From NCBI RefSeq assembly GCF_025028335.1, contig NZ_JAFEUW010000001.1, positions 1,054,001 to 1,118,000 of the forward strand: 64,000 nt of DNA. Direction: 5' to 3'. Below, in pieces: positions 1 through 64,000 of this stretch (its first letter is position 1; every line of letters starts with the position of its first letter). Position numbers and translations under genes: made by a program. Under the pieces are notes generated by a model. That model was not told the DNA's origin and ran no database searches. It saw nothing but the letters and a program-made list of their open reading frames with translations. This DNA comes from Brachybacterium sillae (lineage in GTDB: Bacteria; Actinomycetota; Actinomycetes; Actinomycetales; Dermabacteraceae).

Positions 1-833
1 TGCGGGCCGAAGCGGTAGACCGGGCGCGATGCGTCGCGCAGCGTGTCCCCCGCGTTCGGCCACACGGAGGTGGCGATCCTCGGCGCCGCATCGTCATCGG
101 GCAGCTCCACCAGGCTCGCCCCCGACAGCGGCAGCGAGATCTCCTCGTCCCCGCTGGCGCCCACCGGGTCGACCACATTGGTGATGCCGGGGGCCACATG
201 CACCGGCACCCCTCCCACGGTGCCGCCCATCGCATGGTGGTAATGGCCGGCGAGCACGATCCGCACATCACTGTCCGCGATCACCGCGGCGAGGTCACCC
301 GGTTCCGCGAGCTCCAGGGAGCGCAGCATCCGCGTGGCCGCCGCGACCGGCGGATGGTGCAGCAGCAGCACGGTGCCGCGGCCCCCCGGGGCGGGCTGCG
401 CCAGCACGGCACGCAGCCACTCGAGCTGTTCCGGCTCCAGGCGGCCCCACCCGGCCCCCGGCACCGTCGTGTCGAGCACCACCGCACGGCCTCCGCCGGG
501 CAGGTCCACGACTCGGTCCTGCCACGGCCCGCCGTGGTCCCCGGGGCCGGCCACCTCCGCGTACCGGGCGGGCACGTCGTGGTTGCCCATGGCGATGGCG
601 AGCTGCGCGCCGAGGCGCTGCGCGAGCGGCTCCAGCAGGGCGTGCAGCCGCCGGTAGCTCTCCACCGTGCCGTCCTCGGAGGCGTCCCCGGTGTGCGCCA
701 CCAGGTCCACCGCGCCGAGCGGCGCGAGGCGGTCGATCACCCCGGCGAGGGCGGCGGCGGTGTCGATGCGGTCGTAGTGCCGGACACCGCCGGGCCCGAA
801 CAGATGGGTGTCGGTCAGGTGCAGGATGCGCAT
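1..833 (-). CDS. Metallophosphoesterase, CpdA/Icc-like (3' end outside window)
   Basis: Calcineurin-like phosphoesterase, probably cytosolic, acting on a phosphodiester or phosphomonoester whose identity cannot be read from sequence. The frame is open to the left edge, so only about 277 residues are visible. All five metal-site blocks are present in order: LTDTH at the N-terminus, HTGD, MGNHD, LLHHPP and AGHYHH. This order and spacing match CpdA/Icc-type class III phosphodiesterases. No signal peptide is visible. It lies 22 bp downstream of moaE on the same strand but has its own leaderless promoter (TAGGCT six bases before the ATG), so it need not belong to the molybdenum cofactor operon. 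Family assignment is firm; substrate is unknown. Confidence 0.85.
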   Translation of the reverse strand, partial: MRILHLTDTHLFGPGGVRHYDRIDTAAALAGVIDRLAPLGAVDLVAHTGDASEDGTVESYRRLHALLEPLAQRLGAQLAIAMGNHDVPARYAEVAGPGDHGGPWQDRVVDLPGGGRAVVLDTTVPGAGWGRLEPEQLEWLRAVLAQPAPGGRGTVLLLHHPPVAAATRMLRSLELAEPGDLAAVIADSDVRIVLAGHYHHAMGGTVGGVPVHVAPGITNVVDPVGASGDEEISLPLSGASLVELPDDDAAPRIATSVWPNAGDTLRDASRPVYRFGP

Positions 834-839
834 GCCCCG

Positions 840-845
840 AGCCTA
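840..845 (-). promoter_or_regulatory. Leaderless -10 element for the metallophosphoesterase gene
   Basis: TAGGCT lies 6 nt before the ATG at 833, so transcription would begin at or next to the start codon. No Shine-Dalgarno sequence fits between. Confidence 0.45.
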
Positions 846-855
846 GGGGCCGACC

Positions 856-1377
856 CTAGAGGGAGCCGAGCCACTCCTGGGAGCCGTCCCCGAACTCCTG
901 ATGCTTCCAGATCGGCAGCCGCCGTTTGACAGTGTCGATGAGATCGTCGAGGGCAGCGATGGCGAGCTTGCGGTGCCCGGAGGCGACGGCCACGGCGAGC
1001 GCCACCTCCCCCACCCGCAACGGCCCGACGCGATGCTCCACAGCGATGAGCACGTCCTGGTAGCGTTCGGCGATCTCCTCGGCGACCTCACGGGCGACGC
1101 GACCGGCCTCGGGGTGCGCCTCATAGCTGAGGGCGACGACGTCGCGGCCCTCGTCGTGGTCGCGCACCACTCCGTCGAAGGTGACGACGGCGCCGCAGCG
1201 CACATCGGCCACCCGGGGGGCGAGCTCGGCGGCGGCGACAGGGGCGGTGCCGACAGCGGCGTGCCGCACCCGCTCCGCAACGCTCCCCAGGGGCGGGTCG
1301 TCCCCCACCCGCAGGGTCTGCGGATCTCCGGTGAACAGGGGCCCGCCGCCGTGGGGGTCGTGGTGGTGGTGAGTCAC
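856..1377 (-). CDS. moaE: Molybdopterin synthase catalytic subunit MoaE
   Basis: Large subunit of molybdopterin synthase, which converts cyclic pyranopterin monophosphate to molybdopterin using sulfur carried on the MoaD C-terminus. The 173-residue protein has the MoaE signatures: GAVVTFDGVVRDHDEGR, YEAHPEA, the RVGPLRVGE block, SGHR, and the C-terminal IWKHQEFGDGSQEW carrying the conserved active-site lysine. It is about 20 residues longer than usual at the N-terminus, and this extension is rich in His and Gly (MTHHHHDPHGGG), which might bind metal or may be neutral. Start is GTG, overlapping the upstream mogA stop in a GTGA junction, so translation is probably coupled. It is the last gene of the leftward moeA-moaC-mogA-moaE operon. 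Confidence 0.95.
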   Translation of the reverse strand: MTHHHHDPHGGGPLFTGDPQTLRVGDDPPLGSVAERVRHAAVGTAPVAAAELAPRVADVRCGAVVTFDGVVRDHDEGRDVVALSYEAHPEAGRVAREVAEEIAERYQDVLIAVEHRVGPLRVGEVALAVAVASGHRKLAIAALDDLIDTVKRRLPIWKHQEFGDGSQEWLGSL

Positions 1378-1937
1378 TGGTGGCCCTCGCCGTCGCGCTG
1401 TGCGAGCAGGTGGTCCAGCAGCGGGTCCAGCACGGCGATGCCGTCCTTCACGCCGCCGCGGGAACCGGGCAGGTTGACCACCAGAGAACGACCGGCCATC
1501 CCGGCGACGCCGCGGCTGAGCAGCGCGGCCATCTTCTGGGAGGCGCCGCGGCGGCGGATCTCCTCGAGGATCCCGGGCAGGGGGCGGTCGACGAACGGCT
1601 CGGTCTCCTCCGGGGTGCGGTCATCGGGGGTGATTCCGGTACCGCCGGAGGTGATGACCACGTCGGCGGCCTCCCCCAGAGCGGCGCGCAGGGCGTCGCC
1701 GACAGCGGGGCCGTCGGGCACCACCACGGGCCCGGTCACCTCGAGGCCACGCCCGCGCAGCCAGTCGACCAGCAGCGGGCCGGTGCGGTCCTCGTAGGTG
1801 CCGTCGGCGGCGCGGGTGGAGGCGATCACCACGTGCGCGGTGCCGACCAGGGCGGCTGCCGTCTGCGTCTCGTCGCGGGCGTGGCAGTCGGCGTCGGTGC
1901 GGGCGCGGGTGCGGTCGCGCGGATCCTCGGTGCTCAC
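1374..1937 (-). CDS. mogA: Molybdopterin adenylyltransferase / MoaB-Mog family protein
   Basis: Cytosolic MoCF-domain enzyme expected to adenylate molybdopterin before metal insertion by MoeA. The 187-residue protein shows the family blocks SGGTGITPDDRTPE and LPGSRGGVKDG, which bind the pterin and nucleotide. The first 30 or so residues are polar and probably disordered. MogA and MoaB cannot be separated with certainty by eye; the role in this operon is the same either way. Start is GTG, overlapping the moaC stop by GTGA; its own stop overlaps the moaE start in the same manner. Neighbours are all cofactor genes, which supports the assignment. Confidence 0.9.
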   Translation of the reverse strand: MSTEDPRDRTRARTDADCHARDETQTAAALVGTAHVVIASTRAADGTYEDRTGPLLVDWLRGRGLEVTGPVVVPDGPAVGDALRAALGEAADVVITSGGTGITPDDRTPEETEPFVDRPLPGILEEIRRRGASQKMAALLSRGVAGMAGRSLVVNLPGSRGGVKDGIAVLDPLLDHLLAQRDGEGHQ

Positions 1938-2416
1938 TGGTCCTCCTCACGGTGCCAGTCGCCGCTGCGGCCCCCGGATTTCGCCAGCACCCGGGTGCCG
2001 TCGATGGTCGCCAGGTGGTCCACGGCCTTCAGCATGTCGAACAGGGTCAGGGCGGCGACGGAGGCGGCGGTGAGTGCCTCCATCTCCACCCCGGTGCGGG
2101 CGGTGGTGCGCACGGTCGCGGTGACGCGCAGGGTGTCGGCACCGGCCCGGACGATATCGACCTCGATGCCGGTCAGCGGCAGCGGATGGCACAGCGGGAT
2201 GAGGTCCCAGGTGCGTTTGGCGGCCTGGATCCCGGCGATCCGCGCCACGGGCAGGGCCTCCCCCTTGGGGAGGTCACCGGCCAGTACGCGCTCGACGACG
2301 TCCTCGCGGGTGTGCAGGGTCGCCTCGGCGGTGGCCTCCCGGGCGGTGACGGCCTTGTCGCCGACATCGACCATGTGGCTGCTGCCGTCGTGGCGCAGGT
2401 GCGTGAGCTCGCTCAT
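1934..2416 (-). CDS. moaC: Cyclic pyranopterin monophosphate synthase MoaC
   Basis: Works after MoaA to form cyclic pyranopterin monophosphate. The chosen ATG gives 160 residues, the normal family length, and starts MSELTHL. Characteristic blocks are HMVDVGDKAVTAREA near the N-terminus, AGIQAAKRTWDLIPLCHPLPLTGIEV, the GVEMEALTAASVAALTLFDMLKAVD block and a KSGGRSGDW tail. The frame stays open for 105 codons upstream, but that stretch lies inside moeA and is low-complexity Arg/Pro/Ala, so the longer start is rejected. The ATG overlaps the moeA stop (ATGA) and the stop overlaps the mogA start (GTGA), so all four genes are probably translated in a coupled series. Confidence 0.95.
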   Translation of the reverse strand: MSELTHLRHDGSSHMVDVGDKAVTAREATAEATLHTREDVVERVLAGDLPKGEALPVARIAGIQAAKRTWDLIPLCHPLPLTGIEVDIVRAGADTLRVTATVRTTARTGVEMEALTAASVAALTLFDMLKAVDHLATIDGTRVLAKSGGRSGDWHREEDQ

Positions 2417-3624
2417 TCGTCTCCGATCAGGATCGTGTCCACCGTGTCCCCATCGTGCACCCGCGCGGTGCCGACGGGGATCCGCACCAGGGCGTCGGAC
2501 TGTGCCATCGCCCCCAGCAGGTGTGAGCCGGGACCGCCGACGAGCCGGACCCTGCCGGTCGGCAACACCCGGGCGCGGCGGTACTGCTCGAGGGCGGGCG
2601 GGGAGTCGGCGGGCTCCTCGGTGCTCAGCGGCAGCTGCAGGACCCGGCGCGGCGCGGCCCCGAGGGCGGGGCGCAGCAGCACCTCGGCCGACAGCAGCGC
2701 CGAGACGGGGTTCCCGGGCAGCGCCACCCACGCGGTGTCGTCGAGGCGGCCGATGCCCTGCGGCCCGCCGGGCTGCATCGCCACCCGCACCAGGCTCATG
2801 CGCACCCCGGGATCGTCGGCGGCCAGACGCACCGGTTCGTACGCCCCTGCGCTCACCCCACCGGAGGTGACGATGAGGTCGACTGCATGGTCGGCGAGGG
2901 CGCGGCGCAGAGCGGCGACGAGCTCCCCGGGGGCGTCACCCGCCCGGAGGGTCGCGACGACGTCGGCGCCGGCGCGGGTGAGGGCCGCCGCCAGGCCGGG
3001 GCCATTGGCGTCGTAGGCGCCACCGGGCGGAAGGGTACTGCCAGGGGCGGTGAGCTCCCGCCCGGTGGAGGCGACGAGCACCCGCACGGGCTCCAGGACG
3101 GGCACCTCCGGCAGGCCGCAGGCGGCGAGGTGGGCGATCCGCGCGGGGGTGAGGGTCTCTCCCTCGCGCAGCACCAGGTCCCCGGCATGGGTGTCGCTGC
3201 CGGCGGGGCGGACGTACCGACCGGGCGTGGTGTCGGTGGGGTGGAGGGTGACGGTGGGCAGGTCGAAGCGCCCCTCGGCGCTCTCCTCGATCGGCACCAC
3301 CAGCTGGGCGCCGCGGGGCAGCGGCGCGCCGGTCATGACGGGGGTGGCGGTGCCGGGGCGGTGCTCGCGCGGCGCTGCCCCGGCGGGGGCGGGCTCCCCC
3401 ACTGGCAGCGGTCCGCCGAGGTCCTCACGCCGCACCGCGAACCCGTCCATCTGGGAGTTCGCGAGCGCCGGGACGTCGACCCGGCTGCGCACGTCCACGG
3501 CGGAGCACCGACCGACCGCTCCGGCCCCCAGCGGCACCGTCTCCACGCGGCGCAGGCCCGCGACCAGCGCCGCGACGTCCTCCTGGTGGTCGCGCAGCGG
3601 CAGGCGCGGGGTGGTCTCGGTCAT
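2413..3624 (-). CDS. moeA: Molybdopterin molybdenumtransferase MoeA (copy 1)
   Basis: Inserts molybdate into adenylated molybdopterin. The 403-residue protein starts MTETTPRLPLRDH and contains the family blocks SQMDGFAVR, TGAPLPRGAQLVVPIEE, the TSGGVSAGAYEPVR loop and ALPGNPVSALL. The usual KPGKP-type block reads MQPGGPQG here, a variant shared with the second copy at 12738-13919. The ATG was chosen because the longer frame runs into the divergent moaA promoter, and because GATACT sits 7 nt before it, consistent with a leaderless start. It is the first gene of the leftward moeA-moaC-mogA-moaE operon. Confidence 0.93.
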   Translation of the reverse strand: MTETTPRLPLRDHQEDVAALVAGLRRVETVPLGAGAVGRCSAVDVRSRVDVPALANSQMDGFAVRREDLGGPLPVGEPAPAGAAPREHRPGTATPVMTGAPLPRGAQLVVPIEESAEGRFDLPTVTLHPTDTTPGRYVRPAGSDTHAGDLVLREGETLTPARIAHLAACGLPEVPVLEPVRVLVASTGRELTAPGSTLPPGGAYDANGPGLAAALTRAGADVVATLRAGDAPGELVAALRRALADHAVDLIVTSGGVSAGAYEPVRLAADDPGVRMSLVRVAMQPGGPQGIGRLDDTAWVALPGNPVSALLSAEVLLRPALGAAPRRVLQLPLSTEEPADSPPALEQYRRARVLPTGRVRLVGGPGSHLLGAMAQSDALVRIPVGTARVHDGDTVDTILIGDE

Positions 3625-3631
3625 GCGCCCC

Positions 3632-3637
3632 AGTATC
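3632..3637 (-). promoter_or_regulatory. Leaderless -10 element for the moeA operon
   Basis: GATACT on the minus strand lies 7 nt before the moeA ATG; there is no Shine-Dalgarno sequence. It would drive the four-gene leftward operon. Confidence 0.4.
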
Positions 3638-3654
3638 CCGTGGGTCCCGGGCCG

Positions 3655-3660
3655 TAGGCT
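3655..3660 (+). promoter_or_regulatory. -10 element for the moaA operon
   Basis: TAGGCT precedes the moaA ATG by 32 nt, leaving a short leader that contains the Shine-Dalgarno sequence GGAAGGAG. It is divergent from the moeA promoter in a 68-bp intergenic region. Confidence 0.4.
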
Positions 3661-3692
3661 GGGTCGACCATCGATCCGCGGAAGGAGAGCGC

Positions 3693-4790
3693 ATGGCACC
3701 GCGTCGTGTCGGCCTGGGGATGCCGAAGCCCCGTCGCGCCGATCCGCTGGGCCCCGAGCCCGCCGCGCCCGACCGCCCCGACACCCCCGCCCTGGTGGAC
3801 CGTTTCGCACGGACCGCCACCGACCTGCGCCTGTCCCTCACCGATGTGTGCAATCTGCGCTGCACCTACTGCATGCCGGAGGCGGGGCTGACGTTCCTGC
3901 GCCGCACGCAGATGCTCACCACCGAGGAGGCGGTGCGGCTGGTGCGCATCGGCGTGGAGCGTCTGGGGATCCGCAAGGTGCGTCTCACCGGCGGGGAACC
4001 CCTGACGCGACCCGACCTGGAGGAGATCATCTCCGGGATCGCGGCCCTCACCCCGCGGCCCGAGATCTCGGTGACCACCAACGCGATCGGCCTGGACCAG
4101 AGGGCCGCGCGCCTCGCTGCCGCGGGGCTGGACCGCATCAACGTCTCGCTGGACTCCGTGGTGGAGGAGACGTTCGAACGGATCACCCGGCGGCCGATGC
4201 TGCACCGGGTGCTGGCCGGGATCGACGCCGCACGGGAGGCCGGCCTGACCCCGGTGAAGATCAACGCCGTGCTGCTGCCGGGGCTGAACGAGCCGGAGGT
4301 AGCGGACCTGCTGGCCTGGTGCCTGGAACGGGACCTGCAGCTGCGGGTGATCGAGCAGATGCCGCTGGACGCCGATGGTGTCTGGGACCGGGAGGGCATG
4401 GTCACCGCGGCTCGCACCCGGGAACTGATCGGGCGGCGTTTCGACCTCTCCCCCGCCCCGGTCGCGCGGGACGGCGCCCCCGCCGAACTGTTCGATGCGG
4501 TGGACCGTCGCGGGGAGGTGCCCCGTGGTCGCGTGGGCATCATCGCCTCGGTGACGGAGCCGTTCTGCGCCGACTGCCGCCGCACCCGGCTGACCGCAGA
4601 GGGACGGGTGCGCACCTGTCTGTTCTCGCATGAGGAGACGGACCTGATGGGGCTGCTGCGCGGTGGCGCCGACGACGAGCGCATCGCCGAGCGCTGGCGC
4701 GCCGCACAATGGGGCAAGGCCGCCGGTCACGGCATCGGCGCCGCCTCCTTCGCCCCGCCGGAACGCCCCATGAGCGCGATCGGAGGATGA
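3693..4790 (+). CDS. moaA: GTP 3',8-cyclase MoaA (radical SAM)
   Basis: Catalyses the first step of molybdenum cofactor synthesis, the radical-SAM rearrangement of GTP to 3',8-cyclo-GTP. The 365-residue protein has the N-terminal [4Fe-4S] motif CNLRCTYC (Cys53, Cys57, Cys60), the SAM-binding LTGGEPLTR block, and the C-terminal second cluster ligands Cys292, Cys295 and Cys309 (FCADCRRTR and TCLF). The tail ends in Gly-Gly, as functional MoaA requires. An N-terminal 35-residue extension is Pro/Arg rich. Start ATG is supported by GGAAGGAG at good spacing. It is divergent from moeA, and its stop overlaps the ATG at 4787 just ahead of moaD. Confidence 0.96.
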   Translation: MAPRRVGLGMPKPRRADPLGPEPAAPDRPDTPALVDRFARTATDLRLSLTDVCNLRCTYCMPEAGLTFLRRTQMLTTEEAVRLVRIGVERLGIRKVRLTGGEPLTRPDLEEIISGIAALTPRPEISVTTNAIGLDQRAARLAAAGLDRINVSLDSVVEETFERITRRPMLHRVLAGIDAAREAGLTPVKINAVLLPGLNEPEVADLLAWCLERDLQLRVIEQMPLDADGVWDREGMVTAARTRELIGRRFDLSPAPVARDGAPAELFDAVDRRGEVPRGRVGIIASVTEPFCADCRRTRLTAEGRVRTCLFSHEETDLMGLLRGGADDERIAERWRAAQWGKAAGHGIGAASFAPPERPMSAIGG

Positions 4791-4795
4791 CTCGG

Positions 4796-5035
4796 ATGGT
4801 CACCGTGCGACTGTTCGCCGCGGCCGCCGCGGCCGTGGGCGCCCGCACCCTGGAGCTGCCGGCCCCCACGCTCGGCGCCCTGCGCAATGAGCTCGATGCC
4901 CGCACCGACGGTGAGGGCCGACGGGTCCTGGCCCGCAGCAGCCTGCTGGTCGACGGTGTGAGCCGCGACGAGGCCTCGTGGCCGTTGCCCGCGGGCACGC
5001 GGGTGGATGTACTGCCGCCCTTCGCCGGGGGCTGA
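4796..5035 (+). CDS. moaD: Molybdopterin synthase sulfur carrier subunit MoaD
   Basis: Small ubiquitin-fold sulfur carrier of molybdopterin synthase. It is thiocarboxylated at its C-terminal glycine by an E1-like enzyme and donates sulfur within the MoaD-MoaE complex. The 79-residue protein has a beta-grasp pattern (VTVRLFAAAA, LDARTD, LVDGVSRDE, GTRVDVLPPF) and ends in the obligatory PPFAGG. Two starts are possible: ATG 4787, which overlaps the moaA stop but sits directly against the GGAGG at 4782-4786, and ATG 4796, which lies 9 nt from the same GGAGG. I prefer 4796 on spacing. It lies tail to tail with the MoeB-rhodanese gene, only 2 bp away. Confidence 0.9.
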   Translation: MVTVRLFAAAAAAVGARTLELPAPTLGALRNELDARTDGEGRRVLARSSLLVDGVSRDEASWPLPAGTRVDVLPPFAGG

Positions 5036-5037
5036 GC

Positions 5038-6159
5038 TCAGCCCTCCGGAACGGCTTCGAGGCCCCCGCGCACGGACCGCGTGGTGATGCCGCGTTCGGC
5101 GAGCGCGCGGCGGGCGGTCTCGCTGCGTCGGCCGCTGGCGCACAGCAGCACCGCCCCCTCCAGCTCCGGCCCGCCCGACGCGAGCAGCTGCGCGAGCGGC
5201 AGGTGCCGGGTGCCCGGCAGGTGACGCTGCTGCCATTCCGTCTCCTCGCGCACATCGACCACCAGCGTCCCGTCCGCGATCAGACCGGGCAGCTCCTGCG
5301 GCTCCACGGGGGCCGGGCCGTCGGCGGCGGTGGGGGCGCCGGGCAGGCCGCAGGTGAGGGCCACGTCCTCCACGGTCGTCACCACGGGCCGCCCGGGGCG
5401 GCGCTGCAGCGGCACCTGATCCCAGGTGAGGGTGAGCGCATCGAGCACGGCGAGGCGCCCCAGCAGCGGGTCCCCGCTGCCCAGGACCAGGTGGATCACC
5501 TGCAGGGCCATCGCCGAGCCGATCAGCCCGCACAGCGGGCCGACCACGCCCGCCTCCGCACAGGACGGCACCTCCCCCGGGGCCGGGGGGCTGGCCACCA
5601 GGTCGCGGTAGGTCGCGCCCCGGCCGGCGTCGGACCAGAACACCGCCACCTGCCCGTCGAAACCGAGGATCGACCCCCACACCACCGGCAGGTCGAGGAT
5701 CTCCGCGGCATCGGAGACCGCATAGCGGGTGGGGAAGTTGTCGCTGCCGTCGACGATGACGTCATGCCCGGCGAGCAGTTCCACCGCGCTCGCCGCATCC
5801 ACGGCCCGCTGCACGGGCACCGCCTCCACCCCGGGGGCGAGGGCGCGGGCGCGCTCCGCCGCGGAGACGGCCTTGGGGCGGCCGAGGTCGGCGGCGGAGT
5901 GCACCACCTGCCGGTGCAGGTTCGAGGGCTCCAGCACGTCGGGGTCGAGGATCGTCAGCCGGCCGACGCCCGCGGCCGCGAGGTACTCGATCACCGGGGA
6001 GCCGAGCCCTCCGGCCCCGACCACCGCGATGCGGGCCGCGGCCAGGCGCCGCTGCCCCTCCTCCCCGATCTGCGGCAGGCGCATCTGGCGGCGGGTGCGG
6101 GCCGCGCTCGCGGGGTCCAGGACGGGGGCCGGGGTGACGGGGCGGGGGCGAGGGGTCAT
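5038..6159 (-). CDS. MoeB/ThiF-type adenylyltransferase with rhodanese domain (MoeZ-like)
   Basis: Bifunctional E1-like enzyme expected to adenylate and then sulfurate the C-terminus of MoaD (and possibly ThiS or CysO). The 373-residue protein has an N-terminal HesA/MoeB/ThiF fold: RQMRLPQIGEEGQ, nucleotide loop VVGAGGLGSP, DPDVLEPSNLHRQ, the SDNFPTRY block, and a Cys in VPSCAEAG. A C-terminal rhodanese domain (about residues 270-373) carries the persulfide loop CASGRRSE with Cys340. The typical second pair of zinc cysteines is not obvious by eye. ATG 6159 was preferred over TTG 6168 because TAGGTT lies 7 nt upstream, giving a leaderless start. Convergent with moaD. Which sulfur carriers it serves cannot be told here. 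Confidence 0.88.
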   Translation of the reverse strand: MTPRPRPVTPAPVLDPASAARTRRQMRLPQIGEEGQRRLAAARIAVVGAGGLGSPVIEYLAAAGVGRLTILDPDVLEPSNLHRQVVHSAADLGRPKAVSAAERARALAPGVEAVPVQRAVDAASAVELLAGHDVIVDGSDNFPTRYAVSDAAEILDLPVVWGSILGFDGQVAVFWSDAGRGATYRDLVASPPAPGEVPSCAEAGVVGPLCGLIGSAMALQVIHLVLGSGDPLLGRLAVLDALTLTWDQVPLQRRPGRPVVTTVEDVALTCGLPGAPTAADGPAPVEPQELPGLIADGTLVVDVREETEWQQRHLPGTRHLPLAQLLASGGPELEGAVLLCASGRRSETARRALAERGITTRSVRGGLEAVPEG

Positions 6160-6166
6160 GGTCGGC

Positions 6167-6172
6167 AACCTA
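6167..6172 (-). promoter_or_regulatory. Leaderless -10 element for the MoeZ-like gene
   Basis: TAGGTT on the minus strand, 7 nt before the ATG at 6159. Confidence 0.45.
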
Positions 6173-6274
6173 CCGTCGAGGGCCTGGGAGGTGGGCCGTC
6201 GGGATGGTGAAGACGGTTCGGTAACGATTCGGCACCGGCCCGCGACGGCGGCATGCGACCGCCGTCACATGGGC

Positions 6275-6280
6275 TAGCAT
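6275..6280 (+). promoter_or_regulatory. -10 element for the peptide ABC transporter operon
   Basis: TAGCAT in the 213-bp divergent intergenic region 6160-6372 would start a leader of about 85 nt before the first permease gene. No riboswitch-like structure or strong operator was recognised in the rest of this region. Confidence 0.35.
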
Positions 6281-6372
6281 CCATCCCAATCCGGCCGTCA
6301 ATGGCCGTCCACGACCTGGTCCACGTCCTGCGACTCCCGCACCGTCGCGGCGCTCGCACGGGGAAAGAACGC

Positions 6373-7377
6373 ATGAGCAAGTACATCCTGCGCAGGTTCC
6401 TGAACTACCTGCTCCTCACCATCTTCGCGACGGTGTTCGTCTACATCGCCGCGAGCACGTTCTTCTACCCGCGCAAGCGCTACCTCGGACGGAACCCTCC
6501 GATCGATGAGGCCTCGATCGATGCGCAGCTGAGCGCCCTGGGTGTGAACGACAAGGACCCGGTGCTGCTGCGCACCTGGTGGTGGATCGAGCGGATCATC
6601 ACCGAGCCGTTCTCCGGGAAGCTCGGGATGGACGCCTCCGGCAACCTGGTGATGGAGCAGATCGCCACCCGCTCGATGCTGTCGCTGAACCTGCTGATCC
6701 TGGGCGCCCTGTGCGCTGCGATCCTCGGTGTGGCCCTGGGTGTGTGGGGCGCGGTGCGGCAGTACAAGCTGTCGGACCAGGTCGTCACCTACCTCAGCTT
6801 CATCCTCATCTCCACGCCGACCTTCGTCGGCGGCGTGCTGCTGATGATCCTGGCGACGAACATCAACAACCTGCTGGGCTTCCAGATGCTGTCGTTCACC
6901 GGCCCCTACACCCCGGGTATCGGCGGGCCGGACGATCCGAAGACCCTCGACTGGTTCCTCAACCGGGCGAACCACCTGATCCTCCCGACCATCGCCCTGA
7001 CCCTGTTCGGCGCCGCCGGGTACTCCCGGTACCAGCGCTCGATCATGCTGGACGTGCTGGGCAGTGACTTCATCCGCACCGCCCGCGCGAAGGGCGCCAC
7101 CCGCGCCCGCGCGCTCATCAAGCACGGCGTGCGTGTCGCGTTGATCCCCATGTCCACCTATTTCGCCTACAACTTCGGCCTGCTGATCTCCGGCTCGGCC
7201 TTCCTCGAGATCGTGTTCTCGTGGGAGGGCATGGGCAAGTACGGCATCGTCGCCGTGCAGCAGTCGGATGTGAACGCTCTGGCCGGGACGGTGGCCTTCA
7301 CCTCGATCCTGTTGCTGTTCAGCTCCACTCTGTCCGAGGTCCTGTTCGCCGCCCTCGACCCGCGCGTGAGGTCCTGA
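6373..7377 (+). CDS. ABC importer permease, DppB/OppB type
   Basis: First inner-membrane permease of a peptide/opine/nickel-type importer. The 334-residue protein starts MSKYILRRFLNYLLL, with one N-terminal membrane helix, a large extracytoplasmic loop of about 90 residues, then five more helices. The EAA-type coupling loop is DFIRTARAKGATRARALIKHG. The ATG was chosen over the in-frame start 120 bp upstream because AAGAA lies just before it and the usual DppB N-terminus begins here. It is followed at 3 bp by the second permease gene. Substrate cannot be read from the permease; the family imports di- and oligopeptides and other small cationic or sugar-like solutes. Confidence 0.9.
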   Translation: MSKYILRRFLNYLLLTIFATVFVYIAASTFFYPRKRYLGRNPPIDEASIDAQLSALGVNDKDPVLLRTWWWIERIITEPFSGKLGMDASGNLVMEQIATRSMLSLNLLILGALCAAILGVALGVWGAVRQYKLSDQVVTYLSFILISTPTFVGGVLLMILATNINNLLGFQMLSFTGPYTPGIGGPDDPKTLDWFLNRANHLILPTIALTLFGAAGYSRYQRSIMLDVLGSDFIRTARAKGATRARALIKHGVRVALIPMSTYFAYNFGLLISGSAFLEIVFSWEGMGKYGIVAVQQSDVNALAGTVAFTSILLLFSSTLSEVLFAALDPRVRS

Positions 7378-7380
7378 TCC

Positions 7381-8340
7381 ATGACGCAGCGCACTCTCAC
7401 CCCTGACGACGACATCAAGGTCACCGAGTCCTTCGACGGCGAGACCGTCACGAAGGCACCCGGCTCGCCCTCGAAGCCGTACAAGCCGGTCTCCCGAGGG
7501 CGCCTGGTGTGGCGCCGCCTCAAGCGGAAGCCGAACTTCTGGATCGGCACCGTGGTGGTGCTGTCGATCATCCTGTTCGCCCTCTTCGGCGACCTGTTCA
7601 ACATCTACGAGCAGGGTCAGCAGGATCCGTACAACTTCAACTCACCGCCGAGCGCCCAGCACTACTTCGGTACCGACTCCATCGGTGTGGACCTGTACGC
7701 GTCCACCACGGAGGCGCTGCGCAAGTCCCTGATCATCGGCTTCCTCGCCGCCCCGCTGTCCACCCTGATCGCGGCCTTCATGGGGTCCATCGCCGGGTAC
7801 CTGGGCGGCAAGGTCGAGGCCGTCATCACCTACCTGATCAACCTGCTGCTGGTGCTGCCGATCTTCTACGTGCTGATGATCGTCTCCCCGGTGATGCAGG
7901 ACTCCGGCTGGATGCTGATCGTGGTGGCGATCGGCCTGTTCAGCTGGATGATCATGGCGCAGATCGTGAAGAACCAGACCAAGTCCCTGCGCAACCGTGA
8001 GTACGTCAAGGCGGCGCGGTACATGGGCGTGGGCACCTTCACCATCCTGCGGCGGCACATCATCCCGAACGTGGCCTCACTGCTGATCCTCGATGCCGCC
8101 CTGGGCGTGGCCGGCGTGATCCTCGCCGAGACCTCCCTGTCCTACTTCGGCCTGGGTATCCAGGCTCCCGACGTGTCGCTCGGGACCCTGCTGCGCGACG
8201 GCACCCCCGCCGCGGTGTCCCGCCCCTGGCTGTTCGTCATCCCGGCGGCGTTCCTGGTCACGCTGCTGACGGGGGTGGCCCTGATGGGTGATGCCCTGCG
8301 TGACGCGATCGACCCGACCAGTGAGGTGAACCGTGGCTGA
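7381..8340 (+). CDS. ABC importer permease, DppC/OppC type
   Basis: Second permease of the same importer, 319 residues. An N-terminal cytoplasmic stretch of about 50 polar residues precedes the first helix (WIGTVVVLSIILFALFG), then come the typical DppC sequence HYFGTDSIGVDLYAS and five further membrane segments. The coupling loop is EYVKAARYMGVGTFTILRRHI. Its 3' end overlaps the ATPase gene by 8 bp, so the two are translationally linked. The N-terminal OppC extension is a normal family feature. Confidence 0.9.
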   Translation: MTQRTLTPDDDIKVTESFDGETVTKAPGSPSKPYKPVSRGRLVWRRLKRKPNFWIGTVVVLSIILFALFGDLFNIYEQGQQDPYNFNSPPSAQHYFGTDSIGVDLYASTTEALRKSLIIGFLAAPLSTLIAAFMGSIAGYLGGKVEAVITYLINLLLVLPIFYVLMIVSPVMQDSGWMLIVVAIGLFSWMIMAQIVKNQTKSLRNREYVKAARYMGVGTFTILRRHIIPNVASLLILDAALGVAGVILAETSLSYFGLGIQAPDVSLGTLLRDGTPAAVSRPWLFVIPAAFLVTLLTGVALMGDALRDAIDPTSEVNRG

Positions 8341-10432
8341 GCCCCTCCTCGAGGTCCGCGACCTGAGCGTGACCTTCCCCAACGCGAGCGGTGACGTGCA
8401 CGCCGTCCGTGGCGTGAACTACTCGATGCAGCCGGGTGAGTTCCTCGGCATCGTCGGCGAGTCCGGGTCCGGCAAGTCGGTCTCCTCCCTCGCGGTGATG
8501 GGCCTGCTGCCCACCTCCGCGAAGATCACCGGCGAGATCCTGTTCCGCGGTCAACCCCTGCTGGGGGCCTCCGACCGCCGCATGTCGTCGCTGCGCGGCG
8601 ACGAGATCTCCATGATCTTCCAGGACCCGCTGTCGGCCCTGACCCCGGTGTACACCATCGGCGAGCAGATCGAGGAGGCGCTGCGGCTGCACAACCGCGG
8701 TATCTCCTCCGACCTGGCGCACAAGCGCGCCGTCGAGCTGCTGAAGCTGGTCGGCATCCCCGCCGCGGAGCGCCGCGTGAAGGCCTTCCCGCACGAGTTC
8801 TCCGGCGGTATGCGCCAGCGCGCCATGATCGCCATCGCCATGGCGAACGATCCGGCGCTGATCATCGCCGACGAGCCGACCACCGCTCTGGACGTGACCA
8901 TCCAGGCCCAGGTGCTGGACGTGCTGCAGACCGCGAAGGAGGTCACCGGGGCGGGCGTCGTGCTCATCACCCACGACCTCGGCGTCGTCGCCGGCAACGT
9001 GGATCGCGTGGCCGTCATGTACGCGGGCAAGCTGGTGGAGATCGGCGACGTCGACAGTGTCTTCGAGGCTCCGCGGATGCCGTACACCATGGGTCTGCTG
9101 CGGTCCGTGCCGAACCTGCTCACCGCCGGCAAGCAGCGTCTGGTGCCGCTCGAGGGCCGTCCGCCGAGTCTGGCGAATCTGCCGAAGGGCTGCCCGTTCG
9201 CGAACCGCTGCCCCGCCGCGATCGACATCTGCCGCGAGGTGGAACCGGAACTGCGCTCCCACGATGCCTCGCCGCGGACGGTGGCCTGCCATCGGGCCGA
9301 CGAGATCACCGCCGGCACGCTGCGTCCTTCCGACATCTTCCCGCGTCCCGAACACCCGAACCGGGTGCTCGACCCCGATGCCCAGACGGAACCGATCGTG
9401 GAGGCTGTGGGCCTCAAGCGGCACTTCCCTCTGTACAAGGGCGCGGTGTTCCGCCGTGTCGAGGGCGTGGTGAAAGCCGTCGACGGCGTCGACTTCGAGG
9501 TCATGCCCGGCCAGACCCTCGGTCTGGTGGGTGAGTCCGGCTCCGGCAAGTCCACCACCAGCCTCGAGCTGATGGAGATGGAGAAGCCCCAGGAGGGCAC
9601 GCTCCGCATCGCCGGCAAGGACCTCGCGACCCTCACCCGCCGCGAGCGCCTGGACCTGCGCAGCGATGTGCAGATCGTCTTCCAGGATCCGATGGCCGCG
9701 GTGGATCCGCGCATGCCGGTCAGCGAGATCATCGCCGAGCCGCTGACGGTCCACAAGGTGCCCAAGGCCGAGCAGAACCGCCGGGTGAGCGAGATGCTGG
9801 AGCTGGTGGGCCTCGAGCCTGAGATGGCCGACCGGTACCCGCACGAGTTCTCCGGCGGTCAGCGGCAACGCATCGGCATCGCGCGTGCCCTCATCACCGA
9901 GCCGAAGGTGCTGGTGCTCGACGAGCCGGTCTCCGCGCTCGACGTGTCCGTCCAGGCGGGTGTGATCAACCTGCTGGAGGACCTGCGCGACCGGCTCGGC
10001 CTGTCCTACCTGTTCGTGGCGCATGACCTCGCGATCGTGCGGGAGATCTCCGACACCATCGCGGTGATGTACCTCGGCCGGATCGTCGAGTACGGCCCGG
10101 TGAGTGAGGTCTACGAGAACCCGCGCCACCCCTACACGCATGCGCTCATGAGCGCCGTCCCGGTGCCGGACCCGGCCACCGAGCGCTCCCGCCAGCGCAT
10201 CCTGCTCACCGGTGACCAGCCCTCCCCCACGGAGGACATCACCGGATGCAACTTCGCCGCCCGATGCCCGCTGTACAAGCTCCTCGACGAGTCACAGCAG
10301 GCCCGGTGCACCAGCGAGGACCCGGCGCCCACGCGCCACGGGGCCAGCCGCGTGGCCTGCCACCACGTGGACGAGATCCACCGTCTCGCCCGCGAGCCCC
10401 ACGAGACTCCCGTCGCTGGCACCCGTCAGTGA
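8333..10432 (+). CDS. Double ABC ATPase (DppD-DppF fused in one chain)
   Basis: Energises the adjacent permeases. The 699-residue protein contains two complete nucleotide-binding domains. Domain 1 has Walker A GESGSGKS (42-49), signature FSGGMRQR and Walker B LIIADEP. Domain 2 has Walker A GESGSGKS (400-407), signature FSGGQRQR and Walker B VLVLDEP. Each ends with the oligopeptide-type C-terminal extension containing clustered cysteines (GCPFANRCP, CNFAARCP), which in OppD/OppF-type ATPases can form an iron-sulfur or disulfide element. The GTG start overlaps the permease gene. Because both halves are in one gene, the transporter needs no separate DppF. Followed after 32 bp by the binding-protein gene. 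Confidence 0.92.
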   Translation: MAEPLLEVRDLSVTFPNASGDVHAVRGVNYSMQPGEFLGIVGESGSGKSVSSLAVMGLLPTSAKITGEILFRGQPLLGASDRRMSSLRGDEISMIFQDPLSALTPVYTIGEQIEEALRLHNRGISSDLAHKRAVELLKLVGIPAAERRVKAFPHEFSGGMRQRAMIAIAMANDPALIIADEPTTALDVTIQAQVLDVLQTAKEVTGAGVVLITHDLGVVAGNVDRVAVMYAGKLVEIGDVDSVFEAPRMPYTMGLLRSVPNLLTAGKQRLVPLEGRPPSLANLPKGCPFANRCPAAIDICREVEPELRSHDASPRTVACHRADEITAGTLRPSDIFPRPEHPNRVLDPDAQTEPIVEAVGLKRHFPLYKGAVFRRVEGVVKAVDGVDFEVMPGQTLGLVGESGSGKSTTSLELMEMEKPQEGTLRIAGKDLATLTRRERLDLRSDVQIVFQDPMAAVDPRMPVSEIIAEPLTVHKVPKAEQNRRVSEMLELVGLEPEMADRYPHEFSGGQRQRIGIARALITEPKVLVLDEPVSALDVSVQAGVINLLEDLRDRLGLSYLFVAHDLAIVREISDTIAVMYLGRIVEYGPVSEVYENPRHPYTHALMSAVPVPDPATERSRQRILLTGDQPSPTEDITGCNFAARCPLYKLLDESQQARCTSEDPAPTRHGASRVACHHVDEIHRLAREPHETPVAGTRQ

Positions 10433-10464
10433 CGACGAGCCCATCCAGGAAGGGAAACCCACAC

Positions 10465-12174
10465 ATGTTCAGCACCCGACGCACGTTCCTCGCCGGCACC
10501 GGCGCTGCCGGTTCCGCTGCGCTCCTCGCCGCCTGCGGTGGTCAGCAGACCGCCGAGGAGCAGGCCTCGCAGGCCGCGGCCGACAACGAGAAGGCCGCGG
10601 AACAGCAGAGCGAGCTGCCCAACACCGCCTGGGAGCGCCTCGAGTACGACCAGGTGCCCGACGGCGGCACCATCACCGTCTCGATCCTGCAGTACCCGGT
10701 GAACTGGAACCAGAGCCAGATCGACGGCAACAACGCCGACACCGCCGCGGTCACGAACCCGATGGGGTACGACCAGGCCCTGCGCGGCGACGAGACCGGC
10801 AAGGTCACCCCGAACCCCGACTACATCGAATCCGCCGAGCTGATCAGCGAGGACCCGCAGAAGGTCAAGGTCGTCTTCAACATGAAGGCCGTCTGGGGAG
10901 ACGGCAAGCCGATCGTCGTGGCCGATCTCATCTCCCAGTGGAAGGCCTGCAACGGCACCAACAAGGAGTTCAACGTCGTCTCCACCGAGGGCTGGAGCTC
11001 CATCAAGAACATCGTCCAGACCGACGACGAGTACACCTGCGAGATCGAGTACGCCAAGAAGTACGCGGACTGGATCATCTACACCTACCCGACGCTGCCG
11101 GCGGCGACCACCGCAACGCCGCAGGCCTTCAACACCGGCCATGCCGAGCAGCCGGTGCCGGCCTCCGGTCCGTTCAAGATCGGCAGCCTCGACAAGAACG
11201 GTGGCGTCATCACCCTCGTGCGCAACGAGAAGTGGTGGGGCCGCGCGCCGAAGCTCGAGCAGATCGTCTTCCGCGTGGTGGACCAGACCACCCAGCCTCA
11301 GTCCTTCGCCAACGGCGAGATCGACGTGGTCGAGATCGCCACCGGTGACGTACTGAGCCTCGCCAAGGGCCGCCAGGACGCCACCATCCAGCGCACCAAC
11401 GGCCTGACCTGGACCCACCTGACCATCAACACCCAGGGCGCCGACGGTGCCCTCGGCGATGTGAAGGTGCGTGAGGCCATCGCCCGCGGCATCGACCGGG
11501 ATGCCATCGGCCGCGCCGTGGTGGGCCCGCTCGAGGCGCCGATCGTGCTGCAGAACAACTTCATCTTCATGCCCGGCCAGGAGGGCTGGGAGGACTCCTT
11601 CGGCGGCCTCGAGTACGACCCGGAGGCCGCGAAGAAGATCCTCGACGACGCGGGCTGGGCGCTCAACGGCGATGTCCGCGAGAAGGACGGCAAGCAGCTG
11701 GCCTTCTCCGTGATCGTCCCGGCGGACACCAAGTCCAACTCGGACCGCGCCCGCCAGGTGATGACCAACCTCAACGCCATCGGCTTCAAGGTGGACATGC
11801 AGGAGGTGCCGAGCGACGCCTACTTCAACGAGTACATCTCCCCGAAGCAGTTCGACGTCGTGACCTTCTCCTGGGTCGGCACCCTGTTCCCGATCCAGTC
11901 CGGCCCGAACAAGTTCATGCCGGAGTCGGAGCAGAACTACACCAACCTCAAGGACGAGAAGCTCGTCGAGATCAACGGGCGTCTCCAGCAGGAGTTCGAC
12001 CAGGCCAAGCGCATCGAGATCGCGAACGAGTTCTCGAAGCAGGTCGCGTCGTCCTTCAACGTGATCCCGTTCTACGCGACCCCGATCATCGTGGGCGTGA
12101 AGAAGGGCATCGTGAACTACGGCGCCTCGCAGTTCGAGTCCGTCGACTGGACCGCGGTCGGCATCAAGGCCTGA
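10465..12174 (+). CDS. ABC importer substrate-binding lipoprotein, family 5
   Basis: Extracytoplasmic solute receptor of the 6.3-12.2 kb importer, 569 residues. The N-terminus carries a twin-arginine-type signal (TRRTFLAG) followed by a lipobox LLAAC with the lipidated Cys at residue 24, then a Glu/Gln/Ala-rich linker. The mature part shows the SBP family 5 layout, including the VWGDGKPIVVADLISQW segment and a VREAIARGIDRDAIG segment. The frame is open 219 bp further upstream inside the ATPase gene, but the ATG at 10465 has AGGAAGGGA before it and begins the signal peptide. Ligand is unknown; peptides are the default expectation. It ends the operon just before a strong hairpin. Confidence 0.92.
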   Translation: MFSTRRTFLAGTGAAGSAALLAACGGQQTAEEQASQAAADNEKAAEQQSELPNTAWERLEYDQVPDGGTITVSILQYPVNWNQSQIDGNNADTAAVTNPMGYDQALRGDETGKVTPNPDYIESAELISEDPQKVKVVFNMKAVWGDGKPIVVADLISQWKACNGTNKEFNVVSTEGWSSIKNIVQTDDEYTCEIEYAKKYADWIIYTYPTLPAATTATPQAFNTGHAEQPVPASGPFKIGSLDKNGGVITLVRNEKWWGRAPKLEQIVFRVVDQTTQPQSFANGEIDVVEIATGDVLSLAKGRQDATIQRTNGLTWTHLTINTQGADGALGDVKVREAIARGIDRDAIGRAVVGPLEAPIVLQNNFIFMPGQEGWEDSFGGLEYDPEAAKKILDDAGWALNGDVREKDGKQLAFSVIVPADTKSNSDRARQVMTNLNAIGFKVDMQEVPSDAYFNEYISPKQFDVVTFSWVGTLFPIQSGPNKFMPESEQNYTNLKDEKLVEINGRLQQEFDQAKRIEIANEFSKQVASSFNVIPFYATPIIVGVKKGIVNYGASQFESVDWTAVGIKA

Positions 12175-12193
12175 TCGTCTGATCGCCTGAGAC

Positions 12194-12238
12194 CACGACG
12201 GCGATCCTCCGCTGAGTCAGCGGAGGATCGCCGTCGTG
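12194..12238. terminator. Perfect 22-bp inverted repeat, bidirectional terminator
   Basis: Arms 12194-12215 and 12217-12238 are exact reverse complements with a single-base centre. It lies between the convergent binding-protein and PH-domain genes. The right arm is also the last codons of the PH-domain gene, whose stop codon begins at the hairpin centre. There is no U-tract, as is common for actinobacterial terminators. Confidence 0.8.
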
Positions 12239-12723
12239 CTGAGGACGGTCAGCACCGCGAGCGCTGCCACCACTGCGAGGGGCAGTACGTTCCAGGTGCG
12301 GTGGGCGACGGCGTCCTCAGGGCCGTCCTCCCAGCGCAGCCAGTCCCGGTCCAAGGGTGATACCGCCGTGCTGCGCGGCCCCTGACCGGGTGCGTTCCAC
12401 GCACTGATCGACGTCTCACGTCCACCGGCGACCCGCACCCGCAGTCGCACCCATGAGCGCAGCGTCAGCTCACGGATCGACCCATACGGCAGATGCCAGG
12501 TGCTCAGCACGTTGCGCACGGTGACGCTGCGGGTGGCGTCGTCGATGATCACCTGGGGCCGCCACAGTCCCCACCAGGCCACCGCGCACAGCAGCAGCAC
12601 GGGCGCGGTGTAGGGCAGTGCCCGCACCCCGGCGCGGAGCACGGCATCGAGCACCAGGACCGCTGACAGCCCCCACAGGACGAGGCAGGTGCCGGTGGAC
12701 AAGCGGGGGCGCAGGCGGATCAT
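12217..12723 (-). CDS. Small membrane protein with bacterial PH-like domain
   Basis: A 168-residue protein with two N-terminal membrane helices (about residues 11-30 and 38-52), a soluble middle part, and one C-terminal helix (about 146-165). The middle segment (QVIIDDATRSVTVRNVLSTWHLPYGSIRELTLRSW...RLRVRVAGG) resembles the beta-strand pattern of actinobacterial bPH domains. Function is unknown; such proteins are usually conserved hypotheticals of the cell envelope. The last codons lie inside a 22-bp inverted repeat. The moeA2 gene ends 14 bp upstream on the same strand, and a weak GATGAT lies 6 nt before this ATG, so it could be read from its own leaderless promoter or with moeA2. Confidence 0.7.
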   Translation of the reverse strand: MIRLRPRLSTGTCLVLWGLSAVLVLDAVLRAGVRALPYTAPVLLLCAVAWWGLWRPQVIIDDATRSVTVRNVLSTWHLPYGSIRELTLRSWVRLRVRVAGGRETSISAWNAPGQGPRSTAVSPLDRDWLRWEDGPEDAVAHRTWNVLPLAVVAALAVLTVLSTTAILR

Positions 12724-12737
12724 CCCCCCATCATCGC

Positions 12738-13919
12738 TCAGGCCAGCAGGGGCAGCACCGCCACAGTGCCGTCCTGCACCGCCTCCTCGTGGAGGATCAG
12801 CGCATCCGCCTGCGCGTACGGTCGCAGGCGGTGTCCGGGCACCAGCGCGACCCCACCGGCAGTGAGGCGACCCGGGAGGACGTGCAGCCGCCCCGGGGTC
12901 GCGGGGGGCAGGGCCGGACCCGTGACGGGCAGGCGCAGCTCAGCGCCAGGAGCACCGAGCAGCGGCCGCACGAACAGGTGCATCCCGACGAGCGCGCCGA
13001 CGGGGGTGCCGGGCAGGTGCACCGCGGGGGTGCCGCCCGGCAGTCGGCCGTAGCCCTGGGGGCCGCCGGGTCGCATCGCCAGGTGCGCGAAGCACGATGT
13101 GTCCTGCAGGGCGGCCTTCACCACGTCGTGGGCGCCGTGGCCCACTCCCCCGGTGGTGACGACCAGATCGGCGCCGTCGGCGGACCGGGCGAGGACGTCC
13201 CGCAGCTCGGCCGGGTCGTCGCCGCTGCGCCACAGACCGGTCACCTCGACCCCCAGGGCGTCGAGCTCGGCGGCGAGCATGGCGCCGTTGGATTCACGGA
13301 TGGCGCCGGTACCGCGCGCAGGGGCTTCCCCCGTCTGGAGTTCGTCGCCGGTGACCACCACGGCTACCCGGTGGGGTACCCGGATCGGCAGCTGCACGAT
13401 TCCGAGGGAGAGGGCGAGACCGACCAGGCCGGGGCGCACCCGCGTCCCCGCAGCGGCCAGCAGCCCCCGCTCGGTGACCTCCTCGCCGCGTCGGCGCACG
13501 TGGCGGCCGACCGACAGGGCCTCGGTGGCCCCCGAGGACAGGCGCACGTGGGCGGGGGCGGGACCGACGGGGTCGGCGTCCGTGAGTTCCACCGGCACCA
13601 CGGTGTCGGCGCCTTCGGGGAGCGGCGCTCCGGTCATGATCCGGGCGGCCGCTCCGTCGGGGAGGGTCAGCACCCCGCCGGGACCGGCAGGGATGTCGAG
13701 CACCACCGGCAGGGGCTCCGCGACGGCCCGCCGCAGGTCCGCCCAGCGGGCGGCGAATCCGTCCATGGCGGAGATCGGCAGGGCGGGGATCGCCTCGGGG
13801 GCGTGGACGTCCTGCGCCAGGCGCAGCCCGCGGGCCGCACGGGGGTCGCGCCACAGGATCGGCGGCGTCGGGAGCGCCAGCTCGTCCAGCAGCTGTCGGC
13901 GCCAGGTCCAGGGATGCAC
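12738..13919 (-). CDS. Second MoeA-family protein, divergent
   Basis: Paralog of molybdopterin molybdenumtransferase, 393 residues. Recognisable blocks: ISAMDGFAARW, RIMTGAPLPEGADTVVPVE, VVVTGDEL, the TTGGVGHGAHDVVK loop, MRPGGPQGYG and LPGTPVGALV. Against the usual SGGVS...D and LPGNPVS patterns it has a His for the second Ser-like position and Thr-Pro-Val-Gly in the last block. It keeps the Asp of the Mg/molybdate loop that copy 1 replaces by Glu. It could serve a second metal or cofactor, a particular molybdoenzyme, or be a degenerate copy; sequence alone does not decide. The GTG start has TACCAT six bases upstream, so a leaderless transcript is likely. It lies 13 bp after the regulator gene of the sialic-acid cluster. 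Confidence 0.85.
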   Translation of the reverse strand: MHPWTWRRQLLDELALPTPPILWRDPRAARGLRLAQDVHAPEAIPALPISAMDGFAARWADLRRAVAEPLPVVLDIPAGPGGVLTLPDGAAARIMTGAPLPEGADTVVPVELTDADPVGPAPAHVRLSSGATEALSVGRHVRRRGEEVTERGLLAAAGTRVRPGLVGLALSLGIVQLPIRVPHRVAVVVTGDELQTGEAPARGTGAIRESNGAMLAAELDALGVEVTGLWRSGDDPAELRDVLARSADGADLVVTTGGVGHGAHDVVKAALQDTSCFAHLAMRPGGPQGYGRLPGGTPAVHLPGTPVGALVGMHLFVRPLLGAPGAELRLPVTGPALPPATPGRLHVLPGRLTAGGVALVPGHRLRPYAQADALILHEEAVQDGTVAVLPLLA

Positions 13920-13925
13920 GCAGCG

Positions 13926-13931
13926 ATGGTA
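13926..13931 (-). promoter_or_regulatory. Leaderless -10 element for the second moeA
   Basis: TACCAT on the minus strand, 6 nt before the GTG at 13919 and just before the regulator stop codon. Confidence 0.4.
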
Positions 13932-13932
13932 C

Positions 13933-14643
13933 TCAGCCGACGGCGGCGTCGAGGGCCTCCTCCAGGGGGGTGTAGTGCTCCCGCACAGCCTGCTGGAAGC
14001 GCGCGGCGTCGCCGTCCTCGAGGGCGTCGATCATCGCCTCGTGGGCCTCAATGGTGCGGCGCACGCCCCTGGCGGTGCCGATCCCGAGCACCGGCAGGGC
14101 GTGGGTGTGGACCTCCCAGAACGCCTGCACCAGCTGCTGCACGAGCCGATTGTCGAGCGGGGCGATGAGCTCACGGTGGAAGGCGGAGTCGGGCGCGGCG
14201 ATGGATTCTCCGGTGCCCTCCAGCTCCCGCATGCGTTCCACGTGGGCGCGCAAGTGGGGGTTGTCGGTGCCGCGGTAGACCTCAGCGAGGTCGTCGGCCA
14301 GTGACAGGTCCAGCCCGCGGCGCACGGTGACGATCTCCCGCAGCGAGCGCAGACCATCCTTGCGATCCAACCGCGCCCGGAACATCAGGCCGTTGACCAG
14401 GGGGGCCAGGGACAACTCCCCCACGAAGCTGCCATGACCGTGGCGGACGTCGACGATATCGAGGCTCGCAAGGATCTTCACGGCTTCGCGCACGGAGGAA
14501 CGGGACATGCCCAAGCGCTCCCCCAGCTCACCCTCGGTGGGAAGGGGGTCTCCCCGGGTAAGGCCCTCCTCCAGGATGAGGTCCTCGATCGCGCGCACCG
14601 CGGCATCGGTGCGTCGGGCGGGGCGGGACGACTTCTCCGGCAT
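13933..14643 (-). CDS. GntR/FadR-family regulator, probable NanR-type repressor
   Basis: DNA-binding regulator of 236 residues. An N-terminal winged helix-turn-helix (about residues 10-75: LILEEGLTRGDPLPTEGELGERLGMSRSSVREAVKILASL...HGHGSFV) is followed by an all-helical FCD ligand-binding domain. Candidate metal or ligand residues are in SAFHRELIAPLDN and TIEAHEAMIDAL. The start follows an AGGAGG at correct spacing; the frame runs on upstream but into the divergent promoter. It is divergent from the sialic-acid operon, so it most likely represses that operon and itself through the palindromes at 14696-14735. The inducer (sialic acid, ManNAc or a phosphate) is inference. Confidence 0.88.
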   Translation of the reverse strand: MPEKSSRPARRTDAAVRAIEDLILEEGLTRGDPLPTEGELGERLGMSRSSVREAVKILASLDIVDVRHGHGSFVGELSLAPLVNGLMFRARLDRKDGLRSLREIVTVRRGLDLSLADDLAEVYRGTDNPHLRAHVERMRELEGTGESIAAPDSAFHRELIAPLDNRLVQQLVQAFWEVHTHALPVLGIGTARGVRRTIEAHEAMIDALEDGDAARFQQAVREHYTPLEEALDAAVG

Positions 14644-14695
14644 CCGCGGTCCTCCTGACGACTGGCGGGGCCGGTGGCGCCGACCCGCTCTGCGT

Positions 14696-14710
14696 GGTGT
14701 ACAGTACACC
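14696..14710. promoter_or_regulatory. 15-bp palindrome over divergent -10 elements
   Basis: GGTGTAC-A-GTACACC is a perfect inverted repeat. The plus strand reads TACAGT at 14700-14705 and the minus strand TACTGT at 14701-14706, both TAnnnT-type -10 hexamers. A repressor bound here would therefore block both the operon and the regulator gene. It is a strong candidate operator for the FadR-type regulator at 13933-14643. Confidence 0.65.
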
Positions 14711-14714
14711 CAAC

Positions 14715-14735
14715 ATCGGACATCAGACGTCCGAT
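14715..14735. promoter_or_regulatory. Second inverted repeat, candidate operator
   Basis: Arms ATCGGAC (14715-14721) and GTCCGAT (14729-14735) flank 7 nt. The right portion also reads as a near-palindrome ATCAGACGTCCGAT (14722-14735). It lies at the predicted transcription start of the rightward operon, 5 bp from the first palindrome, so cooperative binding by the same regulator is plausible. Confidence 0.5.
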
Positions 14736-14797
14736 TTTCTGACGGCACGGTGGCCGCGGCGCTGCGGCCACGTCGATCCCCGGAAAGGGACCCGATC

Positions 14798-16405
14798 ATG
14801 ACCCACAGCATCTCCCGCCGGTTCGTCCTCTCTGCCGGTGCGGCCGGCATCGCCGCCGCCCTCGCCGCCTGCGCCCCGCGCGACGGCGGCACCGCCGGGG
14901 GCAACGGCTCCTCCGATGCGGGCGCCGCCGGTCCGGCCGACGCCGACGGCACCATCCGCGCCGCGATCTCCTACGAGCTCGGCACCAACGGCTACGACCC
15001 CATGACCACCAGCGCAGCCCTCACCGTGGCCGCGAACTGGCACACCCTGGAGGGTCTGACGGAGCTGCACCCCGCCACCCGCGAGGTGTACCCGGCACTG
15101 GCCGCAGAACTGCCCTCCGGCGATTCCACCACCGTCGACGTCGCCCTGCGCGACGGCGCCGTGTTCCACGACGGCACCCCGGTCACCGCCGAGGACGTCG
15201 TTTTCTCCTTCGAACGGGTGCTGGACCCGGCGAACGCCTCGCTGTACGCAAGCTTCATCCCCTTCATCTCGACGGTGGCCGCGAAGGACGAGCGCACCGT
15301 CACCTTCACCCTGGCCCACCCGGTGGGCGTGCTGGCCGAGCGCCTGTCCACCGTGAAGATCGTACCGAAGGCCGCGGTCGAGAAGGACCCGAAGGCCTTC
15401 GACGCGAACCCCATCGGCACCGGCCCGTGGAGGATGACCGACAACGGCGCTTCCAGCCAGGTCATCACCTTCGAGCGTTTCGACGACTACACCGGCCCGC
15501 AGCCGGCACAGGCCAAGACCATGGAGTGGCAGATCATCCCGGATGCCGCCACCCGCACCAACGCCCTGCAGTCGAAGTCCGTGCAGGCGATCGACTCGGT
15601 GCCGTACCTGTCGATCGAGCAGCTGCAGGCCTCGTCCACGGTGGAGTCGGTGCAGGGATTCGGTCTGCTGTTCGCGATGTTCAACAACGCGCCGGGCAAC
15701 CCCTTCAACGATGTGCGCAACCGTCAGGCGGTGCTGCGGGCGATCGACATGCAGAAGGTCATCGACACTGCGCTGCGGGGTCAGGCCGCGCCCGCCACCA
15801 GCTTCCTGCACGAGGAGCACCCGAACTACAAGAAGGCCAAGACGGTCTACACCTTCGATCAGGCCGCCGCGACGGCCGCCTTCGCCGAGACCGGTCTGAC
15901 TTCGATGCGGCTGCTGTGCACGGATCACGACTGGGTGCAGCAGGTGACCCCGATCATCCAGGAGTCGCTCACCGCGGCGGGCCTGACGGTCTCTTTCGAG
16001 CAGAAGAAGTCGGCCGATGTGTACAACACGATCGACGGCAAGCCGGAGGCCTTCGACGTGGTGATCGCCCCCGGTGACCCGTCGGTGTTCGGCAACGACC
16101 CGGATCTCCTGATGCGCTGGTGGTACGCCGCCGACGTCTGGACCGACGGCCGCATGCACTGGAAGGGCCAGGACAGCCACACCCAGTTGCAGGCGCTGTT
16201 CGACCAGTCCATCCAGGAGACCGACGAGGCCAAGCGCACCGAGATCTGGGGCCAGATGCTCGATCTGCTCTCCGACACCGTGCCGCTGTACCCGCTGTTC
16301 CACCGCAAGACCCCCACCGCCTGGGACCCGACCGCCCTGGTCGACTTCCAGCCCATATCGCTGACCGGCCTCAGTTTCGTGGGTGTCGGCACCTCGGCGA
16401 GGTGA
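14798..16405 (+). CDS. Substrate-binding lipoprotein of probable sialic-acid ABC importer
   Basis: Family 5 solute-binding protein, 535 residues, first gene of the sialic-acid operon. The N-terminus MTHSISRRFVLSAGAAG is a twin-arginine-type signal with lipobox ALAAC, then a Gly/Ser-rich linker. The mature part shows DGAVFHDGTPVTAEDVVFSFERV and NPIGTGPWRM, typical of this family. The true start follows GGAAAGGGA; the frame extends upstream only through the operator region. Family 5 receptors mostly bind peptides, but the Haemophilus ducreyi SatABCD system is a known sialic-acid importer of this class, and the downstream nanA-nanK-nanE genes make sialic acid or a sialyl-glycan the most likely ligand here. 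Confidence 0.88.
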   Translation: MTHSISRRFVLSAGAAGIAAALAACAPRDGGTAGGNGSSDAGAAGPADADGTIRAAISYELGTNGYDPMTTSAALTVAANWHTLEGLTELHPATREVYPALAAELPSGDSTTVDVALRDGAVFHDGTPVTAEDVVFSFERVLDPANASLYASFIPFISTVAAKDERTVTFTLAHPVGVLAERLSTVKIVPKAAVEKDPKAFDANPIGTGPWRMTDNGASSQVITFERFDDYTGPQPAQAKTMEWQIIPDAATRTNALQSKSVQAIDSVPYLSIEQLQASSTVESVQGFGLLFAMFNNAPGNPFNDVRNRQAVLRAIDMQKVIDTALRGQAAPATSFLHEEHPNYKKAKTVYTFDQAAATAAFAETGLTSMRLLCTDHDWVQQVTPIIQESLTAAGLTVSFEQKKSADVYNTIDGKPEAFDVVIAPGDPSVFGNDPDLLMRWWYAADVWTDGRMHWKGQDSHTQLQALFDQSIQETDEAKRTEIWGQMLDLLSDTVPLYPLFHRKTPTAWDPTALVDFQPISLTGLSFVGVGTSAR

Positions 16406-16427
16406 CGATCCGCCCCGGGAGCATCAC

Positions 16428-17393
16428 GTGTCCACTCTTCTGCGTCTGATCGGGCGGCGCCTGCTGGCGCTGCCGGTGATGATCCTCGGCGTCACCCTGT
16501 TGGTGTTCGTCGTGATGTCGTTCTCCCCGGCCGACCCGGCCCGGCTCGCGCTCGGTGAGAGCGCGAGCTCGGCCGCGCTGGAGGCCTACCGGGAGGCCAA
16601 CGGCCTGAAGGAACCGCTGCACCTGCGCTATCTGTCGTTCCTCGGCGGGATGCTGCAGGGCGACCTGGGGACCTCCAGCGGCAACGTGCCCGTCACGGAG
16701 CGCGTGGCTGCCGCCTTCCCCATCACCCTGCAGCTCACCTTCCTGGGTCTGATCATCGCGGTGGTCATCGCCGCGGTGGCCGGTGTGCTGGCTGCCCTGT
16801 TCCGGGACCGATGGCTCGACCAGATCATCCGCGTGCTGTCGATCGCGGCGCTGGCCACCCCCTCGTTCTGGCTGGCGATCCTCATGATCCAGTGGCTGGG
16901 CGAGGTGCCGGGCGGCTGGGGTCTGTTCCCGGCGCTCGTCACCCGCTGGGTGCCGTTCACGGAGGATCCCGCCACCTGGGCGCGGAACGTGGCGCTGCCG
17001 GCGCTGGCGCTGGCGATCCCGGTCGCCGGGTCCCTCACCCGCGTGGTGCGCACCGCCATGGTCGAGGAGCTCGACCGTGACTATGTGCGCACCGCCATGG
17101 GCGCGGGCGTGCCGTACGCGGAGGTGGTCTCCCGCAACGTGCTGCGCAACGCCCTGATCACGCCGATCACGGTGCTCGGTCTGCGCATCGGTTACCTGAT
17201 GGGCGGCGCCGTGATCATCGAGATCATCTTCAACATCCAGGCGATGGGGAAGCTCATCCTCGATGGCGTCCAGCGCAACGACGTGTTCCTGGTGCAGGGC
17301 GTGACCCTCACCGTGGCCATCGCCTTCATCGTCGTCAACATCCTCGTGGACCTCCTGTACGTCCTCGTGAACCCGCGGATCAGGAGCATCTGA
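16428..17393 (+). CDS. ABC importer permease, DppB type (sialic-acid operon)
   Basis: Permease of 321 residues with an N-terminal membrane helix (LALPVMILGVTLLVFVVMSF), a loop containing EANGLKEPLHLRYLSFLGGMLQGDLGTS, and five further helices. The coupling loop is DYVRTAMGAGVPYAEVVSRNVLRN. The GTG start lies 22 bp after the binding-protein stop with GGGAG upstream; the ATG 45 bp earlier would overlap the previous gene and extend a non-family N-terminus. The next gene begins 1 bp after the stop, so the cluster is one transcript. Confidence 0.9.
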   Translation: MSTLLRLIGRRLLALPVMILGVTLLVFVVMSFSPADPARLALGESASSAALEAYREANGLKEPLHLRYLSFLGGMLQGDLGTSSGNVPVTERVAAAFPITLQLTFLGLIIAVVIAAVAGVLAALFRDRWLDQIIRVLSIAALATPSFWLAILMIQWLGEVPGGWGLFPALVTRWVPFTEDPATWARNVALPALALAIPVAGSLTRVVRTAMVEELDRDYVRTAMGAGVPYAEVVSRNVLRNALITPITVLGLRIGYLMGGAVIIEIIFNIQAMGKLILDGVQRNDVFLVQGVTLTVAIAFIVVNILVDLLYVLVNPRIRSI

Positions 17394-17394
17394 C

Positions 17395-19392
17395 ATGCGC
17401 CCCCGACTCGACTCACGCCTGTCCGGCACCGTCGGCGCCCCGCTGCGCGCCCTCGCGGACCTGCGCTGGCCTTCCCGCATCGCCCTGGCCTTCCTGGGGC
17501 TGCTGGTGATGGCGGCGCTGCTGGCCCCCTGGATCTCCCCCCACGACCCGCTCGCCACCGGTACCCCGGTGCAGGCGCCGAGCGCGACCCACCCGTGGGG
17601 CACCGACGCCATCGGCCGCGACATCCTCTCCCGTGCTCTGCACGGCGCCCGGTCCTCCCTGGTGATCGGCCTGGCCGCCACCGCCACCGCCTTGCTGGTG
17701 GCGGCGGTGCTCGGCTCCATCGCCGCGACCGCCGCCCGGATCCCCTCGGAGATCCTCATGCGGGCGCTGGACATCATCATGAGCTTCCCGGGCATCGCCC
17801 TGGCGGCCGTGTTCGTCGCGGTGTTCGGCACCAGCCTCCCGGTGATCGTGTTCGCCATCGCCTTCCTGTACGTGCCGCAGCTCAGCCGCGTGGTCCGCGC
17901 GAACGTGCTGGCGCAGTTCGGGGAGGACTATGTGGCGGCCTCGAAGGTGATGGGTGCCTCCACCGCGTGGATCCTCGCCAAGCATGTGGCTCGTAACTGC
18001 CTGGCCCCCGTGATGGTGTTCGCCACGGTGCTGGTGGCCGACGCGATCGTCTTCGAGGCCTCGCTGTCCTTCCTCAACGCCGGTGTGCAGCCGCCCGCCC
18101 CGTCGTGGGGCAACATGCTCTCCGAGGGCAAACAGCTGCTGCTGGGCGGGTTCTGGTGGCCGACCTTCTTCCCCGGCCTGATGATCCTGCTGACGGTGCT
18201 GGCGCTGAACGTGCTGTCGGAGGGGTTGACCGACACCTTCGCCTCCCCGCGGATCCGCCACCATGTCGACGTCGAGGCCGATGAGCAGCGCGAGCCGACC
18301 TCGGCCGCGACGCTGGGCGCCACCGATCCGGCGGAGGCCGGCCGGGTGCTGGGTGACTCCCTGGCGCAGCTGCGCGCCGCCGAGAGCGCCCGCCCCGCCC
18401 GCGAGGCAGGCCCCACCGAGGGCGAACCGCTGTTGCGGGTGGAGAACCTGCGGGTGGCGTTCCCGGAGGCCCACGGCGACGTGGACATCCTCGACGGCGT
18501 CTCCTTCGACGTCCGCCCCGGAGAGGTGATGGGCCTGGTCGGCGAATCCGGGTCCGGCAAGTCCGTCACCAGCCTGGCGATCATGGGTCTGCTGCCCCGC
18601 ACCGCGCGGATCAGCGGCCGGATCCTGCTGGACGGGGAGGATCTGCTGTCCATGTCGCCGCGGGAGCTCAATGCCCGCCGCGGTCACGAGATCGCGATGG
18701 TCTACCAGGACGCCCTCAGTTCCCTGAACCCCTCGATGCTGATCCGCACCCAGATGGCGCAGCTGAGCCGCCGCGGGGGCACCCGTTCGGCGGAGGAGCT
18801 GCTGGAGCTGGTGGGTCTGGATCCGAAGCGGACCCTCGCCTCGTACCCGCACGAGCTTTCCGGCGGACAGCGCCAGCGCGTGCTGATCGCCATGGCCCTC
18901 ACCCGCGACCCGAAGCTGGTGATCGCCGACGAGCCCACCACCGCCCTCGATGTGACGGTGCAGAAGCAGGTGGTGGAGCTGCTGAACCGGCTGCGCCACG
19001 AGCTCGGTTTCGCCATGGTGTTCGTCAGCCATGATCTGGCGCTGGTGGCGCAGCTCGCCCACCGCATCACCGTGATGTACGCCGGTCAGGTGGTGGAGCA
19101 GGCCCCCACCCGCACCCTGCTGACCGACCCGCGCCACGAGTACACCCGTGGTCTGCTCGGTTCGGTCCTGTCGATCGAGGCGCAGGCCGAGCGTCTGCAC
19201 CAGGTGCCCGGCACGGTGCCCTCGCCACGGGAGTTCGCCCCGGGTGACCGGTTCGCACCGCGGTCTCTGCGCCCCGACGCCGACCCGCAGGCGCCTCTCC
19301 ACCTGCTGCCCGTCGACGGCGATGACCACCATCGGGTGGCCACCACCGGCGACGTCCCCCAGGCCCTCGTCCTCCCCGGAGGTGCGCGATGA
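17395..19392 (+). CDS. Fused ABC permease-ATPase (DppC-DppD)
   Basis: Single 665-residue chain that joins the second permease to the first ATPase. Residues 1 to about 285 are a DppC-type permease (WISPHDPLATG, HPWGTDAIGRDILSRALHG, coupling loop DYVAASKVMGASTAW). Residues about 286-342 are an acidic, Ala/Glu/Arg-rich linker. From about 343 a full nucleotide-binding domain follows: Walker A GESGSGKS (383-390), LSGGQRQR, Walker B LVIADEP, and a short C-terminal part that lacks the clustered cysteines of ordinary OppD. The frame is continuous with no internal stop, so this is a real fusion and not a missed boundary. ATG starts 1 bp after the previous stop. Confidence 0.93.
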   Translation: MRPRLDSRLSGTVGAPLRALADLRWPSRIALAFLGLLVMAALLAPWISPHDPLATGTPVQAPSATHPWGTDAIGRDILSRALHGARSSLVIGLAATATALLVAAVLGSIAATAARIPSEILMRALDIIMSFPGIALAAVFVAVFGTSLPVIVFAIAFLYVPQLSRVVRANVLAQFGEDYVAASKVMGASTAWILAKHVARNCLAPVMVFATVLVADAIVFEASLSFLNAGVQPPAPSWGNMLSEGKQLLLGGFWWPTFFPGLMILLTVLALNVLSEGLTDTFASPRIRHHVDVEADEQREPTSAATLGATDPAEAGRVLGDSLAQLRAAESARPAREAGPTEGEPLLRVENLRVAFPEAHGDVDILDGVSFDVRPGEVMGLVGESGSGKSVTSLAIMGLLPRTARISGRILLDGEDLLSMSPRELNARRGHEIAMVYQDALSSLNPSMLIRTQMAQLSRRGGTRSAEELLELVGLDPKRTLASYPHELSGGQRQRVLIAMALTRDPKLVIADEPTTALDVTVQKQVVELLNRLRHELGFAMVFVSHDLALVAQLAHRITVMYAGQVVEQAPTRTLLTDPRHEYTRGLLGSVLSIEAQAERLHQVPGTVPSPREFAPGDRFAPRSLRPDADPQAPLHLLPVDGDDHHRVATTGDVPQALVLPGGAR

Positions 19393-20180
19393 GTGATCAG
19401 ACCCCCGTCTTCTCCCTGCGGGACGTGCACGTGGTGCACCGTCTGCGCACCGGCGGGCTGTTCCGCCCCGACACCGTGCGGGCCGTCGATGGCGTGTCCG
19501 TCGATGTGCACCGCGGCCGAGTGCTCGGCATCGTCGGCGAATCCGGTTCCGGCAAGTCCACCCTGGCGCGCGTGATGATCGGCTTGCAGCCGGTCACCTC
19601 CGGCACGGTGCTGTTCCACGGGCGTCCGCTGTCCCACGGTCGCGCCGCCCGGCGGGAGCTCGGCCGGGCGGTGTCGGTGGTGTTCCAGGACCCGGCCACC
19701 GCCCTCAATCCGCGGATGCTGGTGCGCGACACCCTCATCGACCCCCTGCGGGTGCACGGCATCGGCACCGAGACCCAGCGTCTCGCCCGGGTGAAGGAGC
19801 TCTTGCACCTGGTGGGGCTGCCGCAGTCCGCTCTCGATGTGCTGCCCCGGCAGATCTCCGGCGGTCAGCGGCAGCGCGTGGCGATCGCCCGCGCCCTCGC
19901 CCTGGAACCGGAGATCATCGTCGCCGACGAACCCACCAGCGCCCTCGACGTGTCCGTCCGGGCGCAGGTGCTGAACCTCCTCACCGACCTGAAAGCCCAG
20001 CTGGGCCTGGGCCTGGTGTTCATCTCCCACGACATCTCGACCGTCCGCTTCATCTCCGACGAGATGATCGTGATGAACCGCGGCCGGATCGTCGAACAGG
20101 GTCCCGCGCAGCAGCTCTTCACCGACGCGCAGGACGACTACACCCGCACCCTCCTCGCAGCGGCCCCGACGCTGCTGTGA
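19389..20180 (+). CDS. ABC ATPase, DppF type (sialic-acid operon)
   Basis: Second ATPase of the importer, 263 residues. Motifs: RTGGLFRPDTVRAVDGVS near the N-terminus, Walker A GESGSGKS, Q-loop VFQDPATALNPRM, signature ISGGQRQR, Walker B IIVADEPTSALD and the H-loop SHDIS. It overlaps the fused permease-ATPase gene by ATGA, so it is translationally coupled. Together with that fusion it supplies the two nucleotide-binding domains needed for the heterodimeric motor. Confidence 0.92.
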   Translation: MSDQTPVFSLRDVHVVHRLRTGGLFRPDTVRAVDGVSVDVHRGRVLGIVGESGSGKSTLARVMIGLQPVTSGTVLFHGRPLSHGRAARRELGRAVSVVFQDPATALNPRMLVRDTLIDPLRVHGIGTETQRLARVKELLHLVGLPQSALDVLPRQISGGQRQRVAIARALALEPEIIVADEPTSALDVSVRAQVLNLLTDLKAQLGLGLVFISHDISTVRFISDEMIVMNRGRIVEQGPAQQLFTDAQDDYTRTLLAAAPTLL

Positions 20181-20204
20181 GCTCGACTCACCGGAAGAAC
20201 CCTC

Positions 20205-21161
20205 ATGACCAGCATCGCTGCCCCTCTCCGCGCCGGCGCCCTGAGCGGTGTCGTGCCGCCCCTGCTCACCCCGCTCGACGCCGACGGTGAGCTCGACGTC
20301 CCCTCGCTGGAGCGCCTCATCGACCATCTGATCCGTGGTGGGGTCGACGGGTTGTTCGTGCTCGGCTCCAGCGGCGAGGTCGCGTTCTCCGACGATGCGC
20401 AGCGACGCCGGATCCTCGATGCGGTCACCGGCATCGTCGGCGGGCAGGTGCCGCTCATCGTCGGCGCCATCGACATGGAGACGCGGCGGGTGCAGCAGCA
20501 CATGCGGGACCTCGCGCGCTATGACCTCGCGGGTGTGGTGGCCACCGCCCCGTTCTATGCGATCACCGGTCCGGCGGAGATCGACGCGCATTTCCGGGCG
20601 GCGGCGGCCACCGCCCCGGCCCCGCTGTGGGCCTACGACATCCCGGTGTGCGTGCACGTGAAACTGGCGCCGGAGCATCTGGTGCGGCTCGCCGCCGACG
20701 GTGTCATCGTCGGGGTGAAGGACTCCAGCGGCGATGACGTCTCCTTCCGCCGCCTCACCGCGATGAACCGCGAGGCTGGAACCGGTCTGGCGCTGCTGAC
20801 CGGGCACGAGATCGTCGTCGACGGGGCGTACCTGGCCGGGGCGCACGGCTGCGTACCGGGCCTCGGCAACGTGGATCCCGCCGGGTACGCGCGGATGCAT
20901 GCCGCCGCGCAGCGCGGTGACTGGGAGAGCATGCGCCGCGAACAGGACCGCCTGGCCGCGCTGTTCGAGATCGTGTTCCAGGCCCCCGGCCGGGTCGGCC
21001 CCACCGCCGGGGTGGGCGCCTTCAAGACGGCCCTGCGGGAGATGGGGATCTTCTCGACGAACACCATGTCCGCCCCGATGGCCAGCCTCGACGACGACGA
21101 GACCGCTCGCATCCGCACGGTGCTGGAGCGCGCTGGTCTGCTGGGAGCGCACGTTGCCTGA
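20205..21161 (+). CDS. nanA: N-acetylneuraminate lyase-type aldolase
   Basis: Class I aldolase of the DapA/NanA superfamily, 318 residues, predicted to split N-acetylneuraminate into N-acetylmannosamine and pyruvate. Visible active-site elements are GSSGE (54-58, carboxylate-binding loop), Tyr144 in WAYDIP and the Schiff-base Lys172 in VGVKDSSGD. Sequence alone does not fully separate sialate lyase from dihydrodipicolinate synthase or other keto-acid aldolases, but the adjoining nanK, nanE and sialidase genes settle the likely role. ATG start with GGAAG upstream. About 25 bp after the ATPase stop. Confidence 0.85.
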   Translation: MTSIAAPLRAGALSGVVPPLLTPLDADGELDVPSLERLIDHLIRGGVDGLFVLGSSGEVAFSDDAQRRRILDAVTGIVGGQVPLIVGAIDMETRRVQQHMRDLARYDLAGVVATAPFYAITGPAEIDAHFRAAAATAPAPLWAYDIPVCVHVKLAPEHLVRLAADGVIVGVKDSSGDDVSFRRLTAMNREAGTGLALLTGHEIVVDGAYLAGAHGCVPGLGNVDPAGYARMHAAAQRGDWESMRREQDRLAALFEIVFQAPGRVGPTAGVGAFKTALREMGIFSTNTMSAPMASLDDDETARIRTVLERAGLLGAHVA

Positions 21162-22077
21162 CGTGCTGCTCGCCGTCGACATCGGCGGTACCAAGACCAC
21201 CGCCGCGGCCGTCGCCCTGGACGTGGCCCGCGGGGAGGCGACGGTGCTCGCCGATCGCACCGCCCCGACGCCCGCCTCGGCGGATCCGGAGGCGGTGCTG
21301 GCGACGGCCGCGCAGCTGTTGCGCGACGTGCGGGAGGGGCATCCGGAGCCGCGGGCCCTCGGCATCGCGACCGCCGGGGTGGTGGATCCGGACACCGGTG
21401 CCATCACCCACGCCACCGATTCCCTGCCCGGATGGGCGGGCACTCCGGTGCGGGACGGCCTGGCCGAGGCTCTCGGCCTTCCCGCCGCGGCGCTGAACGA
21501 CGTCCACGCCCACGGGCTCGGGGAGGCGCGCTTCGGCGCGGCTGCCGGAGCCACGAGCGCCCTGTTGGTGGCTGTCGGCACCGGCATCGGTGGGGCGGTG
21601 CTGCTCGACGGCTCCGTGGTGCCGGGACACCACGGGGTGGCCGGGCATGTGGGACACCTTCCCGTGCCGGAGGCCGAGGGCGTGCCCTGTTCCTGTGGCC
21701 GCACCGGTCACCTGGAGGGCTTCGCCTCGGGCCCGGGGATCCTGCGCCAGGTGGGAGCCGGGGACGGTCGGGCCCTCGCCGCGGCCGCCGCCTCCGGGGA
21801 CGCCGACGCCGCCGCCGCCTACCAGCGCGCGGGTGTCGCCACCGGCCGTGTGCTCGGCGGGCTCGCGAACGCCCTCGACCCCGAAGTCATCGTCCTGACC
21901 GGCGGTGTCGCCGAAGCCGTCGGCCCCTGGTGGGAGGCCGTGCGGGAGGGTTTCCGTCACGACGCCCTGGACGCCGTGCGAGGCACCCCGCTGTTCCGTG
22001 CCCGGGCCGGGGTGCGGGCCGCTTTGCTGGGGGCCGCCGTCCATGCTCACGACCATGCCCCCGAGAGGAGCTCCTGA
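21154..22077 (+). CDS. nanK: ROK-family kinase, probable N-acetylmannosamine kinase
   Basis: Predicted to phosphorylate N-acetylmannosamine at C6 with ATP. The 307-residue protein has the phosphate loop DIGGTKT, the catalytic-region block AALNDVHAHGLGEARFGAA, VAVGTGIGGAV, and the ROK zinc region GHVGHLPVP plus CSCGRTGHLE. The third zinc cysteine of the usual CxCGxxGCxE motif is His here. The TTG start overlaps the nanA stop and has GGGAG upstream; GTG at 21163 is the alternative. Its stop overlaps the nanE start (TGATG). ROK kinases also include glucokinases; the nan context argues for ManNAc. Confidence 0.85.
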   Translation: MPDVLLAVDIGGTKTTAAAVALDVARGEATVLADRTAPTPASADPEAVLATAAQLLRDVREGHPEPRALGIATAGVVDPDTGAITHATDSLPGWAGTPVRDGLAEALGLPAAALNDVHAHGLGEARFGAAAGATSALLVAVGTGIGGAVLLDGSVVPGHHGVAGHVGHLPVPEAEGVPCSCGRTGHLEGFASGPGILRQVGAGDGRALAAAAASGDADAAAAYQRAGVATGRVLGGLANALDPEVIVLTGGVAEAVGPWWEAVREGFRHDALDAVRGTPLFRARAGVRAALLGAAVHAHDHAPERSS

Positions 22078-22766
22078 TGACCCTGCATCCCGTCCTCGCC
22101 CCTCTGGAGGGCACTCTGATCGTCTCCTGCCAGGCGTACCCGGGCGAGCCGATGCGCGACCCCCGCACCATGGCGCAGATCGCCGCCGCGGTGGTCGAGG
22201 GCGGTGCCAGCGCCGTGCGCGCCCAGGGCCTGGACGACATCCGCGCTGTGAAGGCCGCCGTCGACGTGCCGGTGATCGGCATCTGGAAGGACGGCACCGA
22301 CGGCGTGTTCATCACCCCCACCCTGGAGCACTGCCTGGCCGTGATCGACGCGGGCGCCGACATTCTTGCCCTCGACGGCACCCGCCGACCCCGCCCCGAC
22401 GGCCGCACCTTCGCCCAGACCCTCGCCGCGGTGCGCGACCGCTTCGACGGCCCGATCATGGCCGACTGCGACGACATCCCCTCCGCTCTGGAGGCGGCCG
22501 CCGCTGGCGCCGACATCATCGGCACCACCCTCGCCGGTTACACCCCGGCCCGCCCCCGCACCGAGGGCCCTGATCTCGAGCTCCTGCGGGAGCTCGCAGA
22601 CCGGCTTCCTGCCGGGCCGATGCTCGTGGCCGAAGGCCGCGTGCACACCCCCGCCCAGGCCTCAGCGGCCCTCGCCGCCGGTGCCCGGGCGGTCGTCGTC
22701 GGCACCGCCATCACGCATCCGACGACCCTCACCCGCTGGTTCCGTAGCGCGGTCGAGGAGCAGTGA
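22077..22766 (+). CDS. nanE: N-acetylmannosamine-6-phosphate 2-epimerase
   Basis: TIM-barrel enzyme, 229 residues, converting ManNAc-6-phosphate to GlcNAc-6-phosphate, the last nan-specific step. Family blocks: SCQAYPGEPMRDP at the N-terminus, VIGIWKDGTDGVFITPT, ALDGTRRPRPDG, MADCDD, GTTLAGYT, and VAEGRVHTPAQA near the end. The start overlaps the kinase stop by one base (TGATG) and is preceded by GAGAGGAG. The frame extends 645 bp upstream, but that stretch lies entirely within the kinase gene and is low-complexity. The GlcNAc-6-phosphate produced would need NagA and NagB, which are not in this window. Confidence 0.93.
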   Translation: MTLHPVLAPLEGTLIVSCQAYPGEPMRDPRTMAQIAAAVVEGGASAVRAQGLDDIRAVKAAVDVPVIGIWKDGTDGVFITPTLEHCLAVIDAGADILALDGTRRPRPDGRTFAQTLAAVRDRFDGPIMADCDDIPSALEAAAAGADIIGTTLAGYTPARPRTEGPDLELLRELADRLPAGPMLVAEGRVHTPAQASAALAAGARAVVVGTAITHPTTLTRWFRSAVEEQ

Positions 22767-22802
22767 TACCCACTCCCCCACCGTCCCGAAGGAGAGACGA
22801 CG

Positions 22803-24017
22803 ATGTCCCGTTCCGCCCTGAACCGCCGCGCCCTGCTGGGCACCCTCACCGGCATCGGTGCCGCCGCCTGTGCGGCCCCGGCCCTCGCCCTGCCGGACCC
22901 GAAAAACCCACGCGCCACCACCCACGGCGTGTACGAGGAGCAGATCCTCGCGAAGGCCGGGGATTACGGCGTCGCGAACTTCCGCATCCCCGCCCTGGCG
23001 GTCGCCCCGAATGGTGACCTGCTCGCGGCCTATGACAAGCGCCCCGTCTGGGGTGACGCCCCGAGCCCGAACTCCATCTGGCAGCGCCGCTCCCGCGACG
23101 GCGGTCGCACCTGGGAGCCGCCGACCGTGGTGCACGCGGGGCTCGAAACCGGGGACCGCACCACCCAGACCGGCTACAGCGATCCCTCGTACGTGGTGGA
23201 TCGGGAGGCCGGCCGAGTGTTGTGCTTCCACGTGTTCTCCAAGAACCAGGGCTTCTGGGGCTCGGTGTACGGCAACGACGACGCCGACCGGAACGTGCTG
23301 TCCTGCGCCGTGAGCATCAGCGACGACTCCGGCCACACCTGGACCCACCGTTCGGTCACGACGGTGGCCAAACCCGCTGAGGTCCGCAGCACCTTCGCCA
23401 CCTCCGGTGCCGGCATCCAGCTGCGCTACGGCCCGCACCGTGGCCGTCTGGTGCAGCAGTACGCCGGGTTCGTGCGGGAGGCCGACGGGTCCGAGGTCGT
23501 GCGCGCCTGGTCCCTGTACTCCGACGACCACGGCGAGACCTGGCAGCGGGGCGCCTTCGTGGGCCGCGGTATGGATGAGAACAAGGTCGTGGAGCTGTCC
23601 GACGGCACGCTGATGCTGAACTCCCGCCAGAACCCGCGTCGGGGTGACCGGTGGGTGGCGTACAGCCACGACGGCGGGGAGACCTGGACCGAGCCGGTAC
23701 GGGAGCCGCAGCTGGTGGACCCGTCCTGCAACGCCCACATCACCCGCGCCTTCCCGGACGCCCCGGAGGGCTCGGCGAAGGCGAAGGTGCTGCTGTTCTC
23801 GAACGCGAACCACCCGACCCAGCGCCGCAACGGCACCCTCTGGTACTCGGAGGACGACGGTCGCACCTGGATCCGCACGCGCGTGTTCCAGCCGGGCGCC
23901 TGCTCGTACTCGGTGGTGACGGCCCTGGGCAACGGCGAGTATGGCCTGTTCTATGAGGCCGCCGGTGACACGCTCACCTTCGCGCGCTTCACCCTGGACT
24001 GGGTGCTCGGGCGGTGA
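22803..24017 (+). CDS. Exported sialidase (GH33)
   Basis: Secreted neuraminidase of 404 residues that would release terminal sialic acid from host or environmental glycans. A Tat-type signal (NRRALLGTLTGIGAAAC...ALA) is followed by a single six-bladed propeller. FRIP is at residues 60-63, its Arg61 being the first carboxylate-binding arginine. Five Asp boxes are visible at about 97-104 (SRDGGRTW), 173-180 (SDDSGHTW), 240-247 (SDDHGETW), 288-295 (SHDGGETW) and 349-356 (SEDDGRTW). The nucleophile region YSVVT and the GLFYE block lie near the C-terminus. A cysteine sits in the signal region (ACAAP), but no classical lipobox is convincing. No carbohydrate-binding or sorting domain is present. Follows nanE by 36 bp with GAAGGAGAG upstream. 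Confidence 0.93.
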   Translation: MSRSALNRRALLGTLTGIGAAACAAPALALPDPKNPRATTHGVYEEQILAKAGDYGVANFRIPALAVAPNGDLLAAYDKRPVWGDAPSPNSIWQRRSRDGGRTWEPPTVVHAGLETGDRTTQTGYSDPSYVVDREAGRVLCFHVFSKNQGFWGSVYGNDDADRNVLSCAVSISDDSGHTWTHRSVTTVAKPAEVRSTFATSGAGIQLRYGPHRGRLVQQYAGFVREADGSEVVRAWSLYSDDHGETWQRGAFVGRGMDENKVVELSDGTLMLNSRQNPRRGDRWVAYSHDGGETWTEPVREPQLVDPSCNAHITRAFPDAPEGSAKAKVLLFSNANHPTQRRNGTLWYSEDDGRTWIRTRVFQPGACSYSVVTALGNGEYGLFYEAAGDTLTFARFTLDWVLGR

Positions 24018-24023
24018 CACGCT
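24018..24023 (+). promoter_or_regulatory. Weak leaderless -10 element for the oxidoreductase gene
   Basis: CACGCT, 6 nt before the ATG at 24030, directly after the sialidase stop. It matches only A at position 2 and T at position 6. Confidence 0.25.
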
Positions 24024-24029
24024 GGGGGG

Positions 24030-24968
24030 ATGCGACAGATCGAGATCCGCGCCTTCGGCGGCCCTGAGGAGCTCGTCCTCACCGACGCCCCCACTCCCGA
24101 ACCCGCCGACGGCGAGCTGCTGGTCCAGGTGCTCTACGCGGGCACCAACCCGGTGGACCACAAGATGCGCGACGGGTCGAACCGTCTGGCGAAGCAGCTG
24201 CAGCTGCCGGCGGTGCTGGGCCGGGAGTTCGTCGGCGAACGCGCCGACGGCGGCGGCCTGGTGGTCGGGGTCCGCACCCCCGACGACCTGCGCGGCACCT
24301 ATGCGGAGCAGATCGTCATCCCCGCCAGCGCGGTCGCGCCGGTGCCGGCCTCCCTGGCGGACCGGCGCGACCAGCTGCCCCATCTGGGCGGGTTGGGCCT
24401 CGCGGGCCTGACCGCGCTCGGTGCGCTGGACCAGGCCCGGGTGCAGCCCGGCGACACGGTCCTGGTGCACGGCGGCACCGGTGGCGTCGGCCAGCTGCTC
24501 GTGCCGCTGGCGCGGCGCGCCGGCGCCGGCCGGGTTCTCGCCACCTCCCGCGCGGAGAACGCCGACCGGGTGCGGGAGCTGGGGGCGGAACCGGTGCCGC
24601 ATGACCGCGGCGACTGGGCCACGGCGGTGCGGGAGGCCACCGACGGCCGCGGTGTGGACGTGGTGCTCGACACCCACTACCACTCGACGTTCGTGCCGAG
24701 CCTGGCTCTGCTCGCGTCGGCCGGCCGGATGGTGGTGCTGCCGTCGCTGGCGGATCTCACTCCGGCGCGGGAGCGCGGTGTGGACGCGCAGATCGCGGAG
24801 ATGGTCTTCGGGCGCGACCGGTTGGAGCTTCTGCTCGAGCTGCTGGCTGACGACACCCTTCCGCTGGAGGTGTCGGCGGTGTTGCCGCTCGCCCAGGCCG
24901 CGGAGGCCCACCGCCGTCTGGAGACCGGCCACACCCGCGGCAAGATCGTGCTGGATACCCGTGCCTGA
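24030..24968 (+). CDS. Zinc-independent quinone-type NADP oxidoreductase (MDR family)
   Basis: Medium-chain dehydrogenase/reductase of 312 residues, cytosolic. An N-terminal GroES-like domain (FGGPEELVLTD...GTNPVDHKMRDG) lacks the catalytic-zinc cysteines of alcohol dehydrogenases, and the Rossmann domain carries VLVHGGTGGVGQL for NADPH. This is the pattern of quinone oxidoreductase or enone reductase enzymes. Natural substrate is unknown. It lies 12 bp after the sialidase but seems unrelated to sialic-acid catabolism. Its 3' end overlaps the methyltransferase gene by 8 bp. Confidence 0.85.
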   Translation: MRQIEIRAFGGPEELVLTDAPTPEPADGELLVQVLYAGTNPVDHKMRDGSNRLAKQLQLPAVLGREFVGERADGGGLVVGVRTPDDLRGTYAEQIVIPASAVAPVPASLADRRDQLPHLGGLGLAGLTALGALDQARVQPGDTVLVHGGTGGVGQLLVPLARRAGAGRVLATSRAENADRVRELGAEPVPHDRGDWATAVREATDGRGVDVVLDTHYHSTFVPSLALLASAGRMVVLPSLADLTPARERGVDAQIAEMVFGRDRLELLLELLADDTLPLEVSAVLPLAQAAEAHRRLETGHTRGKIVLDTRA

Positions 24969-26193
24969 GTCCGACACGCTGCTGACGCAGCTGGAGCGGG
25001 TGCTGCAGCCGGCCGGATGGGAGCTGCTGCAGTCGCTGCCGCCGTACGACGAATCGCAGGCCCTGGCGCTCGGGGCGCGACTGCGGGAGCAGGGGCATGA
25101 TCCCGACACCGTCGCGGCGGTGCTCACGCAGGCGCGGTTGCGGACGCGGGCGCGGGAGAAGTTCGGCGAGTTCGCCGACACGATGCTGCTGACCCCGCAG
25201 GGGCTAGAGCAGGCGACCAGGTTGCCGGTCGCGGCGCTGCACGCCCGCCGGTTCCGCGATGCCGGGGTGGAGCACCTGGCCGATCTGGGGTGCGGCATCG
25301 GTGGGGATGCGATGGCGGCGAGCGCCCTGGGTCTGCAGGTGACGGCGGTGGACCGTGACCCCGCGACGGTCGCGGTGGCCACCGTGAACCTGCGGCCGTT
25401 CCCGGACTCCCGGGCGGAGCTCGGCACCGCCGAGGACTTCGACCTGTCCCGGGTGGACGGGGTGTGGATGGACCCGGCGCGACGCACCCCCGCCGGGGGC
25501 CGCACCCGCCGCCTGCACGACCCGGAGGAGTACGAACCCCCACTGTCGACGGTCGCGCAGATCGCCACCCGGTTGCCGGTGGGCGCCAAGCTCGGGCCGG
25601 GGATCCACCGGGAGGCCCTGCCGGAGGGCACGGAGACGCAGTGGCTGTCGTGGCACGGACAGGTGCTGGAGGCGGTGTGCTGGTTCGGTCCGCTGGCCCG
25701 CCCGGGGGTGCCGCGCAGTGCCCTGGTGGTGGACCGTGACGGCGCGCATCGGCTGGATGCGTCCGGCCCCGAGGGCGTGCCGGCCGACCCGGACCCGGGG
25801 CCGCTCGAGGCGCATGTCTACGACCCCGACGGGGCGGTGATCCGGGCGGGCCTGCTGGGGCGCCTGGCCGCCGACCTGGGGGCCCACACCCTGGATCCGA
25901 GCATTGCCTACCTGACGGCGCCGACCGCGGCGACCACGCCCTTCGCCCGCGGGTATGCGGTGCGGGAGGTGATGCCGTTCTCTCTGAAGCGCCTCACGGC
26001 CTACCTGCGGGTGCACCGGCTGGGGATCCTGGAGATCAAGAAGCGCGGCACCGCGGTCGAACCGGAGGAGCTGCGCCGCCGACTGCGACCCCGCCGGTTC
26101 GGGGACGAGTCGGCGACGCTGATCCTCACCCGCATCGCCGGCGAGCAGAGCGTCGTGGTGGCCACACCCCACGCCAGCACACCCCGCGCCTGA
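24961..26193 (+). CDS. Class I SAM methyltransferase with THUMP-like C-terminal domain
   Basis: A 410-residue protein with a helical N-terminal region, a central Rossmann methyltransferase core (HLADLGCGIGGDAMAASALG; acidic motif VTAVDRDP; VWMDPARR as the catalytic-loop-like motif) and a C-terminal part that ends with a strand-rich segment (VREVMPFSLKRLTAYLRVHRLGILEIKKRG) typical of the THUMP-like domain in this actinobacterial family. RNA is a plausible substrate but none is proven. GTG start overlaps the oxidoreductase stop by 8 bp, so the two genes are co-transcribed. The tail after residue 395 is short and polar. It is convergent with the HNH gene, 10 bp away. Confidence 0.82.
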   Translation: MPESDTLLTQLERVLQPAGWELLQSLPPYDESQALALGARLREQGHDPDTVAAVLTQARLRTRAREKFGEFADTMLLTPQGLEQATRLPVAALHARRFRDAGVEHLADLGCGIGGDAMAASALGLQVTAVDRDPATVAVATVNLRPFPDSRAELGTAEDFDLSRVDGVWMDPARRTPAGGRTRRLHDPEEYEPPLSTVAQIATRLPVGAKLGPGIHREALPEGTETQWLSWHGQVLEAVCWFGPLARPGVPRSALVVDRDGAHRLDASGPEGVPADPDPGPLEAHVYDPDGAVIRAGLLGRLAADLGAHTLDPSIAYLTAPTAATTPFARGYAVREVMPFSLKRLTAYLRVHRLGILEIKKRGTAVEPEELRRRLRPRRFGDESATLILTRIAGEQSVVVATPHASTPRA

Positions 26194-26203
26194 GACGCCC
26201 CGC

Positions 26204-28024
26204 TCAGAAGGGTGGCGGCTCGATCGTGGCGTGCGCGGGTGTCGTGGTGTGCGCAGGTGTCGTGGCGTGTTCGGCCGCGCGGGTACGTCGCTGCGCCAGA
26301 CGTTCCGCGTAGGCCTGGGCCTCGCGCAGGCTGCGCCATCGGCCCGCGGTCAGCAGGTCCGTGGTCTCCTCGACGGTGGTCTCCACGGGTCCGATCCGCC
26401 AGATGGTGGTGGGCGGTGCACCGGTCGGTCCCGGGGAGGGACCGCGGATCGGGTCGATCCGCCGAGCGGTCTTCAGCTGGTGGTGGGTCTCGCACAGCAG
26501 ATGCAGGTTCTCCAACCGCGTCGGGCCGCCGGCGGCGGGATCGCGATGATCGAACTCCTCGATGTGATCAGCCTGGGCGCCCGTCAGGGTGGGTCGGGTG
26601 CAGCCGGGGGTCGCACACACGGGGTGTCGCAGTCGCAGATGCTCCAGCAGCCCCCGGCCCACGGTGTACCGGGTGGCGTCGGCGTCGAGGAACCGGCCGG
26701 TGGCCGGGTCGGTGAGGATCCGGTACAGCTCGGTGCTGCCGGTGGCGAGCTCCCGCGCGAGATCGGGCGGGATCGGATGCTGCCCCTCGACCAACCCGGG
26801 CGCGTCCTCCCCCAGCAGGGTCAGCATGGGGACGGTGACGTTCACCCGGAACCGGGGCGGCACATGCACCGGATCGTGCTGCAGCAGCGACTGCGTGAGC
26901 ACCAGGTATCGCAGTGTCGCCAGTGACAGCGGGCGGCCGGTACGGCGCGCGGTGCCGTCGGGATCGAAGGGGATCTCCACCGCGGCGGCGCCGTGCTCGT
27001 CCCCCTGGGCGGTCAGCTCGGCGATGCTGCGCAGGGCCGACCGCTGCTCGGTGCGGATCCGCCGGGCGACGGTGTCGAGGCGGTTGGCCAGGTCGATGCC
27101 CTCGGGGATCGGCGCGGTGATGACGAGGTCGACGGTCCCGGCGACCGGATCCGGTTCGCTGAGGAGAACACGCCGGCGGGCATCGGGATCGGGGGTCGGC
27201 TCGGGGTGACGCACCAGCAGGAGGATCTCCCGCAGCCGCCGTTGGAAGGCGTCGGCCGACAGGCGCGGCAGGTCGAGCGCGGCGACCTTCTCGTCGACCC
27301 GATCCCACAGCACCGGGTCCTCGAGGTCGCCGCTGCGCGAGAGCATCCGTTCGAACCACTCCATCGGGAAGATGCCCTGGTCCAACAGCTCGAAACTGCG
27401 CGGGAAGAAGGTCACCGCGCGGTGCGCACGCTCGATGGTGGTCGCGGTGCGGGAGGTGGTCTGGCGCAGCGGCAGGCTCGCCTCGAGGCGACGCTCCTCT
27501 CGGCCGAGGGGGTCGTCGGGGTCGGGGAGATCGTCGATGTCGTGCAGTTCCGCGATCCGCCGCAGGTACCGGGCGTGCAGGCGGGTGCGCTCCTGTTCGA
27601 TCTCGTGCAGCGCCAGGTAGGTCTCGGCGCGGCGGGCGTCCTCGACGGCGCCGGTGCGCTCGGCGATGGTCTCCGGGGAGATCGGCGCGGGCCGCAGGTA
27701 CCGTTGGGCGGCGCGACGTGCCTCGGCCCGTTCCTCCGCGAGCTCGCAGAAGGCCGCCGCCATCGGGTCGTCGAGGTCGGGGCGGCGACCCGGTGCGCAC
27801 ACGTCGTGCAGGTGCACCGGCCGGTCCAGTTCGGCGGTGGGCTGCGGCCAGTCGCGCTCGTAGCGGAATCCCCCTCGCGGCGGTCGCGCGATCGGGTCGT
27901 GCCGGTGTCGGGCCGCCCACTCGCGGCGCTGGCGGATCTCGTCGGCCCGGTCCAGCAGTTCCCGACGGGTGATCGCCGGGGCAGCCGCGTCTGTTCCCTC
28001 CGACTCTCCGGTCCGTCCGCCCAT
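26204..28024 (-). CDS. DUF222 / HNH endonuclease domain protein (13E12-type)
   Basis: A 606-residue protein of the DUF222-HNH family, which is multicopy in many actinobacteria. A long Arg/Glu-rich N-terminal DUF222 region is followed near residues 505-560 by an HNH nuclease motif: CATPGCTRPTLTG, then QADHIEEFDHRD, then ENLHLLCETHH. Family members are presumed nucleases, sometimes described as mobile 13E12 repeats, but no inverted repeats or transposase are seen here. The start is the ATG preceded by a near-ideal GGAGGTGAT; the longer frame adds a low-complexity N-terminus. Function in the cell is not established. Confidence 0.85.
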   Translation of the reverse strand: MGGRTGESEGTDAAAPAITRRELLDRADEIRQRREWAARHRHDPIARPPRGGFRYERDWPQPTAELDRPVHLHDVCAPGRRPDLDDPMAAAFCELAEERAEARRAAQRYLRPAPISPETIAERTGAVEDARRAETYLALHEIEQERTRLHARYLRRIAELHDIDDLPDPDDPLGREERRLEASLPLRQTTSRTATTIERAHRAVTFFPRSFELLDQGIFPMEWFERMLSRSGDLEDPVLWDRVDEKVAALDLPRLSADAFQRRLREILLLVRHPEPTPDPDARRRVLLSEPDPVAGTVDLVITAPIPEGIDLANRLDTVARRIRTEQRSALRSIAELTAQGDEHGAAAVEIPFDPDGTARRTGRPLSLATLRYLVLTQSLLQHDPVHVPPRFRVNVTVPMLTLLGEDAPGLVEGQHPIPPDLARELATGSTELYRILTDPATGRFLDADATRYTVGRGLLEHLRLRHPVCATPGCTRPTLTGAQADHIEEFDHRDPAAGGPTRLENLHLLCETHHQLKTARRIDPIRGPSPGPTGAPPTTIWRIGPVETTVEETTDLLTAGRWRSLREAQAYAERLAQRRTRAAEHATTPAHTTTPAHATIEPPPF

Positions 28025-28184
28025 GGCGATCACCTCCGTCCCTCCCATAGCCCTGGTGCGCCCGCCCGCGGCCCGGCCGCTCCGGGTGACACCGCAGGTC
28101 ACGCGCCCTCTCGTGCGAACACCCCCAGTCTGGACCACACCCCCGACAGACGAACCTCCGCTTGCGGGAAGGGTGGTCGCGTAC

Positions 28185-28190
28185 TAGCCT
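28185..28190 (+). promoter_or_regulatory. Leaderless -10 element for msrA
   Basis: TAGCCT, 7 nt before the ATG at 28198. The rest of the 173-bp region 28025-28197 holds only the HNH gene ribosome site and no other recognised element. Confidence 0.45.
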
Positions 28191-28197
28191 CGGGGGC

Positions 28198-28869
28198 ATG
28201 TGGCAGTACTTCGACCTGCTGAACGCGCACAAGAAGCAGATGGTCCCGCGGGAGGAGGCGCTGCCCGGTCGGGACGCCCCGGCGTACCCGCTGCTGCGGG
28301 AGCATCGCGTGCTGGGGACCGACATGCTGGCCCCCACCGGGCCCGGACAGCAGGAGATCGTGCTGGCCGGCGGGTGCTTCTGGGGCATCGAACGCGTCAT
28401 GTGGCAGGTGCCGCAGGTGGTGACGACCAGTGCCGGGTACGCGGGCGGCTGGACCCCGAACCCCACCTATGAGGAGGTCTTCTCGGCCCGCACCGGACAC
28501 GCCGAGGCCGTCCGCGTGGTCTACGAGGGCGGTGACGACACCCTGCGCGCGATCCTCACCCAGTTCTGGGAGCAGCACGATCCCACCACCGCCATGCGGC
28601 AGGGCAATGACGTCGGCACCCAGTACCGCAGCGCCGTCTACTGGACCGAGCCCGGGCAGGGCGAGGTGGTGCGCGACTCCGCCGCCCGCTACCAGGAGGC
28701 CCTCGACGCCGCCGGGCGAGGCCGTATCACGACGGAGCTGGCGCCGTTGGCAGAGGCCGGGGAGGGGCACTACTACCCGGCGGAGCCCGAGCACCAGCAG
28801 TACCTCGCCGTGCATCCCGGCGGGTACTGCAACCACGGGTTCAACGGGGTGGCGTGCCGGCTCGGGTGA
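28198..28869 (+). CDS. msrA: Peptide-methionine (S)-S-oxide reductase MsrA
   Basis: Repairs methionine-S-sulfoxide in proteins using thioredoxin. The 223-residue protein has the catalytic GGCFWGIE motif, AGYAGGWTPNPTYEEVFSARTGHAEAV, FWEQHDPTT, QGNDVGTQYRS, and C-terminal GGYCNHGFNG, whose Cys likely resolves the intermediate. An N-terminal 50-residue extension (MWQYFDLLNAHKKQ...) is longer than in E. coli-type MsrA-short forms but usual for the long cytosolic class. The start follows TAGCCT by 7 nt, so the mRNA is probably leaderless; ORF extension upstream would cross this promoter. No MsrB neighbour is present. Confidence 0.95.
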   Translation: MWQYFDLLNAHKKQMVPREEALPGRDAPAYPLLREHRVLGTDMLAPTGPGQQEIVLAGGCFWGIERVMWQVPQVVTTSAGYAGGWTPNPTYEEVFSARTGHAEAVRVVYEGGDDTLRAILTQFWEQHDPTTAMRQGNDVGTQYRSAVYWTEPGQGEVVRDSAARYQEALDAAGRGRITTELAPLAEAGEGHYYPAEPEHQQYLAVHPGGYCNHGFNGVACRLG

Positions 28870-28878
28870 ACCGGCCGC

Positions 28879-28884
28879 TAACCT
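28879..28884 (+). promoter_or_regulatory. Leaderless -10 element for the DUF2079 gene
   Basis: TAACCT, 7 nt before the GTG at 28892, just after the msrA stop. Confidence 0.45.
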
Positions 28885-28891
28885 CGAGGAC

Positions 28892-30262
28892 GTGACCCCC
28901 GCCGCGCCCGACTCCCCCGCCGCGACCCCCCGCACCCCCGACATCCTGGTTCCCACCGGGATCGCGCTGGTCGCGACCGTGCTGTACGGGACGCTGTCGA
29001 CCCTGCAGTGGCGGTCACTCGAGGCGCCCAGTTGGGACCTGGGGATCTTCACCGAACTGGTGAAGGCCTACGGCACCCTGAGTGCACCGATCGTGCCGAT
29101 CAAGGGCGACGGCGTGAACCTCCTGGGCGATCACTTCCACCCGGCGCTGGTGGTGCTCGCCCCGCTGTGGTGGGTGTGGCCGTCGGGCCTGGCACTGATG
29201 TGGGCCCAGGCCGCTCTGTTCGGGGTCTCCGCGGTGCCGCTGACCCGAGCCGCCCGGGCCCTGCTCGGTCCCGCCTGGGGCACCGTGACCGGGGTGACCT
29301 ACGCGTTCTCCTTCGGGCTGCAGGCCGCGCAGGACGTCCAGTTCCACGAGATCGCGCTCGCGGTGCCACTGCTGGCGGCCTCCCTTGCGGCGCTGCTGCG
29401 CGGCCGGGTGGGCGCGAGCATCCTGTGGGCCGCGCCCTTGGTGTTCGTGAAGGAGGACCTGGGCCTCACCGTGCTGATGCTGGGGGCGGTGATCGCCTGG
29501 CGTCATACGCGGTATCGGCGGGAGGGCGTGGGCCTCGCCCTGTGGGGGGTCGGTTGGTTCGTGCTGTCGACGGCGGTGATCCTTCCTCTGATGAACACCG
29601 CCGGCCGGTACGACTACACCGACCGACTGGGATCCCCGTGGCTGGTGCTGGTGCCGGCGGAGAAGTGGGGCACCGTCCTGCTGCTGGTGATCGCCGCCGG
29701 CGTGGTGGGGGTGCGCAGCCCGCTGGTCCTGCTGATGCTGCCGACCCTCGCCTGGCGCTTCACCGGCACCGTTCCCTTCTACTGGGGCTGGGAATGGCAC
29801 TACAGCGCGGTGCTGATGCCGATCGCGACGGCAGCGCTGGTCGATGCCCTCGCCCACACCCCGCTGCGGTCCCACGGGTGGTTACGCGGACCGTCGGTGC
29901 TGTCGGCCGGGGCCGCCACCGCGGTACTGGGAGCGTCCCTCCCGCTGGTGGCCCTGACCAACCCGCACACCTGGGAGCCCTCACCACGACTGGGCGCCGC
30001 CCGCACCGCGATGGCCGCGGCCCCGGAGGGGTCGGTGGTGGCGACCGATCTGCCACTGCTGGCACCGATGGTGCCCGGTCATGACGTGCAGTGGATCCAC
30101 GGTGTAAACCGGCGCGTTCCCGACTGCGCGGTGATCGACGAGCTCACCTACCCGTGGGAACCCGGCGACATCGGCGACCCCGCCACCTGGGCCGAGCACC
30201 GCTGGGGAGTGCCGTTCCGGACGGTCGTCTCCGTCGACGGGTTCCACACGGTCTGCCGTTGA
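28892..30262 (+). CDS. DUF2079 polytopic membrane protein
   Basis: A 456-residue integral membrane protein with roughly ten hydrophobic segments. The DUF2079 landmarks are visible: NLLGDHFHPALVVLAPLWWVW, QDVQFHEIALAVPLLAASLA and FVKEDLGLTVLMLG, then an extracytoplasmic C-terminal domain (APEGSVVATDLPLLAPMVPGHDVQWIHG). The family resembles GT-C type glycosyltransferases, but no activity is proven. The GTG start was chosen because TAACCT lies 7 nt before it, and because the longer frame overlaps msrA. It contains a TTA leucine codon at 29882-29884, rare in this genome and read by tRNA with anticodon UAA. Confidence 0.82.
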   Translation: MTPAAPDSPAATPRTPDILVPTGIALVATVLYGTLSTLQWRSLEAPSWDLGIFTELVKAYGTLSAPIVPIKGDGVNLLGDHFHPALVVLAPLWWVWPSGLALMWAQAALFGVSAVPLTRAARALLGPAWGTVTGVTYAFSFGLQAAQDVQFHEIALAVPLLAASLAALLRGRVGASILWAAPLVFVKEDLGLTVLMLGAVIAWRHTRYRREGVGLALWGVGWFVLSTAVILPLMNTAGRYDYTDRLGSPWLVLVPAEKWGTVLLLVIAAGVVGVRSPLVLLMLPTLAWRFTGTVPFYWGWEWHYSAVLMPIATAALVDALAHTPLRSHGWLRGPSVLSAGAATAVLGASLPLVALTNPHTWEPSPRLGAARTAMAAAPEGSVVATDLPLLAPMVPGHDVQWIHGVNRRVPDCAVIDELTYPWEPGDIGDPATWAEHRWGVPFRTVVSVDGFHTVCR

Positions 30263-30288
30263 GCGCGGGCCGGCCCGGGGCCGACGCC

Positions 30289-31617
30289 TCAGCGCACGGT
30301 CACACGCCGACTCGACCGCGAGGTGGGACTGCGGCGCTGCTCCAGACGGTGCAGGCGAGCCCGCTGGAGGCGCAGGGCCCACGGGGACAGTCGCTCCGCG
30401 GCGAGCGCCAGTCGCACACCCGCCGACAGCACCTGGGACAGCGGTGCCTCCGGCAGTTGCGCCAGGTCCTCGGCCCGATCGGCGAGCTCCCGCACCGCCC
30501 CGACGGCCGCCCAACGGATCGCCACCTGGGCGATGCGACTGTGCGAGTCGAGCATGGAGTGACCGGCCCCCGGGACCTCGACCAGCGCCGCCCGGGGCAG
30601 GAGGCGGGCCAGGTCACGGGCGATCTGCGGCGGGGTGAGGAGGTCCTGGGCGCCGGTGAGCACCAGGGTGGGGGCCAGCACCTGTGCGGACAGCGTCGCG
30701 GCCTCCCACGGCAGCCCCTCGAACCTCACGCCCTCCTCATGGGCACGACAGGCGTCATGCCCGGCGTTGACCAGCGGGTCCAGCGGTCCACCGTCGGCGT
30801 GCCGCCCCATGCCCAGCTGCCCGACCGCGATCGGCGCCAGCAGATCCCGCTCGTTCAGGTACGGGGCGGCGTCGAACCAGCGGCGGGCGAGGACGTCCCG
30901 CACCCCCTGGTAGGCGACCAGGCCGCGACCCCCGGCCAGCAGGTTCACCAGGTCCCGGACGGCGTCTGGGCCGCCGACCTCGTGGACCGCCATGATCACG
31001 GGCCCGGCCTCCGAGGCGGCGATGGAACCGTCCTCGTCGAGCGTCCGCAGCAGGGGGGCGAGGCCCTGATCGCCCTCCCAGTACTGCTGCCGCACGGCCC
31101 GTTGGGAGACGGCCTCGTCGTCGGGCCCGGACATCGGGGAGTCCAGCACCAGGGCCCGCACCCGCTGCGGGTGGCGTGCGGCGAAGGCCTGCGCCAGCAG
31201 CGCGCCGTAACCCACTCCGTACAGGGCCACCTGCGGTACCCGGGCGTGGTCGAGCACGGCCGTGATGTCGCCCAGCACATGGTCCAGGCGCAGTGCCCGG
31301 GCGGGGAGGTCGTCACCGCGGGCGTCGAGACGGGACAGGCCGACGCCGCGGTGTTCCATCATCAGCACGTCGACGCCGTGGGCAGCGAGCTGGCGGCGCA
31401 CCACGTCGTACGGCAGCACCGAGGCGATGCCGGGGCCGTCGGGCAGCACCAGCACGGGGACGGCACCGGATGGGCGGTGGTGGCGGGACATCATGCGGGC
31501 GTACCGCAGGGGGAACAGGTCCCTCTCTCCGTCGACGACCTCGCGCAGCACCGTCATCACATCACCGCGGGAGGTCAGCAGCTCGTCCTGCCCGGCCCGG
31601 TCGAGCAGGGTGCTCAC
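30289..31617 (-). CDS. Alpha/beta-hydrolase fold protein lacking the nucleophile Ser
   Basis: A 442-residue protein related to proline iminopeptidase/TAP-type hydrolases: VLVLPDGPGIASVLPYDVV near the N-terminus, MEHRGVGLSR, and the nucleophile-elbow segment. That elbow reads LYGVGYGALLAQAFAARHP, so residue 136 is Gly (codon GGT) where GxSxG peptidases have Ser. The Asp (GAQDLLTP) and His (GAGHSML) of a triad are still present. As written the protein is probably not a classical serine hydrolase; it could be a binding or regulatory protein, use another nucleophile, or carry a point mutation. The GTG start overlaps the upstream prolyl-oligopeptidase stop by GTGA, so it is the last gene of a three-gene leftward operon. 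Confidence 0.8.
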   Translation of the reverse strand: MSTLLDRAGQDELLTSRGDVMTVLREVVDGERDLFPLRYARMMSRHHRPSGAVPVLVLPDGPGIASVLPYDVVRRQLAAHGVDVLMMEHRGVGLSRLDARGDDLPARALRLDHVLGDITAVLDHARVPQVALYGVGYGALLAQAFAARHPQRVRALVLDSPMSGPDDEAVSQRAVRQQYWEGDQGLAPLLRTLDEDGSIAASEAGPVIMAVHEVGGPDAVRDLVNLLAGGRGLVAYQGVRDVLARRWFDAAPYLNERDLLAPIAVGQLGMGRHADGGPLDPLVNAGHDACRAHEEGVRFEGLPWEAATLSAQVLAPTLVLTGAQDLLTPPQIARDLARLLPRAALVEVPGAGHSMLDSHSRIAQVAIRWAAVGAVRELADRAEDLAQLPEAPLSQVLSAGVRLALAAERLSPWALRLQRARLHRLEQRRSPTSRSSRRVTVR

Positions 31618-33743
31618 CGGGTGTCTCCGCCGAGCGTCGCCCACAGGAAGGAGTACATCAGGGCGTGCATGCGGGACGCCTGCTCAGTGGTGGCGGCGCC
31701 GCCGTGGCCGCCCTCGATGTTCTCCCACGAGCGCACATCCGCCCCGAGGGAGCGCAGCGCCGCGGTGAACTTGCGGGCGTGGCCGGGGTGCACACGGTCG
31801 TCACGGGTGGAGGTCAGCACCAGCGTCGGCGGGTAGGTGACACCCTCCCGCAGCCGGTGGTACGGGCTGAAGGTCTGCAGGAACTCCCAGTCGTCGGTGT
31901 CGGGGTCGCCGTACTCCGCCATCCAGGAGGCACCGGCCAGCAGGTGGCTGTAGCGCTTCATGTCCAACAGCGGCACCTGGATCACCACCGCGCCGAACAG
32001 TTCCGGGGAGCGGGTGAGCATGTTGCCGGTGAGCAGGCCGCCGTTGGAGCCGCCGCGCACGGCCAGGTGGGCGGTGTCGGTGACGCCCCGCTCCACCAGG
32101 TCCCGGGCCACCGCCTCGAAGTCCTCGTAGGCGCGCGGGCGGTTCTCCTTCAGGGCGGCCTGGTGCCAGCGGGGGCCGTACTCGCCACCGCCGCGGATGT
32201 TCGCCAGCACGTAGGTGCCGCCACGTTCCACCCAGGCCTTGCCGATCGGCCCCAGGTAGCTGGGGGTCAGGGAGATCTCGAAGCCGCCATAGCCGTACAG
32301 CAGTGTCGGCCGCGGGGCGGCGTCGTCTCCCGAGCCGTCGGCGGCGCCGACCTCGAAGTACGGCACCCGGGTGCCGTCGGCGCTGGTGGCAAAATGCTGG
32401 GTGACCTCCACACCGGTGGCGTCGAAGCGGGCGGGAGCGGCCTTCACCAGCTGCGGCTCCTCCGGATCCTCGCCGTCGAGCACCGGGGCGAGGTCGGCCA
32501 GCAGCAGGCGGGTGGGCTCGACGAAGTCGGTGACGGTGAGCCACAGCCGGTCGTCGTGATCGGAGTCGACGGCGGCGACCTCGAGGGTGCCGCGCAGCTC
32601 CGGGAACAGGTCACGGGACTGCCACTGTCCGTCAGCGGTGCGGTGGTGCACCTCGAGGCGGTGGACGACATCCTCGAGGATCGACAGCACCACGGTGCCG
32701 CGGGTGAGGGCCATGCCGGCCAGGGAGGAGCGCTCGGTGGGGGCGAACAGCAGGTGCAGACGCGGCTCGCCCGCCAGCAGTGCATCGAGGTCGCCGACGA
32801 CGACGGACCCGGCGGGGAAGGTCTCCTCCCCCACGGTCCAGTCGCTGCGGGGGGTGAGGATCGCCAGGTCGCGGTGGGCCCCGGCCTCCATGTCACGCGG
32901 CACCGGTAGCGCGGTGGTGGTGGGCGGTTCGGTGCTGCGGTCCAGCAGGTGCAGGGTGGTGTCGTAGAAGGCGTGGGCCTGGATCACCCAGTCGCGCTCG
33001 TACCCGGGGGTGGAGTCGTGGGAGGCCCAGATGCCCATGTCATCACGGGCTCCCTCGAACACGATCTGGGCCTCGGCAAGGTCCTGGCCGCGGCGCCACA
33101 GACGCGCCTGCCGGGGGTACCCGGAGGTGGTGGTGGAGCCCTCCCCCACCTCGGTGCACACCAGGACGGTGTCGGCGTCGACCCAGCTGACGGAGCCCTT
33201 CGCCTCGGGGCGCACGAAGCCCTCACCCGCCTCGGCCGGGGGTGCCACGAAGCGACGGCTCTCGAGGTCGAACTCGCGGGTGACGTCGGCGTCGGAACCG
33301 CCGCGGGAGAGGGTCACCAGAGCACGCCGGTAGGGTTCACCCTCGGCGGGGCGCAGCAGCCGGGCACCGTGCCACACCCAGCTCTCCTGTTCCTCCCGCC
33401 CGAGGGCGTCGACGTCGAGCAGCACCTCCCAGTCGGGCTGATCGCGGCGGTAGTCCTCCAGAGTGGTGCGCCGCCACAGGCCGCGCTCGTGCCCAGCGTC
33501 AGTCCACAGGTTGTAGACGTGCTCACCGCGCAGGGTGACACCGGGGATGCGATCGGGCGCGTCGAGGATCTCCCGGATCTCCTGCTGGAGGGTGGCGGTC
33601 AGCGGGAGGGCGTCGAGCTCCTGTTCGGTCTCGGCGTTGCGCTCCCGCACCCAGGCGAGGGCCTCGTCACCGGTGACGTCCTCGAGGAACAACCATGGAT
33701 CGTCGCTGCCGTCGGGGGCGGGCAGGCGGGGCTCGGTCGTCAT
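31614..33743 (-). CDS. Prolyl oligopeptidase (S9A)
   Basis: Serine peptidase of 709 residues that cleaves short proline-containing peptides; no signal peptide is seen, so probably cytosolic. The N-terminal LEDVTGDEALAWVRERNAE is the typical S9A start, followed by a beta-propeller region and a C-terminal alpha/beta-hydrolase domain. Catalytic residues are visible as RGGSNGGLLTGNM (Ser), TRDDRVHPGHARK (Asp) and EGGHGG (His). Start ATG overlaps the upstream SRPBCC gene stop (ATGA) and its stop overlaps the next gene (GTGA). This coupling suggests one operon with the Ser-less hydrolase and SRPBCC protein. Confidence 0.95.
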   Translation of the reverse strand: MTTEPRLPAPDGSDDPWLFLEDVTGDEALAWVRERNAETEQELDALPLTATLQQEIREILDAPDRIPGVTLRGEHVYNLWTDAGHERGLWRRTTLEDYRRDQPDWEVLLDVDALGREEQESWVWHGARLLRPAEGEPYRRALVTLSRGGSDADVTREFDLESRRFVAPPAEAGEGFVRPEAKGSVSWVDADTVLVCTEVGEGSTTTSGYPRQARLWRRGQDLAEAQIVFEGARDDMGIWASHDSTPGYERDWVIQAHAFYDTTLHLLDRSTEPPTTTALPVPRDMEAGAHRDLAILTPRSDWTVGEETFPAGSVVVGDLDALLAGEPRLHLLFAPTERSSLAGMALTRGTVVLSILEDVVHRLEVHHRTADGQWQSRDLFPELRGTLEVAAVDSDHDDRLWLTVTDFVEPTRLLLADLAPVLDGEDPEEPQLVKAAPARFDATGVEVTQHFATSADGTRVPYFEVGAADGSGDDAAPRPTLLYGYGGFEISLTPSYLGPIGKAWVERGGTYVLANIRGGGEYGPRWHQAALKENRPRAYEDFEAVARDLVERGVTDTAHLAVRGGSNGGLLTGNMLTRSPELFGAVVIQVPLLDMKRYSHLLAGASWMAEYGDPDTDDWEFLQTFSPYHRLREGVTYPPTLVLTSTRDDRVHPGHARKFTAALRSLGADVRSWENIEGGHGGAATTEQASRMHALMYSFLWATLGGDTR

Positions 33744-34303
33744 TGGGTCTCCTTCAGATGGGCGAGGAAGGCGGTGAGCACCTGCGCCCACCGGGCCTTC
33801 CAGGCGTCGCGGGCGTCGGCGTCCTCGAGGCGGTCATGGGTGATGGCGAGGACGCTGCGGCCCTGGTCCTTGGCGCTGATATTCACCGACAGGGTGCTGC
33901 CGTCGGCGACGTTCGCCCGCCAGTAGCGCCAGCGTGGGGTGTCGCTGGTGCGCACATCGGACAGTCCCAGCTCCTGGAGCTGCGGGGTGAGGAAGGCGTC
34001 CCAGGTGTCGCGGGCGGTGTCGGGGTCCAGCGGCAGAGTGCGGGAGGCGGAGGCGTTGAAGGCGCCGTCGCAGGTCTGGCCGACGACCCGGCGGCCGATC
34101 CACTGCTCGTACGCGACGGTGAGCGACTGTGCCCACCAGTCACTGTCGAGCCGGCCGCCCGCACGCAGGGTTCGCACGATCTCCGCGTGGTCCATGGCCC
34201 GGGCACCCGCCTCGTCGAGCATCTGCGCCCACTCCCGGAACGGGGTGCCGGTGGCGCTCTCGATCGCGGCGGCGCGGGGCGGCAACGGCGATGTGTCGGG
34301 CAT
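33740..34303 (-). CDS. DUF4287-like / SRPBCC domain protein
   Basis: A 187-residue cytosolic protein. The first half (ESATGTPFREWAQMLDEAGARAMDHAEIVRTLR) resembles the DUF4287 helical domain. The rest (YEQWIGRRVVGQTCDGAFNASASRTLPL...WRYWRANVADGSTLSVNISAKDQGRSVLAITHDRLED) resembles an AHSA1/SRPBCC ligand-binding fold. Function is unknown. The start has TAGGGT six bases upstream, so a leaderless transcript is likely. It begins the operon with prolyl oligopeptidase and the Ser-less hydrolase and is divergent from the GH3 gene with only 39 bp between start codons. Confidence 0.72.
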   Translation of the reverse strand: MPDTSPLPPRAAAIESATGTPFREWAQMLDEAGARAMDHAEIVRTLRAGGRLDSDWWAQSLTVAYEQWIGRRVVGQTCDGAFNASASRTLPLDPDTARDTWDAFLTPQLQELGLSDVRTSDTPRWRYWRANVADGSTLSVNISAKDQGRSVLAITHDRLEDADARDAWKARWAQVLTAFLAHLKETQ

Positions 34304-34309
34304 GTCACC

Positions 34310-34315
34310 ACCCTA
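34310..34315 (-). promoter_or_regulatory. Leaderless -10 element for the SRPBCC-peptidase operon
   Basis: TAGGGT on the minus strand, 6 nt before the ATG at 34303. Its -35 region would overlap the opposing promoter. Confidence 0.45.
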
Positions 34316-34330
34316 TCCGCGCAGGGATGG

Positions 34331-34336
34331 GACACT
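34331..34336 (+). promoter_or_regulatory. Leaderless -10 element for the GH3 gene
   Basis: GACACT, 6 nt before the ATG at 34343. It is back to back with the leftward promoter at 34310-34315. Confidence 0.35.
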
Positions 34337-34342
34337 GGCGGG

Positions 34343-35479
34343 ATGCGCCGTCGCACCCTCCTGCCCCTGCTCACCCTCGGCGGGCTCGCGGCCTGTTCGC
34401 GGCCCGACACCACCCCCGCGTCCGGCCCGTCGACGGGGTCCGCGACGAGCCCGTCGGCCTCGCCATCCCCCGATCCGGTCGCCGACCTTCCCCTGGAGGC
34501 CGCCGCCGCGCAGCTGGTGTGGTGCGCGATCCCCGCAGGGCAGGAGCCGCTGCGGACCGACCTGCCGCTCGGAGGATGGTTCCTGTTGGGGGTGTGGGAG
34601 TCCGCCACCGAGGTCGACCGGGTGGTCGAGCAGGCTGGGCAGCGCGGGGACCGGGCGGGCCTGCGGCTGCCCCCGCCGGTGATCGCGGTGGACCAGGAGG
34701 GCGGGCGGATCCGCATGCTGCGCGGGGACGCGGCCCGGGAGACCCCCTCGGCGGAGGAGCTCGGAGAGCAGGGACCCGACGCGGTGCGTGAGGCCTACGT
34801 GAGCATCGGAGAGGACCTCGCCGCCCGCGGTATCGGTCTGGCGCTGGCACCCGTCGCCGACGTGGTGGACCCGGAACTGGGGGACGACAACGCCCCTGTC
34901 GGGGAGCTCGACCGCGGGTTCGGCACCGACCCGCAGGAGGCGGCGGCGTGCGTCGCCGCCGCTGTGGAGGGTCTGGCACAGCACCGGGTGGGCGCCACGT
35001 TGAAGCATTTCCCGGGTCTGGGGCGGGTGCGATCCAACACCGACCACGCCGCCGACGGCATCGAGGACGACCGCACCCACGCGGAGGACGAGGTGCTGGA
35101 GGCGTTCCGCAGCGGGATCGACGCCGGGGCCCGCGCGGTGATGGTCTCCTCCGCGATCTACTCGAAGATCGACCCGGAGACCCCGGCCATGTTCTCCCGC
35201 ATCGTGATCGAGGACGTGCTGCGCGGCCGCCTCGGCTGGGACGGCCTGGTGGTCACCGACGACATCGGCGCGGCCCAGGCGGTGCAGGACGTGCCCGTCG
35301 CGGAGCGCGCCACCCGGCTGCTCGATGCCGGGGGCGATGCGGTGCTCACCGCCGACCCGGGGATCGCCGAGGAGCTCGTCGCCGCGGTGGTGGAGTACGC
35401 CCGGTCGGGCGCCGAACAGGAGCAGCGGGTGCGCCGCAGCGCCTCCCGGGTGCTCCGGGTCGCGCTCGCCGGTGCGTGA
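34343..35479 (+). CDS. GH3 beta-N-acetylhexosaminidase-like lipoprotein (NagZ-type)
   Basis: Predicted glycosidase acting outside the membrane, probably on peptidoglycan fragments or other beta-GlcNAc glycans. The 378-residue protein begins MRRRTLLPLLTLGGLAACS, a lipoprotein signal with the lipidated Cys at residue 18, followed by a Ser/Pro/Thr-rich linker. The GH3 barrel carries AVDQEGGRIRMLRG, APVADVVDP, the NagZ-type loop KHFPGLGRV (Lys221-His222) with His235 in NTDHA, and the nucleophile region VVTDDIGAA. The chosen ATG is preceded by GACACT at 6 nt; the long upstream frame overlaps the divergent gene. Muropeptide recycling is the default role, but exact substrate is unproven. Confidence 0.88.
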   Translation: MRRRTLLPLLTLGGLAACSRPDTTPASGPSTGSATSPSASPSPDPVADLPLEAAAAQLVWCAIPAGQEPLRTDLPLGGWFLLGVWESATEVDRVVEQAGQRGDRAGLRLPPPVIAVDQEGGRIRMLRGDAARETPSAEELGEQGPDAVREAYVSIGEDLAARGIGLALAPVADVVDPELGDDNAPVGELDRGFGTDPQEAAACVAAAVEGLAQHRVGATLKHFPGLGRVRSNTDHAADGIEDDRTHAEDEVLEAFRSGIDAGARAVMVSSAIYSKIDPETPAMFSRIVIEDVLRGRLGWDGLVVTDDIGAAQAVQDVPVAERATRLLDAGGDAVLTADPGIAEELVAAVVEYARSGAEQEQRVRRSASRVLRVALAGA

Positions 35480-35524
35480 GAGAATCGCGGGCGCAGCAGG
35501 CTCCACAGCCGGGGAGGTGTGAGG

Positions 35525-36421
35525 GTGAGCCAGGGACCCACGGGCGGGCTGCCTGATCTGAGCGCCGCCGGGCGCAGCGGAGGGGATGCGCCCGAACGGG
35601 ACGACGACGCACCCCAGCGGCCGCCGCGCCGCTCCCTCGCGATCGTGCTGGGTGTGGCGGGCACCGCCGTCGTCCTGCTGGCGATCCTTGCGCTGGTGCT
35701 GTCGCAGACCGTGTTTCGCGGGGTGCTGAGGGACGACCCGCTGCCGACCGCGGGCCCGTCCGCGCCCGGCCCGGCGAACCCGTCGCGCAGCAGCGGCGGG
35801 GAGTACATCCCGAATCCGAACGACCCCGACATCGCCCCGCCGCCTCCGATCTTCACCCAGGCGCCGACCGCGGAATGCACGGTGCCGGGCGGTCCCCCCG
35901 GGCCGGGCCGCCGCGGCGACACGCTGACGGGTGGTGGCCTGAGCTACACGATCCCCCGCGGATGGGACACCGAGTGGGGCTTCAGCGACGCCTCCTACCT
36001 CACGGGCGTCTCCGCCCAGGCACGGCACGTCGAGGGCTCCTGGTACTCGGTGGTCGCGCTGGGTCGCGTGGAGTTCCCCCAGGAGGAGGGCGGTTTCCCG
36101 GGGATGGAACCGGCCGCCGTGGCGATCTTCCAGTGCTACGCCACCAGCGCGGGCGTGCTCGACATGTTCGGGGAGAACCCCACCATCACCGACTACCGCA
36201 GCGAGCCGACGACGGTCGACGGCCGCGATGCGTGGATCGTGCAGGCCACGTACCACTTCGAGGAGCGGCAGCTGTCGACCACCTCCGCCTCCACCGTCAC
36301 CGCCATGGTGGTCGACACCCCGGGCGGACCCAGCGGGCTGGCCTCCGATGTGGCGGCCGATGTGCCGCAGCACGCGACGGACCTCGAGGCGATCCTGGGG
36401 AGCCTCCGCGTCACCGGGTGA
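35525..36421 (+). CDS. Single-pass membrane protein of unknown function
   Basis: A 298-residue protein with a polar, acidic and Pro-rich cytoplasmic N-terminus of about 38 residues, one membrane helix (SLAIVLGVAGTAVVLLAILALVLSQ) and an extracytoplasmic domain. A proline-rich stretch (about residues 70-110) leads to a globular part that begins GGLSYTIPRGWDTEWGFSDA and ends ATDLEAILGSLRVTG. No enzyme motif was recognised; two or three cysteines are present. Similar anchored proteins are common in actinobacteria and lack an assigned role. GTG 35525 was preferred over GTG 35519 because the GGAGG at 35512-35516 is then at correct distance. Confidence 0.7.
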   Translation: MSQGPTGGLPDLSAAGRSGGDAPERDDDAPQRPPRRSLAIVLGVAGTAVVLLAILALVLSQTVFRGVLRDDPLPTAGPSAPGPANPSRSSGGEYIPNPNDPDIAPPPPIFTQAPTAECTVPGGPPGPGRRGDTLTGGGLSYTIPRGWDTEWGFSDASYLTGVSAQARHVEGSWYSVVALGRVEFPQEEGGFPGMEPAAVAIFQCYATSAGVLDMFGENPTITDYRSEPTTVDGRDAWIVQATYHFEERQLSTTSASTVTAMVVDTPGGPSGLASDVAADVPQHATDLEAILGSLRVTG

Positions 36422-36445
36422 GGGCGGACCGCACGCCTCCGCCGG

Positions 36446-37942
36446 TCACACCACCCACGAGGCGAGGCGACAGATGTCGTCGAGCCGCTGCACGGCCCAG
36501 GGGCGGTTGCGCCACTCCTCCAGGCTGAGCTCCCGGCTGCGGGAGCGGTACAGCTCCTCGACCTCCCTCACCAGGCCGAGGACATCGGTGCCGCCGACCA
36601 TCAGGGAGCATTCCATGTCCAGCAGGAACGAGCGGATGTCCATGTTGGAGGACCCGATGACGGCCACGGAGTCATCGATGCTGAGGTGCTTGGCGTGGAG
36701 GATGTGCGGGGGGCGGTACAGGTGGATCCGCACCCCCGCCTCCAGCAGCTCCTCGTAGTAGGAGCGCTGGGCGTGGAATACGAGGAACTGGTCCCCGATC
36801 TCACAGACGAACAGCTCCACCTCGACGCCCCGTTTCGCGGCCACCACGAAGGCCTGCAACATCGACTCGTCGGGCACGAAATAGGGGCTGACAGCCACGA
36901 CACGCCGCTGCGCGCTGTAGAGCAGCTGGTTGAACAGCAGCAGGTTGTTCTCCTGCACGAAGCCGGGGCCGCTGGGCACCAGCTGGCATTCGACCTCCCC
37001 GGAGACGTCCGGGTCGGGATGCACCAGGTCCGACTCCGGCAGCATGTCCCCGGACTCGTAGAACCAGTCCGCGGCGAACAGCAGGTTCAGCTCCGAGACG
37101 ATGGGGCCGCGCAGACGCGCCATGGTCTCCTGCCAGCGCAGACCGCGCCGGATGTTCGCCCGCTTGTCGTAGTGGGGGGCGATCATGTTCTGGCTGCCCA
37201 TCCAGCCGACCTCCGCGTCGACCACCACCATCTTGCGGTGGTTGCGCAGATCGGGCCGCTGGAACGCGCCGTCGCGGAAGGGCTTGACCGGCATCATCGC
37301 GTAGTGCTCGATGCCGTGGGCGCGCAGGGCGTGTTTCATCCGCCGGTACGGACGCCACGGGGTGATCGATCCGAGGTGGTCGTACAGCACCCGGACCGTG
37401 ACTCCACGGTCGGCGGCCTCCCCCAGGGCTGCCAGGAAGTCCTCGGTCGTGTCGTCGAGACCCATCGTGTAGAAGAGCACATGGACCTGACGCTTCGCGG
37501 CGCGCACGTCGGCGGTCATGCGGGCGATGGACTCGTCGTACTCGGTGACCAGCTCCACCTGGTTGTGACCGGTGAGCGGTAGGGCTCCGAGCTTCTCGTT
37601 GAGCCGCACCGCGGAGGTGAGCCAGCTGGCGGTGCTGGGATCGGGGCGGGCGGCGGGCACCTCCCGGGCGCGCTGCTCGAGGAGCCGGTTGACGGTGCGC
37701 TGCTTGGCCCGGCGCTTGCGCGGTAGCTCCGCCTTGCCGAGCAGCAGGTAGAGCGGGAATCCGACCAGTGGGAGCACCATGATCGCGAGCAGCCAGGCCA
37801 TGGCGGAGCCCGGTCGACGGTTGCGGGGCACCACCACGATCGCGGTGAGGCGCAGCAACACGTCGATGATCCCGTAGATCCAGGTGGCCGTGACGCCCCA
37901 GTTGTCGGGGAGCCATGCGAAGGGTGCCGTCAGCAGATCCAC
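36446..37942 (-). CDS. cls: Cardiolipin synthase (PLD family)
   Basis: Membrane enzyme of 498 residues making cardiolipin by transphosphatidylation. Two N-terminal membrane helices (IIDVLLRLTAIVVVP; AWLLAIMVLPLVGFPLYLLLG) are followed by two phospholipase D motifs: HRKMVVVD with its His at about residue 235, and HAKHLSID with its His at about 416, each followed by the typical GSQN or GSSNMD. The RKRRAKQR basic stretch after the helices fits membrane-surface binding. The GTG start follows GAGGAG; an overlapping ATG in another frame is not used. Convergent with the membrane protein gene at 35525-36421. Confidence 0.92.
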   Translation of the reverse strand: MDLLTAPFAWLPDNWGVTATWIYGIIDVLLRLTAIVVVPRNRRPGSAMAWLLAIMVLPLVGFPLYLLLGKAELPRKRRAKQRTVNRLLEQRAREVPAARPDPSTASWLTSAVRLNEKLGALPLTGHNQVELVTEYDESIARMTADVRAAKRQVHVLFYTMGLDDTTEDFLAALGEAADRGVTVRVLYDHLGSITPWRPYRRMKHALRAHGIEHYAMMPVKPFRDGAFQRPDLRNHRKMVVVDAEVGWMGSQNMIAPHYDKRANIRRGLRWQETMARLRGPIVSELNLLFAADWFYESGDMLPESDLVHPDPDVSGEVECQLVPSGPGFVQENNLLLFNQLLYSAQRRVVAVSPYFVPDESMLQAFVVAAKRGVEVELFVCEIGDQFLVFHAQRSYYEELLEAGVRIHLYRPPHILHAKHLSIDDSVAVIGSSNMDIRSFLLDMECSLMVGGTDVLGLVREVEELYRSRSRELSLEEWRNRPWAVQRLDDICRLASWVV

Positions 37943-37999
37943 ATCTCTCCTCGTGCTCTCCCCGCGGCGGCGGGCTCGCCACGGCGGTCACCGGATAGT

Positions 38000-38033
38000 A
38001 CGACGGCGGGGCCCCGAAGGGCCCCGCCGTCGT
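38000..38033. terminator. 15-bp stem, CGAA-loop terminator
   Basis: Arms 38000-38014 and 38019-38033 are exact complements around a 4-nt loop. It lies between the BI-1 gene end (38080) and the cls start (37942), both leftward, so it ends the BI-1 transcript before cls. No poly-U tract. Confidence 0.78.
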
Positions 38034-38079
38034 GGGCGGTCGGCGGAGGATCCGCCGTGCGGTGGTCGCGCGGGGGCGG

Positions 38080-39021
38080 TCAGTCGTTGCCGCGCAGGAT
38101 GGACAGGATGCGGAGAATCTCCAGGTACATCCAGACGAGGGTGGCGGTCAGCGCGAAGGCGCAGCGCCAGGCCATCTTCCGCGGCACGCCGTTGCGGATG
38201 CCGCGCTCGACGTCCTCGAAGTCCATGACCAGCGAGTAGGAGGCCATCAGCACGGCCAGGGCACCGACGGCGAGGCCGACCATGCCACCACGCAGGCTGA
38301 CGTCGGCGAAGAGCATGAAACCGATGTTGACCAGGCCGAAGAGCAGGTAGGCGAGCATCGCCACCATGAAGATCTTCGTGAGCACCGGGGAGGTGCGCAG
38401 GATGCCCATGCGGTACAGCACCAGCACCGTCCCGGCCACCGCGAGGGTGCCGACCACGGCCTGCACGCCGATCATCGGGTAGATGGCGTCGAGCGGGGCG
38501 GTGAGGCCGCCCAGCAGCAGACCCTCGAAGAAGCCGTAGGCGATGACCAGCGGCGCGGACGGCATGCGCATGAAGGCGTTGACCAGACCGGTGATCAGGC
38601 CGCCGATGAGGCCGATGCCCAGGGCACCCATGGCCACCAGCTGGGCCACGGCCGCTCCGTTCGGGCCGCCGAACACCGGCAGCAGCATGAACAGGCCCAC
38701 CACGCTCGCACCGGTGACCAGGGTCAGGCCGAGGGTGACCGTGAGCGCGTTGAGCACGTCCGGCATCGTCATGCGCCCGGTGTCGTGGCCCGTGGCGGCG
38801 GGCCGGGCGTACATCGCCTCGAGGTCGGCGGGGTTCGGCGCCTGCTGCCCGTACTGCGGGGCGGGCGCACCGTACTGGCCCCCGAACTGCTGCTGGCCGT
38901 AGTGCTGCTGGCCGAACTGCGGCTGCTGACCGAACTGGGGCGCGGGTGCGCCATAGACGTACGACGGGGCCTCCTGGGTGAAGGCTCGGTCGCCGGAAAG
39001 GAAGGAATTGTGACGGGCCAT
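38080..39021 (-). CDS. Bax inhibitor-1/YccA family membrane protein
   Basis: Polytopic membrane protein of 313 residues with about seven helices from residue 85 on. BI-1/YccA proteins are ion-channel or protease-modulating membrane proteins in other bacteria; the exact role here is unknown. The N-terminal 75 residues are cytoplasmic and unusually rich in Gln, Tyr, Gly, Pro and Ala, with repeated Q-F/Y-G-Q-Q units. The helical part includes FEGLLLGGLTAPLDAIYPMIGVQAVVGT and the C-terminal DFEDVERGIRNGVPRKMAWRCAFALTAT, which match the family. Start ATG follows GAGGAG at 8 nt; an in-frame upstream start is rejected. Confidence 0.88.
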   Translation of the reverse strand: MARHNSFLSGDRAFTQEAPSYVYGAPAPQFGQQPQFGQQHYGQQQFGGQYGAPAPQYGQQAPNPADLEAMYARPAATGHDTGRMTMPDVLNALTVTLGLTLVTGASVVGLFMLLPVFGGPNGAAVAQLVAMGALGIGLIGGLITGLVNAFMRMPSAPLVIAYGFFEGLLLGGLTAPLDAIYPMIGVQAVVGTLAVAGTVLVLYRMGILRTSPVLTKIFMVAMLAYLLFGLVNIGFMLFADVSLRGGMVGLAVGALAVLMASYSLVMDFEDVERGIRNGVPRKMAWRCAFALTATLVWMYLEILRILSILRGND

Positions 39022-39070
39022 GGCGCTCCTCACGAACGGGACGGAATGGCGGTGCCCGGCGGGCACGTCC

Positions 39071-39076
39071 ATCCTA
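39071..39076 (-). promoter_or_regulatory. -10 element for the BI-1 gene
   Basis: TAGGAT on the minus strand, about 50 nt before the start codon, with a Shine-Dalgarno sequence in the leader. The rest of 39022-39153 holds a terminator and nothing else recognised. Confidence 0.4.
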
Positions 39077-39127
39077 GTAACGCCGGGAGTCCGCCGGATC
39101 TTCCCGTGATGTGCATGACGTACCGAT

Positions 39128-39148
39128 CGGCCCGGGGCTCCCGGGCCG
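39128..39148. terminator. 9-bp GC stem with 3-nt loop after the amino-acid ABC operon
   Basis: Arms CGGCCCGGG and CCCGGGCCG flank GCT, immediately downstream of the leftward ATPase stop at 39154. Confidence 0.6.
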
Positions 39149-39153
39149 GGCGC

Positions 39154-39924
39154 TCACACCGAGCCGATCATCTCGCGGAAACGCCGCAGTCGCGGGTCGT
39201 CGGACGCGAAGAACGAGTCGGGGCCGCCGGCGCTGATCACCCGTCCCCCTTCCAGGAACACCACCTGGTCGGCGACGCGCCGTGCGAAGGGCAGGGAGTG
39301 GGTGACGACCACCAGGGTGCGTCCCTCCGCGGCCAGATCCGCGAGGACCTCGACCACCTCCGCCGCGAGCTCGGGGTCGAGGGCACTGGTGGGTTCGTCG
39401 AACAGCAGGAAGTCGGGGTCCATGGCGAGGGCGCGGGCGATCGCGACGCGTTGTTGCTGACCACCGGAGAGCCGGTCCGGGTAGGCATCGGCCTTGTCGG
39501 CCAGACCGACCTTCGCCAGCAGCGCGCGGCCCTGCTCCTCGGCCTCACGCGCTGCGAGGCCCCGGACCCGGCGCGGCGCCAGCGTCACGTTCCCCAGCGC
39601 CGTGAGATGGCTGAACAGGTTGAACTGCTGGAACACCATGGTGGAGCGGGAGCGGACCGTCCGCACCTGCCGCTCGGTGAGCTCAGGGCCGAGACGGACC
39701 GGCCCGTCACCGACGTCGAGCACGCCCGCCTGCGGGCGCTCCAGCAGGTTGATGGAGCGCAGCAGGGTCGACTTCCCCGAACCGGAGGGGCCCAGCAGCA
39801 CCGTGGTGCGGCCGGCCGGGACCTCGAGGGAGACGTCATCGAGCGCGACCAGGTCACCGAAGACCATCCGCACTCCCTCCAGGCGCAGCGAGGGCCCCGC
39901 CGGACGCTCAGGCCGTGCGGACAT
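39154..39924 (-). CDS. Polar amino-acid ABC ATPase (GlnQ/TcyC-like)
   Basis: ATPase of a family-3 amino-acid importer, 256 residues. Motifs: Walker A GPSGSGKS in VLLGPSGSGKSTLLRSINLLE, Q-loop VFQQFNLFSHLT, signature LSGGQQQR, Walker B FLLFDEP, and H-loop THSLPFA. The start ATG overlaps the permease gene by 17 bp. Third member of a binding protein-permease-ATPase set downstream of a Cys/Met-metabolism enzyme, so a sulfur amino acid such as cystine or methionine is a reasonable substrate guess. Confidence 0.93.
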   Translation of the reverse strand: MSARPERPAGPSLRLEGVRMVFGDLVALDDVSLEVPAGRTTVLLGPSGSGKSTLLRSINLLERPQAGVLDVGDGPVRLGPELTERQVRTVRSRSTMVFQQFNLFSHLTALGNVTLAPRRVRGLAAREAEEQGRALLAKVGLADKADAYPDRLSGGQQQRVAIARALAMDPDFLLFDEPTSALDPELAAEVVEVLADLAAEGRTLVVVTHSLPFARRVADQVVFLEGGRVISAGGPDSFFASDDPRLRRFREMIGSV

Positions 39925-40576
39925 GGGTGGACACCTTCCTCTCCAGCAGGGACTGCAGCAGGCTCAGCAGCGACACGATCACGAGGTAGATCGCGGCCAC
40001 CTCGACATACATCACCATCGGTTCGAAGTTCGCGGCGGCGATCTGTCGCCCCACCTGGAACACGTCCACGATGGTGATGGCGAAGACCAGACTGGTGCCC
40101 TTGACCAGGTCGATGAAGTCGTTCGCCAGCGGCGGCAGGGCGATCCGCAGGGCCTGCGGGGCCACCACGTGCGCGAAGGTGTCCCGCGAGGACAGGTTCA
40201 GGGTGCGGGCGGCCTCGAACTGACCGCGCGGGATCGACAGGATCGAGGCGCGCACGGCCTCCGAGGCGTAGGCACCGGTGTTCAGCGCGAGGGTCACGAT
40301 GGCCGCCGCCCAGGCGCTCAGCACGATGCCCAGGTTCGGCAGCCCGTAGAACACGATGAACAGCTGCACCACCAGCGGGGTGCCGCGGAACACCCACACG
40401 TACAGCCAGCCGAGTGCGGCCAGCGGCCGCGGCCCGTACAGGCGCACGAGGGCCACGAGCACGGCGATCACCAGGGCGATGGCGAAGCTGACCAGGGACA
40501 GCGGGACGGTGACCCGCAGGGCCGCCTCCAGCAGTCGGGGCAGGGAGGCGACCCAGATCTCGAGGGCGCGATCCAT
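39908..40576 (-). CDS. Polar amino-acid ABC permease
   Basis: Permease of 222 residues with five predicted membrane helices. The family region VWVFRGTPLVVQLFIVFYGLPN is present, as is the coupling loop segment EAARTLNLSSRDTFAHVVAPQALR. The ATG at 40576 was chosen over GTG 40615 because the upstream start would run into the binding-protein gene; the binding-protein stop lies only 5 bp upstream. Same-strand partner of the ATPase that overlaps its 3' end. Confidence 0.9.
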   Translation of the reverse strand: MDRALEIWVASLPRLLEAALRVTVPLSLVSFAIALVIAVLVALVRLYGPRPLAALGWLYVWVFRGTPLVVQLFIVFYGLPNLGIVLSAWAAAIVTLALNTGAYASEAVRASILSIPRGQFEAARTLNLSSRDTFAHVVAPQALRIALPPLANDFIDLVKGTSLVFAITIVDVFQVGRQIAAANFEPMVMYVEVAAIYLVIVSLLSLLQSLLERKVSTHVRTA

Positions 40577-40581
40577 GGAGA

Positions 40582-41466
40582 TCAGGCCGTCGGGGAGAGG
40601 TCGACCCCGGTCCACTCCGTGTAGATCCGGGTGAGGGTGCCGTCCTCCTGCAGGGAGGTGAGGATCTCGTCCAGACGCTGCTGCAGCGGTTCCTGGCCGC
40701 GCGGGAGGATGATCCCGACCTCGGTGTCCCCGGGCAGTTCCTCCTCCAGCAGCCGGAAGGGCGCGTCAGGGTGCTCCTCCTGGTAGGTCTGGAAGGAGAC
40801 GATGTCGTTGGCGGTGGCGTCCGCGCGGCCGGCGGTCAGGAGCTCCATCGCCTCGGCGAAGCCCTGCACCGGCAGGATCTGCGCCCCCAGGTCGGTCATC
40901 TGGGCGGCCCAGTTGCTGGTGGCGGACTGGGCGGCGCGACGGCCCTCGAGGTCGGCGAGGGTGCGGATGTCGGAGTCCTGCGGGACGGCGACCCGGCCGA
41001 CGGATCGGGCGTACGGCTGGGTGAAGAGGTACTTCTCCTGCCGCTCCGGGGTGATGCCGACGTTGTTGATGACGAGGTCGTACTTGTCGACATCCAGGCC
41101 CGCGATGAGGGAGTCCCATTCGGTCTCGATGTACTCGGGGGTCGCCCCCAGCTGCTGCGCGATGGCGTCAGCGATCTCCTTCTCGAAGCCGACCAGGGCG
41201 CCGCTGTCGTCGTGGAACGCGTAGGGCCGGTAGGTGCCCTCCAGGCCGATGCGGACGCGCTTCGTGCTGGTGATGCGCTGCAGCAGGTCCTCCGCGGCGG
41301 GGCTGCCGCCACCGTCACTGGCGGCCCCCGAGGCGGGGGCGACCTGCCCGTCGGCGCCGCGCTGCTGGGCGGGGCCGCAGGCGGCGAGGACGAGAGCGAG
41401 GGCGGAGGTGCCGCCGAGGGCGAGGGCGCTGCGGCGGGTGGCGCGGGGATCGAGGGGTCGGGTCAT
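40582..41466 (-). CDS. Amino-acid-binding lipoprotein, SBP family 3
   Basis: Receptor of 294 residues. N-terminal Tat-type lipoprotein signal (RRSALALGG...LVLAAC), a Ser/Gly/Ala linker, then a two-lobed domain: VRIGLEGTYRPYAFHDDSGALVGFEKEIADAIA, EWDSLIAGLDVDKYDLVINNVGITPER, YLFTQPYARSVG, and TSNWAAQM. This pattern is close to cystine/diaminopimelate-type receptors (FliY/TcyA) but ligand cannot be fixed by eye. AAGGAG precedes the ATG. It follows the PLP-enzyme gene by 42 bp on the same strand. Confidence 0.92.
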   Translation of the reverse strand: MTRPLDPRATRRSALALGGTSALALVLAACGPAQQRGADGQVAPASGAASDGGGSPAAEDLLQRITSTKRVRIGLEGTYRPYAFHDDSGALVGFEKEIADAIAQQLGATPEYIETEWDSLIAGLDVDKYDLVINNVGITPERQEKYLFTQPYARSVGRVAVPQDSDIRTLADLEGRRAAQSATSNWAAQMTDLGAQILPVQGFAEAMELLTAGRADATANDIVSFQTYQEEHPDAPFRLLEEELPGDTEVGIILPRGQEPLQQRLDEILTSLQEDGTLTRIYTEWTGVDLSPTA

Positions 41467-41508
41467 GGGGGTGCTCCTTCGGGAGGGCGGCGGACGGGGG
41501 TGCGGGGG

Positions 41509-42642
41509 TCAGCGTGCGGCGGCGAGGGCCTGGTCGAGGTCGGCGATGAGGTCGTCGACGCGCTCGATGCCGACGCTGAGGCGCAGCAGGTCATCGGTGA
41601 TACCAGCGCGGTCGCGGGCCTCGGGGGTCATCGCCTCATGGGTCATGGTGGCCGGGTGGCAGATGAGGGATTCGACGCCCCCGAGGCTCACCGCGTAGGC
41701 GGGCAGGTTCAGCGCGCGCAGGAAGCGCACGCGGTCCAGGCCGGGTGCGAGGCGGAAGGACAGCACCGCCCCCGGGCCGGCGGCCTGCTCGGCATGCACG
41801 CGGGCCTCCTCCTCGGAGGCACTGCCGGGGGTGAGCACCGCGGCGATCCCCTCGTGGGAGCGCAGGTGGGCAGCGATCGCCACAGCGTTGTCCTGCTGGC
41901 GGCCCAGGCGCAGCGGCAGGGTCTTGATGCTCTGGATCAGGCGGAAGCTGTCCTGCGGGGCGAGCACCCCGCCGCCGGCTTTCTGGGCCAGGGCCAGGGT
42001 CTCGGCGAGGGCCGGATCGTCGGTGGTGACCACTCCGGCGAGCAGGTCGGAGTGGCCGCCGAGGTACTTGGTGGCGGACTGCACGACGATGTCGGCACCC
42101 AGTTCCAGGGGCCGCTGCAGCACGGGGGTCATGAAGGTGTTGTCGACGACCAGCAACGCCCCGTGACGATGGGCGAGCTCGGCCACCCGCCGCAGATCGG
42201 TGATGCGCAACGTAGGGTTGGCGGGGGTCTCGACGAACACCATGCGGGTGCGCTCGGGCAGGTCGTCATCGGTGAGGGCGCTGAGGTCGTCGACGTAGCG
42301 GGCGGTGATGCCGCGCGCGGGGAGGAGACGCTCGACGAAGCGGTAGGTGCCGCCGTACACGCTGGTGGGCAGCACCACCACGTCCCCGGAGCGGAGGGTC
42401 TCGAACACGGCGGCGGTGGCGGCCATGCCGGTGGCGAAGGCGAAACCGTGCGAGGCGCCGTCGAGTGCGGCGAGGACCGTCTCGAGGGCCGCACGGGTGG
42501 GATTGCCGCCGCGCTGGTAGGCGTAGGGGCCCTCACCGGTGGCGGGGTCCAGCGCGAAGGTGGAGGCGAGGTGCACCGGGGGCACGACGGCGCCGTGCTC
42601 GTGATGCCGCAGGGTCTGCACCGCGAGGGTGTCGATATGCAT
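41509..42642 (-). CDS. Cys/Met-metabolism PLP enzyme (cystathionine lyase/synthase type)
   Basis: Fold-type I PLP enzyme of 377 residues. It is cystathionine gamma-synthase, gamma-lyase, beta-lyase or a methionine gamma-lyase; these cannot be separated reliably by eye. Visible blocks: YAYQRGGNPTRAALE, FATGMAATAAV, PTSVYGGTYRF, ETPANPTLRITDL, LVVDNTFMTPVLQ, the cofactor Lys in SATKYLGGHSD, and SLGGVESLICHPA near the C-terminus. The ATG follows GGGAGGAG. First gene of an operon with a polar amino-acid importer, which fits supply of sulfur amino acids. Confidence 0.9.
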   Translation of the reverse strand: MHIDTLAVQTLRHHEHGAVVPPVHLASTFALDPATGEGPYAYQRGGNPTRAALETVLAALDGASHGFAFATGMAATAAVFETLRSGDVVVLPTSVYGGTYRFVERLLPARGITARYVDDLSALTDDDLPERTRMVFVETPANPTLRITDLRRVAELAHRHGALLVVDNTFMTPVLQRPLELGADIVVQSATKYLGGHSDLLAGVVTTDDPALAETLALAQKAGGGVLAPQDSFRLIQSIKTLPLRLGRQQDNAVAIAAHLRSHEGIAAVLTPGSASEEEARVHAEQAAGPGAVLSFRLAPGLDRVRFLRALNLPAYAVSLGGVESLICHPATMTHEAMTPEARDRAGITDDLLRLSVGIERVDDLIADLDQALAAAR

Positions 42643-42714
42643 GGGGCTCCTCCCGGGGATCGGCGGAGCCACTACTCTAAGCCCTCCTCATGGTGGCCAT
42701 AAGTGATGATGACG

Positions 42715-43431
42715 TCACATGACGCGCGGCCCGAACACCGCGGATCCCGGCCGCACCACCGTCGCGCCCTCCTCGATCGCCATCTCCAGATCCCCGCTCA
42801 TCCCCATCGACAGCTCGGTGAGACCGGGCCGGGCGACCTCGTCGCGCAGTCGGCGCAGCAGCGCGAGGGAGGCGCGCACCGCCTCCGGGTCCTCAGTGTG
42901 AGCGCCGATGGTCATCAGACCCACCGGGTGGAGGCGCCCCGTCGCCGCCATCGCCTCGGCGGCGCGCGCCACCGCCTCGGCGGTCGGGGCGTATCCCCCC
43001 TTGGAGTCCTCTCCCGAGGTGTTCACCTGCACCATCACGCGCAGCTCCCGATCGGCCAGCTCCGCGCGCCGGGCCAGGGCCTCCACCAGGTCATCGCGAT
43101 CGACGCTCTCGACCACATCGGCGAAGGCCACGGCGTCCTTGGCCTTGTTGGTCTGCAGGCGGCCGATGAAGTGGCGCTCCACCGGGTCCGGGCCCTGCCG
43201 GAACGTTAGGAGCAGCGGGTCATCATGCTTGGCGGTCTCCTGGGCGCGGTTCTCCCCCACCGCGACCCGCCGACCGGCCTCCCGCAGCGCCGTGAGTGCG
43301 GCCGCGATCTCCTCCGGGGAGCGGGTCTTGGTGGCCAGCAGGATCAGCACGTCCTCCGGGCGTCGGCCCGCCCTCTCACAGGCCCGATCCACGCGCTCCA
43401 ACAGGGCGTCCACACGGTCGACGATGTCCAT
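42715..43431 (-). CDS. PLP homeostasis protein, YggS/PROSC family
   Basis: Small PLP-binding protein of 238 residues that buffers the cofactor in the cytosol. Visible blocks: LATKTRSPEEI with the cofactor Lys, GENRAQE, HFIGRLQTNKAK, VQVNTSGEDSKGG, GLMTIG, and LSMGMSGDLEMAIEEGATVVRPGSAVFG at the end. A leaderless start is likely (TACGCT 6 nt before ATG). In many actinobacteria this gene sits near divIVA/sepF; here it stands alone between the PLP-enzyme operon and a tRNA gene. Confidence 0.93.
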   Translation of the reverse strand: MDIVDRVDALLERVDRACERAGRRPEDVLILLATKTRSPEEIAAALTALREAGRRVAVGENRAQETAKHDDPLLLTFRQGPDPVERHFIGRLQTNKAKDAVAFADVVESVDRDDLVEALARRAELADRELRVMVQVNTSGEDSKGGYAPTAEAVARAAEAMAATGRLHPVGLMTIGAHTEDPEAVRASLALLRRLRDEVARPGLTELSMGMSGDLEMAIEEGATVVRPGSAVFGPRVM

Positions 43432-43437
43432 GCACCC

Positions 43438-43443
43438 AGCGTA
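43438..43443 (-). promoter_or_regulatory. Leaderless -10 element for the yggS-like gene
   Basis: TACGCT on the minus strand, 6 nt before the ATG at 43431. Confidence 0.45.
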
Positions 43444-43462
43444 GTCAGCACGCGTGAGGCGG

Positions 43463-43537
43463 CGCCCCCACCGGGACTCGAACCCGGACCGGAACCGCTT
43501 TTAAGGCGGCCGCCTCTGCCGATTGGGCCATGGGGGC
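43463..43537 (-). tRNA. tRNA with anticodon UAA (nominal tRNA-Leu), short variable arm
   Basis: Folds as a complete tRNA of 75 nt without encoded CCA. The 7-bp acceptor stem pairs GCCCCCA with TGGGGGC. The D arm has a 3-bp GCC/GGC stem with a loop of the Leu/Ser style. The anticodon stem GCCGC/GCGGT (one G-U) closes a 7-nt loop CTTAAAA, so the anticodon is UAA (UUA, leucine). The T arm is CCGGG-TTCGAGT-CCCGG. Only 6 nt lie between anticodon and T stems, whereas bacterial leucine tRNAs have a long variable arm, and the discriminator base is G, not A. Gene identity by anticodon is clear; charging identity is uncertain. Confidence 0.85.
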
Positions 43538-43604
43538 AGGCGGGCCGCGGGGCCCGCGCCGGAAGCCTAGCGGGCGGTCGGGTCGCATCCCGTGACGGTG
43601 TTGT

Positions 43605-43610
43605 TAGTCT
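43605..43610 (+). promoter_or_regulatory. -10 element for the DUF4190-like gene
   Basis: TAGTCT, giving a leader of about 75 nt before the start codon with GGAG in front of it. Confidence 0.4.
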
Positions 43611-43692
43611 GGCGGACGGGGATCACAGCGACGGTTGCGCCTGTCGCCCATCCCTTTCCCCTGCGAGACCACCTCTCACGACTGGAGAATCG

Positions 43693-44040
43693 ATGACCTA
43701 CTCGACCCCCGCTCCCGGCGCCCCGACCCCCGGCACCCCGACCCCCGGTGCCCCGTCGACCGCCCCCGGTGCCGTCGGCATCGATCGGGACAAGCTGCGC
43801 AACCAGGGCATTCTGTGGACCATCCTGGGTGCTCTCCTCGGCGGTTTGCTCAGCATCCCGGCGCTGATCCTGGGCATCCTCGGCATCGCCAAGGTCGACA
43901 CCGACCCCGCCGGGGCCCAGAAGCTGATCAAGTGGACGAAGCTGGTGACCATCATCGGCCTCGTCCTGTCGCTGCTGTTCGTCGTCGGCTACATCATCTT
44001 GATGGTCGTCCTCGTGGGCAGCGCGGGCACCACCTACTGA
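43693..44040 (+). CDS. Small DUF4190-like membrane protein with Pro-Gly-Thr N-terminus
   Basis: A 115-residue protein. The first 27 residues are a repeat of Pro, Gly, Ala and Thr (units such as PTPG), coded by a near-tandem GC-rich DNA repeat. Two membrane helices follow (WTILGALLGGLLSIPALILGILGIAK and VTIIGLVLSLLFVVGYIILMVVLV) around a short polar turn with VDTDPAGAQ. This layout matches DUF4190-type actinobacterial proteins, whose function is unknown. GGAG precedes the ATG, and a strong hairpin follows at 44076-44113, so it is probably a single-gene transcript. Confidence 0.75.
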   Translation: MTYSTPAPGAPTPGTPTPGAPSTAPGAVGIDRDKLRNQGILWTILGALLGGLLSIPALILGILGIAKVDTDPAGAQKLIKWTKLVTIIGLVLSLLFVVGYIILMVVLVGSAGTTY

Positions 44041-44075
44041 GCCGCACCCCCGTCGGGCCCGCACCCGACCTGCGC

Positions 44076-44113
44076 AACGCGCCCCGGTCATCAGCTGGTG
44101 ACCGGGGCGCGTT
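44076..44113. terminator. 15-bp stem, 8-nt loop terminator
   Basis: Arms 44076-44090 and 44099-44113 are exact complements. It lies between the convergent DUF4190-like gene and gnd, so it may serve both. Confidence 0.8.
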
Positions 44114-44140
44114 CTCGTGGGTCCCCGTGCGGAGCGGGGA

Positions 44141-45697
44141 TCAGCCCTGATGGTGGGATTCGCCCTCGGTGCTGCGACGCTGCGACTGCTCACCGGCGGC
44201 GCGGTCGACCGCACCGTGGGTGACACTGCCCTCGGGCTGGTCCTGACGGGTCTCGCTGCGATCGGCCGACCACTCGACGTGGTAGGTGCCCTCGGTGTCG
44301 ACACGCTGGTACGTGTGGGCGCCGAAGTAGTCACGCTGGGCCTGCACCAGAGCCGCGGGCAGGCGCTCGGAGCGGACGGCGTCGTAGTACGACAGCGTGG
44401 CCGCGAACACCGGGGCCGGGAAGCCGTGAGCGGCGGCGAAGGCCACGACGCGGCGCCACGCCGGCACACACCGGGTGATCTCCTGCGTGAAGTACTCATC
44501 GGCCAGCAGCAGCGGCAGCTTCGGGTCGCGGCGGTATGCCTCGGTGATGCGGTCGAGGAACTTCGCCCGGATGATGCACCCGGCGCGCCAGATCCGCGCC
44601 ATGGCGCCGAGGTCGATGTCCCAGTCGAACTGGGCGGCGCCGGCCGCGATCTCGTCGAACCCCTGGGAGTAGGAGACGAGCTTCGCCGCGTAGAGGGCCT
44701 GCTGCAGGTCGGCAATGAACTGCTCACGATCGGGCACGTCCTGTGCCTCGACCTGCGCCGGCAGTACAGCGCGGGCGGCCTCCCGCTGCGGCACCGACCC
44801 CGAGACGGACCGGGCGAAGGTGGCCTCGGCGATGCCGGTGACCGGGACCCCCAGGTCCAGGGCCGTCTGCACGGCCCAGGCGCCGGTGCCCTTCTGGGCG
44901 GCGCGGTCCAGGATCACGTCGACGAACGGCTTGCCGGTGCGCTGGTCCTCATGCCGCAGCACGGTCGCGGTGATCTCGATCAGGAAGGACTCGAGATCAC
45001 CCTTGTTCCAGGTGTCGAAGACGTCCCCGATCTCGGCGGCGGACATCCCCAGCGCGCGACTCATCAGGTCGTAGGCCTCGGAGATGACCTGCATGTCGGC
45101 GTACTCGATGCCGTTGTGCACCATCTTCACGAAGTGTCCGGCGCCGTCCTCACCCACGTGGGTGCAGCAGGGCTCGCCGTCGTACTGGGCCGCGATCTTC
45201 TCGAACATCGGGCCGAGGCGGTCGTAGGACTCCTTGGGGCCACCCGGCATGATCGAGGGGCCGTTCAGAGCACCCTCCTCACCACCGGAGACGCCGGCGC
45301 CGACGAAATGCAGGCCGCGCTCGCGCAGGGCGGCCTCCCGACGACGGGTGTCGGTGTACAGCGCGTTGCCGCAGTCGACGATGATGTCGCCCTCGTCCAT
45401 CAGGTCGGCGAGCTCGTCGATGACGGCGTCGGTGGGGGCGCCGGCCTTCACCATGACGATCGCCACGCGCGGGGACTTCAGGGAGGCGACGAAATCGGCC
45501 ATGGACTCCGAGGGGCGGAAATCGCCCTCGGAGCCGTGCTCGTCCATGACGGCCTCGGTGCGGCCGACGGACCGGTTGTGGATCGCGACGGTGAACCCGT
45601 TGCGGGCGAGGTTGCGGGCGAGGTTCGAACCCATGACCGCCATTCCGGTCACGCCGATGTCGGCGACGGCGGCGGGCGAGGGGGCGAAGGTTGCCAT
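44141..45697 (-). CDS. gnd: 6-phosphogluconate dehydrogenase, NADP-dependent
   Basis: Oxidative pentose-phosphate enzyme making ribulose-5-phosphate, CO2 and NADPH. The 518-residue protein starts MATFAPSPAAVADIGVTGMAVMGSNLARNLA (nucleotide-binding), with HNRS, VSGGEEGALNGPSIMPGG, GHFVKMVHNGIEYADMQ, and the substrate loop RAGCIIRAKFLD, all typical. A C-terminal tail of about 35 polar residues after the family end is an unusual extension of unknown use. The ATG is preceded by GGAG within the leader; the frame extends upstream through the promoter and is rejected. Ordinary housekeeping gene, with a divergent promoter shared region with the LapA-like gene. Confidence 0.95.
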   Translation of the reverse strand: MATFAPSPAAVADIGVTGMAVMGSNLARNLARNGFTVAIHNRSVGRTEAVMDEHGSEGDFRPSESMADFVASLKSPRVAIVMVKAGAPTDAVIDELADLMDEGDIIVDCGNALYTDTRRREAALRERGLHFVGAGVSGGEEGALNGPSIMPGGPKESYDRLGPMFEKIAAQYDGEPCCTHVGEDGAGHFVKMVHNGIEYADMQVISEAYDLMSRALGMSAAEIGDVFDTWNKGDLESFLIEITATVLRHEDQRTGKPFVDVILDRAAQKGTGAWAVQTALDLGVPVTGIAEATFARSVSGSVPQREAARAVLPAQVEAQDVPDREQFIADLQQALYAAKLVSYSQGFDEIAAGAAQFDWDIDLGAMARIWRAGCIIRAKFLDRITEAYRRDPKLPLLLADEYFTQEITRCVPAWRRVVAFAAAHGFPAPVFAATLSYYDAVRSERLPAALVQAQRDYFGAHTYQRVDTEGTYHVEWSADRSETRQDQPEGSVTHGAVDRAAGEQSQRRSTEGESHHQG

Positions 45698-45750
45698 GCG
45701 GAGGGCTCCTTGCTGGTCGGTTCCGTGGCCGCGGACGGCCCGTGCCGCCC

Positions 45751-45756
45751 ATCCTA
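45751..45756 (-). promoter_or_regulatory. -10 element for gnd
   Basis: TAGGAT on the minus strand, about 55 nt before the gnd start, leaving a leader with a ribosome site. Confidence 0.4.
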
Positions 45757-45774
45757 GAAGTCGGCCGGAGCGCC

Positions 45775-45780
45775 TAGAGT
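45775..45780 (+). promoter_or_regulatory. -10 element for the LapA-like gene
   Basis: TAGAGT, with AGGAGAG ahead of the ATG at 45822. Divergent from the gnd promoter 18 bp away. Confidence 0.4.
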
Positions 45781-45821
45781 CTGTTGTGCTTGGTTTCCAC
45801 GACCCCCGCAGGAGAGCACCC

Positions 45822-46253
45822 ATGAGCCCCACCGCCGATCGTTTCGACCGTCGCGAGGACGAGCGCTTCGACGACCGCCGCGAGGACCGGTACGACGACC
45901 GCCGGGAGGTCCAGCGTGACGTCCGGCGCGAGGAGCGCCCGGCCCCGCGTGCCGAGGAGGTCGAGGTCCCGGCCCGCAGCGGCGGCAAGACCGCCGGGAT
46001 CTGGCTGGCGCTGATCCTCGGTGCGATCGTGCTGGTGCTGCTGCTGATCTTCGTGATCCAGAACAACATCCCGACCGTGTTCACCTACTTCGGGGCGCAG
46101 TTCACCCTGCCGCTGGGGGTGGCGATACTGCTGGCCGCGATCGTGGGCGCGCTGGTCATGGCGCTGGTCGGGTCGGTGCGGATGATGCAGATGGCCTGGC
46201 AGATGCGTCAGCTGCGCCGCGGCCTGGCCGAGCTGCGTGAGCGTCGCCGCTGA
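45822..46253 (+). CDS. LapA-domain membrane protein with charged N-terminal repeat
   Basis: A 143-residue protein. About 50 N-terminal residues are made of Asp, Arg and Glu in repeated DRRED/DDRRE-like units, then Pro/Ala/Glu-rich linker. Two membrane helices follow (GIWLALILGAIVLVLLLIFVIQNN and PLGVAILLAAIVGALVMALVGSV) around IPTVFTYFGAQF, which is the LapA/DUF1049 pattern. The C-terminus is basic (MRQLRRGLAELRERRR). Function is unknown; the name comes from a lipopolysaccharide-assembly protein, which is not expected in Gram-positives. It precedes the two-component system by 55 bp on the same strand. Confidence 0.82.
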   Translation: MSPTADRFDRREDERFDDRREDRYDDRREVQRDVRREERPAPRAEEVEVPARSGGKTAGIWLALILGAIVLVLLLIFVIQNNIPTVFTYFGAQFTLPLGVAILLAAIVGALVMALVGSVRMMQMAWQMRQLRRGLAELRERRR

Positions 46254-46308
46254 TCACCGCGCCGATCATCCCAGCGAACTCCCAACCGATCAGAGCACCG
46301 TGGGGACC

Positions 46309-47022
46309 ATGACCACCGAGCACACCGACTACGAGGCACGACTGCTCGTCGTCGACGACGAGACCAACATCCGCGATCTGCTGGCGACCTCGCTGCGTTT
46401 CGCCGGATTCGAGGTCTTCACCGCCGCCACCGGGAACGAGGCCATCAAGGAGGCCACCGAGCACCAGCCCGACCTGGTGGTGCTCGACGTGATGCTCCCC
46501 GACATGGACGGTTTCACCGTCACCCGTCGGCTGCGGGACCGCGGCGAGCAGTACCCGATCCTGTTCCTCACCGCCCGCGACGAGACCAAGGACAAGGTCC
46601 AGGGCCTCACCGTCGGCGGTGACGACTACGTCACCAAGCCGTTCAGCCTGGAGGAGGTCGTGGCGCGCATCCGAGCGGTGCTGCGCCGCACCGGCGGGGG
46701 CACCGAGGAGGTGGCCGAGAGCGCCATCGTCGTGGGTGATCTGCGGCTGGACGAGGACTCCCACGAGGTGTTCCGCGGTGACGTCCCGGTGGACCTCTCC
46801 CCCACCGAGTTCAAGCTGCTGCGGTATCTCATGCTCAACGCCGGCCGCGTGGTTTCCAAGACGCAGATCCTCGATCACGTGTGGGACTACGACTGGTCCG
46901 GTGAGGTCGGGATCGTCGAGTCGTACATCTCCTACCTGCGGCGGAAGATCGACGTGCTCGGGGAGCCCATGATCCACACCAAGCGCGGCATCGGGTACGT
47001 GCTGCGCGCCGCCGACTCCTGA
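46309..47022 (+). CDS. OmpR-family response regulator
   Basis: DNA-binding regulator of 237 residues. The receiver domain has the acidic pair in LLVVDDETNI, phospho-acceptor Asp60 in LDVMLPDMDG, Thr in LFLTARDE, and Lys in KPFSLEE. A C-terminal winged helix (about 140-235: DLRLDEDSHEVFRGDVPVDLSPTEFKLLRYLM...SYISYLRRKID...IHTKRGIGYVLR) completes the OmpR/PhoB type. The ATG at 46309 was taken in preference to a start 72 bp upstream that overlaps the previous gene. Pairs with the kinase that follows 14 bp later. Its targets cannot be told; related actinobacterial pairs include TcrX/TcrY and MprA/MprB types. Confidence 0.93.
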   Translation: MTTEHTDYEARLLVVDDETNIRDLLATSLRFAGFEVFTAATGNEAIKEATEHQPDLVVLDVMLPDMDGFTVTRRLRDRGEQYPILFLTARDETKDKVQGLTVGGDDYVTKPFSLEEVVARIRAVLRRTGGGTEEVAESAIVVGDLRLDEDSHEVFRGDVPVDLSPTEFKLLRYLMLNAGRVVSKTQILDHVWDYDWSGEVGIVESYISYLRRKIDVLGEPMIHTKRGIGYVLRAADS

Positions 47023-47036
47023 GGCGCGCGGCGCCG

Positions 47037-48608
47037 ATGCCGCGTCTCCCGCTGCGCACCCACCAGCCCGTGTCCCTGTGGACCCGGGTGGTCACCGTCA
47101 TCTCTCTGCTGCTGTTGGCGGGCACCCTCGTCACGGGCGGGCTGTCGCTGTTCCTGTTGGAGCGCACGCTGCTGCAGACCGTCGACACCCAGCTCGACCA
47201 GGGCATGCAGGAGATGGTGGCCCTCACCGAGGCGGAGCTCGACGGGGACACCGGGCAGCGGCTGTCGCAGCTGTCCCGCGCCCCCGTGGACTTCGTGGTG
47301 GAGTTCCGCGGCCCCGATGGCACCACCATCGCCACCTTCGCGCCGCGCCGCCACGGGTCCCGCGGGGATCGGGCGGCCCTGCCGCAGCTGACCCAGCACG
47401 CGGTCGCGGCCCAGCAGGGCAAGCCGTTCACCGTGCTCGACGCCTCCGGGAACCGGTGGCGGGCGATGTCCGCACCGACCCGCGAGCCCGTCGGCGGCTC
47501 CGTGATCCTGGCGCTGCCGCTGGATGCCGTCGACTCGACCATGCACGAGATGGCCCTGATCATTGTGGTGGTGGGGTCGACCGTGGTGCTGGTGGGCATG
47601 GCCGCGGGGGGCTGGGTGGCGCACCGGGCGCTGGCACCACTGCGGGATGTCGAGAACACGGCCTCGCAGATCGCCGCCGGTGACCTCTCCCGCCGGGTGC
47701 CGGTCTCCGGGGCCTCGCAGGAGGTCGACACCCTCGCCATCACGCTCAACGAGATGCTGGTGCGGATCGAGCAGGCGTTCGCCTCGCAGAGCGAGTCCGA
47801 GGCGAAGGCCACGCGCTCGGAGGCGCGCATGCGCCGATTCGTCGGTGATGCCTCCCATGAGCTGCGCACCCCGCTGGCGGCGATCCGCGGATTCGGGGAG
47901 CTGTACCGCATGGGGGCGATGCGCACCGAGGAGGACGTCGCCCAGGCGATGCGCCGCATCGAGGACGAGGCCCGCCGCATGGGCTCCCTGGTGGAGAACC
48001 TGCTGCGCCTGGCCCGCCTGGATGAGAACCCGGAGCCCGACCTCGCCCCGGTGGACCTCGCCGACGCGATCTTCGACGCCGCCCAGGACCTGCGGGCGCT
48101 GGATCCCACCCGCACCGTCATGGTGGTGGGCCTCACCGGGACGCCACTGCCGGTGTCCCCGCATGTACCGGTCGGCGTGATGGGTGATGAACCGGCGCTG
48201 CGGCAGGTGATCCTCAACCTGGTCGGGAACGCGAATCGGCACACCCCGAAGGGCTCCCCCGTGGAGCTCGCGGTCGGGCATTCCCGTGAGGGAACGGTGC
48301 TGCTGGAGGTCCGTGACCACGGCAAGGGCATCCCGCCGGAACAGCGGGACAAGGTGTTCGAGCGGTTCTACCGCACCGACGAATCGCGACAGCGCACCCC
48401 CGAGCAGGGCGGCGGCGCCGGGCTGGGCCTGTCCATCGCCGCGACCATCGTGGATCAGCACAAGGGCCGCATCACGGTGCACCAGACCCCCGGCGGCGGC
48501 GCCACCTTCCGAGTGGAACTGCAGCCCGCGGAGATCGACCCGGAGGACAGCGTGGCACCCGATCAGGTCCGCGTCCTCGGTCAGGACGACGGGCCGTCCA
48601 TCACCTGA
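47037..48608 (+). CDS. Sensor histidine kinase, HisKA type
   Basis: Membrane kinase of 523 residues. First helix at about residues 15-38, an extracytoplasmic sensor of about 140 residues, second helix near 180 (IIVVVGSTVVLVGMAAGGWV), then HAMP, the H-box DASHELRTPLAA with His274, and HATPase_c: N-box ILNLVGNANRHTP, G1 DHGKGIPPEQ, F-box RFYRTDES, G2 GAGLGLSI. It would phosphorylate the regulator encoded 14 bp upstream. Signal unknown. The last 28 bp overlap the end of the convergent DUF4031 gene, so there is no room for a terminator between them. Confidence 0.94.
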   Translation: MPRLPLRTHQPVSLWTRVVTVISLLLLAGTLVTGGLSLFLLERTLLQTVDTQLDQGMQEMVALTEAELDGDTGQRLSQLSRAPVDFVVEFRGPDGTTIATFAPRRHGSRGDRAALPQLTQHAVAAQQGKPFTVLDASGNRWRAMSAPTREPVGGSVILALPLDAVDSTMHEMALIIVVVGSTVVLVGMAAGGWVAHRALAPLRDVENTASQIAAGDLSRRVPVSGASQEVDTLAITLNEMLVRIEQAFASQSESEAKATRSEARMRRFVGDASHELRTPLAAIRGFGELYRMGAMRTEEDVAQAMRRIEDEARRMGSLVENLLRLARLDENPEPDLAPVDLADAIFDAAQDLRALDPTRTVMVVGLTGTPLPVSPHVPVGVMGDEPALRQVILNLVGNANRHTPKGSPVELAVGHSREGTVLLEVRDHGKGIPPEQRDKVFERFYRTDESRQRTPEQGGGAGLGLSIAATIVDQHKGRITVHQTPGGGATFRVELQPAEIDPEDSVAPDQVRVLGQDDGPSIT

Positions 48609-49129
48609 CCCGTCCACGGGGCGCCGGAGCGCGCCCGAGAGGCGGCATCGAGGCGCTCCAGCATCCGCCGGGCAGCCGCCCGGCCCGACGCATCGTGCGC
48701 CTCGATCCGCGGCGGCCGGGCCGGATCGTCGCGGGTGAGGCGGAAAGAGCCGGCTTGATCGGGCAGCGGATCGACGTGCCCGATCGGCCCGGTGATGAGG
48801 TCGCGGGGGACGGGATCGAGACCGAGCTGCGCGGCCGCTCGGCGGGTGCGCTCACGGCGCGCGGCGGGCCGGCGGGCCGCGGGGATGCGCAGGCCCCCGG
48901 CGATCAACCGCCGGGTCAGCTCCGCATTGCCGACCATCACCACCCCGGCCTCCCGCAGCCGGGTCTCGGCACCCATCGGCCAGTCGTAGTGGTCGAGATC
49001 GAAGGACCGGGGCGGCACGCCCGCCTGTGCGGCCGTCGCGTGGAGCTCCTCCAGGGAGGTGTCGGAGACCAGGTGCCCCCACAGGGTGCCGTGGCGGGGC
49101 CAGCGGGGCGTGTCGGCATAGACCGTCAT
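48581..49129 (-). CDS. DUF4031 protein
   Basis: A 182-residue cytosolic protein. The N-terminal half (MTVYADTPRWPRHGTLWGHLVSDTSLEELHATAAQAGVP...FDLDHYDWPM) is a DUF4031 domain. The C-terminal half is polar and Arg/Ala rich. Function is unknown, though DUF4031 proteins have small-hydrolase-like features. The real start overlaps the DUF418 gene stop by ATGA; a much longer frame upstream is a shadow of that gene. Its 3' end overlaps the convergent kinase gene by 28 bp. Confidence 0.8.
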   Translation of the reverse strand: MTVYADTPRWPRHGTLWGHLVSDTSLEELHATAAQAGVPPRSFDLDHYDWPMGAETRLREAGVVMVGNAELTRRLIAGGLRIPAARRPAARRERTRRAAAQLGLDPVPRDLITGPIGHVDPLPDQAGSFRLTRDDPARPPRIEAHDASGRAAARRMLERLDAASRARSGAPWTGQVMDGPSS

Positions 49130-50325
49130 ACGCGGCCCAGACGCCGCAGCACCATCTCCAACGGCCCGCGACGGCCCGTGCGGGCGAGGAGCACGGCGAG
49201 CGCCAGGGTGAGCAGCCAGATGCCGAGGCTGATGACGGTGGCGGTGGCGGAGCCGACGGTGCCGCCCAGGCCGAGGCCCCACGCCGAGTACAGCGGCGCG
49301 GCGATCAGCGACTGCGCCACGTAGGCGGTGAGGGAGATCCGGCCGAGCGCGGCGAGCGGCTGCAGGGCCCGGCGGGATGCGGGCCGGTCGGCCAGCAGCG
49401 CGCACAGGGCGGCGATGCCGGCGGCGCCCGCCACGCCGGTGACCTGGTGCAGCACCCCGAGCAGGCCGAGCACGATCTCCGCCAGCGGGGAGCCGGCACC
49501 CGTGCCCGGCATCGCCCCGGGGGCCGCACCGGGCGCCGGCACGAGGGACGGGACGGCGAGGATCGCAGCGAGCGGCAGGGCACCGAGCACCGACGCGACC
49601 AGACCCCACAGGGCGAGGCGACGCAGCCACGGCCGCCACCGGGCGAGGTCCTCGAGGAACCGGACGCGGGCGGCGAGGGCCCCGAGTGCCAGCGGGGTGA
49701 GCAGGCCGATGTCGGCCAGGGGCGCGGTGAGCAGGGACCATCCCAGGGCCTGGCCGCGCTGCAGCAGGGACTGGCCGTAGGTGGGGGCGACGACCTCCGG
49801 GACGACGGGCGGCACCAGGCCGGACACGAGGCCGGAGGTGCCGTCGAACCAGCCCCAGGCGACCAGTCCGAGGACGCCGACGAGAGAGGTGAGGCCGAGC
49901 ACCACCGGGTGACGGGGGATCAGCAGCACCAGCAGCAGCCCGAACAGGGCGTAGGCGTGGACGATGTCGCCGCTGAACAGCAGCAGCCCGTGCAGCAGAC
50001 CGATCCCCAGCAGCACCAGGCAGCGGCGCCACAGCAGCAGCCGGGTGAGGGGGGCGCGGTCGCCGCGGTCGTGGGAGCGCCGCCACAGCACCCCGAGGCC
50101 CCAGCCGAACAGCAGTGCGAACAGGGGCAGCAGCCGGTTGTCGACGAGGACCGCGGCGAGGACATCGGCGGCGCGGTCCCACGGCACCGTGGTGCGCTGC
50201 TTGAACAGCACTGTCTGGTCGGAGCCGCTGAGGTAGTGGACGGTGTTGGCGATGACGATGCCGAGCAGCGCGAGGCCCCGTGCCGCGTCCGGCCCGATCA
50301 GGCGCGGGGCCGGCGGGGTGGTCAT
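49126..50325 (-). CDS. DUF418 polytopic membrane protein
   Basis: A 399-residue membrane protein with about ten helices. The N-terminal GPDAARGLALLGIVIANTVHYL and the C-terminal ALGRISLTAYVAQSLIAAPLYSAWGLGLGG are family landmarks of DUF418, which shares the acyltransferase-3-like layout. Activity unproven. The ATG overlaps the upstream RNase HI gene stop (ATGA) and the stop overlaps DUF4031 (ATGA), so the three genes are coupled. Confidence 0.82.
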   Translation of the reverse strand: MTTPPAPRLIGPDAARGLALLGIVIANTVHYLSGSDQTVLFKQRTTVPWDRAADVLAAVLVDNRLLPLFALLFGWGLGVLWRRSHDRGDRAPLTRLLLWRRCLVLLGIGLLHGLLLFSGDIVHAYALFGLLLVLLIPRHPVVLGLTSLVGVLGLVAWGWFDGTSGLVSGLVPPVVPEVVAPTYGQSLLQRGQALGWSLLTAPLADIGLLTPLALGALAARVRFLEDLARWRPWLRRLALWGLVASVLGALPLAAILAVPSLVPAPGAAPGAMPGTGAGSPLAEIVLGLLGVLHQVTGVAGAAGIAALCALLADRPASRRALQPLAALGRISLTAYVAQSLIAAPLYSAWGLGLGGTVGSATATVISLGIWLLTLALAVLLARTGRRGPLEMVLRRLGRV

Positions 50326-51239
50326 GCGGGGGTTCCCTGGTGGTGGCGCAGCAGCCAGCGTCCGCCGTCGCGCACCCACACCGAGGAGCGGCGCACCAGA
50401 CGGTCAGCCCGACGGTCGTCCCACCGCACGAGCATCACGCCGGGGGCGATCTGTTCGGTGACCAGGTTCTCCGGCTGGGCGGGAGGATCCAGGGGCCCGA
50501 GGAGGTCGAGGATGCCCTGCCGGTCGTAGGCGCGGCCGGAGGCACCGATCTCGGTGGCGTGCGGGTGCACGAGACGGGCGGCGGCCTCGCGGCTCGAGCG
50601 GACGTCGTCGCGCAGGAGGGCGAGCTCAGCGGTGGCGACCTCGTCGGCGGCGATGTCGGCCACGGGGTCGATCGCAGGGCCGGTCTGCGGGTCATCCCCC
50701 AGCAGTGAGAGCAGGTCGCCCTCACCCGCCGTGGCGGCGCTCGGGGCGGGTGTCGGGGCGGTGGGCGCCGGGCCGCCGCGATACCCGGGTCCGACCTGCG
50801 GAGCGGTGCCCTTCTGGTAGGCGGTGGCGACGGCGCGGGCGCGCTCGTCGGCGGCCTCGTTCATGCGGTGCCCGGCGTGGCCGCGCACCCACTCGAACTC
50901 CACGCTGCGGCCCGCCAGCGCGGCATCGATCGCCTTCAGCAGGTCGACGTTCAGCACCGGCTTGCCGTCCTTCTTGCGCCATCCCTTGCGCTTCCAACCG
51001 GGCATCCAGCGGGTCACGGAGTTGATGACGTACTGGCTGTCGCACAGGATCCGCAGGTGCTGGTCGGCGTCGACGGCGGTGGCCTCGAGCAGGTCGAGCA
51101 CCGCCTTCAGCTCGCCCATGTTGTTCGTCCCGTGGGGCCAGCCGCCGGCGCGCCAGGTGTCGTCGTCGATGTACCAGGCCCAGCCGGCCGGGCCGGGGTT
51201 CCCGAGGGCGGAGCCGTCTGCGGCCGCGGTGATCGTCAT
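50322..51239 (-). CDS. Ribonuclease HI fused to an NTF2/DUF4440-like domain
   Basis: A 305-residue two-domain protein. Residues 1 to about 145 are RNase HI: Asp8 in ADGSALGNPG, Glu in NNMGELKAV, Asp in CDSQYVINSV, and the HxxxNEAADERA segment, together the metal-binding active site that cleaves RNA in RNA-DNA hybrids. A Pro/Ala/Thr-rich linker follows, then about 120 residues (ELALLRDDVRSSREAAARLVHPHATEIGASGR...QGILDLL...VWVRDGGRWLLRHHQGTPA) resembling a DUF4440/SnoaL-type fold. The fused domain's role is unknown. The start has GACAAT 7 nt upstream (leaderless). First gene of the RNase HI-DUF418-DUF4031 operon. Confidence 0.87.
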   Translation of the reverse strand: MTITAAADGSALGNPGPAGWAWYIDDDTWRAGGWPHGTNNMGELKAVLDLLEATAVDADQHLRILCDSQYVINSVTRWMPGWKRKGWRKKDGKPVLNVDLLKAIDAALAGRSVEFEWVRGHAGHRMNEAADERARAVATAYQKGTAPQVGPGYRGGPAPTAPTPAPSAATAGEGDLLSLLGDDPQTGPAIDPVADIAADEVATAELALLRDDVRSSREAAARLVHPHATEIGASGRAYDRQGILDLLGPLDPPAQPENLVTEQIAPGVMLVRWDDRRADRLVRRSSVWVRDGGRWLLRHHQGTPA

Positions 51240-51246
51240 GCGACCC

Positions 51247-51252
51247 ATTGTC
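51247..51252 (-). promoter_or_regulatory. Leaderless -10 element for the RNase HI operon
   Basis: GACAAT on the minus strand, 7 nt before the ATG at 51239. Confidence 0.4.
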
Positions 51253-51342
51253 CCGCACGGGGTGCGACGGGGCAGGATGGCGCCCCGTGCACGAGGGGGC
51301 GGCGGCCCTGCGTGCTGATGTCGGGACGCCTCACCCGCCAGC

Positions 51343-52416
51343 TCAGGCGGGGGCGTCGAGCGCGGTCCGCAGGATCGTCGCGACCTCCAGCATGGCGCGG
51401 CGGGAACTGCCGCCCGTGCCGAGGGTGTTGCAGAACGGGTGGACGAGTCCGGGCCAGCAGCGCTCCGACACCCGCACATCGGCCTCCCGCAGGCGCGCCG
51501 CCATGTCCCGGGACTCATCGCGCAGCGGGTCGAAGCCCGCGTATGCCAGGTGGGTGGGCGGCAGGCCGCGCAGATCGGGATCCCGCAGCGGCGACACCCG
51601 CGGATCGTCGGGCCCGACTCCCCCGGTGCCGGCCTCCGGCAGCAGCTGCCGCACATACCACTCGAGGTCGGGGACGGTGAGGAAGTAGCCGTCGTGGAAC
51701 AGGGTGCGGGAGCGGCGCCGGGAGGCGAGGTCCAGCCACGGGGACAGCAGCACCAGCTGGGCAGGGGCGGGCAGGCCACGATCCCGGGCGGTGCGCGCCA
51801 CGTGCACGGCGAGGTTGCCGCCGGCGGAGTCACCGGTGACGGCGATCCGCGGGGACAGGCCCAGACGCTCCGCCTGTGCGAGGGCCCAGCCGTAGGCGGT
51901 GACGGCGTCGTCGTGGCCTGCGGGGAACGGGTGCTCCGGGGCGAGGCGGTAGTCCACCAGAAGAACGGCTGCCCCGGAGTGATGCGCGAGGAACCGCGCC
52001 AGCGGCATATGGGACTCGATCGAACCGAGAGCGAACCCGCCGGCGTGGAAATGGACGATCAGCGGTGGGCGCCCGGCCGCGGCCGGCGGCCGCACCAGGC
52101 GCACCGGGATGCCCCCGTGATCCGCGGGAACCGTGTGGTCCTCGATCCCGCCGACCGGCAGCGGCCGCCCACCGAACTGCCAGGCCTCATGGTCCATGGT
52201 GCGGCGAGAGACCTCCACGGGCTGCGAGGCGAACGGCTTCGGCGGGGAGAGCGACAGGACCCGCAGACCGATCCGCACCTCCGGGTCGAGGACCTGGCCG
52301 TCGACCGTCCGCGCGGGACCCGCGAGTAGCCGCAGCACGGGGCGAGGCAGAGCAGCGAGGACCCCGACGGCGGCGCGCATCACACGATCCGCCGGGGTGG
52401 GGCGCAGCGCGGTCAT
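51343..52416 (-). CDS. HSL-type alpha/beta-hydrolase (esterase/lipase family IV)
   Basis: Carboxylesterase of 357 residues. The oxyanion motif reads FHAGGFALG, where most of the family has HGGG; the nucleophile elbow is GDSAGGNLA; DYRLAPEHPFPAGHDDA, Asp in DPLRDE and His in GLVHPF complete the HSL layout. The N-terminal 70 residues are helical and may form the substrate cap. The ATG follows GGGAAGGGAG, with a longer upstream frame rejected. Substrate unknown. Divergent from the OPT gene; its own promoter is predicted at 52443-52448. Confidence 0.88.
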   Translation of the reverse strand: MTALRPTPADRVMRAAVGVLAALPRPVLRLLAGPARTVDGQVLDPEVRIGLRVLSLSPPKPFASQPVEVSRRTMDHEAWQFGGRPLPVGGIEDHTVPADHGGIPVRLVRPPAAAGRPPLIVHFHAGGFALGSIESHMPLARFLAHHSGAAVLLVDYRLAPEHPFPAGHDDAVTAYGWALAQAERLGLSPRIAVTGDSAGGNLAVHVARTARDRGLPAPAQLVLLSPWLDLASRRRSRTLFHDGYFLTVPDLEWYVRQLLPEAGTGGVGPDDPRVSPLRDPDLRGLPPTHLAYAGFDPLRDESRDMAARLREADVRVSERCWPGLVHPFCNTLGTGGSSRRAMLEVATILRTALDAPA

Positions 52417-52442
52417 CGGTGACTCCCTTCCCGGGTAGGTCC

Positions 52443-52448
52443 AGCGTA
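52443..52448 (-). promoter_or_regulatory. -10 element for the HSL hydrolase
   Basis: TACGCT on the minus strand, about 27 nt before the ATG, leaving a short leader with a Shine-Dalgarno sequence. Confidence 0.4.
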
Positions 52449-52476
52449 CGAGACGGCGTGGACACCGACGGCGCGG

Positions 52477-52482
52477 TAGGCT
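52477..52482 (+). promoter_or_regulatory. -10 element for the OPT transporter
   Basis: TAGGCT, with a leader of roughly 75 nt. The Shine-Dalgarno GAGGAG lies in a small inverted repeat GAGGA-GCC-TCCTC (52552-52564). Confidence 0.35.
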
Positions 52483-52564
52483 CCCCTCGTCCCTTCCCCG
52501 GTCCCGCGTCGGCGGGGCCGACCCCCGCGCCCTCCCCCGGGCGCCTGACCCGAGGAGCCTCCTC

Positions 52565-54556
52565 ATGTCGGCAGCAGTTCCGACGAGCTCCCCCACGCCC
52601 CGCACCAGCGGTCTGCGCGAGCTCACCCTCCGCGGCGTGATCATCGGCGGCATCATCACGCTGATCTTCACCGCGGCCAACGTCTACCTGGGCCTGAAGG
52701 TGGGCCTGACCTTCGCCACCTCCATCCCGGCGGCGGTCATCTCCATGGCGATCCTGCGGAACTTCCGCGATCACACGATCATGGAGAACAACATCGTCCA
52801 GACCATCGCCTCGGCGGCGGGCACCCTCTCCGCGATCATCTTCGTGCTGCCGGGTCTCGTCATCGTCGGCTGGTGGACCGGTTTCCCCTACTGGACCACC
52901 GTGGCGGTGTGTCTGCTGGGCGGCACGCTCGGCGTGATGTTCTCCATCCCGCTGCGCCGCGCCCTGGTGACCGGCTCCGACCTCCCCTACCCGGAGGGTG
53001 TCGCCGCCGCGGAGGTGCTGAAGGTCGGTAACGCCCACACCGGCGCCGTCGAGTCCAAGCGCGGCCTGCGGGCGATCCTCGTCGGCTCCCTCGCCGCCGC
53101 CGGGTTCAACCTGCTCGCGAACCTGAAGCTGATCGGGTCGTCCGTGGAGCGGGCGTTCCGCGTCGGCGCCGGCGGCACCATGGTCGGTGCCAGCCTCTCG
53201 CTGGCTCTCATCGGCGTCGGCCACCTGGTCGGCATCACCGTCGGCATCGCCATGATCATCGGCATGGTCCTCAGCTACTTCGTGCTGCTGCCCATGCGCT
53301 CCGCCGGGCAGGTCGGCCAGGGTGACCTGATGGAGACCGTCGGCGGGATCTTCGGCTCCGATGTGCGCTTCATCGGCGCCGGCGCCATCGCCGTGGCGGC
53401 GATCTGGACGCTGCTGCGGATCCTCGGGCCGATCGTCCGCGGCATCACCCAGAGCCTCGCCTCCAGCCGCGCCCGGAAGGCCGGCACCGAGGTGGACGTC
53501 ACCGAGCGCGACATCCCGTTCCCGGTGGTCGCCGGGGTGACGCTCGCCTCGATGCTGCCGATCGCCGGGCTGCTGTGGTTCTTCGTGCGCGACACCGCCC
53601 TGGTCGGCAGCGTCGGCGGGCTGATCCTCGTCAGCATCCTGTACATCCTGCTGCTGGGCCTGCTCATCGCCTCCGTCTGCGGATACATGGCCGGTCTGAT
53701 CGGCGCCTCCAACAGCCCGATCTCGGGCGTGGGCATCCTGGTGGCCCTCACCGCCGCCCTGGTGGTGAAGGCCGTCGCCGGTGGCGCCGACACCTCCGCG
53801 CTGGTCGCGTACACCCTGTTCACCGCCGCGGTGGCGTTCGGCATCGCGACCATCTCGAACGACAACCTGCAGGACCTCAAGACCGGCCAGCTGGTGGGCG
53901 CCACCCCGTGGAAGCAGCAGGTGGCGCTCGTGATCGGTGTGGCCTTCGGCTCCCTGATCATCCCCCCGGTGCTGGGCCTCATGGCCACCGCCTTCGGGTT
54001 CGCCGGAGCACCCGGGGCCGGTGAGAACGCCCTCGCCGCGCCGCAGGCCTCCCTGATCTCCTCGCTGGTGGAGGGCGTGCTCGGCGGTGACCTCGACTGG
54101 GGTCTGCTGGGCCTGGGTGCGCTGATCGGCGCCGTCGTGATCGTCATCGACGAGGTGCTGCGGGCCGTCTCCCGTCGCTCCGAGCGCAAGCTCGCACTGC
54201 CGCCGCTGGCGGTGGGCATGGGCATGTACCTGCCGATGGCCATCACCCTGATCATCCCGCTGGGTGCCCTCATCGGCATGCTGTACGACCGCTGGGCCGA
54301 CCGCGCCCGCGATCCGGAGCTGGCCAAGCGCCTGGGCGTGCTGATGGCCACCGGTCTGATCGTCGGTGAGTCCCTGTTCGGAGTGCTGCTGGCGGGCATC
54401 GTCGCGGCCACCGGCAACGACTCCCCGCTCGCGATCATGCCGCAGGGTTTCGCCCCGATCGCGACCGTGCTCGGTGTGCTGGTGTTCGCCGCGACCGTCG
54501 CGGCGCTGTACCTGTGGGTGCGCAAGCTGTCCGAGCGTTCGGCGCTGGAGCACTGA
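52565..54556 (+). CDS. OPT-family oligopeptide/metal-chelate transporter
   Basis: Secondary transporter of 663 residues with about 16 hydrophobic segments. The start (STPTPRTSGLRELTLRGVIIGGIITLIFTAANVYLGLKVGLTFATSIPAAVISMAI) is the hallmark OPT N-terminus, and ALVTGSDLPYPEGVAAAEVLKVG and YMAGLIGASNSPISGVGILVAL are further family blocks. Bacterial OPT proteins import oligopeptides or possibly iron complexes; neither is shown here. No regulatory gene is adjacent. It is followed by a terminator hairpin at 54577-54620. Confidence 0.92.
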   Translation: MSAAVPTSSPTPRTSGLRELTLRGVIIGGIITLIFTAANVYLGLKVGLTFATSIPAAVISMAILRNFRDHTIMENNIVQTIASAAGTLSAIIFVLPGLVIVGWWTGFPYWTTVAVCLLGGTLGVMFSIPLRRALVTGSDLPYPEGVAAAEVLKVGNAHTGAVESKRGLRAILVGSLAAAGFNLLANLKLIGSSVERAFRVGAGGTMVGASLSLALIGVGHLVGITVGIAMIIGMVLSYFVLLPMRSAGQVGQGDLMETVGGIFGSDVRFIGAGAIAVAAIWTLLRILGPIVRGITQSLASSRARKAGTEVDVTERDIPFPVVAGVTLASMLPIAGLLWFFVRDTALVGSVGGLILVSILYILLLGLLIASVCGYMAGLIGASNSPISGVGILVALTAALVVKAVAGGADTSALVAYTLFTAAVAFGIATISNDNLQDLKTGQLVGATPWKQQVALVIGVAFGSLIIPPVLGLMATAFGFAGAPGAGENALAAPQASLISSLVEGVLGGDLDWGLLGLGALIGAVVIVIDEVLRAVSRRSERKLALPPLAVGMGMYLPMAITLIIPLGALIGMLYDRWADRARDPELAKRLGVLMATGLIVGESLFGVLLAGIVAATGNDSPLAIMPQGFAPIATVLGVLVFAATVAALYLWVRKLSERSALEH

Positions 54557-54576
54557 GCCCGGCCGACTGCGCGACA

Positions 54577-54620
54577 CCGACGGCCCGTCGTCCCGCTGCT
54601 GCGGGGTGGCGGGCCGTCGG
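54577..54620 (+). terminator. Compound hairpin terminator after the OPT gene
   Basis: Outer 11-bp stem (54577-54587 with 54610-54620) encloses a small inner stem CCCGC/GCGGG (54592-54596 with 54601-54605). The remaining 54621-54807 region contains only a possible -10 at 54682-54687. Confidence 0.75.
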
Positions 54621-54681
54621 CCTGTCGGGGTGGCCCTGCCGGGAACGTCACAGCCGGCCCGGCGTGCCGGGCCCGGGCGGG

Positions 54682-54687
54682 TAGTGT
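54682..54687 (+). promoter_or_regulatory. -10 element for the DEAD-box helicase
   Basis: TAGTGT gives a leader of about 115 nt before the TTG start. Long leaders are common for RNA helicase genes, but no structure was resolved. Confidence 0.3.
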
Positions 54688-54807
54688 CGAGGATCTGCGC
54701 CGTCCAGCCCTGCCACGGCGCGCGCCCGACCCGGGCGTCCGACTCCCCGCGCGCCCTGGCGCCGGGTCGAGGTCGCGACCGGCAGGCCGTCATCGAACGG
54801 ACCCCCT

Positions 54808-56133
54808 TTGACCTCCACCGATTTCGCGCGCCTCGGCGTGCCCCCTGTCCTGATCGAGGCGCTCGCGCCGCAGGGCATCACCTCCCCCACCCCCATCCAG
54901 CAGGCGACCCTGCCGGATTCCCTGGCCGGCCGGGACGTGCTCGGCCGCGGACGCACCGGCTCCGGGAAGACCTACGCCTTCCTGCTGCCGACCGTCGCCC
55001 GCCTGCTGGCCCAGCCGCGCCGCCGCCAGGCCCGTCGACCCCGGGCGCTGATCCTCGCACCCACCCGGGAACTGGCCAGCCAGATCGGCGAGTCGCTCGC
55101 CCCTCTGGCCCGGGCAGCCGAGCTGCGGTACGCCGTCGTGTTCGGCGGGGTCGGCCAGAAGCCCCAGGTGGATACCCTCACGGGCGGTATCGACGTGCTC
55201 ATCGCCTGCCCCGGCCGGTTGCTCGACCTCATGGGCCAGGGCCACGCGGATCTCTCCGCCGTGGAGATCACCGTGCTGGACGAGGCCGACCACATGAGCG
55301 ACATGGGGTTCCTGCCGATGGTGCGGCGGATCCTCGACCGCACCCCGCGGCGCGGTCAGCGAATGCTGTTCTCCGCCACCCTCGACGGCGGGGTGCGCAC
55401 CGTCGTGGACCGGTACCTGCACGACCCGGTGACACACTCCGCCGATCCGGCGACCTCGCCCGTCGGCACCATGGACCATCACGTCCTGGAGGTCACCCCG
55501 GAGACCCGCTTCGACGTCATCCGGGATCTGGCCGCCGCCCCCGGCCGCACCATCGTCTTCACCCGCACGAAGTACGGCGCCAAGGGCATGACCCGCAAGC
55601 TCAACCGCTCCGGGGTGGCGGCCGTGGAACTGCACGGCAACCTCTCGCAGAACGCACGGGTGCGCACCATGGAGGCCTTCGAATCGGGTGCCGCGACCAC
55701 GCTGGTGTGCACCGACATCGCCGCCCGTGGCATCCATGTCGACGATGTCGGCCTGGTGGTGCACGCCGACCCGCCAGCCGAGCACAAGGCCTACCTGCAC
55801 CGCAGCGGCCGCACCGCCCGCGCCGGCTCCGACGGCACCGTGGTGACGGTGCAGCTGCCGGAGCAGCGCAAGGACGTGGCCGGGCTCATGCGTCAGGCGA
55901 ACATCCGCCCCACCCACCACCAGGACGTGCATGCCGGCAGCCCGGTGCTGCAGGAGCTCGCGCCCGGCGAGCGGCAGATCTCCGAGGTGGCCACGGACCC
56001 GGCACCGGCCCCGCAGCAGACGGGCACCGGCGGTGGGCGCGGGCCCGGTGGAGGCCGCACAGGCGGCGGGCGTGGCTCCGGCAGCGGGCGCCGTCGTCGG
56101 CGCGTTGCGGGCCAAGGCCGCCCTCGCGGGTGA
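54808..56133 (+). CDS. DEAD-box RNA helicase
   Basis: ATP-dependent RNA helicase of 441 residues. Q motif (FARLGVPPVLIEALAPQGITSPTPIQ), motif I GRTGSGKT, Ia APTRELASQ, II VLDEADHM, III SAT, and in the second lobe IVFTRTK, TDIAARGIHVDDV and HRSGRTARAG are all present. The C-terminal tail is rich in Gly and Arg (GGGRGPGGGRTGGG), an RNA-binding extension usual in cold-shock or ribosome-assembly helicases. No ATG fits the start; TTG 54808 is used, and upstream sequence does not show a clear Shine-Dalgarno. Stands alone after a terminator. Confidence 0.93.
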   Translation: MTSTDFARLGVPPVLIEALAPQGITSPTPIQQATLPDSLAGRDVLGRGRTGSGKTYAFLLPTVARLLAQPRRRQARRPRALILAPTRELASQIGESLAPLARAAELRYAVVFGGVGQKPQVDTLTGGIDVLIACPGRLLDLMGQGHADLSAVEITVLDEADHMSDMGFLPMVRRILDRTPRRGQRMLFSATLDGGVRTVVDRYLHDPVTHSADPATSPVGTMDHHVLEVTPETRFDVIRDLAAAPGRTIVFTRTKYGAKGMTRKLNRSGVAAVELHGNLSQNARVRTMEAFESGAATTLVCTDIAARGIHVDDVGLVVHADPPAEHKAYLHRSGRTARAGSDGTVVTVQLPEQRKDVAGLMRQANIRPTHHQDVHAGSPVLQELAPGERQISEVATDPAPAPQQTGTGGGRGPGGGRTGGGRGSGSGRRRRRVAGQGRPRG

Positions 56134-56224
56134 CCGACCGGAGCCGCCCCACCGGTCCTGCCCCGGGTACCGTACGGGGGCGCCCCTCGGCCCCCGCACC
56201 CCACGCCCCGCCCCAGGAGGCACC

Positions 56225-57184
56225 GTGACCCCTTCTCAGCCCGTGGACCTCACCCGGTTCGCCTGGCTGTCGATCGCCGCTGCGATCGCCACCATCGCGT
56301 TGAAGACCGCCGCCTGGGCGATGACCGGGTCGGTCGGCCTGCTCTCCGATGCCGCGGAGTCGACGGTGAACCTGGTGGCCGCGATCGGCGCGCTGATCGC
56401 CCTGAAGATCGCGGCGAAACCCGCCACCGAGCAGTTCCTCTACGGGCGGGCGAAGGCCGAATACTTCTCTGCAGCGGTGGAGGGCGCCATGATCTTCGTG
56501 GCGGCCGCCGTGATCCTGGTGACGAGTGTGGAGCGCTTCATCCATCCGCGTCCGCTGGAGAATGTCGGCCCGGCGCTGCTGATCTCCGTGGCGGCGAGCC
56601 TGCTGAACGGTGTGGTGGCGGTGGTGCTGATGCGCGCCGGTGCGCGTCACCGGTCCATCACCCTCACCGCCGACGGCGAACACCTCATGACGGACGTGTG
56701 GACCTCCGTGGGCGTGCTGGTCGGCGTGGGGCTGGTGTGGTTGACGGGCTGGGACCGTCTCGATGCCGTGGTGGCCTTCGCCGTGGGTGTGAACATCATC
56801 GTGACCGGCATCGGGTTGATGACCGAGTCGATCTCCGGATTGCTCGACAAGGTGCTGCCGGAGGAGGACAACGCCGTGATCACGGAGATCCTGCGGCGCC
56901 GCACCGACGGTCAGGTGACGTTCCACGGCCTGCAGACCCGCGAGGCGGGGCAGCAGAAGTTCATGAACGTGCACGTGCTGGTGCCCGACGACTGGACGGT
57001 GAAACAGGGCCACGACTACATCGACGGCCTCGAGGACGAGCTGCGCGGCGCCCTGGAGGGGTTGCATGTGCTCACGCACCTGGAGCCCATCAGCGATCCG
57101 GCGTCGTACATGGACATCCCCACGGCCTACATCCGTATCCACGACGACGACCACGATCCGACGGTGCCGCCCCGCGAGGATTGA
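56225..57184 (+). CDS. Cation diffusion facilitator metal exporter
   Basis: Membrane metal/proton antiporter of 319 residues with six helices and a C-terminal cytoplasmic domain. The metal site in helices 2 and 5 is represented by LLSDAAES and by GEHLMTDVWTSVG (His and Asp). The segment FLYGRAKAEYFSA follows helix 2 as usual, and the C-terminal MNVHVLVPDDWTV...HVLTHLEP is the dimerising domain. Zn, Fe or Mn is possible; the motif alone does not decide. The GTG follows AGGAGG closely. It lies 91 bp after the helicase stop, perhaps with its own promoter. The last residues are acidic (HDDDHDP). Confidence 0.92.
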   Translation: MTPSQPVDLTRFAWLSIAAAIATIALKTAAWAMTGSVGLLSDAAESTVNLVAAIGALIALKIAAKPATEQFLYGRAKAEYFSAAVEGAMIFVAAAVILVTSVERFIHPRPLENVGPALLISVAASLLNGVVAVVLMRAGARHRSITLTADGEHLMTDVWTSVGVLVGVGLVWLTGWDRLDAVVAFAVGVNIIVTGIGLMTESISGLLDKVLPEEDNAVITEILRRRTDGQVTFHGLQTREAGQQKFMNVHVLVPDDWTVKQGHDYIDGLEDELRGALEGLHVLTHLEPISDPASYMDIPTAYIRIHDDDHDPTVPPRED

Positions 57185-57272
57185 GACCCGGCTCTCCGGT
57201 CTGCGGCCCGCGACGGGACGGACGTCACGGTCCCACTGATTCCTCGCCATTCCACTGCATTCGTGCAGGTCA

Positions 57273-57278
57273 TACGGT
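57273..57278 (+). promoter_or_regulatory. -10 element for the frameshifted secreted-protein gene
   Basis: TACGGT, about 50 nt before the ATG at 57330. The rest of 57185-57329 holds the hairpin at 57294-57321 and nothing else recognised. Confidence 0.35.
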
Positions 57279-57293
57279 GGCATGACGCTCCAC

Positions 57294-57321
57294 CCTTCGG
57301 TGGCGCCACCCCCACCGAAGG
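57294..57321 (+). promoter_or_regulatory. 10-bp hairpin covering the Shine-Dalgarno sequence
   Basis: CCTTCGGTGG (57294-57303) pairs exactly with CCACCGAAGG (57312-57321) over an 8-nt loop. The right arm contains most of GAAGGA, the only ribosome site for the ATG at 57330, so translation could depend on opening this stem. Confidence 0.5.
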
Positions 57322-57329
57322 ACCCCCGC

Positions 57330-58018
57330 ATGACCACTGTGTCCCGCCGTGCCCTGACCCGAGGCGTCCTCTGGGCCGCCCCGTCGCCGTCGTCTCCGTG
57401 ACCGCCCCCGCCCTCGCCGCGTCGCAGTGTGACCCGAGCACGAATGTGACGGGATCGGCCCTGGTGTACCCATCAGACAACTATTCGATGGCCAACACCG
57501 GCGTGATCGCCATGACGCCGACAATCGTGGAGAACACTGTGGCCATCGGCACCACCGAAGGCGGTACCCCCCTCGCTGCCGGCTTGGAGGTCCTCTACCT
57601 CTGGCGGCTCACCGTTCCCTCGACCTACACCACCGACCAGATCGGGACGCTCACGTTCAGCAGCCCTGACGGTTCCCTCGACATCGTCTCCACCACAGGT
57701 CTGACGCCCTCGCCCGGACCGCTGACCTCAGTGCAGAATCCCGACGGGACCTGGACCGACGTCGAGACAACCACCTGGACTGCAACGGCCCTTGTGCGAG
57801 TGGTCGGGCCACTCGATGGCTCCGGGACCGCCGACGGTCAGCTGCACTATGTCGTCAGAGGTATGGACGCGGGACTCTACGACGCCAGTGGGCCTCTGGG
57901 ATTCGGGGCAGGCATCGACACCACCGCGTCGCCGACGATCGCGACGAGCGCACTCGACCCCTGCCAGGGAGTGGCCCTGGGCTACACCGCCGCGCGTGAG
58001 CAGAAGGTCCGCGAGTGA
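57330..58018 (+). pseudogene. Secreted Tat-signal protein, broken by a 1-bp deletion
   Basis: Translation from ATG 57330 (GAAGGA upstream) gives MTTVSRRALTRGVLWAAP and then stops at 57399-57401. The remainder of a Tat signal, VAVVSVTAPALAAS, continues in the next frame and leads without interruption to 58018. One missing C in the CCCC run at 57379-57382 explains both parts. If restored, the protein would be about 230 residues: a signal peptide plus a beta-rich, Thr/Ser/Gly-rich mature domain with Cys near each end (QCDPS and DPCQG). No function recognised. It could be a genuine pseudogene, a phase-variable tract, or a sequence error; base composition is slightly less GC than neighbours. Confidence 0.75.
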
Positions 58019-58053
58019 CCCTGCCCTCGCTCGGCTGATGCCGCGCCGATGGA

Positions 58054-58079
58054 CCCGGGAGCGCTGGGGCGCTCCCGGG
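58054..58079. terminator. 11-bp stem, TGGG-loop terminator
   Basis: CCCGGGAGCGC (58054-58064) pairs with GCGCTCCCGGG (58069-58079). It separates the broken secreted-protein gene from the SAM hydrolase promoter. Confidence 0.72.
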
Positions 58080-58082
58080 CCG

Positions 58083-58088
58083 CATACT
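58083..58088 (+). promoter_or_regulatory. Leaderless -10 element for the SAM hydrolase-ECF cluster
   Basis: CATACT, 6 nt before the ATG at 58095 and immediately after a terminator hairpin. Confidence 0.42.
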
Positions 58089-58094
58089 GAGCGG

Positions 58095-58934
58095 ATGCAC
58101 CCCCTGGTCCTGCAATCCGACTTCGGCCTCGACGACGGCGCCGTCAGCGCCATGTACGGCGTGGCCCTGGGCGTCGCCCCGCAGCTGCGGGTCCACGACC
58201 TCACCCACAACATCCCGCCGTACGACATCCACGAGGGGTCCTACCGTCTCGCGCAGGTGGTGCAGTACTGGCCCGAGGGCACAGTGTTCGTGTCCGTCGT
58301 GGATCCGGGAGTGGGCTCCGACCGGCTGAGCGTCGTCGCCCGCACCGCCAGCGGCCACCTGGTCGTGACGCCCAACAACGGCACCCTCACCCATGTCGAT
58401 CGCTTCTTCGGGCTGGACGAGGTGCGGATCATCGATGAGACCGCCAACCGTCTGCAGGGATCCGCGGAGTCCTACACCTTCCACGGTCGCGACGTCTACG
58501 CCTACACCGGGGCGCGCCTCGCCGCCGGGATCATCGACTTCGCCGATGTCGGTGCCCCCGTTGCCCGGGAGGAGCTGGTGACCCTGCCGGTCGATGACCC
58601 GGTCCTCGAGGACGGCGCCGTCCACGGCGCGATCGATGCTCTCGACGTGCGCTACGGCTCCCTGTGGACCTCCATCCCGCGGCCCCTGTTCCGCGAGCTC
58701 GGGGTCGAGCACGGGGACCGCGTCACGGTGCGCGTGATGCACCACGATGTCGTCGTCCATGCCGCCCAGATGCGCTACGTGCCGAGTTTCGCGTCGGTGG
58801 AGATCGGCGAGTCCCTGCTGTACGTGAACTCCCTGGACCGTATGGCCATCGCCATCAACCGGGGACACTATGCGCGCGCCTTCTCCCTGGGCACCGGCGC
58901 CTCCTGGCGGGTGTCGCTGCGCCCCGCACCCTGA
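58095..58934 (+). CDS. SAM hydroxide adenosyltransferase (DUF62)
   Basis: Splits S-adenosylmethionine into adenosine and methionine with water, as shown for DUF62 proteins related to fluorinase and chlorinase. The 279-residue protein has LQSDFGLDDGAVSAMYG, HDLTHNIPPYDIHEGSY, VSVVDPGVGS, VTPNNGTLT and TFHGRDVYAYTGARLA, all conserved; the C-terminal barrel follows (HGAIDALDVRYGSLWTSI). A halogenase role is not suggested by these sequences but cannot be excluded by eye. Leaderless start. The ECF S component begins 37 bp downstream on the same strand, so a role in salvage or import of adenosine, methionine or a related compound is possible. Confidence 0.92.
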   Translation: MHPLVLQSDFGLDDGAVSAMYGVALGVAPQLRVHDLTHNIPPYDIHEGSYRLAQVVQYWPEGTVFVSVVDPGVGSDRLSVVARTASGHLVVTPNNGTLTHVDRFFGLDEVRIIDETANRLQGSAESYTFHGRDVYAYTGARLAAGIIDFADVGAPVAREELVTLPVDDPVLEDGAVHGAIDALDVRYGSLWTSIPRPLFRELGVEHGDRVTVRVMHHDVVVHAAQMRYVPSFASVEIGESLLYVNSLDRMAIAINRGHYARAFSLGTGASWRVSLRPAP

Positions 58935-58971
58935 TCCCGTCCATCCCTCCTCTCACCCACCGGAGACCACC

Positions 58972-59523
58972 ATGCACCGCACCTCCCCCGTCACCCAGGT
59001 CGTCGCCATCGGCATCGGCGCCGCCCTGTTCTTCGTCCTCGGCCGCTTCGTGGCGGTCCCCTCCCCCGTGCCGAACACCTCGATCGCTCTGCAGTACGGG
59101 GTGCTGGCGGTGTTCGCGGTGCTGTATGGGCCGTGGGTGGGTGCGCTCGCCGGGTTCATCGGCCACCTACTGGTGGACGCCACCGGGTTCGGCATCTGGC
59201 TCTCCTGGGAGTTCGCGACGGGGGTGTTCGGACTGGTCGTCGGCCTGCTGATGCTGCGTCACGCGATCCACGAGGGTGAGTTCGGCGGCCGCACCATCGG
59301 CCGGTTCCTGGGCGCCGTGGTGGTCGCGCACGCTCTGGCCTGGCTGGTCATCGCCCCGCTGGGTGACATCCTCATCTACGCCGAGCCCGCCGGGAAGGTG
59401 TTCACGCAGGGCGCGGTCGCTTTCGTCGCGAACACCCTCACCACCGGGGTGATCGGCACTCTGCTCCTGCTGGCCTACTCCCGCACCCGCACCCGCACCG
59501 GTTCGCTGACCGTCGACCGGTGA
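58972..59523 (+). CDS. ECF transporter S component, UPF0397-like
   Basis: Substrate-binding integral membrane protein of an energy-coupling-factor importer, 183 residues, about six helices. The N-terminal part (VVAIGIGAALFFVLGRFVAVPSPVPNTSIALQYGVLAVFAVLYGPWVGALAGFIGHLLVDATGFG) matches the UPF0397 pattern of vitamin or nucleobase-type S components with unknown specificity. Its substrate cannot be read. GGAG precedes the ATG, and the GTG of the ATPase gene overlaps its stop. Confidence 0.85.
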   Translation: MHRTSPVTQVVAIGIGAALFFVLGRFVAVPSPVPNTSIALQYGVLAVFAVLYGPWVGALAGFIGHLLVDATGFGIWLSWEFATGVFGLVVGLLMLRHAIHEGEFGGRTIGRFLGAVVVAHALAWLVIAPLGDILIYAEPAGKVFTQGAVAFVANTLTTGVIGTLLLLAYSRTRTRTGSLTVDR

Positions 59524-61265
59524 GCCCGGCCGCCCAGCGTCCCGACGACCCACTGATCCGGCTCGAGGACGTCACCTTCCAGTACCGTGCTCAAGCTGAG
59601 CCGACCCTGCACCAGGTGTCGCTGCGGATCGACGCCGGGGAACGGGTCGCGATCATCGGTGCCTCCGGCAGTGGGAAGTCGACCCTTCTGCGGTTGATCA
59701 ACGGCCTCGTGCCGCACCGTTTCCCCGGCACCCTCCAGGGGAGAGTGCACGTGGCGGGCCTCGACCCGTCCCGCGCCTCCCTGGTGGAGGTCTCACGGGT
59801 CGCGGGCACCGTGCTGCAGGACGCCAATGCGCAGTTCGTCGGCCTCACCGTCGCGGAGGACATCGCGTTCTCGCTGGAGAACCAGCAGGTCGATCCCGCG
59901 CACATGCCCCGGAGGGTGGCACAGGCGGCGCGGCTCGTGGGTATCGATCATCGTCTCGACGACCCGCCGCAGGCCCTGTCCGGAGGTCAGAAGCAACGCG
60001 TGGCGATGGCCGGGGTGCTGGTCGACGAGGTGCGCGCACTGCTGGTGGATGAGCCACTCGCGATGCTGGACCCCGCCTCAGGGCGGGCGGCGATCGATCT
60101 GCTCGCGCAGGTGCACGCGCAGCGCGGCACCGCCGTGGTGATCGTGGAGCACCGGCTGGAGGACGTCCTGCACCGCGACGTCGACCGCGTGGTGCTGATG
60201 GATCAGGGTCGGATCGTCGCCGACGCCCCACCGGATGAGATGCTGGCCAGCGGGGTGCTGCCCGCGCACGGCATCCGACCTCCGTTGCATGTGGAGGCCC
60301 TGCGGCATGCCGGCCAGCCGGTCACCGCGCAGCAGGCGCCACGCCGGGCGGAGACGCTCACTCTGACACCCGCCCAGGTGGAGGCACTTCACCACTGGGT
60401 GACGTCCGGGCCGACCTCCCCTCCGACGGTGCAGACTCCGCCCGTGGCAGCGGGCCTACCGGTCTCAGCCACGCTGGAGCTCCAGGACGTGGCCGTCGAC
60501 CTGGGCGGCCGGCGGGTGCTCGACGGGGTGAGCGCCTCCGTCGGACGCGGGGAGATCGTCGGCCTCGTCGGCTCCAACGGTGCGGGGAAATCGACGCTCG
60601 CGCGGGCGATCGCGGGGTTCGTGCCGCTCGCCGGTGGCCGGATCCTGCTGGACGGGCGCGACACCGCTTCCGAGGGCATCGCCGCCCGCGGCCGCCGCGT
60701 CGGCTACGTCCTCCAGGAACCCTCACAGATGCTGTCGCAGCCCACGGTCCGGGAGGAGGTCGCCCTCGGCCTCGGACGGAACCCCGAGGAGCCGGAGGCC
60801 GCGGAGCGCATCCGCCACGCACTCGAGGTGTGCGGGCTGTTGCCCTACCGGTCATGGCCGATCAGCGCGCTGTCCCACGGGCAGCGCAAACGCCTCACCA
60901 TCGCGTCAGTGCTGGTGGTGGGTCCGTCTGTGCTGATCCTGGACGAGCCCACCGCGGGGCAGGACATGCGCCATGCCGCGGAATTCATGGACCACGTGGA
61001 GCTGGTGGCCGCCGAGGGCACCGCCGTGGTGCTGGTGACCCACGACATGCACCTCGCCCTGGAGTACACGCAGCGGGTGCTGGTGATGAGCGGAGGCCGC
61101 CTCCTGGCCGACGCGCACCCCGCGCGGGTGCTCACCGACCCGGAGCTCACCCACGCCGCCGATCTGGTGACCACCGGTTTGCACACCCTCGCCGTGCGCT
61201 GCGGCCTGGACCCGGACGCGCTGGTGCGCCGTCAGATCGCCGCGGACCGGGAGGAGCGGGCATGA
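59520..61265 (+). CDS. Double ECF-type ABC ATPase (EcfA-EcfA' fused)
   Basis: Both energy-coupling ATPases in one 581-residue chain. Domain 1: Walker A GASGSGKSTLL, Q-loop QDANAQFVGLTVAEDIAF (typical of EcfA), LSGGQKQR, Walker B LLVDEPLAMLD. Domain 2: Walker A GSNGAGKSTL, Q-loop LQEPSQMLSQPTV, LSHGQRKR, Walker B LILDEPTAGQD, H-loop THDMHL. A linker of about 90 residues connects them. The GTG overlaps the S-component stop (GTGA), and the stop overlaps the EcfT start (ATGA). Confidence 0.93.
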   Translation: MSPAAQRPDDPLIRLEDVTFQYRAQAEPTLHQVSLRIDAGERVAIIGASGSGKSTLLRLINGLVPHRFPGTLQGRVHVAGLDPSRASLVEVSRVAGTVLQDANAQFVGLTVAEDIAFSLENQQVDPAHMPRRVAQAARLVGIDHRLDDPPQALSGGQKQRVAMAGVLVDEVRALLVDEPLAMLDPASGRAAIDLLAQVHAQRGTAVVIVEHRLEDVLHRDVDRVVLMDQGRIVADAPPDEMLASGVLPAHGIRPPLHVEALRHAGQPVTAQQAPRRAETLTLTPAQVEALHHWVTSGPTSPPTVQTPPVAAGLPVSATLELQDVAVDLGGRRVLDGVSASVGRGEIVGLVGSNGAGKSTLARAIAGFVPLAGGRILLDGRDTASEGIAARGRRVGYVLQEPSQMLSQPTVREEVALGLGRNPEEPEAAERIRHALEVCGLLPYRSWPISALSHGQRKRLTIASVLVVGPSVLILDEPTAGQDMRHAAEFMDHVELVAAEGTAVVLVTHDMHLALEYTQRVLVMSGGRLLADAHPARVLTDPELTHAADLVTTGLHTLAVRCGLDPDALVRRQIAADREERA

Positions 61266-62095
61266 GCGGCTCTGTCCTGGGGTACGTGGACCGGCCCGGG
61301 GCCCTGCACCGTCTCAGCGGGGTGTCGAAGCTGGTGCTGGTGATCGGCGTGGTGATCGGCGGCATGCTGACCTTCGACCTGCGCTACCTGCTGGCCCTGT
61401 GCGTGCTCTCGGCTGTGCTGTGGGTGGTCTCGCGGGTGCGGTTGCGGGACCTGGCCGTGGTGCTCGGGTTCATCGCCGTGTTCATGACGCTGAACAACCT
61501 GCTCATCTACGTGTTCGCACCGCAGTACGGCGCAGAGCTGTTCGGATCCCGCACGGTGCTGGTGGGTCTGCCGGGCCGCTGGGCGCTCACCGCCGAACAG
61601 CTGTGGTATCAGGCGTCCGTCACCGCGAAGTATGTGGCGATCCTGCCCAGCGTGCTGCTGTTCATCGCCACCACGCGACCGCCGGAGTTCGCCTCCTCAC
61701 TGCATCGTCTCGGTGTCCCGTACCGCATCGCCTATGCGGTATCCCTGGCTCTGCGCTACATCCCCGAGGTGCAGCAGGAGTTCCTGATCATCTCCCGCGC
61801 ACAGCAGGCCCGCGGACGGGACCTGAGCCGCGCGGCGCCGCTGCGCGAGCGGATCCGCAACGCAGTGGGGGTGTTGGTGCCCCTGCTGTTGGGCACCTTC
61901 GAACGGATCGAGACGGTGGCCACCGCGATGGAGCTGCGCGGCTTCGGCAGCGGACGCGGCCGCACCTGGTACGCCCGGCGTCCCCTGCGTGTCGCCGACG
62001 GGTTCGTGATCGCGCTGGGGGTGCTGATCGCCGTGGTCGGCGCCCTGATGGTGGTCATCGACGGCGGACGCTTCTGGAATGTCTTCGCGGCCTGA
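61262..62095 (+). CDS. ECF transporter T component
   Basis: Transmembrane scaffold of 277 residues linking the ATPases to the S component. Several helices surround a cytoplasmic part with the coupling arginines: RAQQARGRDL and AMELRGFGSG, the two ARG-type motifs of EcfT. The ATG overlaps the ATPase stop (ATGA). With the S component and the double ATPase it makes a complete importer; nothing else is needed. Confidence 0.92.
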   Translation: MSGSVLGYVDRPGALHRLSGVSKLVLVIGVVIGGMLTFDLRYLLALCVLSAVLWVVSRVRLRDLAVVLGFIAVFMTLNNLLIYVFAPQYGAELFGSRTVLVGLPGRWALTAEQLWYQASVTAKYVAILPSVLLFIATTRPPEFASSLHRLGVPYRIAYAVSLALRYIPEVQQEFLIISRAQQARGRDLSRAAPLRERIRNAVGVLVPLLLGTFERIETVATAMELRGFGSGRGRTWYARRPLRVADGFVIALGVLIAVVGALMVVIDGGRFWNVFAA

Positions 62096-62138
62096 CCCGC
62101 CCACCTCACACGCCCCGGCACGCCCCCGTCGACGCGCG

Positions 62139-62144
62139 TAGATT
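62139..62144 (+). promoter_or_regulatory. Leaderless -10 element for the LLM monooxygenase
   Basis: TAGATT, 6 nt before the ATG at 62151. Confidence 0.45.
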
Positions 62145-62150
62145 CGCCTC

Positions 62151-63185
62151 ATGAGCTCTGTGCGCGTTCCCCTGTCAATCCTCGATGTGGTGCCGATCGC
62201 GGAGGGCACCACCGCCGCCCGGGCCATCGCCGATTCCGTGGCGGCGGCACAGGCGGCCGACCGTCTCGGCTACGAGCGCTTCTGGTACGCCGAGCACCAC
62301 AACGCCGTGAACCTCGCCGCGACCGCGACCAGTGTGCTGATCGCTCATGCCGCCGCTCGCACCGAACGCATCCGCGTCGGCTCCGGCGGGGTGATGATCC
62401 CGAACCATGCACCGCTGGCGGTGATCGAGCAGTTCGGCACCCTGGTGCAGATCCACGGCGACCGCATCGACCTGGGTCTGGGCCGCGCCCCCGGCACCGA
62501 CCCGCTCACCGCCCAGCTGCTGTCCCGCACGGCCGCCGACCCAGAGGCGTTCATGGAGGCGGTGCGACTGATGCAGGCGTGGTCGGCCCCTGCGGATCAG
62601 GAGCGGACGCTGCGGATCCAGGCCCCCGTGGCGGAGGGCACGCAGGTACCGATGTGGGTGCTCGGCTCCACCGTCAACGGCGCCCGGCTGGCCGCGCGCC
62701 TAGGCCTGCCCTTCGCCGTGGCCAGCCATTTCGCCCCCGATCAGCTGTTCCAGGCGCTGGAGCTGTACCGGCGGGAGTTCACGGCCGACGCCCCGACGGC
62801 GCAGATCCGTGAGCCCCGCACCATGGTCGCGGTGAACGTGGTGGTGGCCGACACCGACGAGCAGGCCCGTCGACTGTTCACCACCGGGCAGCAGGCCTTC
62901 GCGGGGATCATCACCGGGCAGCGACGCCTGGCGCAGCCGCCGGTCGACGACATCACCACCGTGGTGCCGGAACCCGTGCTGCAGCGGGTGGAACACGCCA
63001 CCTCCGTGCGGGCCGTCGGCTCCCCCGACACCGTGACGGCCCAGTTGGAGCGACTGGTCGAGCAGACGAGGGCCGACGAGCTGATCCTCTCGGGCACCTT
63101 CGTGGACGTAGCCGACCGGTTGCGGTCGCTGGAGCTGCTGGCACGCGCCTGGGGCCTGCCGGGTGCCGTCAGTGCGGCTGGGTGA
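62151..63185 (+). CDS. Luciferase-like monooxygenase (LLM class)
   Basis: Flavin-dependent TIM-barrel oxidoreductase of 344 residues. LSILDVVPIAEGTTAARAIADSVAAAQAADRLGYERFWYAEHHN at the N-terminus, GSGGVMIPNHAPLAVIEQFGTL and DLGLGRAPGTD are hallmarks of the MsnO8-like subgroup of the family. Coenzyme F420 or FMN use and substrate are unknown. Probably leaderless. The last 17 bp overlap the convergent ThrE-type gene. Confidence 0.9.
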   Translation: MSSVRVPLSILDVVPIAEGTTAARAIADSVAAAQAADRLGYERFWYAEHHNAVNLAATATSVLIAHAAARTERIRVGSGGVMIPNHAPLAVIEQFGTLVQIHGDRIDLGLGRAPGTDPLTAQLLSRTAADPEAFMEAVRLMQAWSAPADQERTLRIQAPVAEGTQVPMWVLGSTVNGARLAARLGLPFAVASHFAPDQLFQALELYRREFTADAPTAQIREPRTMVAVNVVVADTDEQARRLFTTGQQAFAGIITGQRRLAQPPVDDITTVVPEPVLQRVEHATSVRAVGSPDTVTAQLERLVEQTRADELILSGTFVDVADRLRSLELLARAWGLPGAVSAAG

Positions 63186-64000
63186 CCCGACGCCACGCCG
63201 GTGACGTGGCGAGGTGGGCGAGGGCCAGGCCCAACCCGGCCGCGAGGATCACCTGCACCGCCTCCTGCGCCAGCACCAGGGCCCCGGTGACGTCCCCGGA
63301 GTTCATCAGGGCGAACGCCATGGACAGCGTGAAACCGGGGATCATGATCACCACCGCCGGCACGGAGATGGTGGTGCGGGGGATGTGCGTCAGCCGCGCC
63401 ACTAGGTAGGCGAGCGCCCCCACCAGGCAGGTCGCCACCAGGGTCGCGAGCTGCGCGGGGGCCCCGGAGTCGATCATCGCCAGCCGCAGCGTGTTCGCGA
63501 CCATCGACACCGCGGCGGCCCCCAGGGCGATGCCCCACGGGGAGTTGAAGATGACGGCGAACCCCAGCACGCCGACGAATGTGGCCAGCGCCCGCAGCAC
63601 CAGGTCCAGCACGAACGGGACCTCAGCCCCAGGGGGCATACCCGGGGTGATCCCGACGACCACCGACACCGTCCACACGCTCGCCGCGGCGGCCAGCACG
63701 ATCATTGCCGAGTAGGTGAGCCGGGCGACGCCCGCCGAGAAATCGGAGCGCACGATGTCGAGGATCCCGGTGATCATCGGGAACCCCGGCACCAGGAACA
63801 GCATCGCCGCGAGATACCCGCCCTCATGGCCGGGCCCCACCACCCCCCAGCGGGTGCCGGCGGCGATCGTCAGGGCGTACACGATGCTCGTGAGGGTGGC
63901 CGCGAGCACGGTGATCAGCAGGTGGTTCCACTGGCGGCGCTGCAGGGCCCGACGCAGCGCCTGACCGAGGGTCGCAGCGATCAGCACGCACACCATCTCC
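63169..64000 (-). CDS. Threonine/serine exporter family protein (ThrE), C-terminal part
   Basis: Membrane exporter whose gene begins beyond the right edge; about 277 C-terminal residues are seen with nine or ten hydrophobic segments. LFLVPGFPMITGILDIVRSDFSAGVARLTYSAMIV is the ThrE core pattern, and after TPGMPPGAEVPFVLDLVLRALATFVGVLGFAVIFNSPWGIALGAAAVSMVANTLRL the second family module begins. A Met at 63996 is internal, not a start. It overlaps the LLM gene by 17 bp at the 3' end, tail to tail. Confidence 0.88.
   Translation of the reverse strand, partial: EMVCVLIAATLGQALRRALQRRQWNHLLITVLAATLTSIVYALTIAAGTRWGVVGPGHEGGYLAAMLFLVPGFPMITGILDIVRSDFSAGVARLTYSAMIVLAAAASVWTVSVVVGITPGMPPGAEVPFVLDLVLRALATFVGVLGFAVIFNSPWGIALGAAAVSMVANTLRLAMIDSGAPAQLATLVATCLVGALAYLVARLTHIPRTTISVPAVVIMIPGFTLSMAFALMNSGDVTGALVLAQEAVQVILAAGLGLALAHLATSPAWRRVTQPH

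Follow-up and report, generated by a model that had tools for sequence, protein, structure and literature searches.

A short-armed tRNA-Leu(UAA) carrying G73 in Brachybacterium sillae, a probably functional member of a conserved actinobacterial family

The only tRNA with a UAA anticodon found in the genome of Brachybacterium sillae is a short-armed (class I) molecule, which is probably a working leucine tRNA charged by LeuRS, possibly weakened in that its discriminator base, G73, would lower charging. Comparison of sequences indicates that the short arm is a conserved trait of the UAA tRNA in the genus and in many actinobacterial families, rather than decay or an oddity of one species. The gene lies in a 64,000-nt stretch of the genome, referred to here as the window, whose relevant features are the following:

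43463..43537, minus strand: class I tRNA-Leu(UAA) with a short variable region; 75 nt, CCA not counted (Rfam, ARAGORN, family model)
43501..43503, minus strand: anticodon UAA, in the loop CUUAAAA (ARAGORN and arm-by-arm reading)
43488..43493, minus strand: variable region TCCGGT, 6 nt (arm-by-arm reading)
43515..43525, minus strand: D-arm bases 13-22 with A14, A15, G18G19 and A20a, leucine determinants of E. coli according to passages of PMC9976931
43463..43463, minus strand: discriminator base G73 (sequence reading against the family)
43564..43569, minus strand: TAGGCT hexamer upstream of the tRNA, −10-like by eye only
42715..43431, minus strand: downstream neighbour, a Pfam Ala_racemase_N protein (Pfam)

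Rfam model RF00005 matched positions 43463-43537 over its full length (53.6 bits, E 1e-8 in 64 kb) and ARAGORN called a tRNA-Leu(taa) there, while neither detected any other tRNA in the 64-kb window. The first-pass annotation, which had placed a UAA-anticodon tRNA with a 6-nt variable region and G73 on this interval, was thereby confirmed to the exact coordinates, on the minus strand, and arm-by-arm reading bore out both peculiarities; the covariance model that it had proposed returned the tRNA at these boundaries, and a normal class II leucine fold did not appear. The acceptor stem has 7 bp (GCCCCCA/TGGGGGC), the D stem 3 bp (GCC/GGC) around the loop CAATCGGCAGA, the anticodon stem 5 bp (GCCGC/GCGGT, with an outer G.U pair) around CTTAAAA at the DNA level, and the T stem reads CCGGG/CCCGG. 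After G73 the DNA continues with CCG, so that CCA is not encoded. Every stem pairs, and the broken stems or missing loop invariants expected of a pseudogene were not seen. The cloverleaf energy was −32.9 kcal/mol, and two other sequences of the genus gave −35.0 and −35.6; in all three the predicted best fold differed from the full cloverleaf.

With respect to known tRNA classes, the 7-bp acceptor and 5-bp T stems differ from the 8/4 or 9/3 acceptor branch of allo-tRNAs, and G73 is shared with tRNA-Ser, whose long variable arm is missing. A15-U48, G18G19, A20a and A14, which passages of PMC9976931 give as the rule for bacterial leucine tRNAs, are all present, while the long variable arm and A73 of class II tRNA-Leu are replaced by 6 nt and G73. 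The D arm, described earlier as Leu/Ser-like, appears leucine-like from its bases, and this part of the description stands. The features of the class I family, namely C13-A14-A15, GGYAGA and a variable region of 5-6 nt ending at U48, were likewise found, with A73 as the one missing element. A family model made from 48 class I sequences, the window tRNA among them, was searched against 12 genomes and scored the window tRNA at 83.1 bits, clearly over the 67.3 bits of the best row outside the family.

The B. sillae genome (2,668,991 bases in 2 contigs, 99.99% complete) gave 49 tRNA matches, which were read individually. A second, canonical tRNA-Leu(UAA), for which a search had been suggested, was not found among them, and the four other leucine tRNAs (CAA, CAG, GAG and UAG) are all long-armed with A73. 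In the genus, 35 of 38 Brachybacterium genomes had one match each to a generic UAA-tRNA pattern; all 35 were short-armed, and this exact pattern gave no long-armed match in them. Complete reading of 32 of the 34 other matching members yielded, with the window copy, 33 full sequences; the window copy is 93% identical to its nearest relative. For the three genomes lacking a match, the idea that they have lost the tRNA, as a sign of decay, was considered and rejected. In two of these (G025 and G353) the contigs end inside the neighbouring gene exactly at the expected tRNA site, so that the absence looks like an assembly gap; the third (G005) is 84% complete and also lacks a match to that neighbour.

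The short arm is not restricted to the genus. In a sample of the phylum the generic pattern matched 193 of 296 genomes, the reversed pattern used as a control matching once in the 296 (G123). The 150 matches listed comprised 48 class I, 100 class II and 2 that were not tRNA-like (67 nt), as counted by eye with the tally then checked; among these listed matches no genome had UAA tRNAs of both classes, the two forms having both been searched for in part of the genomes only. Named class I carriers include Mycobacterium, Mycolicibacterium, Nocardia, Gordonia, Rhodococcus, Corynebacterium, Arthrobacter, Kocuria, Agrococcus, Demequina, Schaalia and Brachybacterium. Judging from these distributions, the class I tRNA-Leu(UAA) appears to stand in place of the usual long-armed form in many Actinomycetota.

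From 209 extracted places, which include the same gene taken twice, 125 distinct class I sequences were obtained. U48 was present in 124 of them and A73 in 123, and the variable region was 5 nt long in 120 sequences, with 6 nt in the remaining five. The stems vary by compensated pairs, and U33, A35-A36 and A37 are kept in the anticodon loop. It should be noted that the invariance of A14, A15, G18G19 and A20a is partly built in, because the extraction script demanded those bases. On re-reading without this demand, A14-A15 was found in 33 of 33 places of a first set (11 of which came from a pattern fixing the D arm) and in 31 of 32 of a second; the exceptions were one A14-G15 and one differing D loop, both in CAA tRNAs of family f21. 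The script gave no match for 24 loci, of which 16 were other B. sillae tRNAs and one (L260) a tRNA-Arg; L096 and L246, also without a script match, were read separately as class I with A73, and L093, L151, L188, L193 and L212 were left outside the extracted set.

Two further UAA sequences were observed. One genome (G245, L097) has a long-armed tRNA-Leu(UAA) with an acceptor and a D arm resembling those of the class I family, possibly a trace or intermediate of arm loss. Another (G129, L093, G129:C1:2666664-2666694) has a second UAA-like match with no ARAGORN tRNA call, possibly a remnant.

Short-armed tRNA-Leu(CAA) genes were also read in 17 genomes (G065, G167, G210, G038, G043, G048, G053, G054, G056, G350, G349, G356, G357, G358, G363, G079 and G247), and a long-armed CAA tRNA is retained in Brachybacterium and Arthrobacter sp. 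9AX. The last two of the 17 belong to family f21 (L396 and L397), which is probably Streptomyces and whose UAA tRNA resembles bldA, the class II tRNA-Leu(UAA) of Streptomyces; one of their short-armed CAA tRNAs has G15, not A15. Among the leucine tRNAs of Mycolicibacter (G349), those with UAA and CAA have the short arm and those with GAG, UAG and CAG the long one, which agrees with the long variable loops given for tRNALeu-2, 3 and 5 of M. tuberculosis in passages of PMC11541572. In addition, phages of Mycobacterium, Streptomyces, Corynebacterium, Vibrio and Pseudomonas (L403-L407) carry short-armed tRNA-Leu with UAA, CAA or UAG anticodons, and the Vibrio and Pseudomonas copies place such tRNAs outside Actinomycetota as well.

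In view of this conservation, the earlier suggestion that the short variable region marked a decayed or reassigned tRNA does not hold; the assignment to leucine and UUA survives, as does the point about G73, with weak charging left open. The window copy departs from its class I relatives by G73, by G9 and U43, and by a variable region that is one base longer. Of the 33 fully read sequences of the genus, 31 have A73, none but this copy shows G9 or a 6-nt variable region, and the G27.U43 pair recurs in just one other (G020). G73 occurs only in B. sillae and a second Brachybacterium (G032) among the 125 distinct class I sequences, and is a real departure of the lineage that leaves room for weak charging. 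A genome of the same order (G053; L261, G053:C20:27514-27595) has a long-armed tRNA-Leu(UAA) with G73 and an encoded CCA.

According to the passages of PMC9976931 concerned with recognition, E. coli LeuRS reads A73, A15-U48, G18G19 and A20a and neither the anticodon nor the long arm; tRNALeu variants without the anticodon arm and the long arm stay active, and A73 and A14 serve for the recognition of human mitochondrial tRNALeu(UUR), which has no long arm. The same passages describe A73 as crucial for leucylation in E. coli and name two antideterminants, G73 of tRNASer acting against LeuRS and C2-G71 against SerRS. A single LeuRS locus exceeded the family cut-off in each of 26 genomes, B. sillae included; since the class I family keeps, with few exceptions, the elements that LeuRS reads, the short-armed design fits the known rules of recognition. 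The LeuRS ORFs, taken from stop to stop (L267-L292), fall into a shorter group of 808-936 aa and a longer one of 963-1089 aa, and class I tRNA-Leu(UAA) occurs with both. Co-evolution of LeuRS with G73 was considered and rejected, as no change common to the G73 genomes was found among the 26 aligned LeuRS, including none shared by the two G73 Brachybacterium. As regards a possible common origin of G73, these two are not grouped in a 12-row LeuRS tree, most inner forks of which are weak; B. sillae breaks one invariant LeuRS column (N to H, residue 834 of the ORF), and G032 and G053 break none.

We propose that the window tRNA, the sole tRNA for UUA in the genome, is a short-armed leucine tRNA charged by the single bacterial LeuRS through its core (A14, A15-U48, G18G19 and A20a), a mode of charging that would require neither the anticodon nor the long arm. 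G73 would most likely lower charging and leave identity unchanged. SerRS would not be expected to accept this tRNA, even though G73 occurs in its own substrates, because it relies on the long arm. We infer from the above that the tRNA is expressed and is charged by LeuRS at a reduced rate. By analogy with the need for A73 and the antideterminant role of G73 in the passages of PMC9976931, this copy may be charged very poorly; low charging would be bearable because UUA is almost absent from genes.

In this regard, TTA accounts for 4 of 109,655 codons in the called genes of B. sillae and for none in those of the window, and for 4 of 97,148 in G021, whose tRNA has A73; these counts come from script-made gene calls covering 71-73% of the sampled DNA, so some genes were missed. 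As UUA is equally rare in G021, a low use of this codon allows for G73 but is no predictor of it. In conserved ORFs of class I genomes (80 of 119 named loci), with shadow frames removed, TTA aligned with Leu in 27 of 38 cases, followed by Ile and Val with three each; the control codons gave 85 of 102 for CTA, 486 of 564 for TTG and 50 of 79 for ATA to Ile. The unfiltered tally for TTA was Leu in 93 of 134, then V (10), S (10) and F (7). Two of the four TTA codons of B. sillae precede the true start codons in our reading, one aligns with Leu in three displayed PDB homologues that are close to one another, and the fourth is near the 3′ end of its gene. A lipase-like gene of B. sillae (contig C1, 17035-17841, minus strand) carries a UUA as its codon 57. 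The one TTA codon of G021 with homologues among the loci aligned with P and H, at only about 30% identity.

The rarity of UUA also bears on the view that the gene is decaying, that is, that the G73 tRNA is hardly charged and UUA is nearly unassigned, read slowly or by near-cognate tRNAs. Such decay would suit the presence of G73 in just two of 125 sequences and the handful of UUA codons, half of them read as lying before true starts, but all stems pair, the family score reaches 83 bits, UUA does not become rarer with G73, and the missing tRNA of G025 and G353 is a matter of contig ends at the neighbour and not of a shown loss; we regard it as unlikely. A related and rather improbable state is that the main leucine determinant is gone from the only tRNA that reads UUA, with UUA near to becoming unassigned and the tRNA kept by the few remaining UUA codons.

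The position of the gene raises a non-decoding role, for example as a leader of the downstream gene, which is presumably of the YggS kind. The tRNA ends 31 bases upstream of this yggS-like gene, both lying on one strand. In 21 of 29 other loci within the genus, a relative of that gene is near the tRNA, although not always adjoining; the compensated stem changes and the kept U33, A35-A36 and A37 point instead to decoding, which makes such a role very improbable. On the other side of the tRNA, a small ORF (43693-44040, plus strand) starts with a run of proline-rich PTPGAP-like repeats. It is very improbable that G73 is a sequencing or assembly error, even with a single base in the one assembly of the species examined, given that another genome of the genus (G032) has it too, that a class II UAA tRNA with G73 occurs in a genome of the same order, and that the same gene shows further differences from the genus. 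Several non-leucine tRNAs use G73 as discriminator base, which is what would speak for charging by a different synthetase and reassignment of UUA. Nothing pointing to such a synthetase, which the first-pass annotation had allowed for, was found, and reassignment is not supported and extremely improbable, considering that the leucine core is retained, that UUA aligns with Leu in class I genomes and at one B. sillae position, that the long arm needed by SerRS is absent and that C2-G71, anti-SerRS in the passages of PMC9976931, is present.

A probably functional leucine tRNA of this kind can be compared with several known systems. Class II tRNA-Leu(UAA), such as bldA (PMC4932002), shares the anticodon, the D-loop pattern, A15-U48 and the 3-bp D stem, and is normally also present in one copy per genome, but has a long variable arm and A73 where the window tRNA has 6 nt and G73. 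The class I UAA tRNAs of the genus and of other Actinomycetota share the entire architecture of the window tRNA. Animal mitochondrial tRNA-Leu(UUR) likewise reads UUR without a long arm, its LeuRS using A73 and A14 (passages of PMC9976931), but it keeps A73, and the likeness need not reflect common descent. The tRNA-Leu(UAA) of Mycobacterium phage Kykar, Streptomyces phage Genie2 and Vibrio phage phiKT1024 has the short-armed design but is phage-borne and has A73. The tRNA-Leu(TAG) of a mycobacterial cluster (PMC6582537) is also a leucine tRNA with a short variable loop, but its anticodon is UAG and it is an extra copy beside a normal one.

Excerpts of earlier work give the general rule and hints of exceptions: bacterial tRNA genes lack structural diversity and are uniform (review PMC4033280), cytosolic leucine tRNAs have a long variable arm (review PMC9976931), a global tRNA tree marks some Tyr, Leu and Ser tRNAs with short arms (PMC2474678), tRNAscan-SE 2.0 treats conflicts of anticodon and isotype (PMC8450103), and non-canonical tRNAs are treated in PMC7609411. 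Searches of the open-access literature, as far as its available text goes, brought up no account of class I tRNA-Leu(UAA) as a family in Actinomycetota. Many members of one phylum, among them Mycobacterium, Nocardia, Corynebacterium and Arthrobacter, depart from the long-arm rule in their UUA tRNA, and some also in that for UUG, and their LeuRS appears to be of the ordinary bacterial kind; this lends natural support to the view that LeuRS does not need the long arm. The G73 copies, in turn, offer a natural test of the need of LeuRS for A73 and of how a nearly unused codon might lose its own tRNA.
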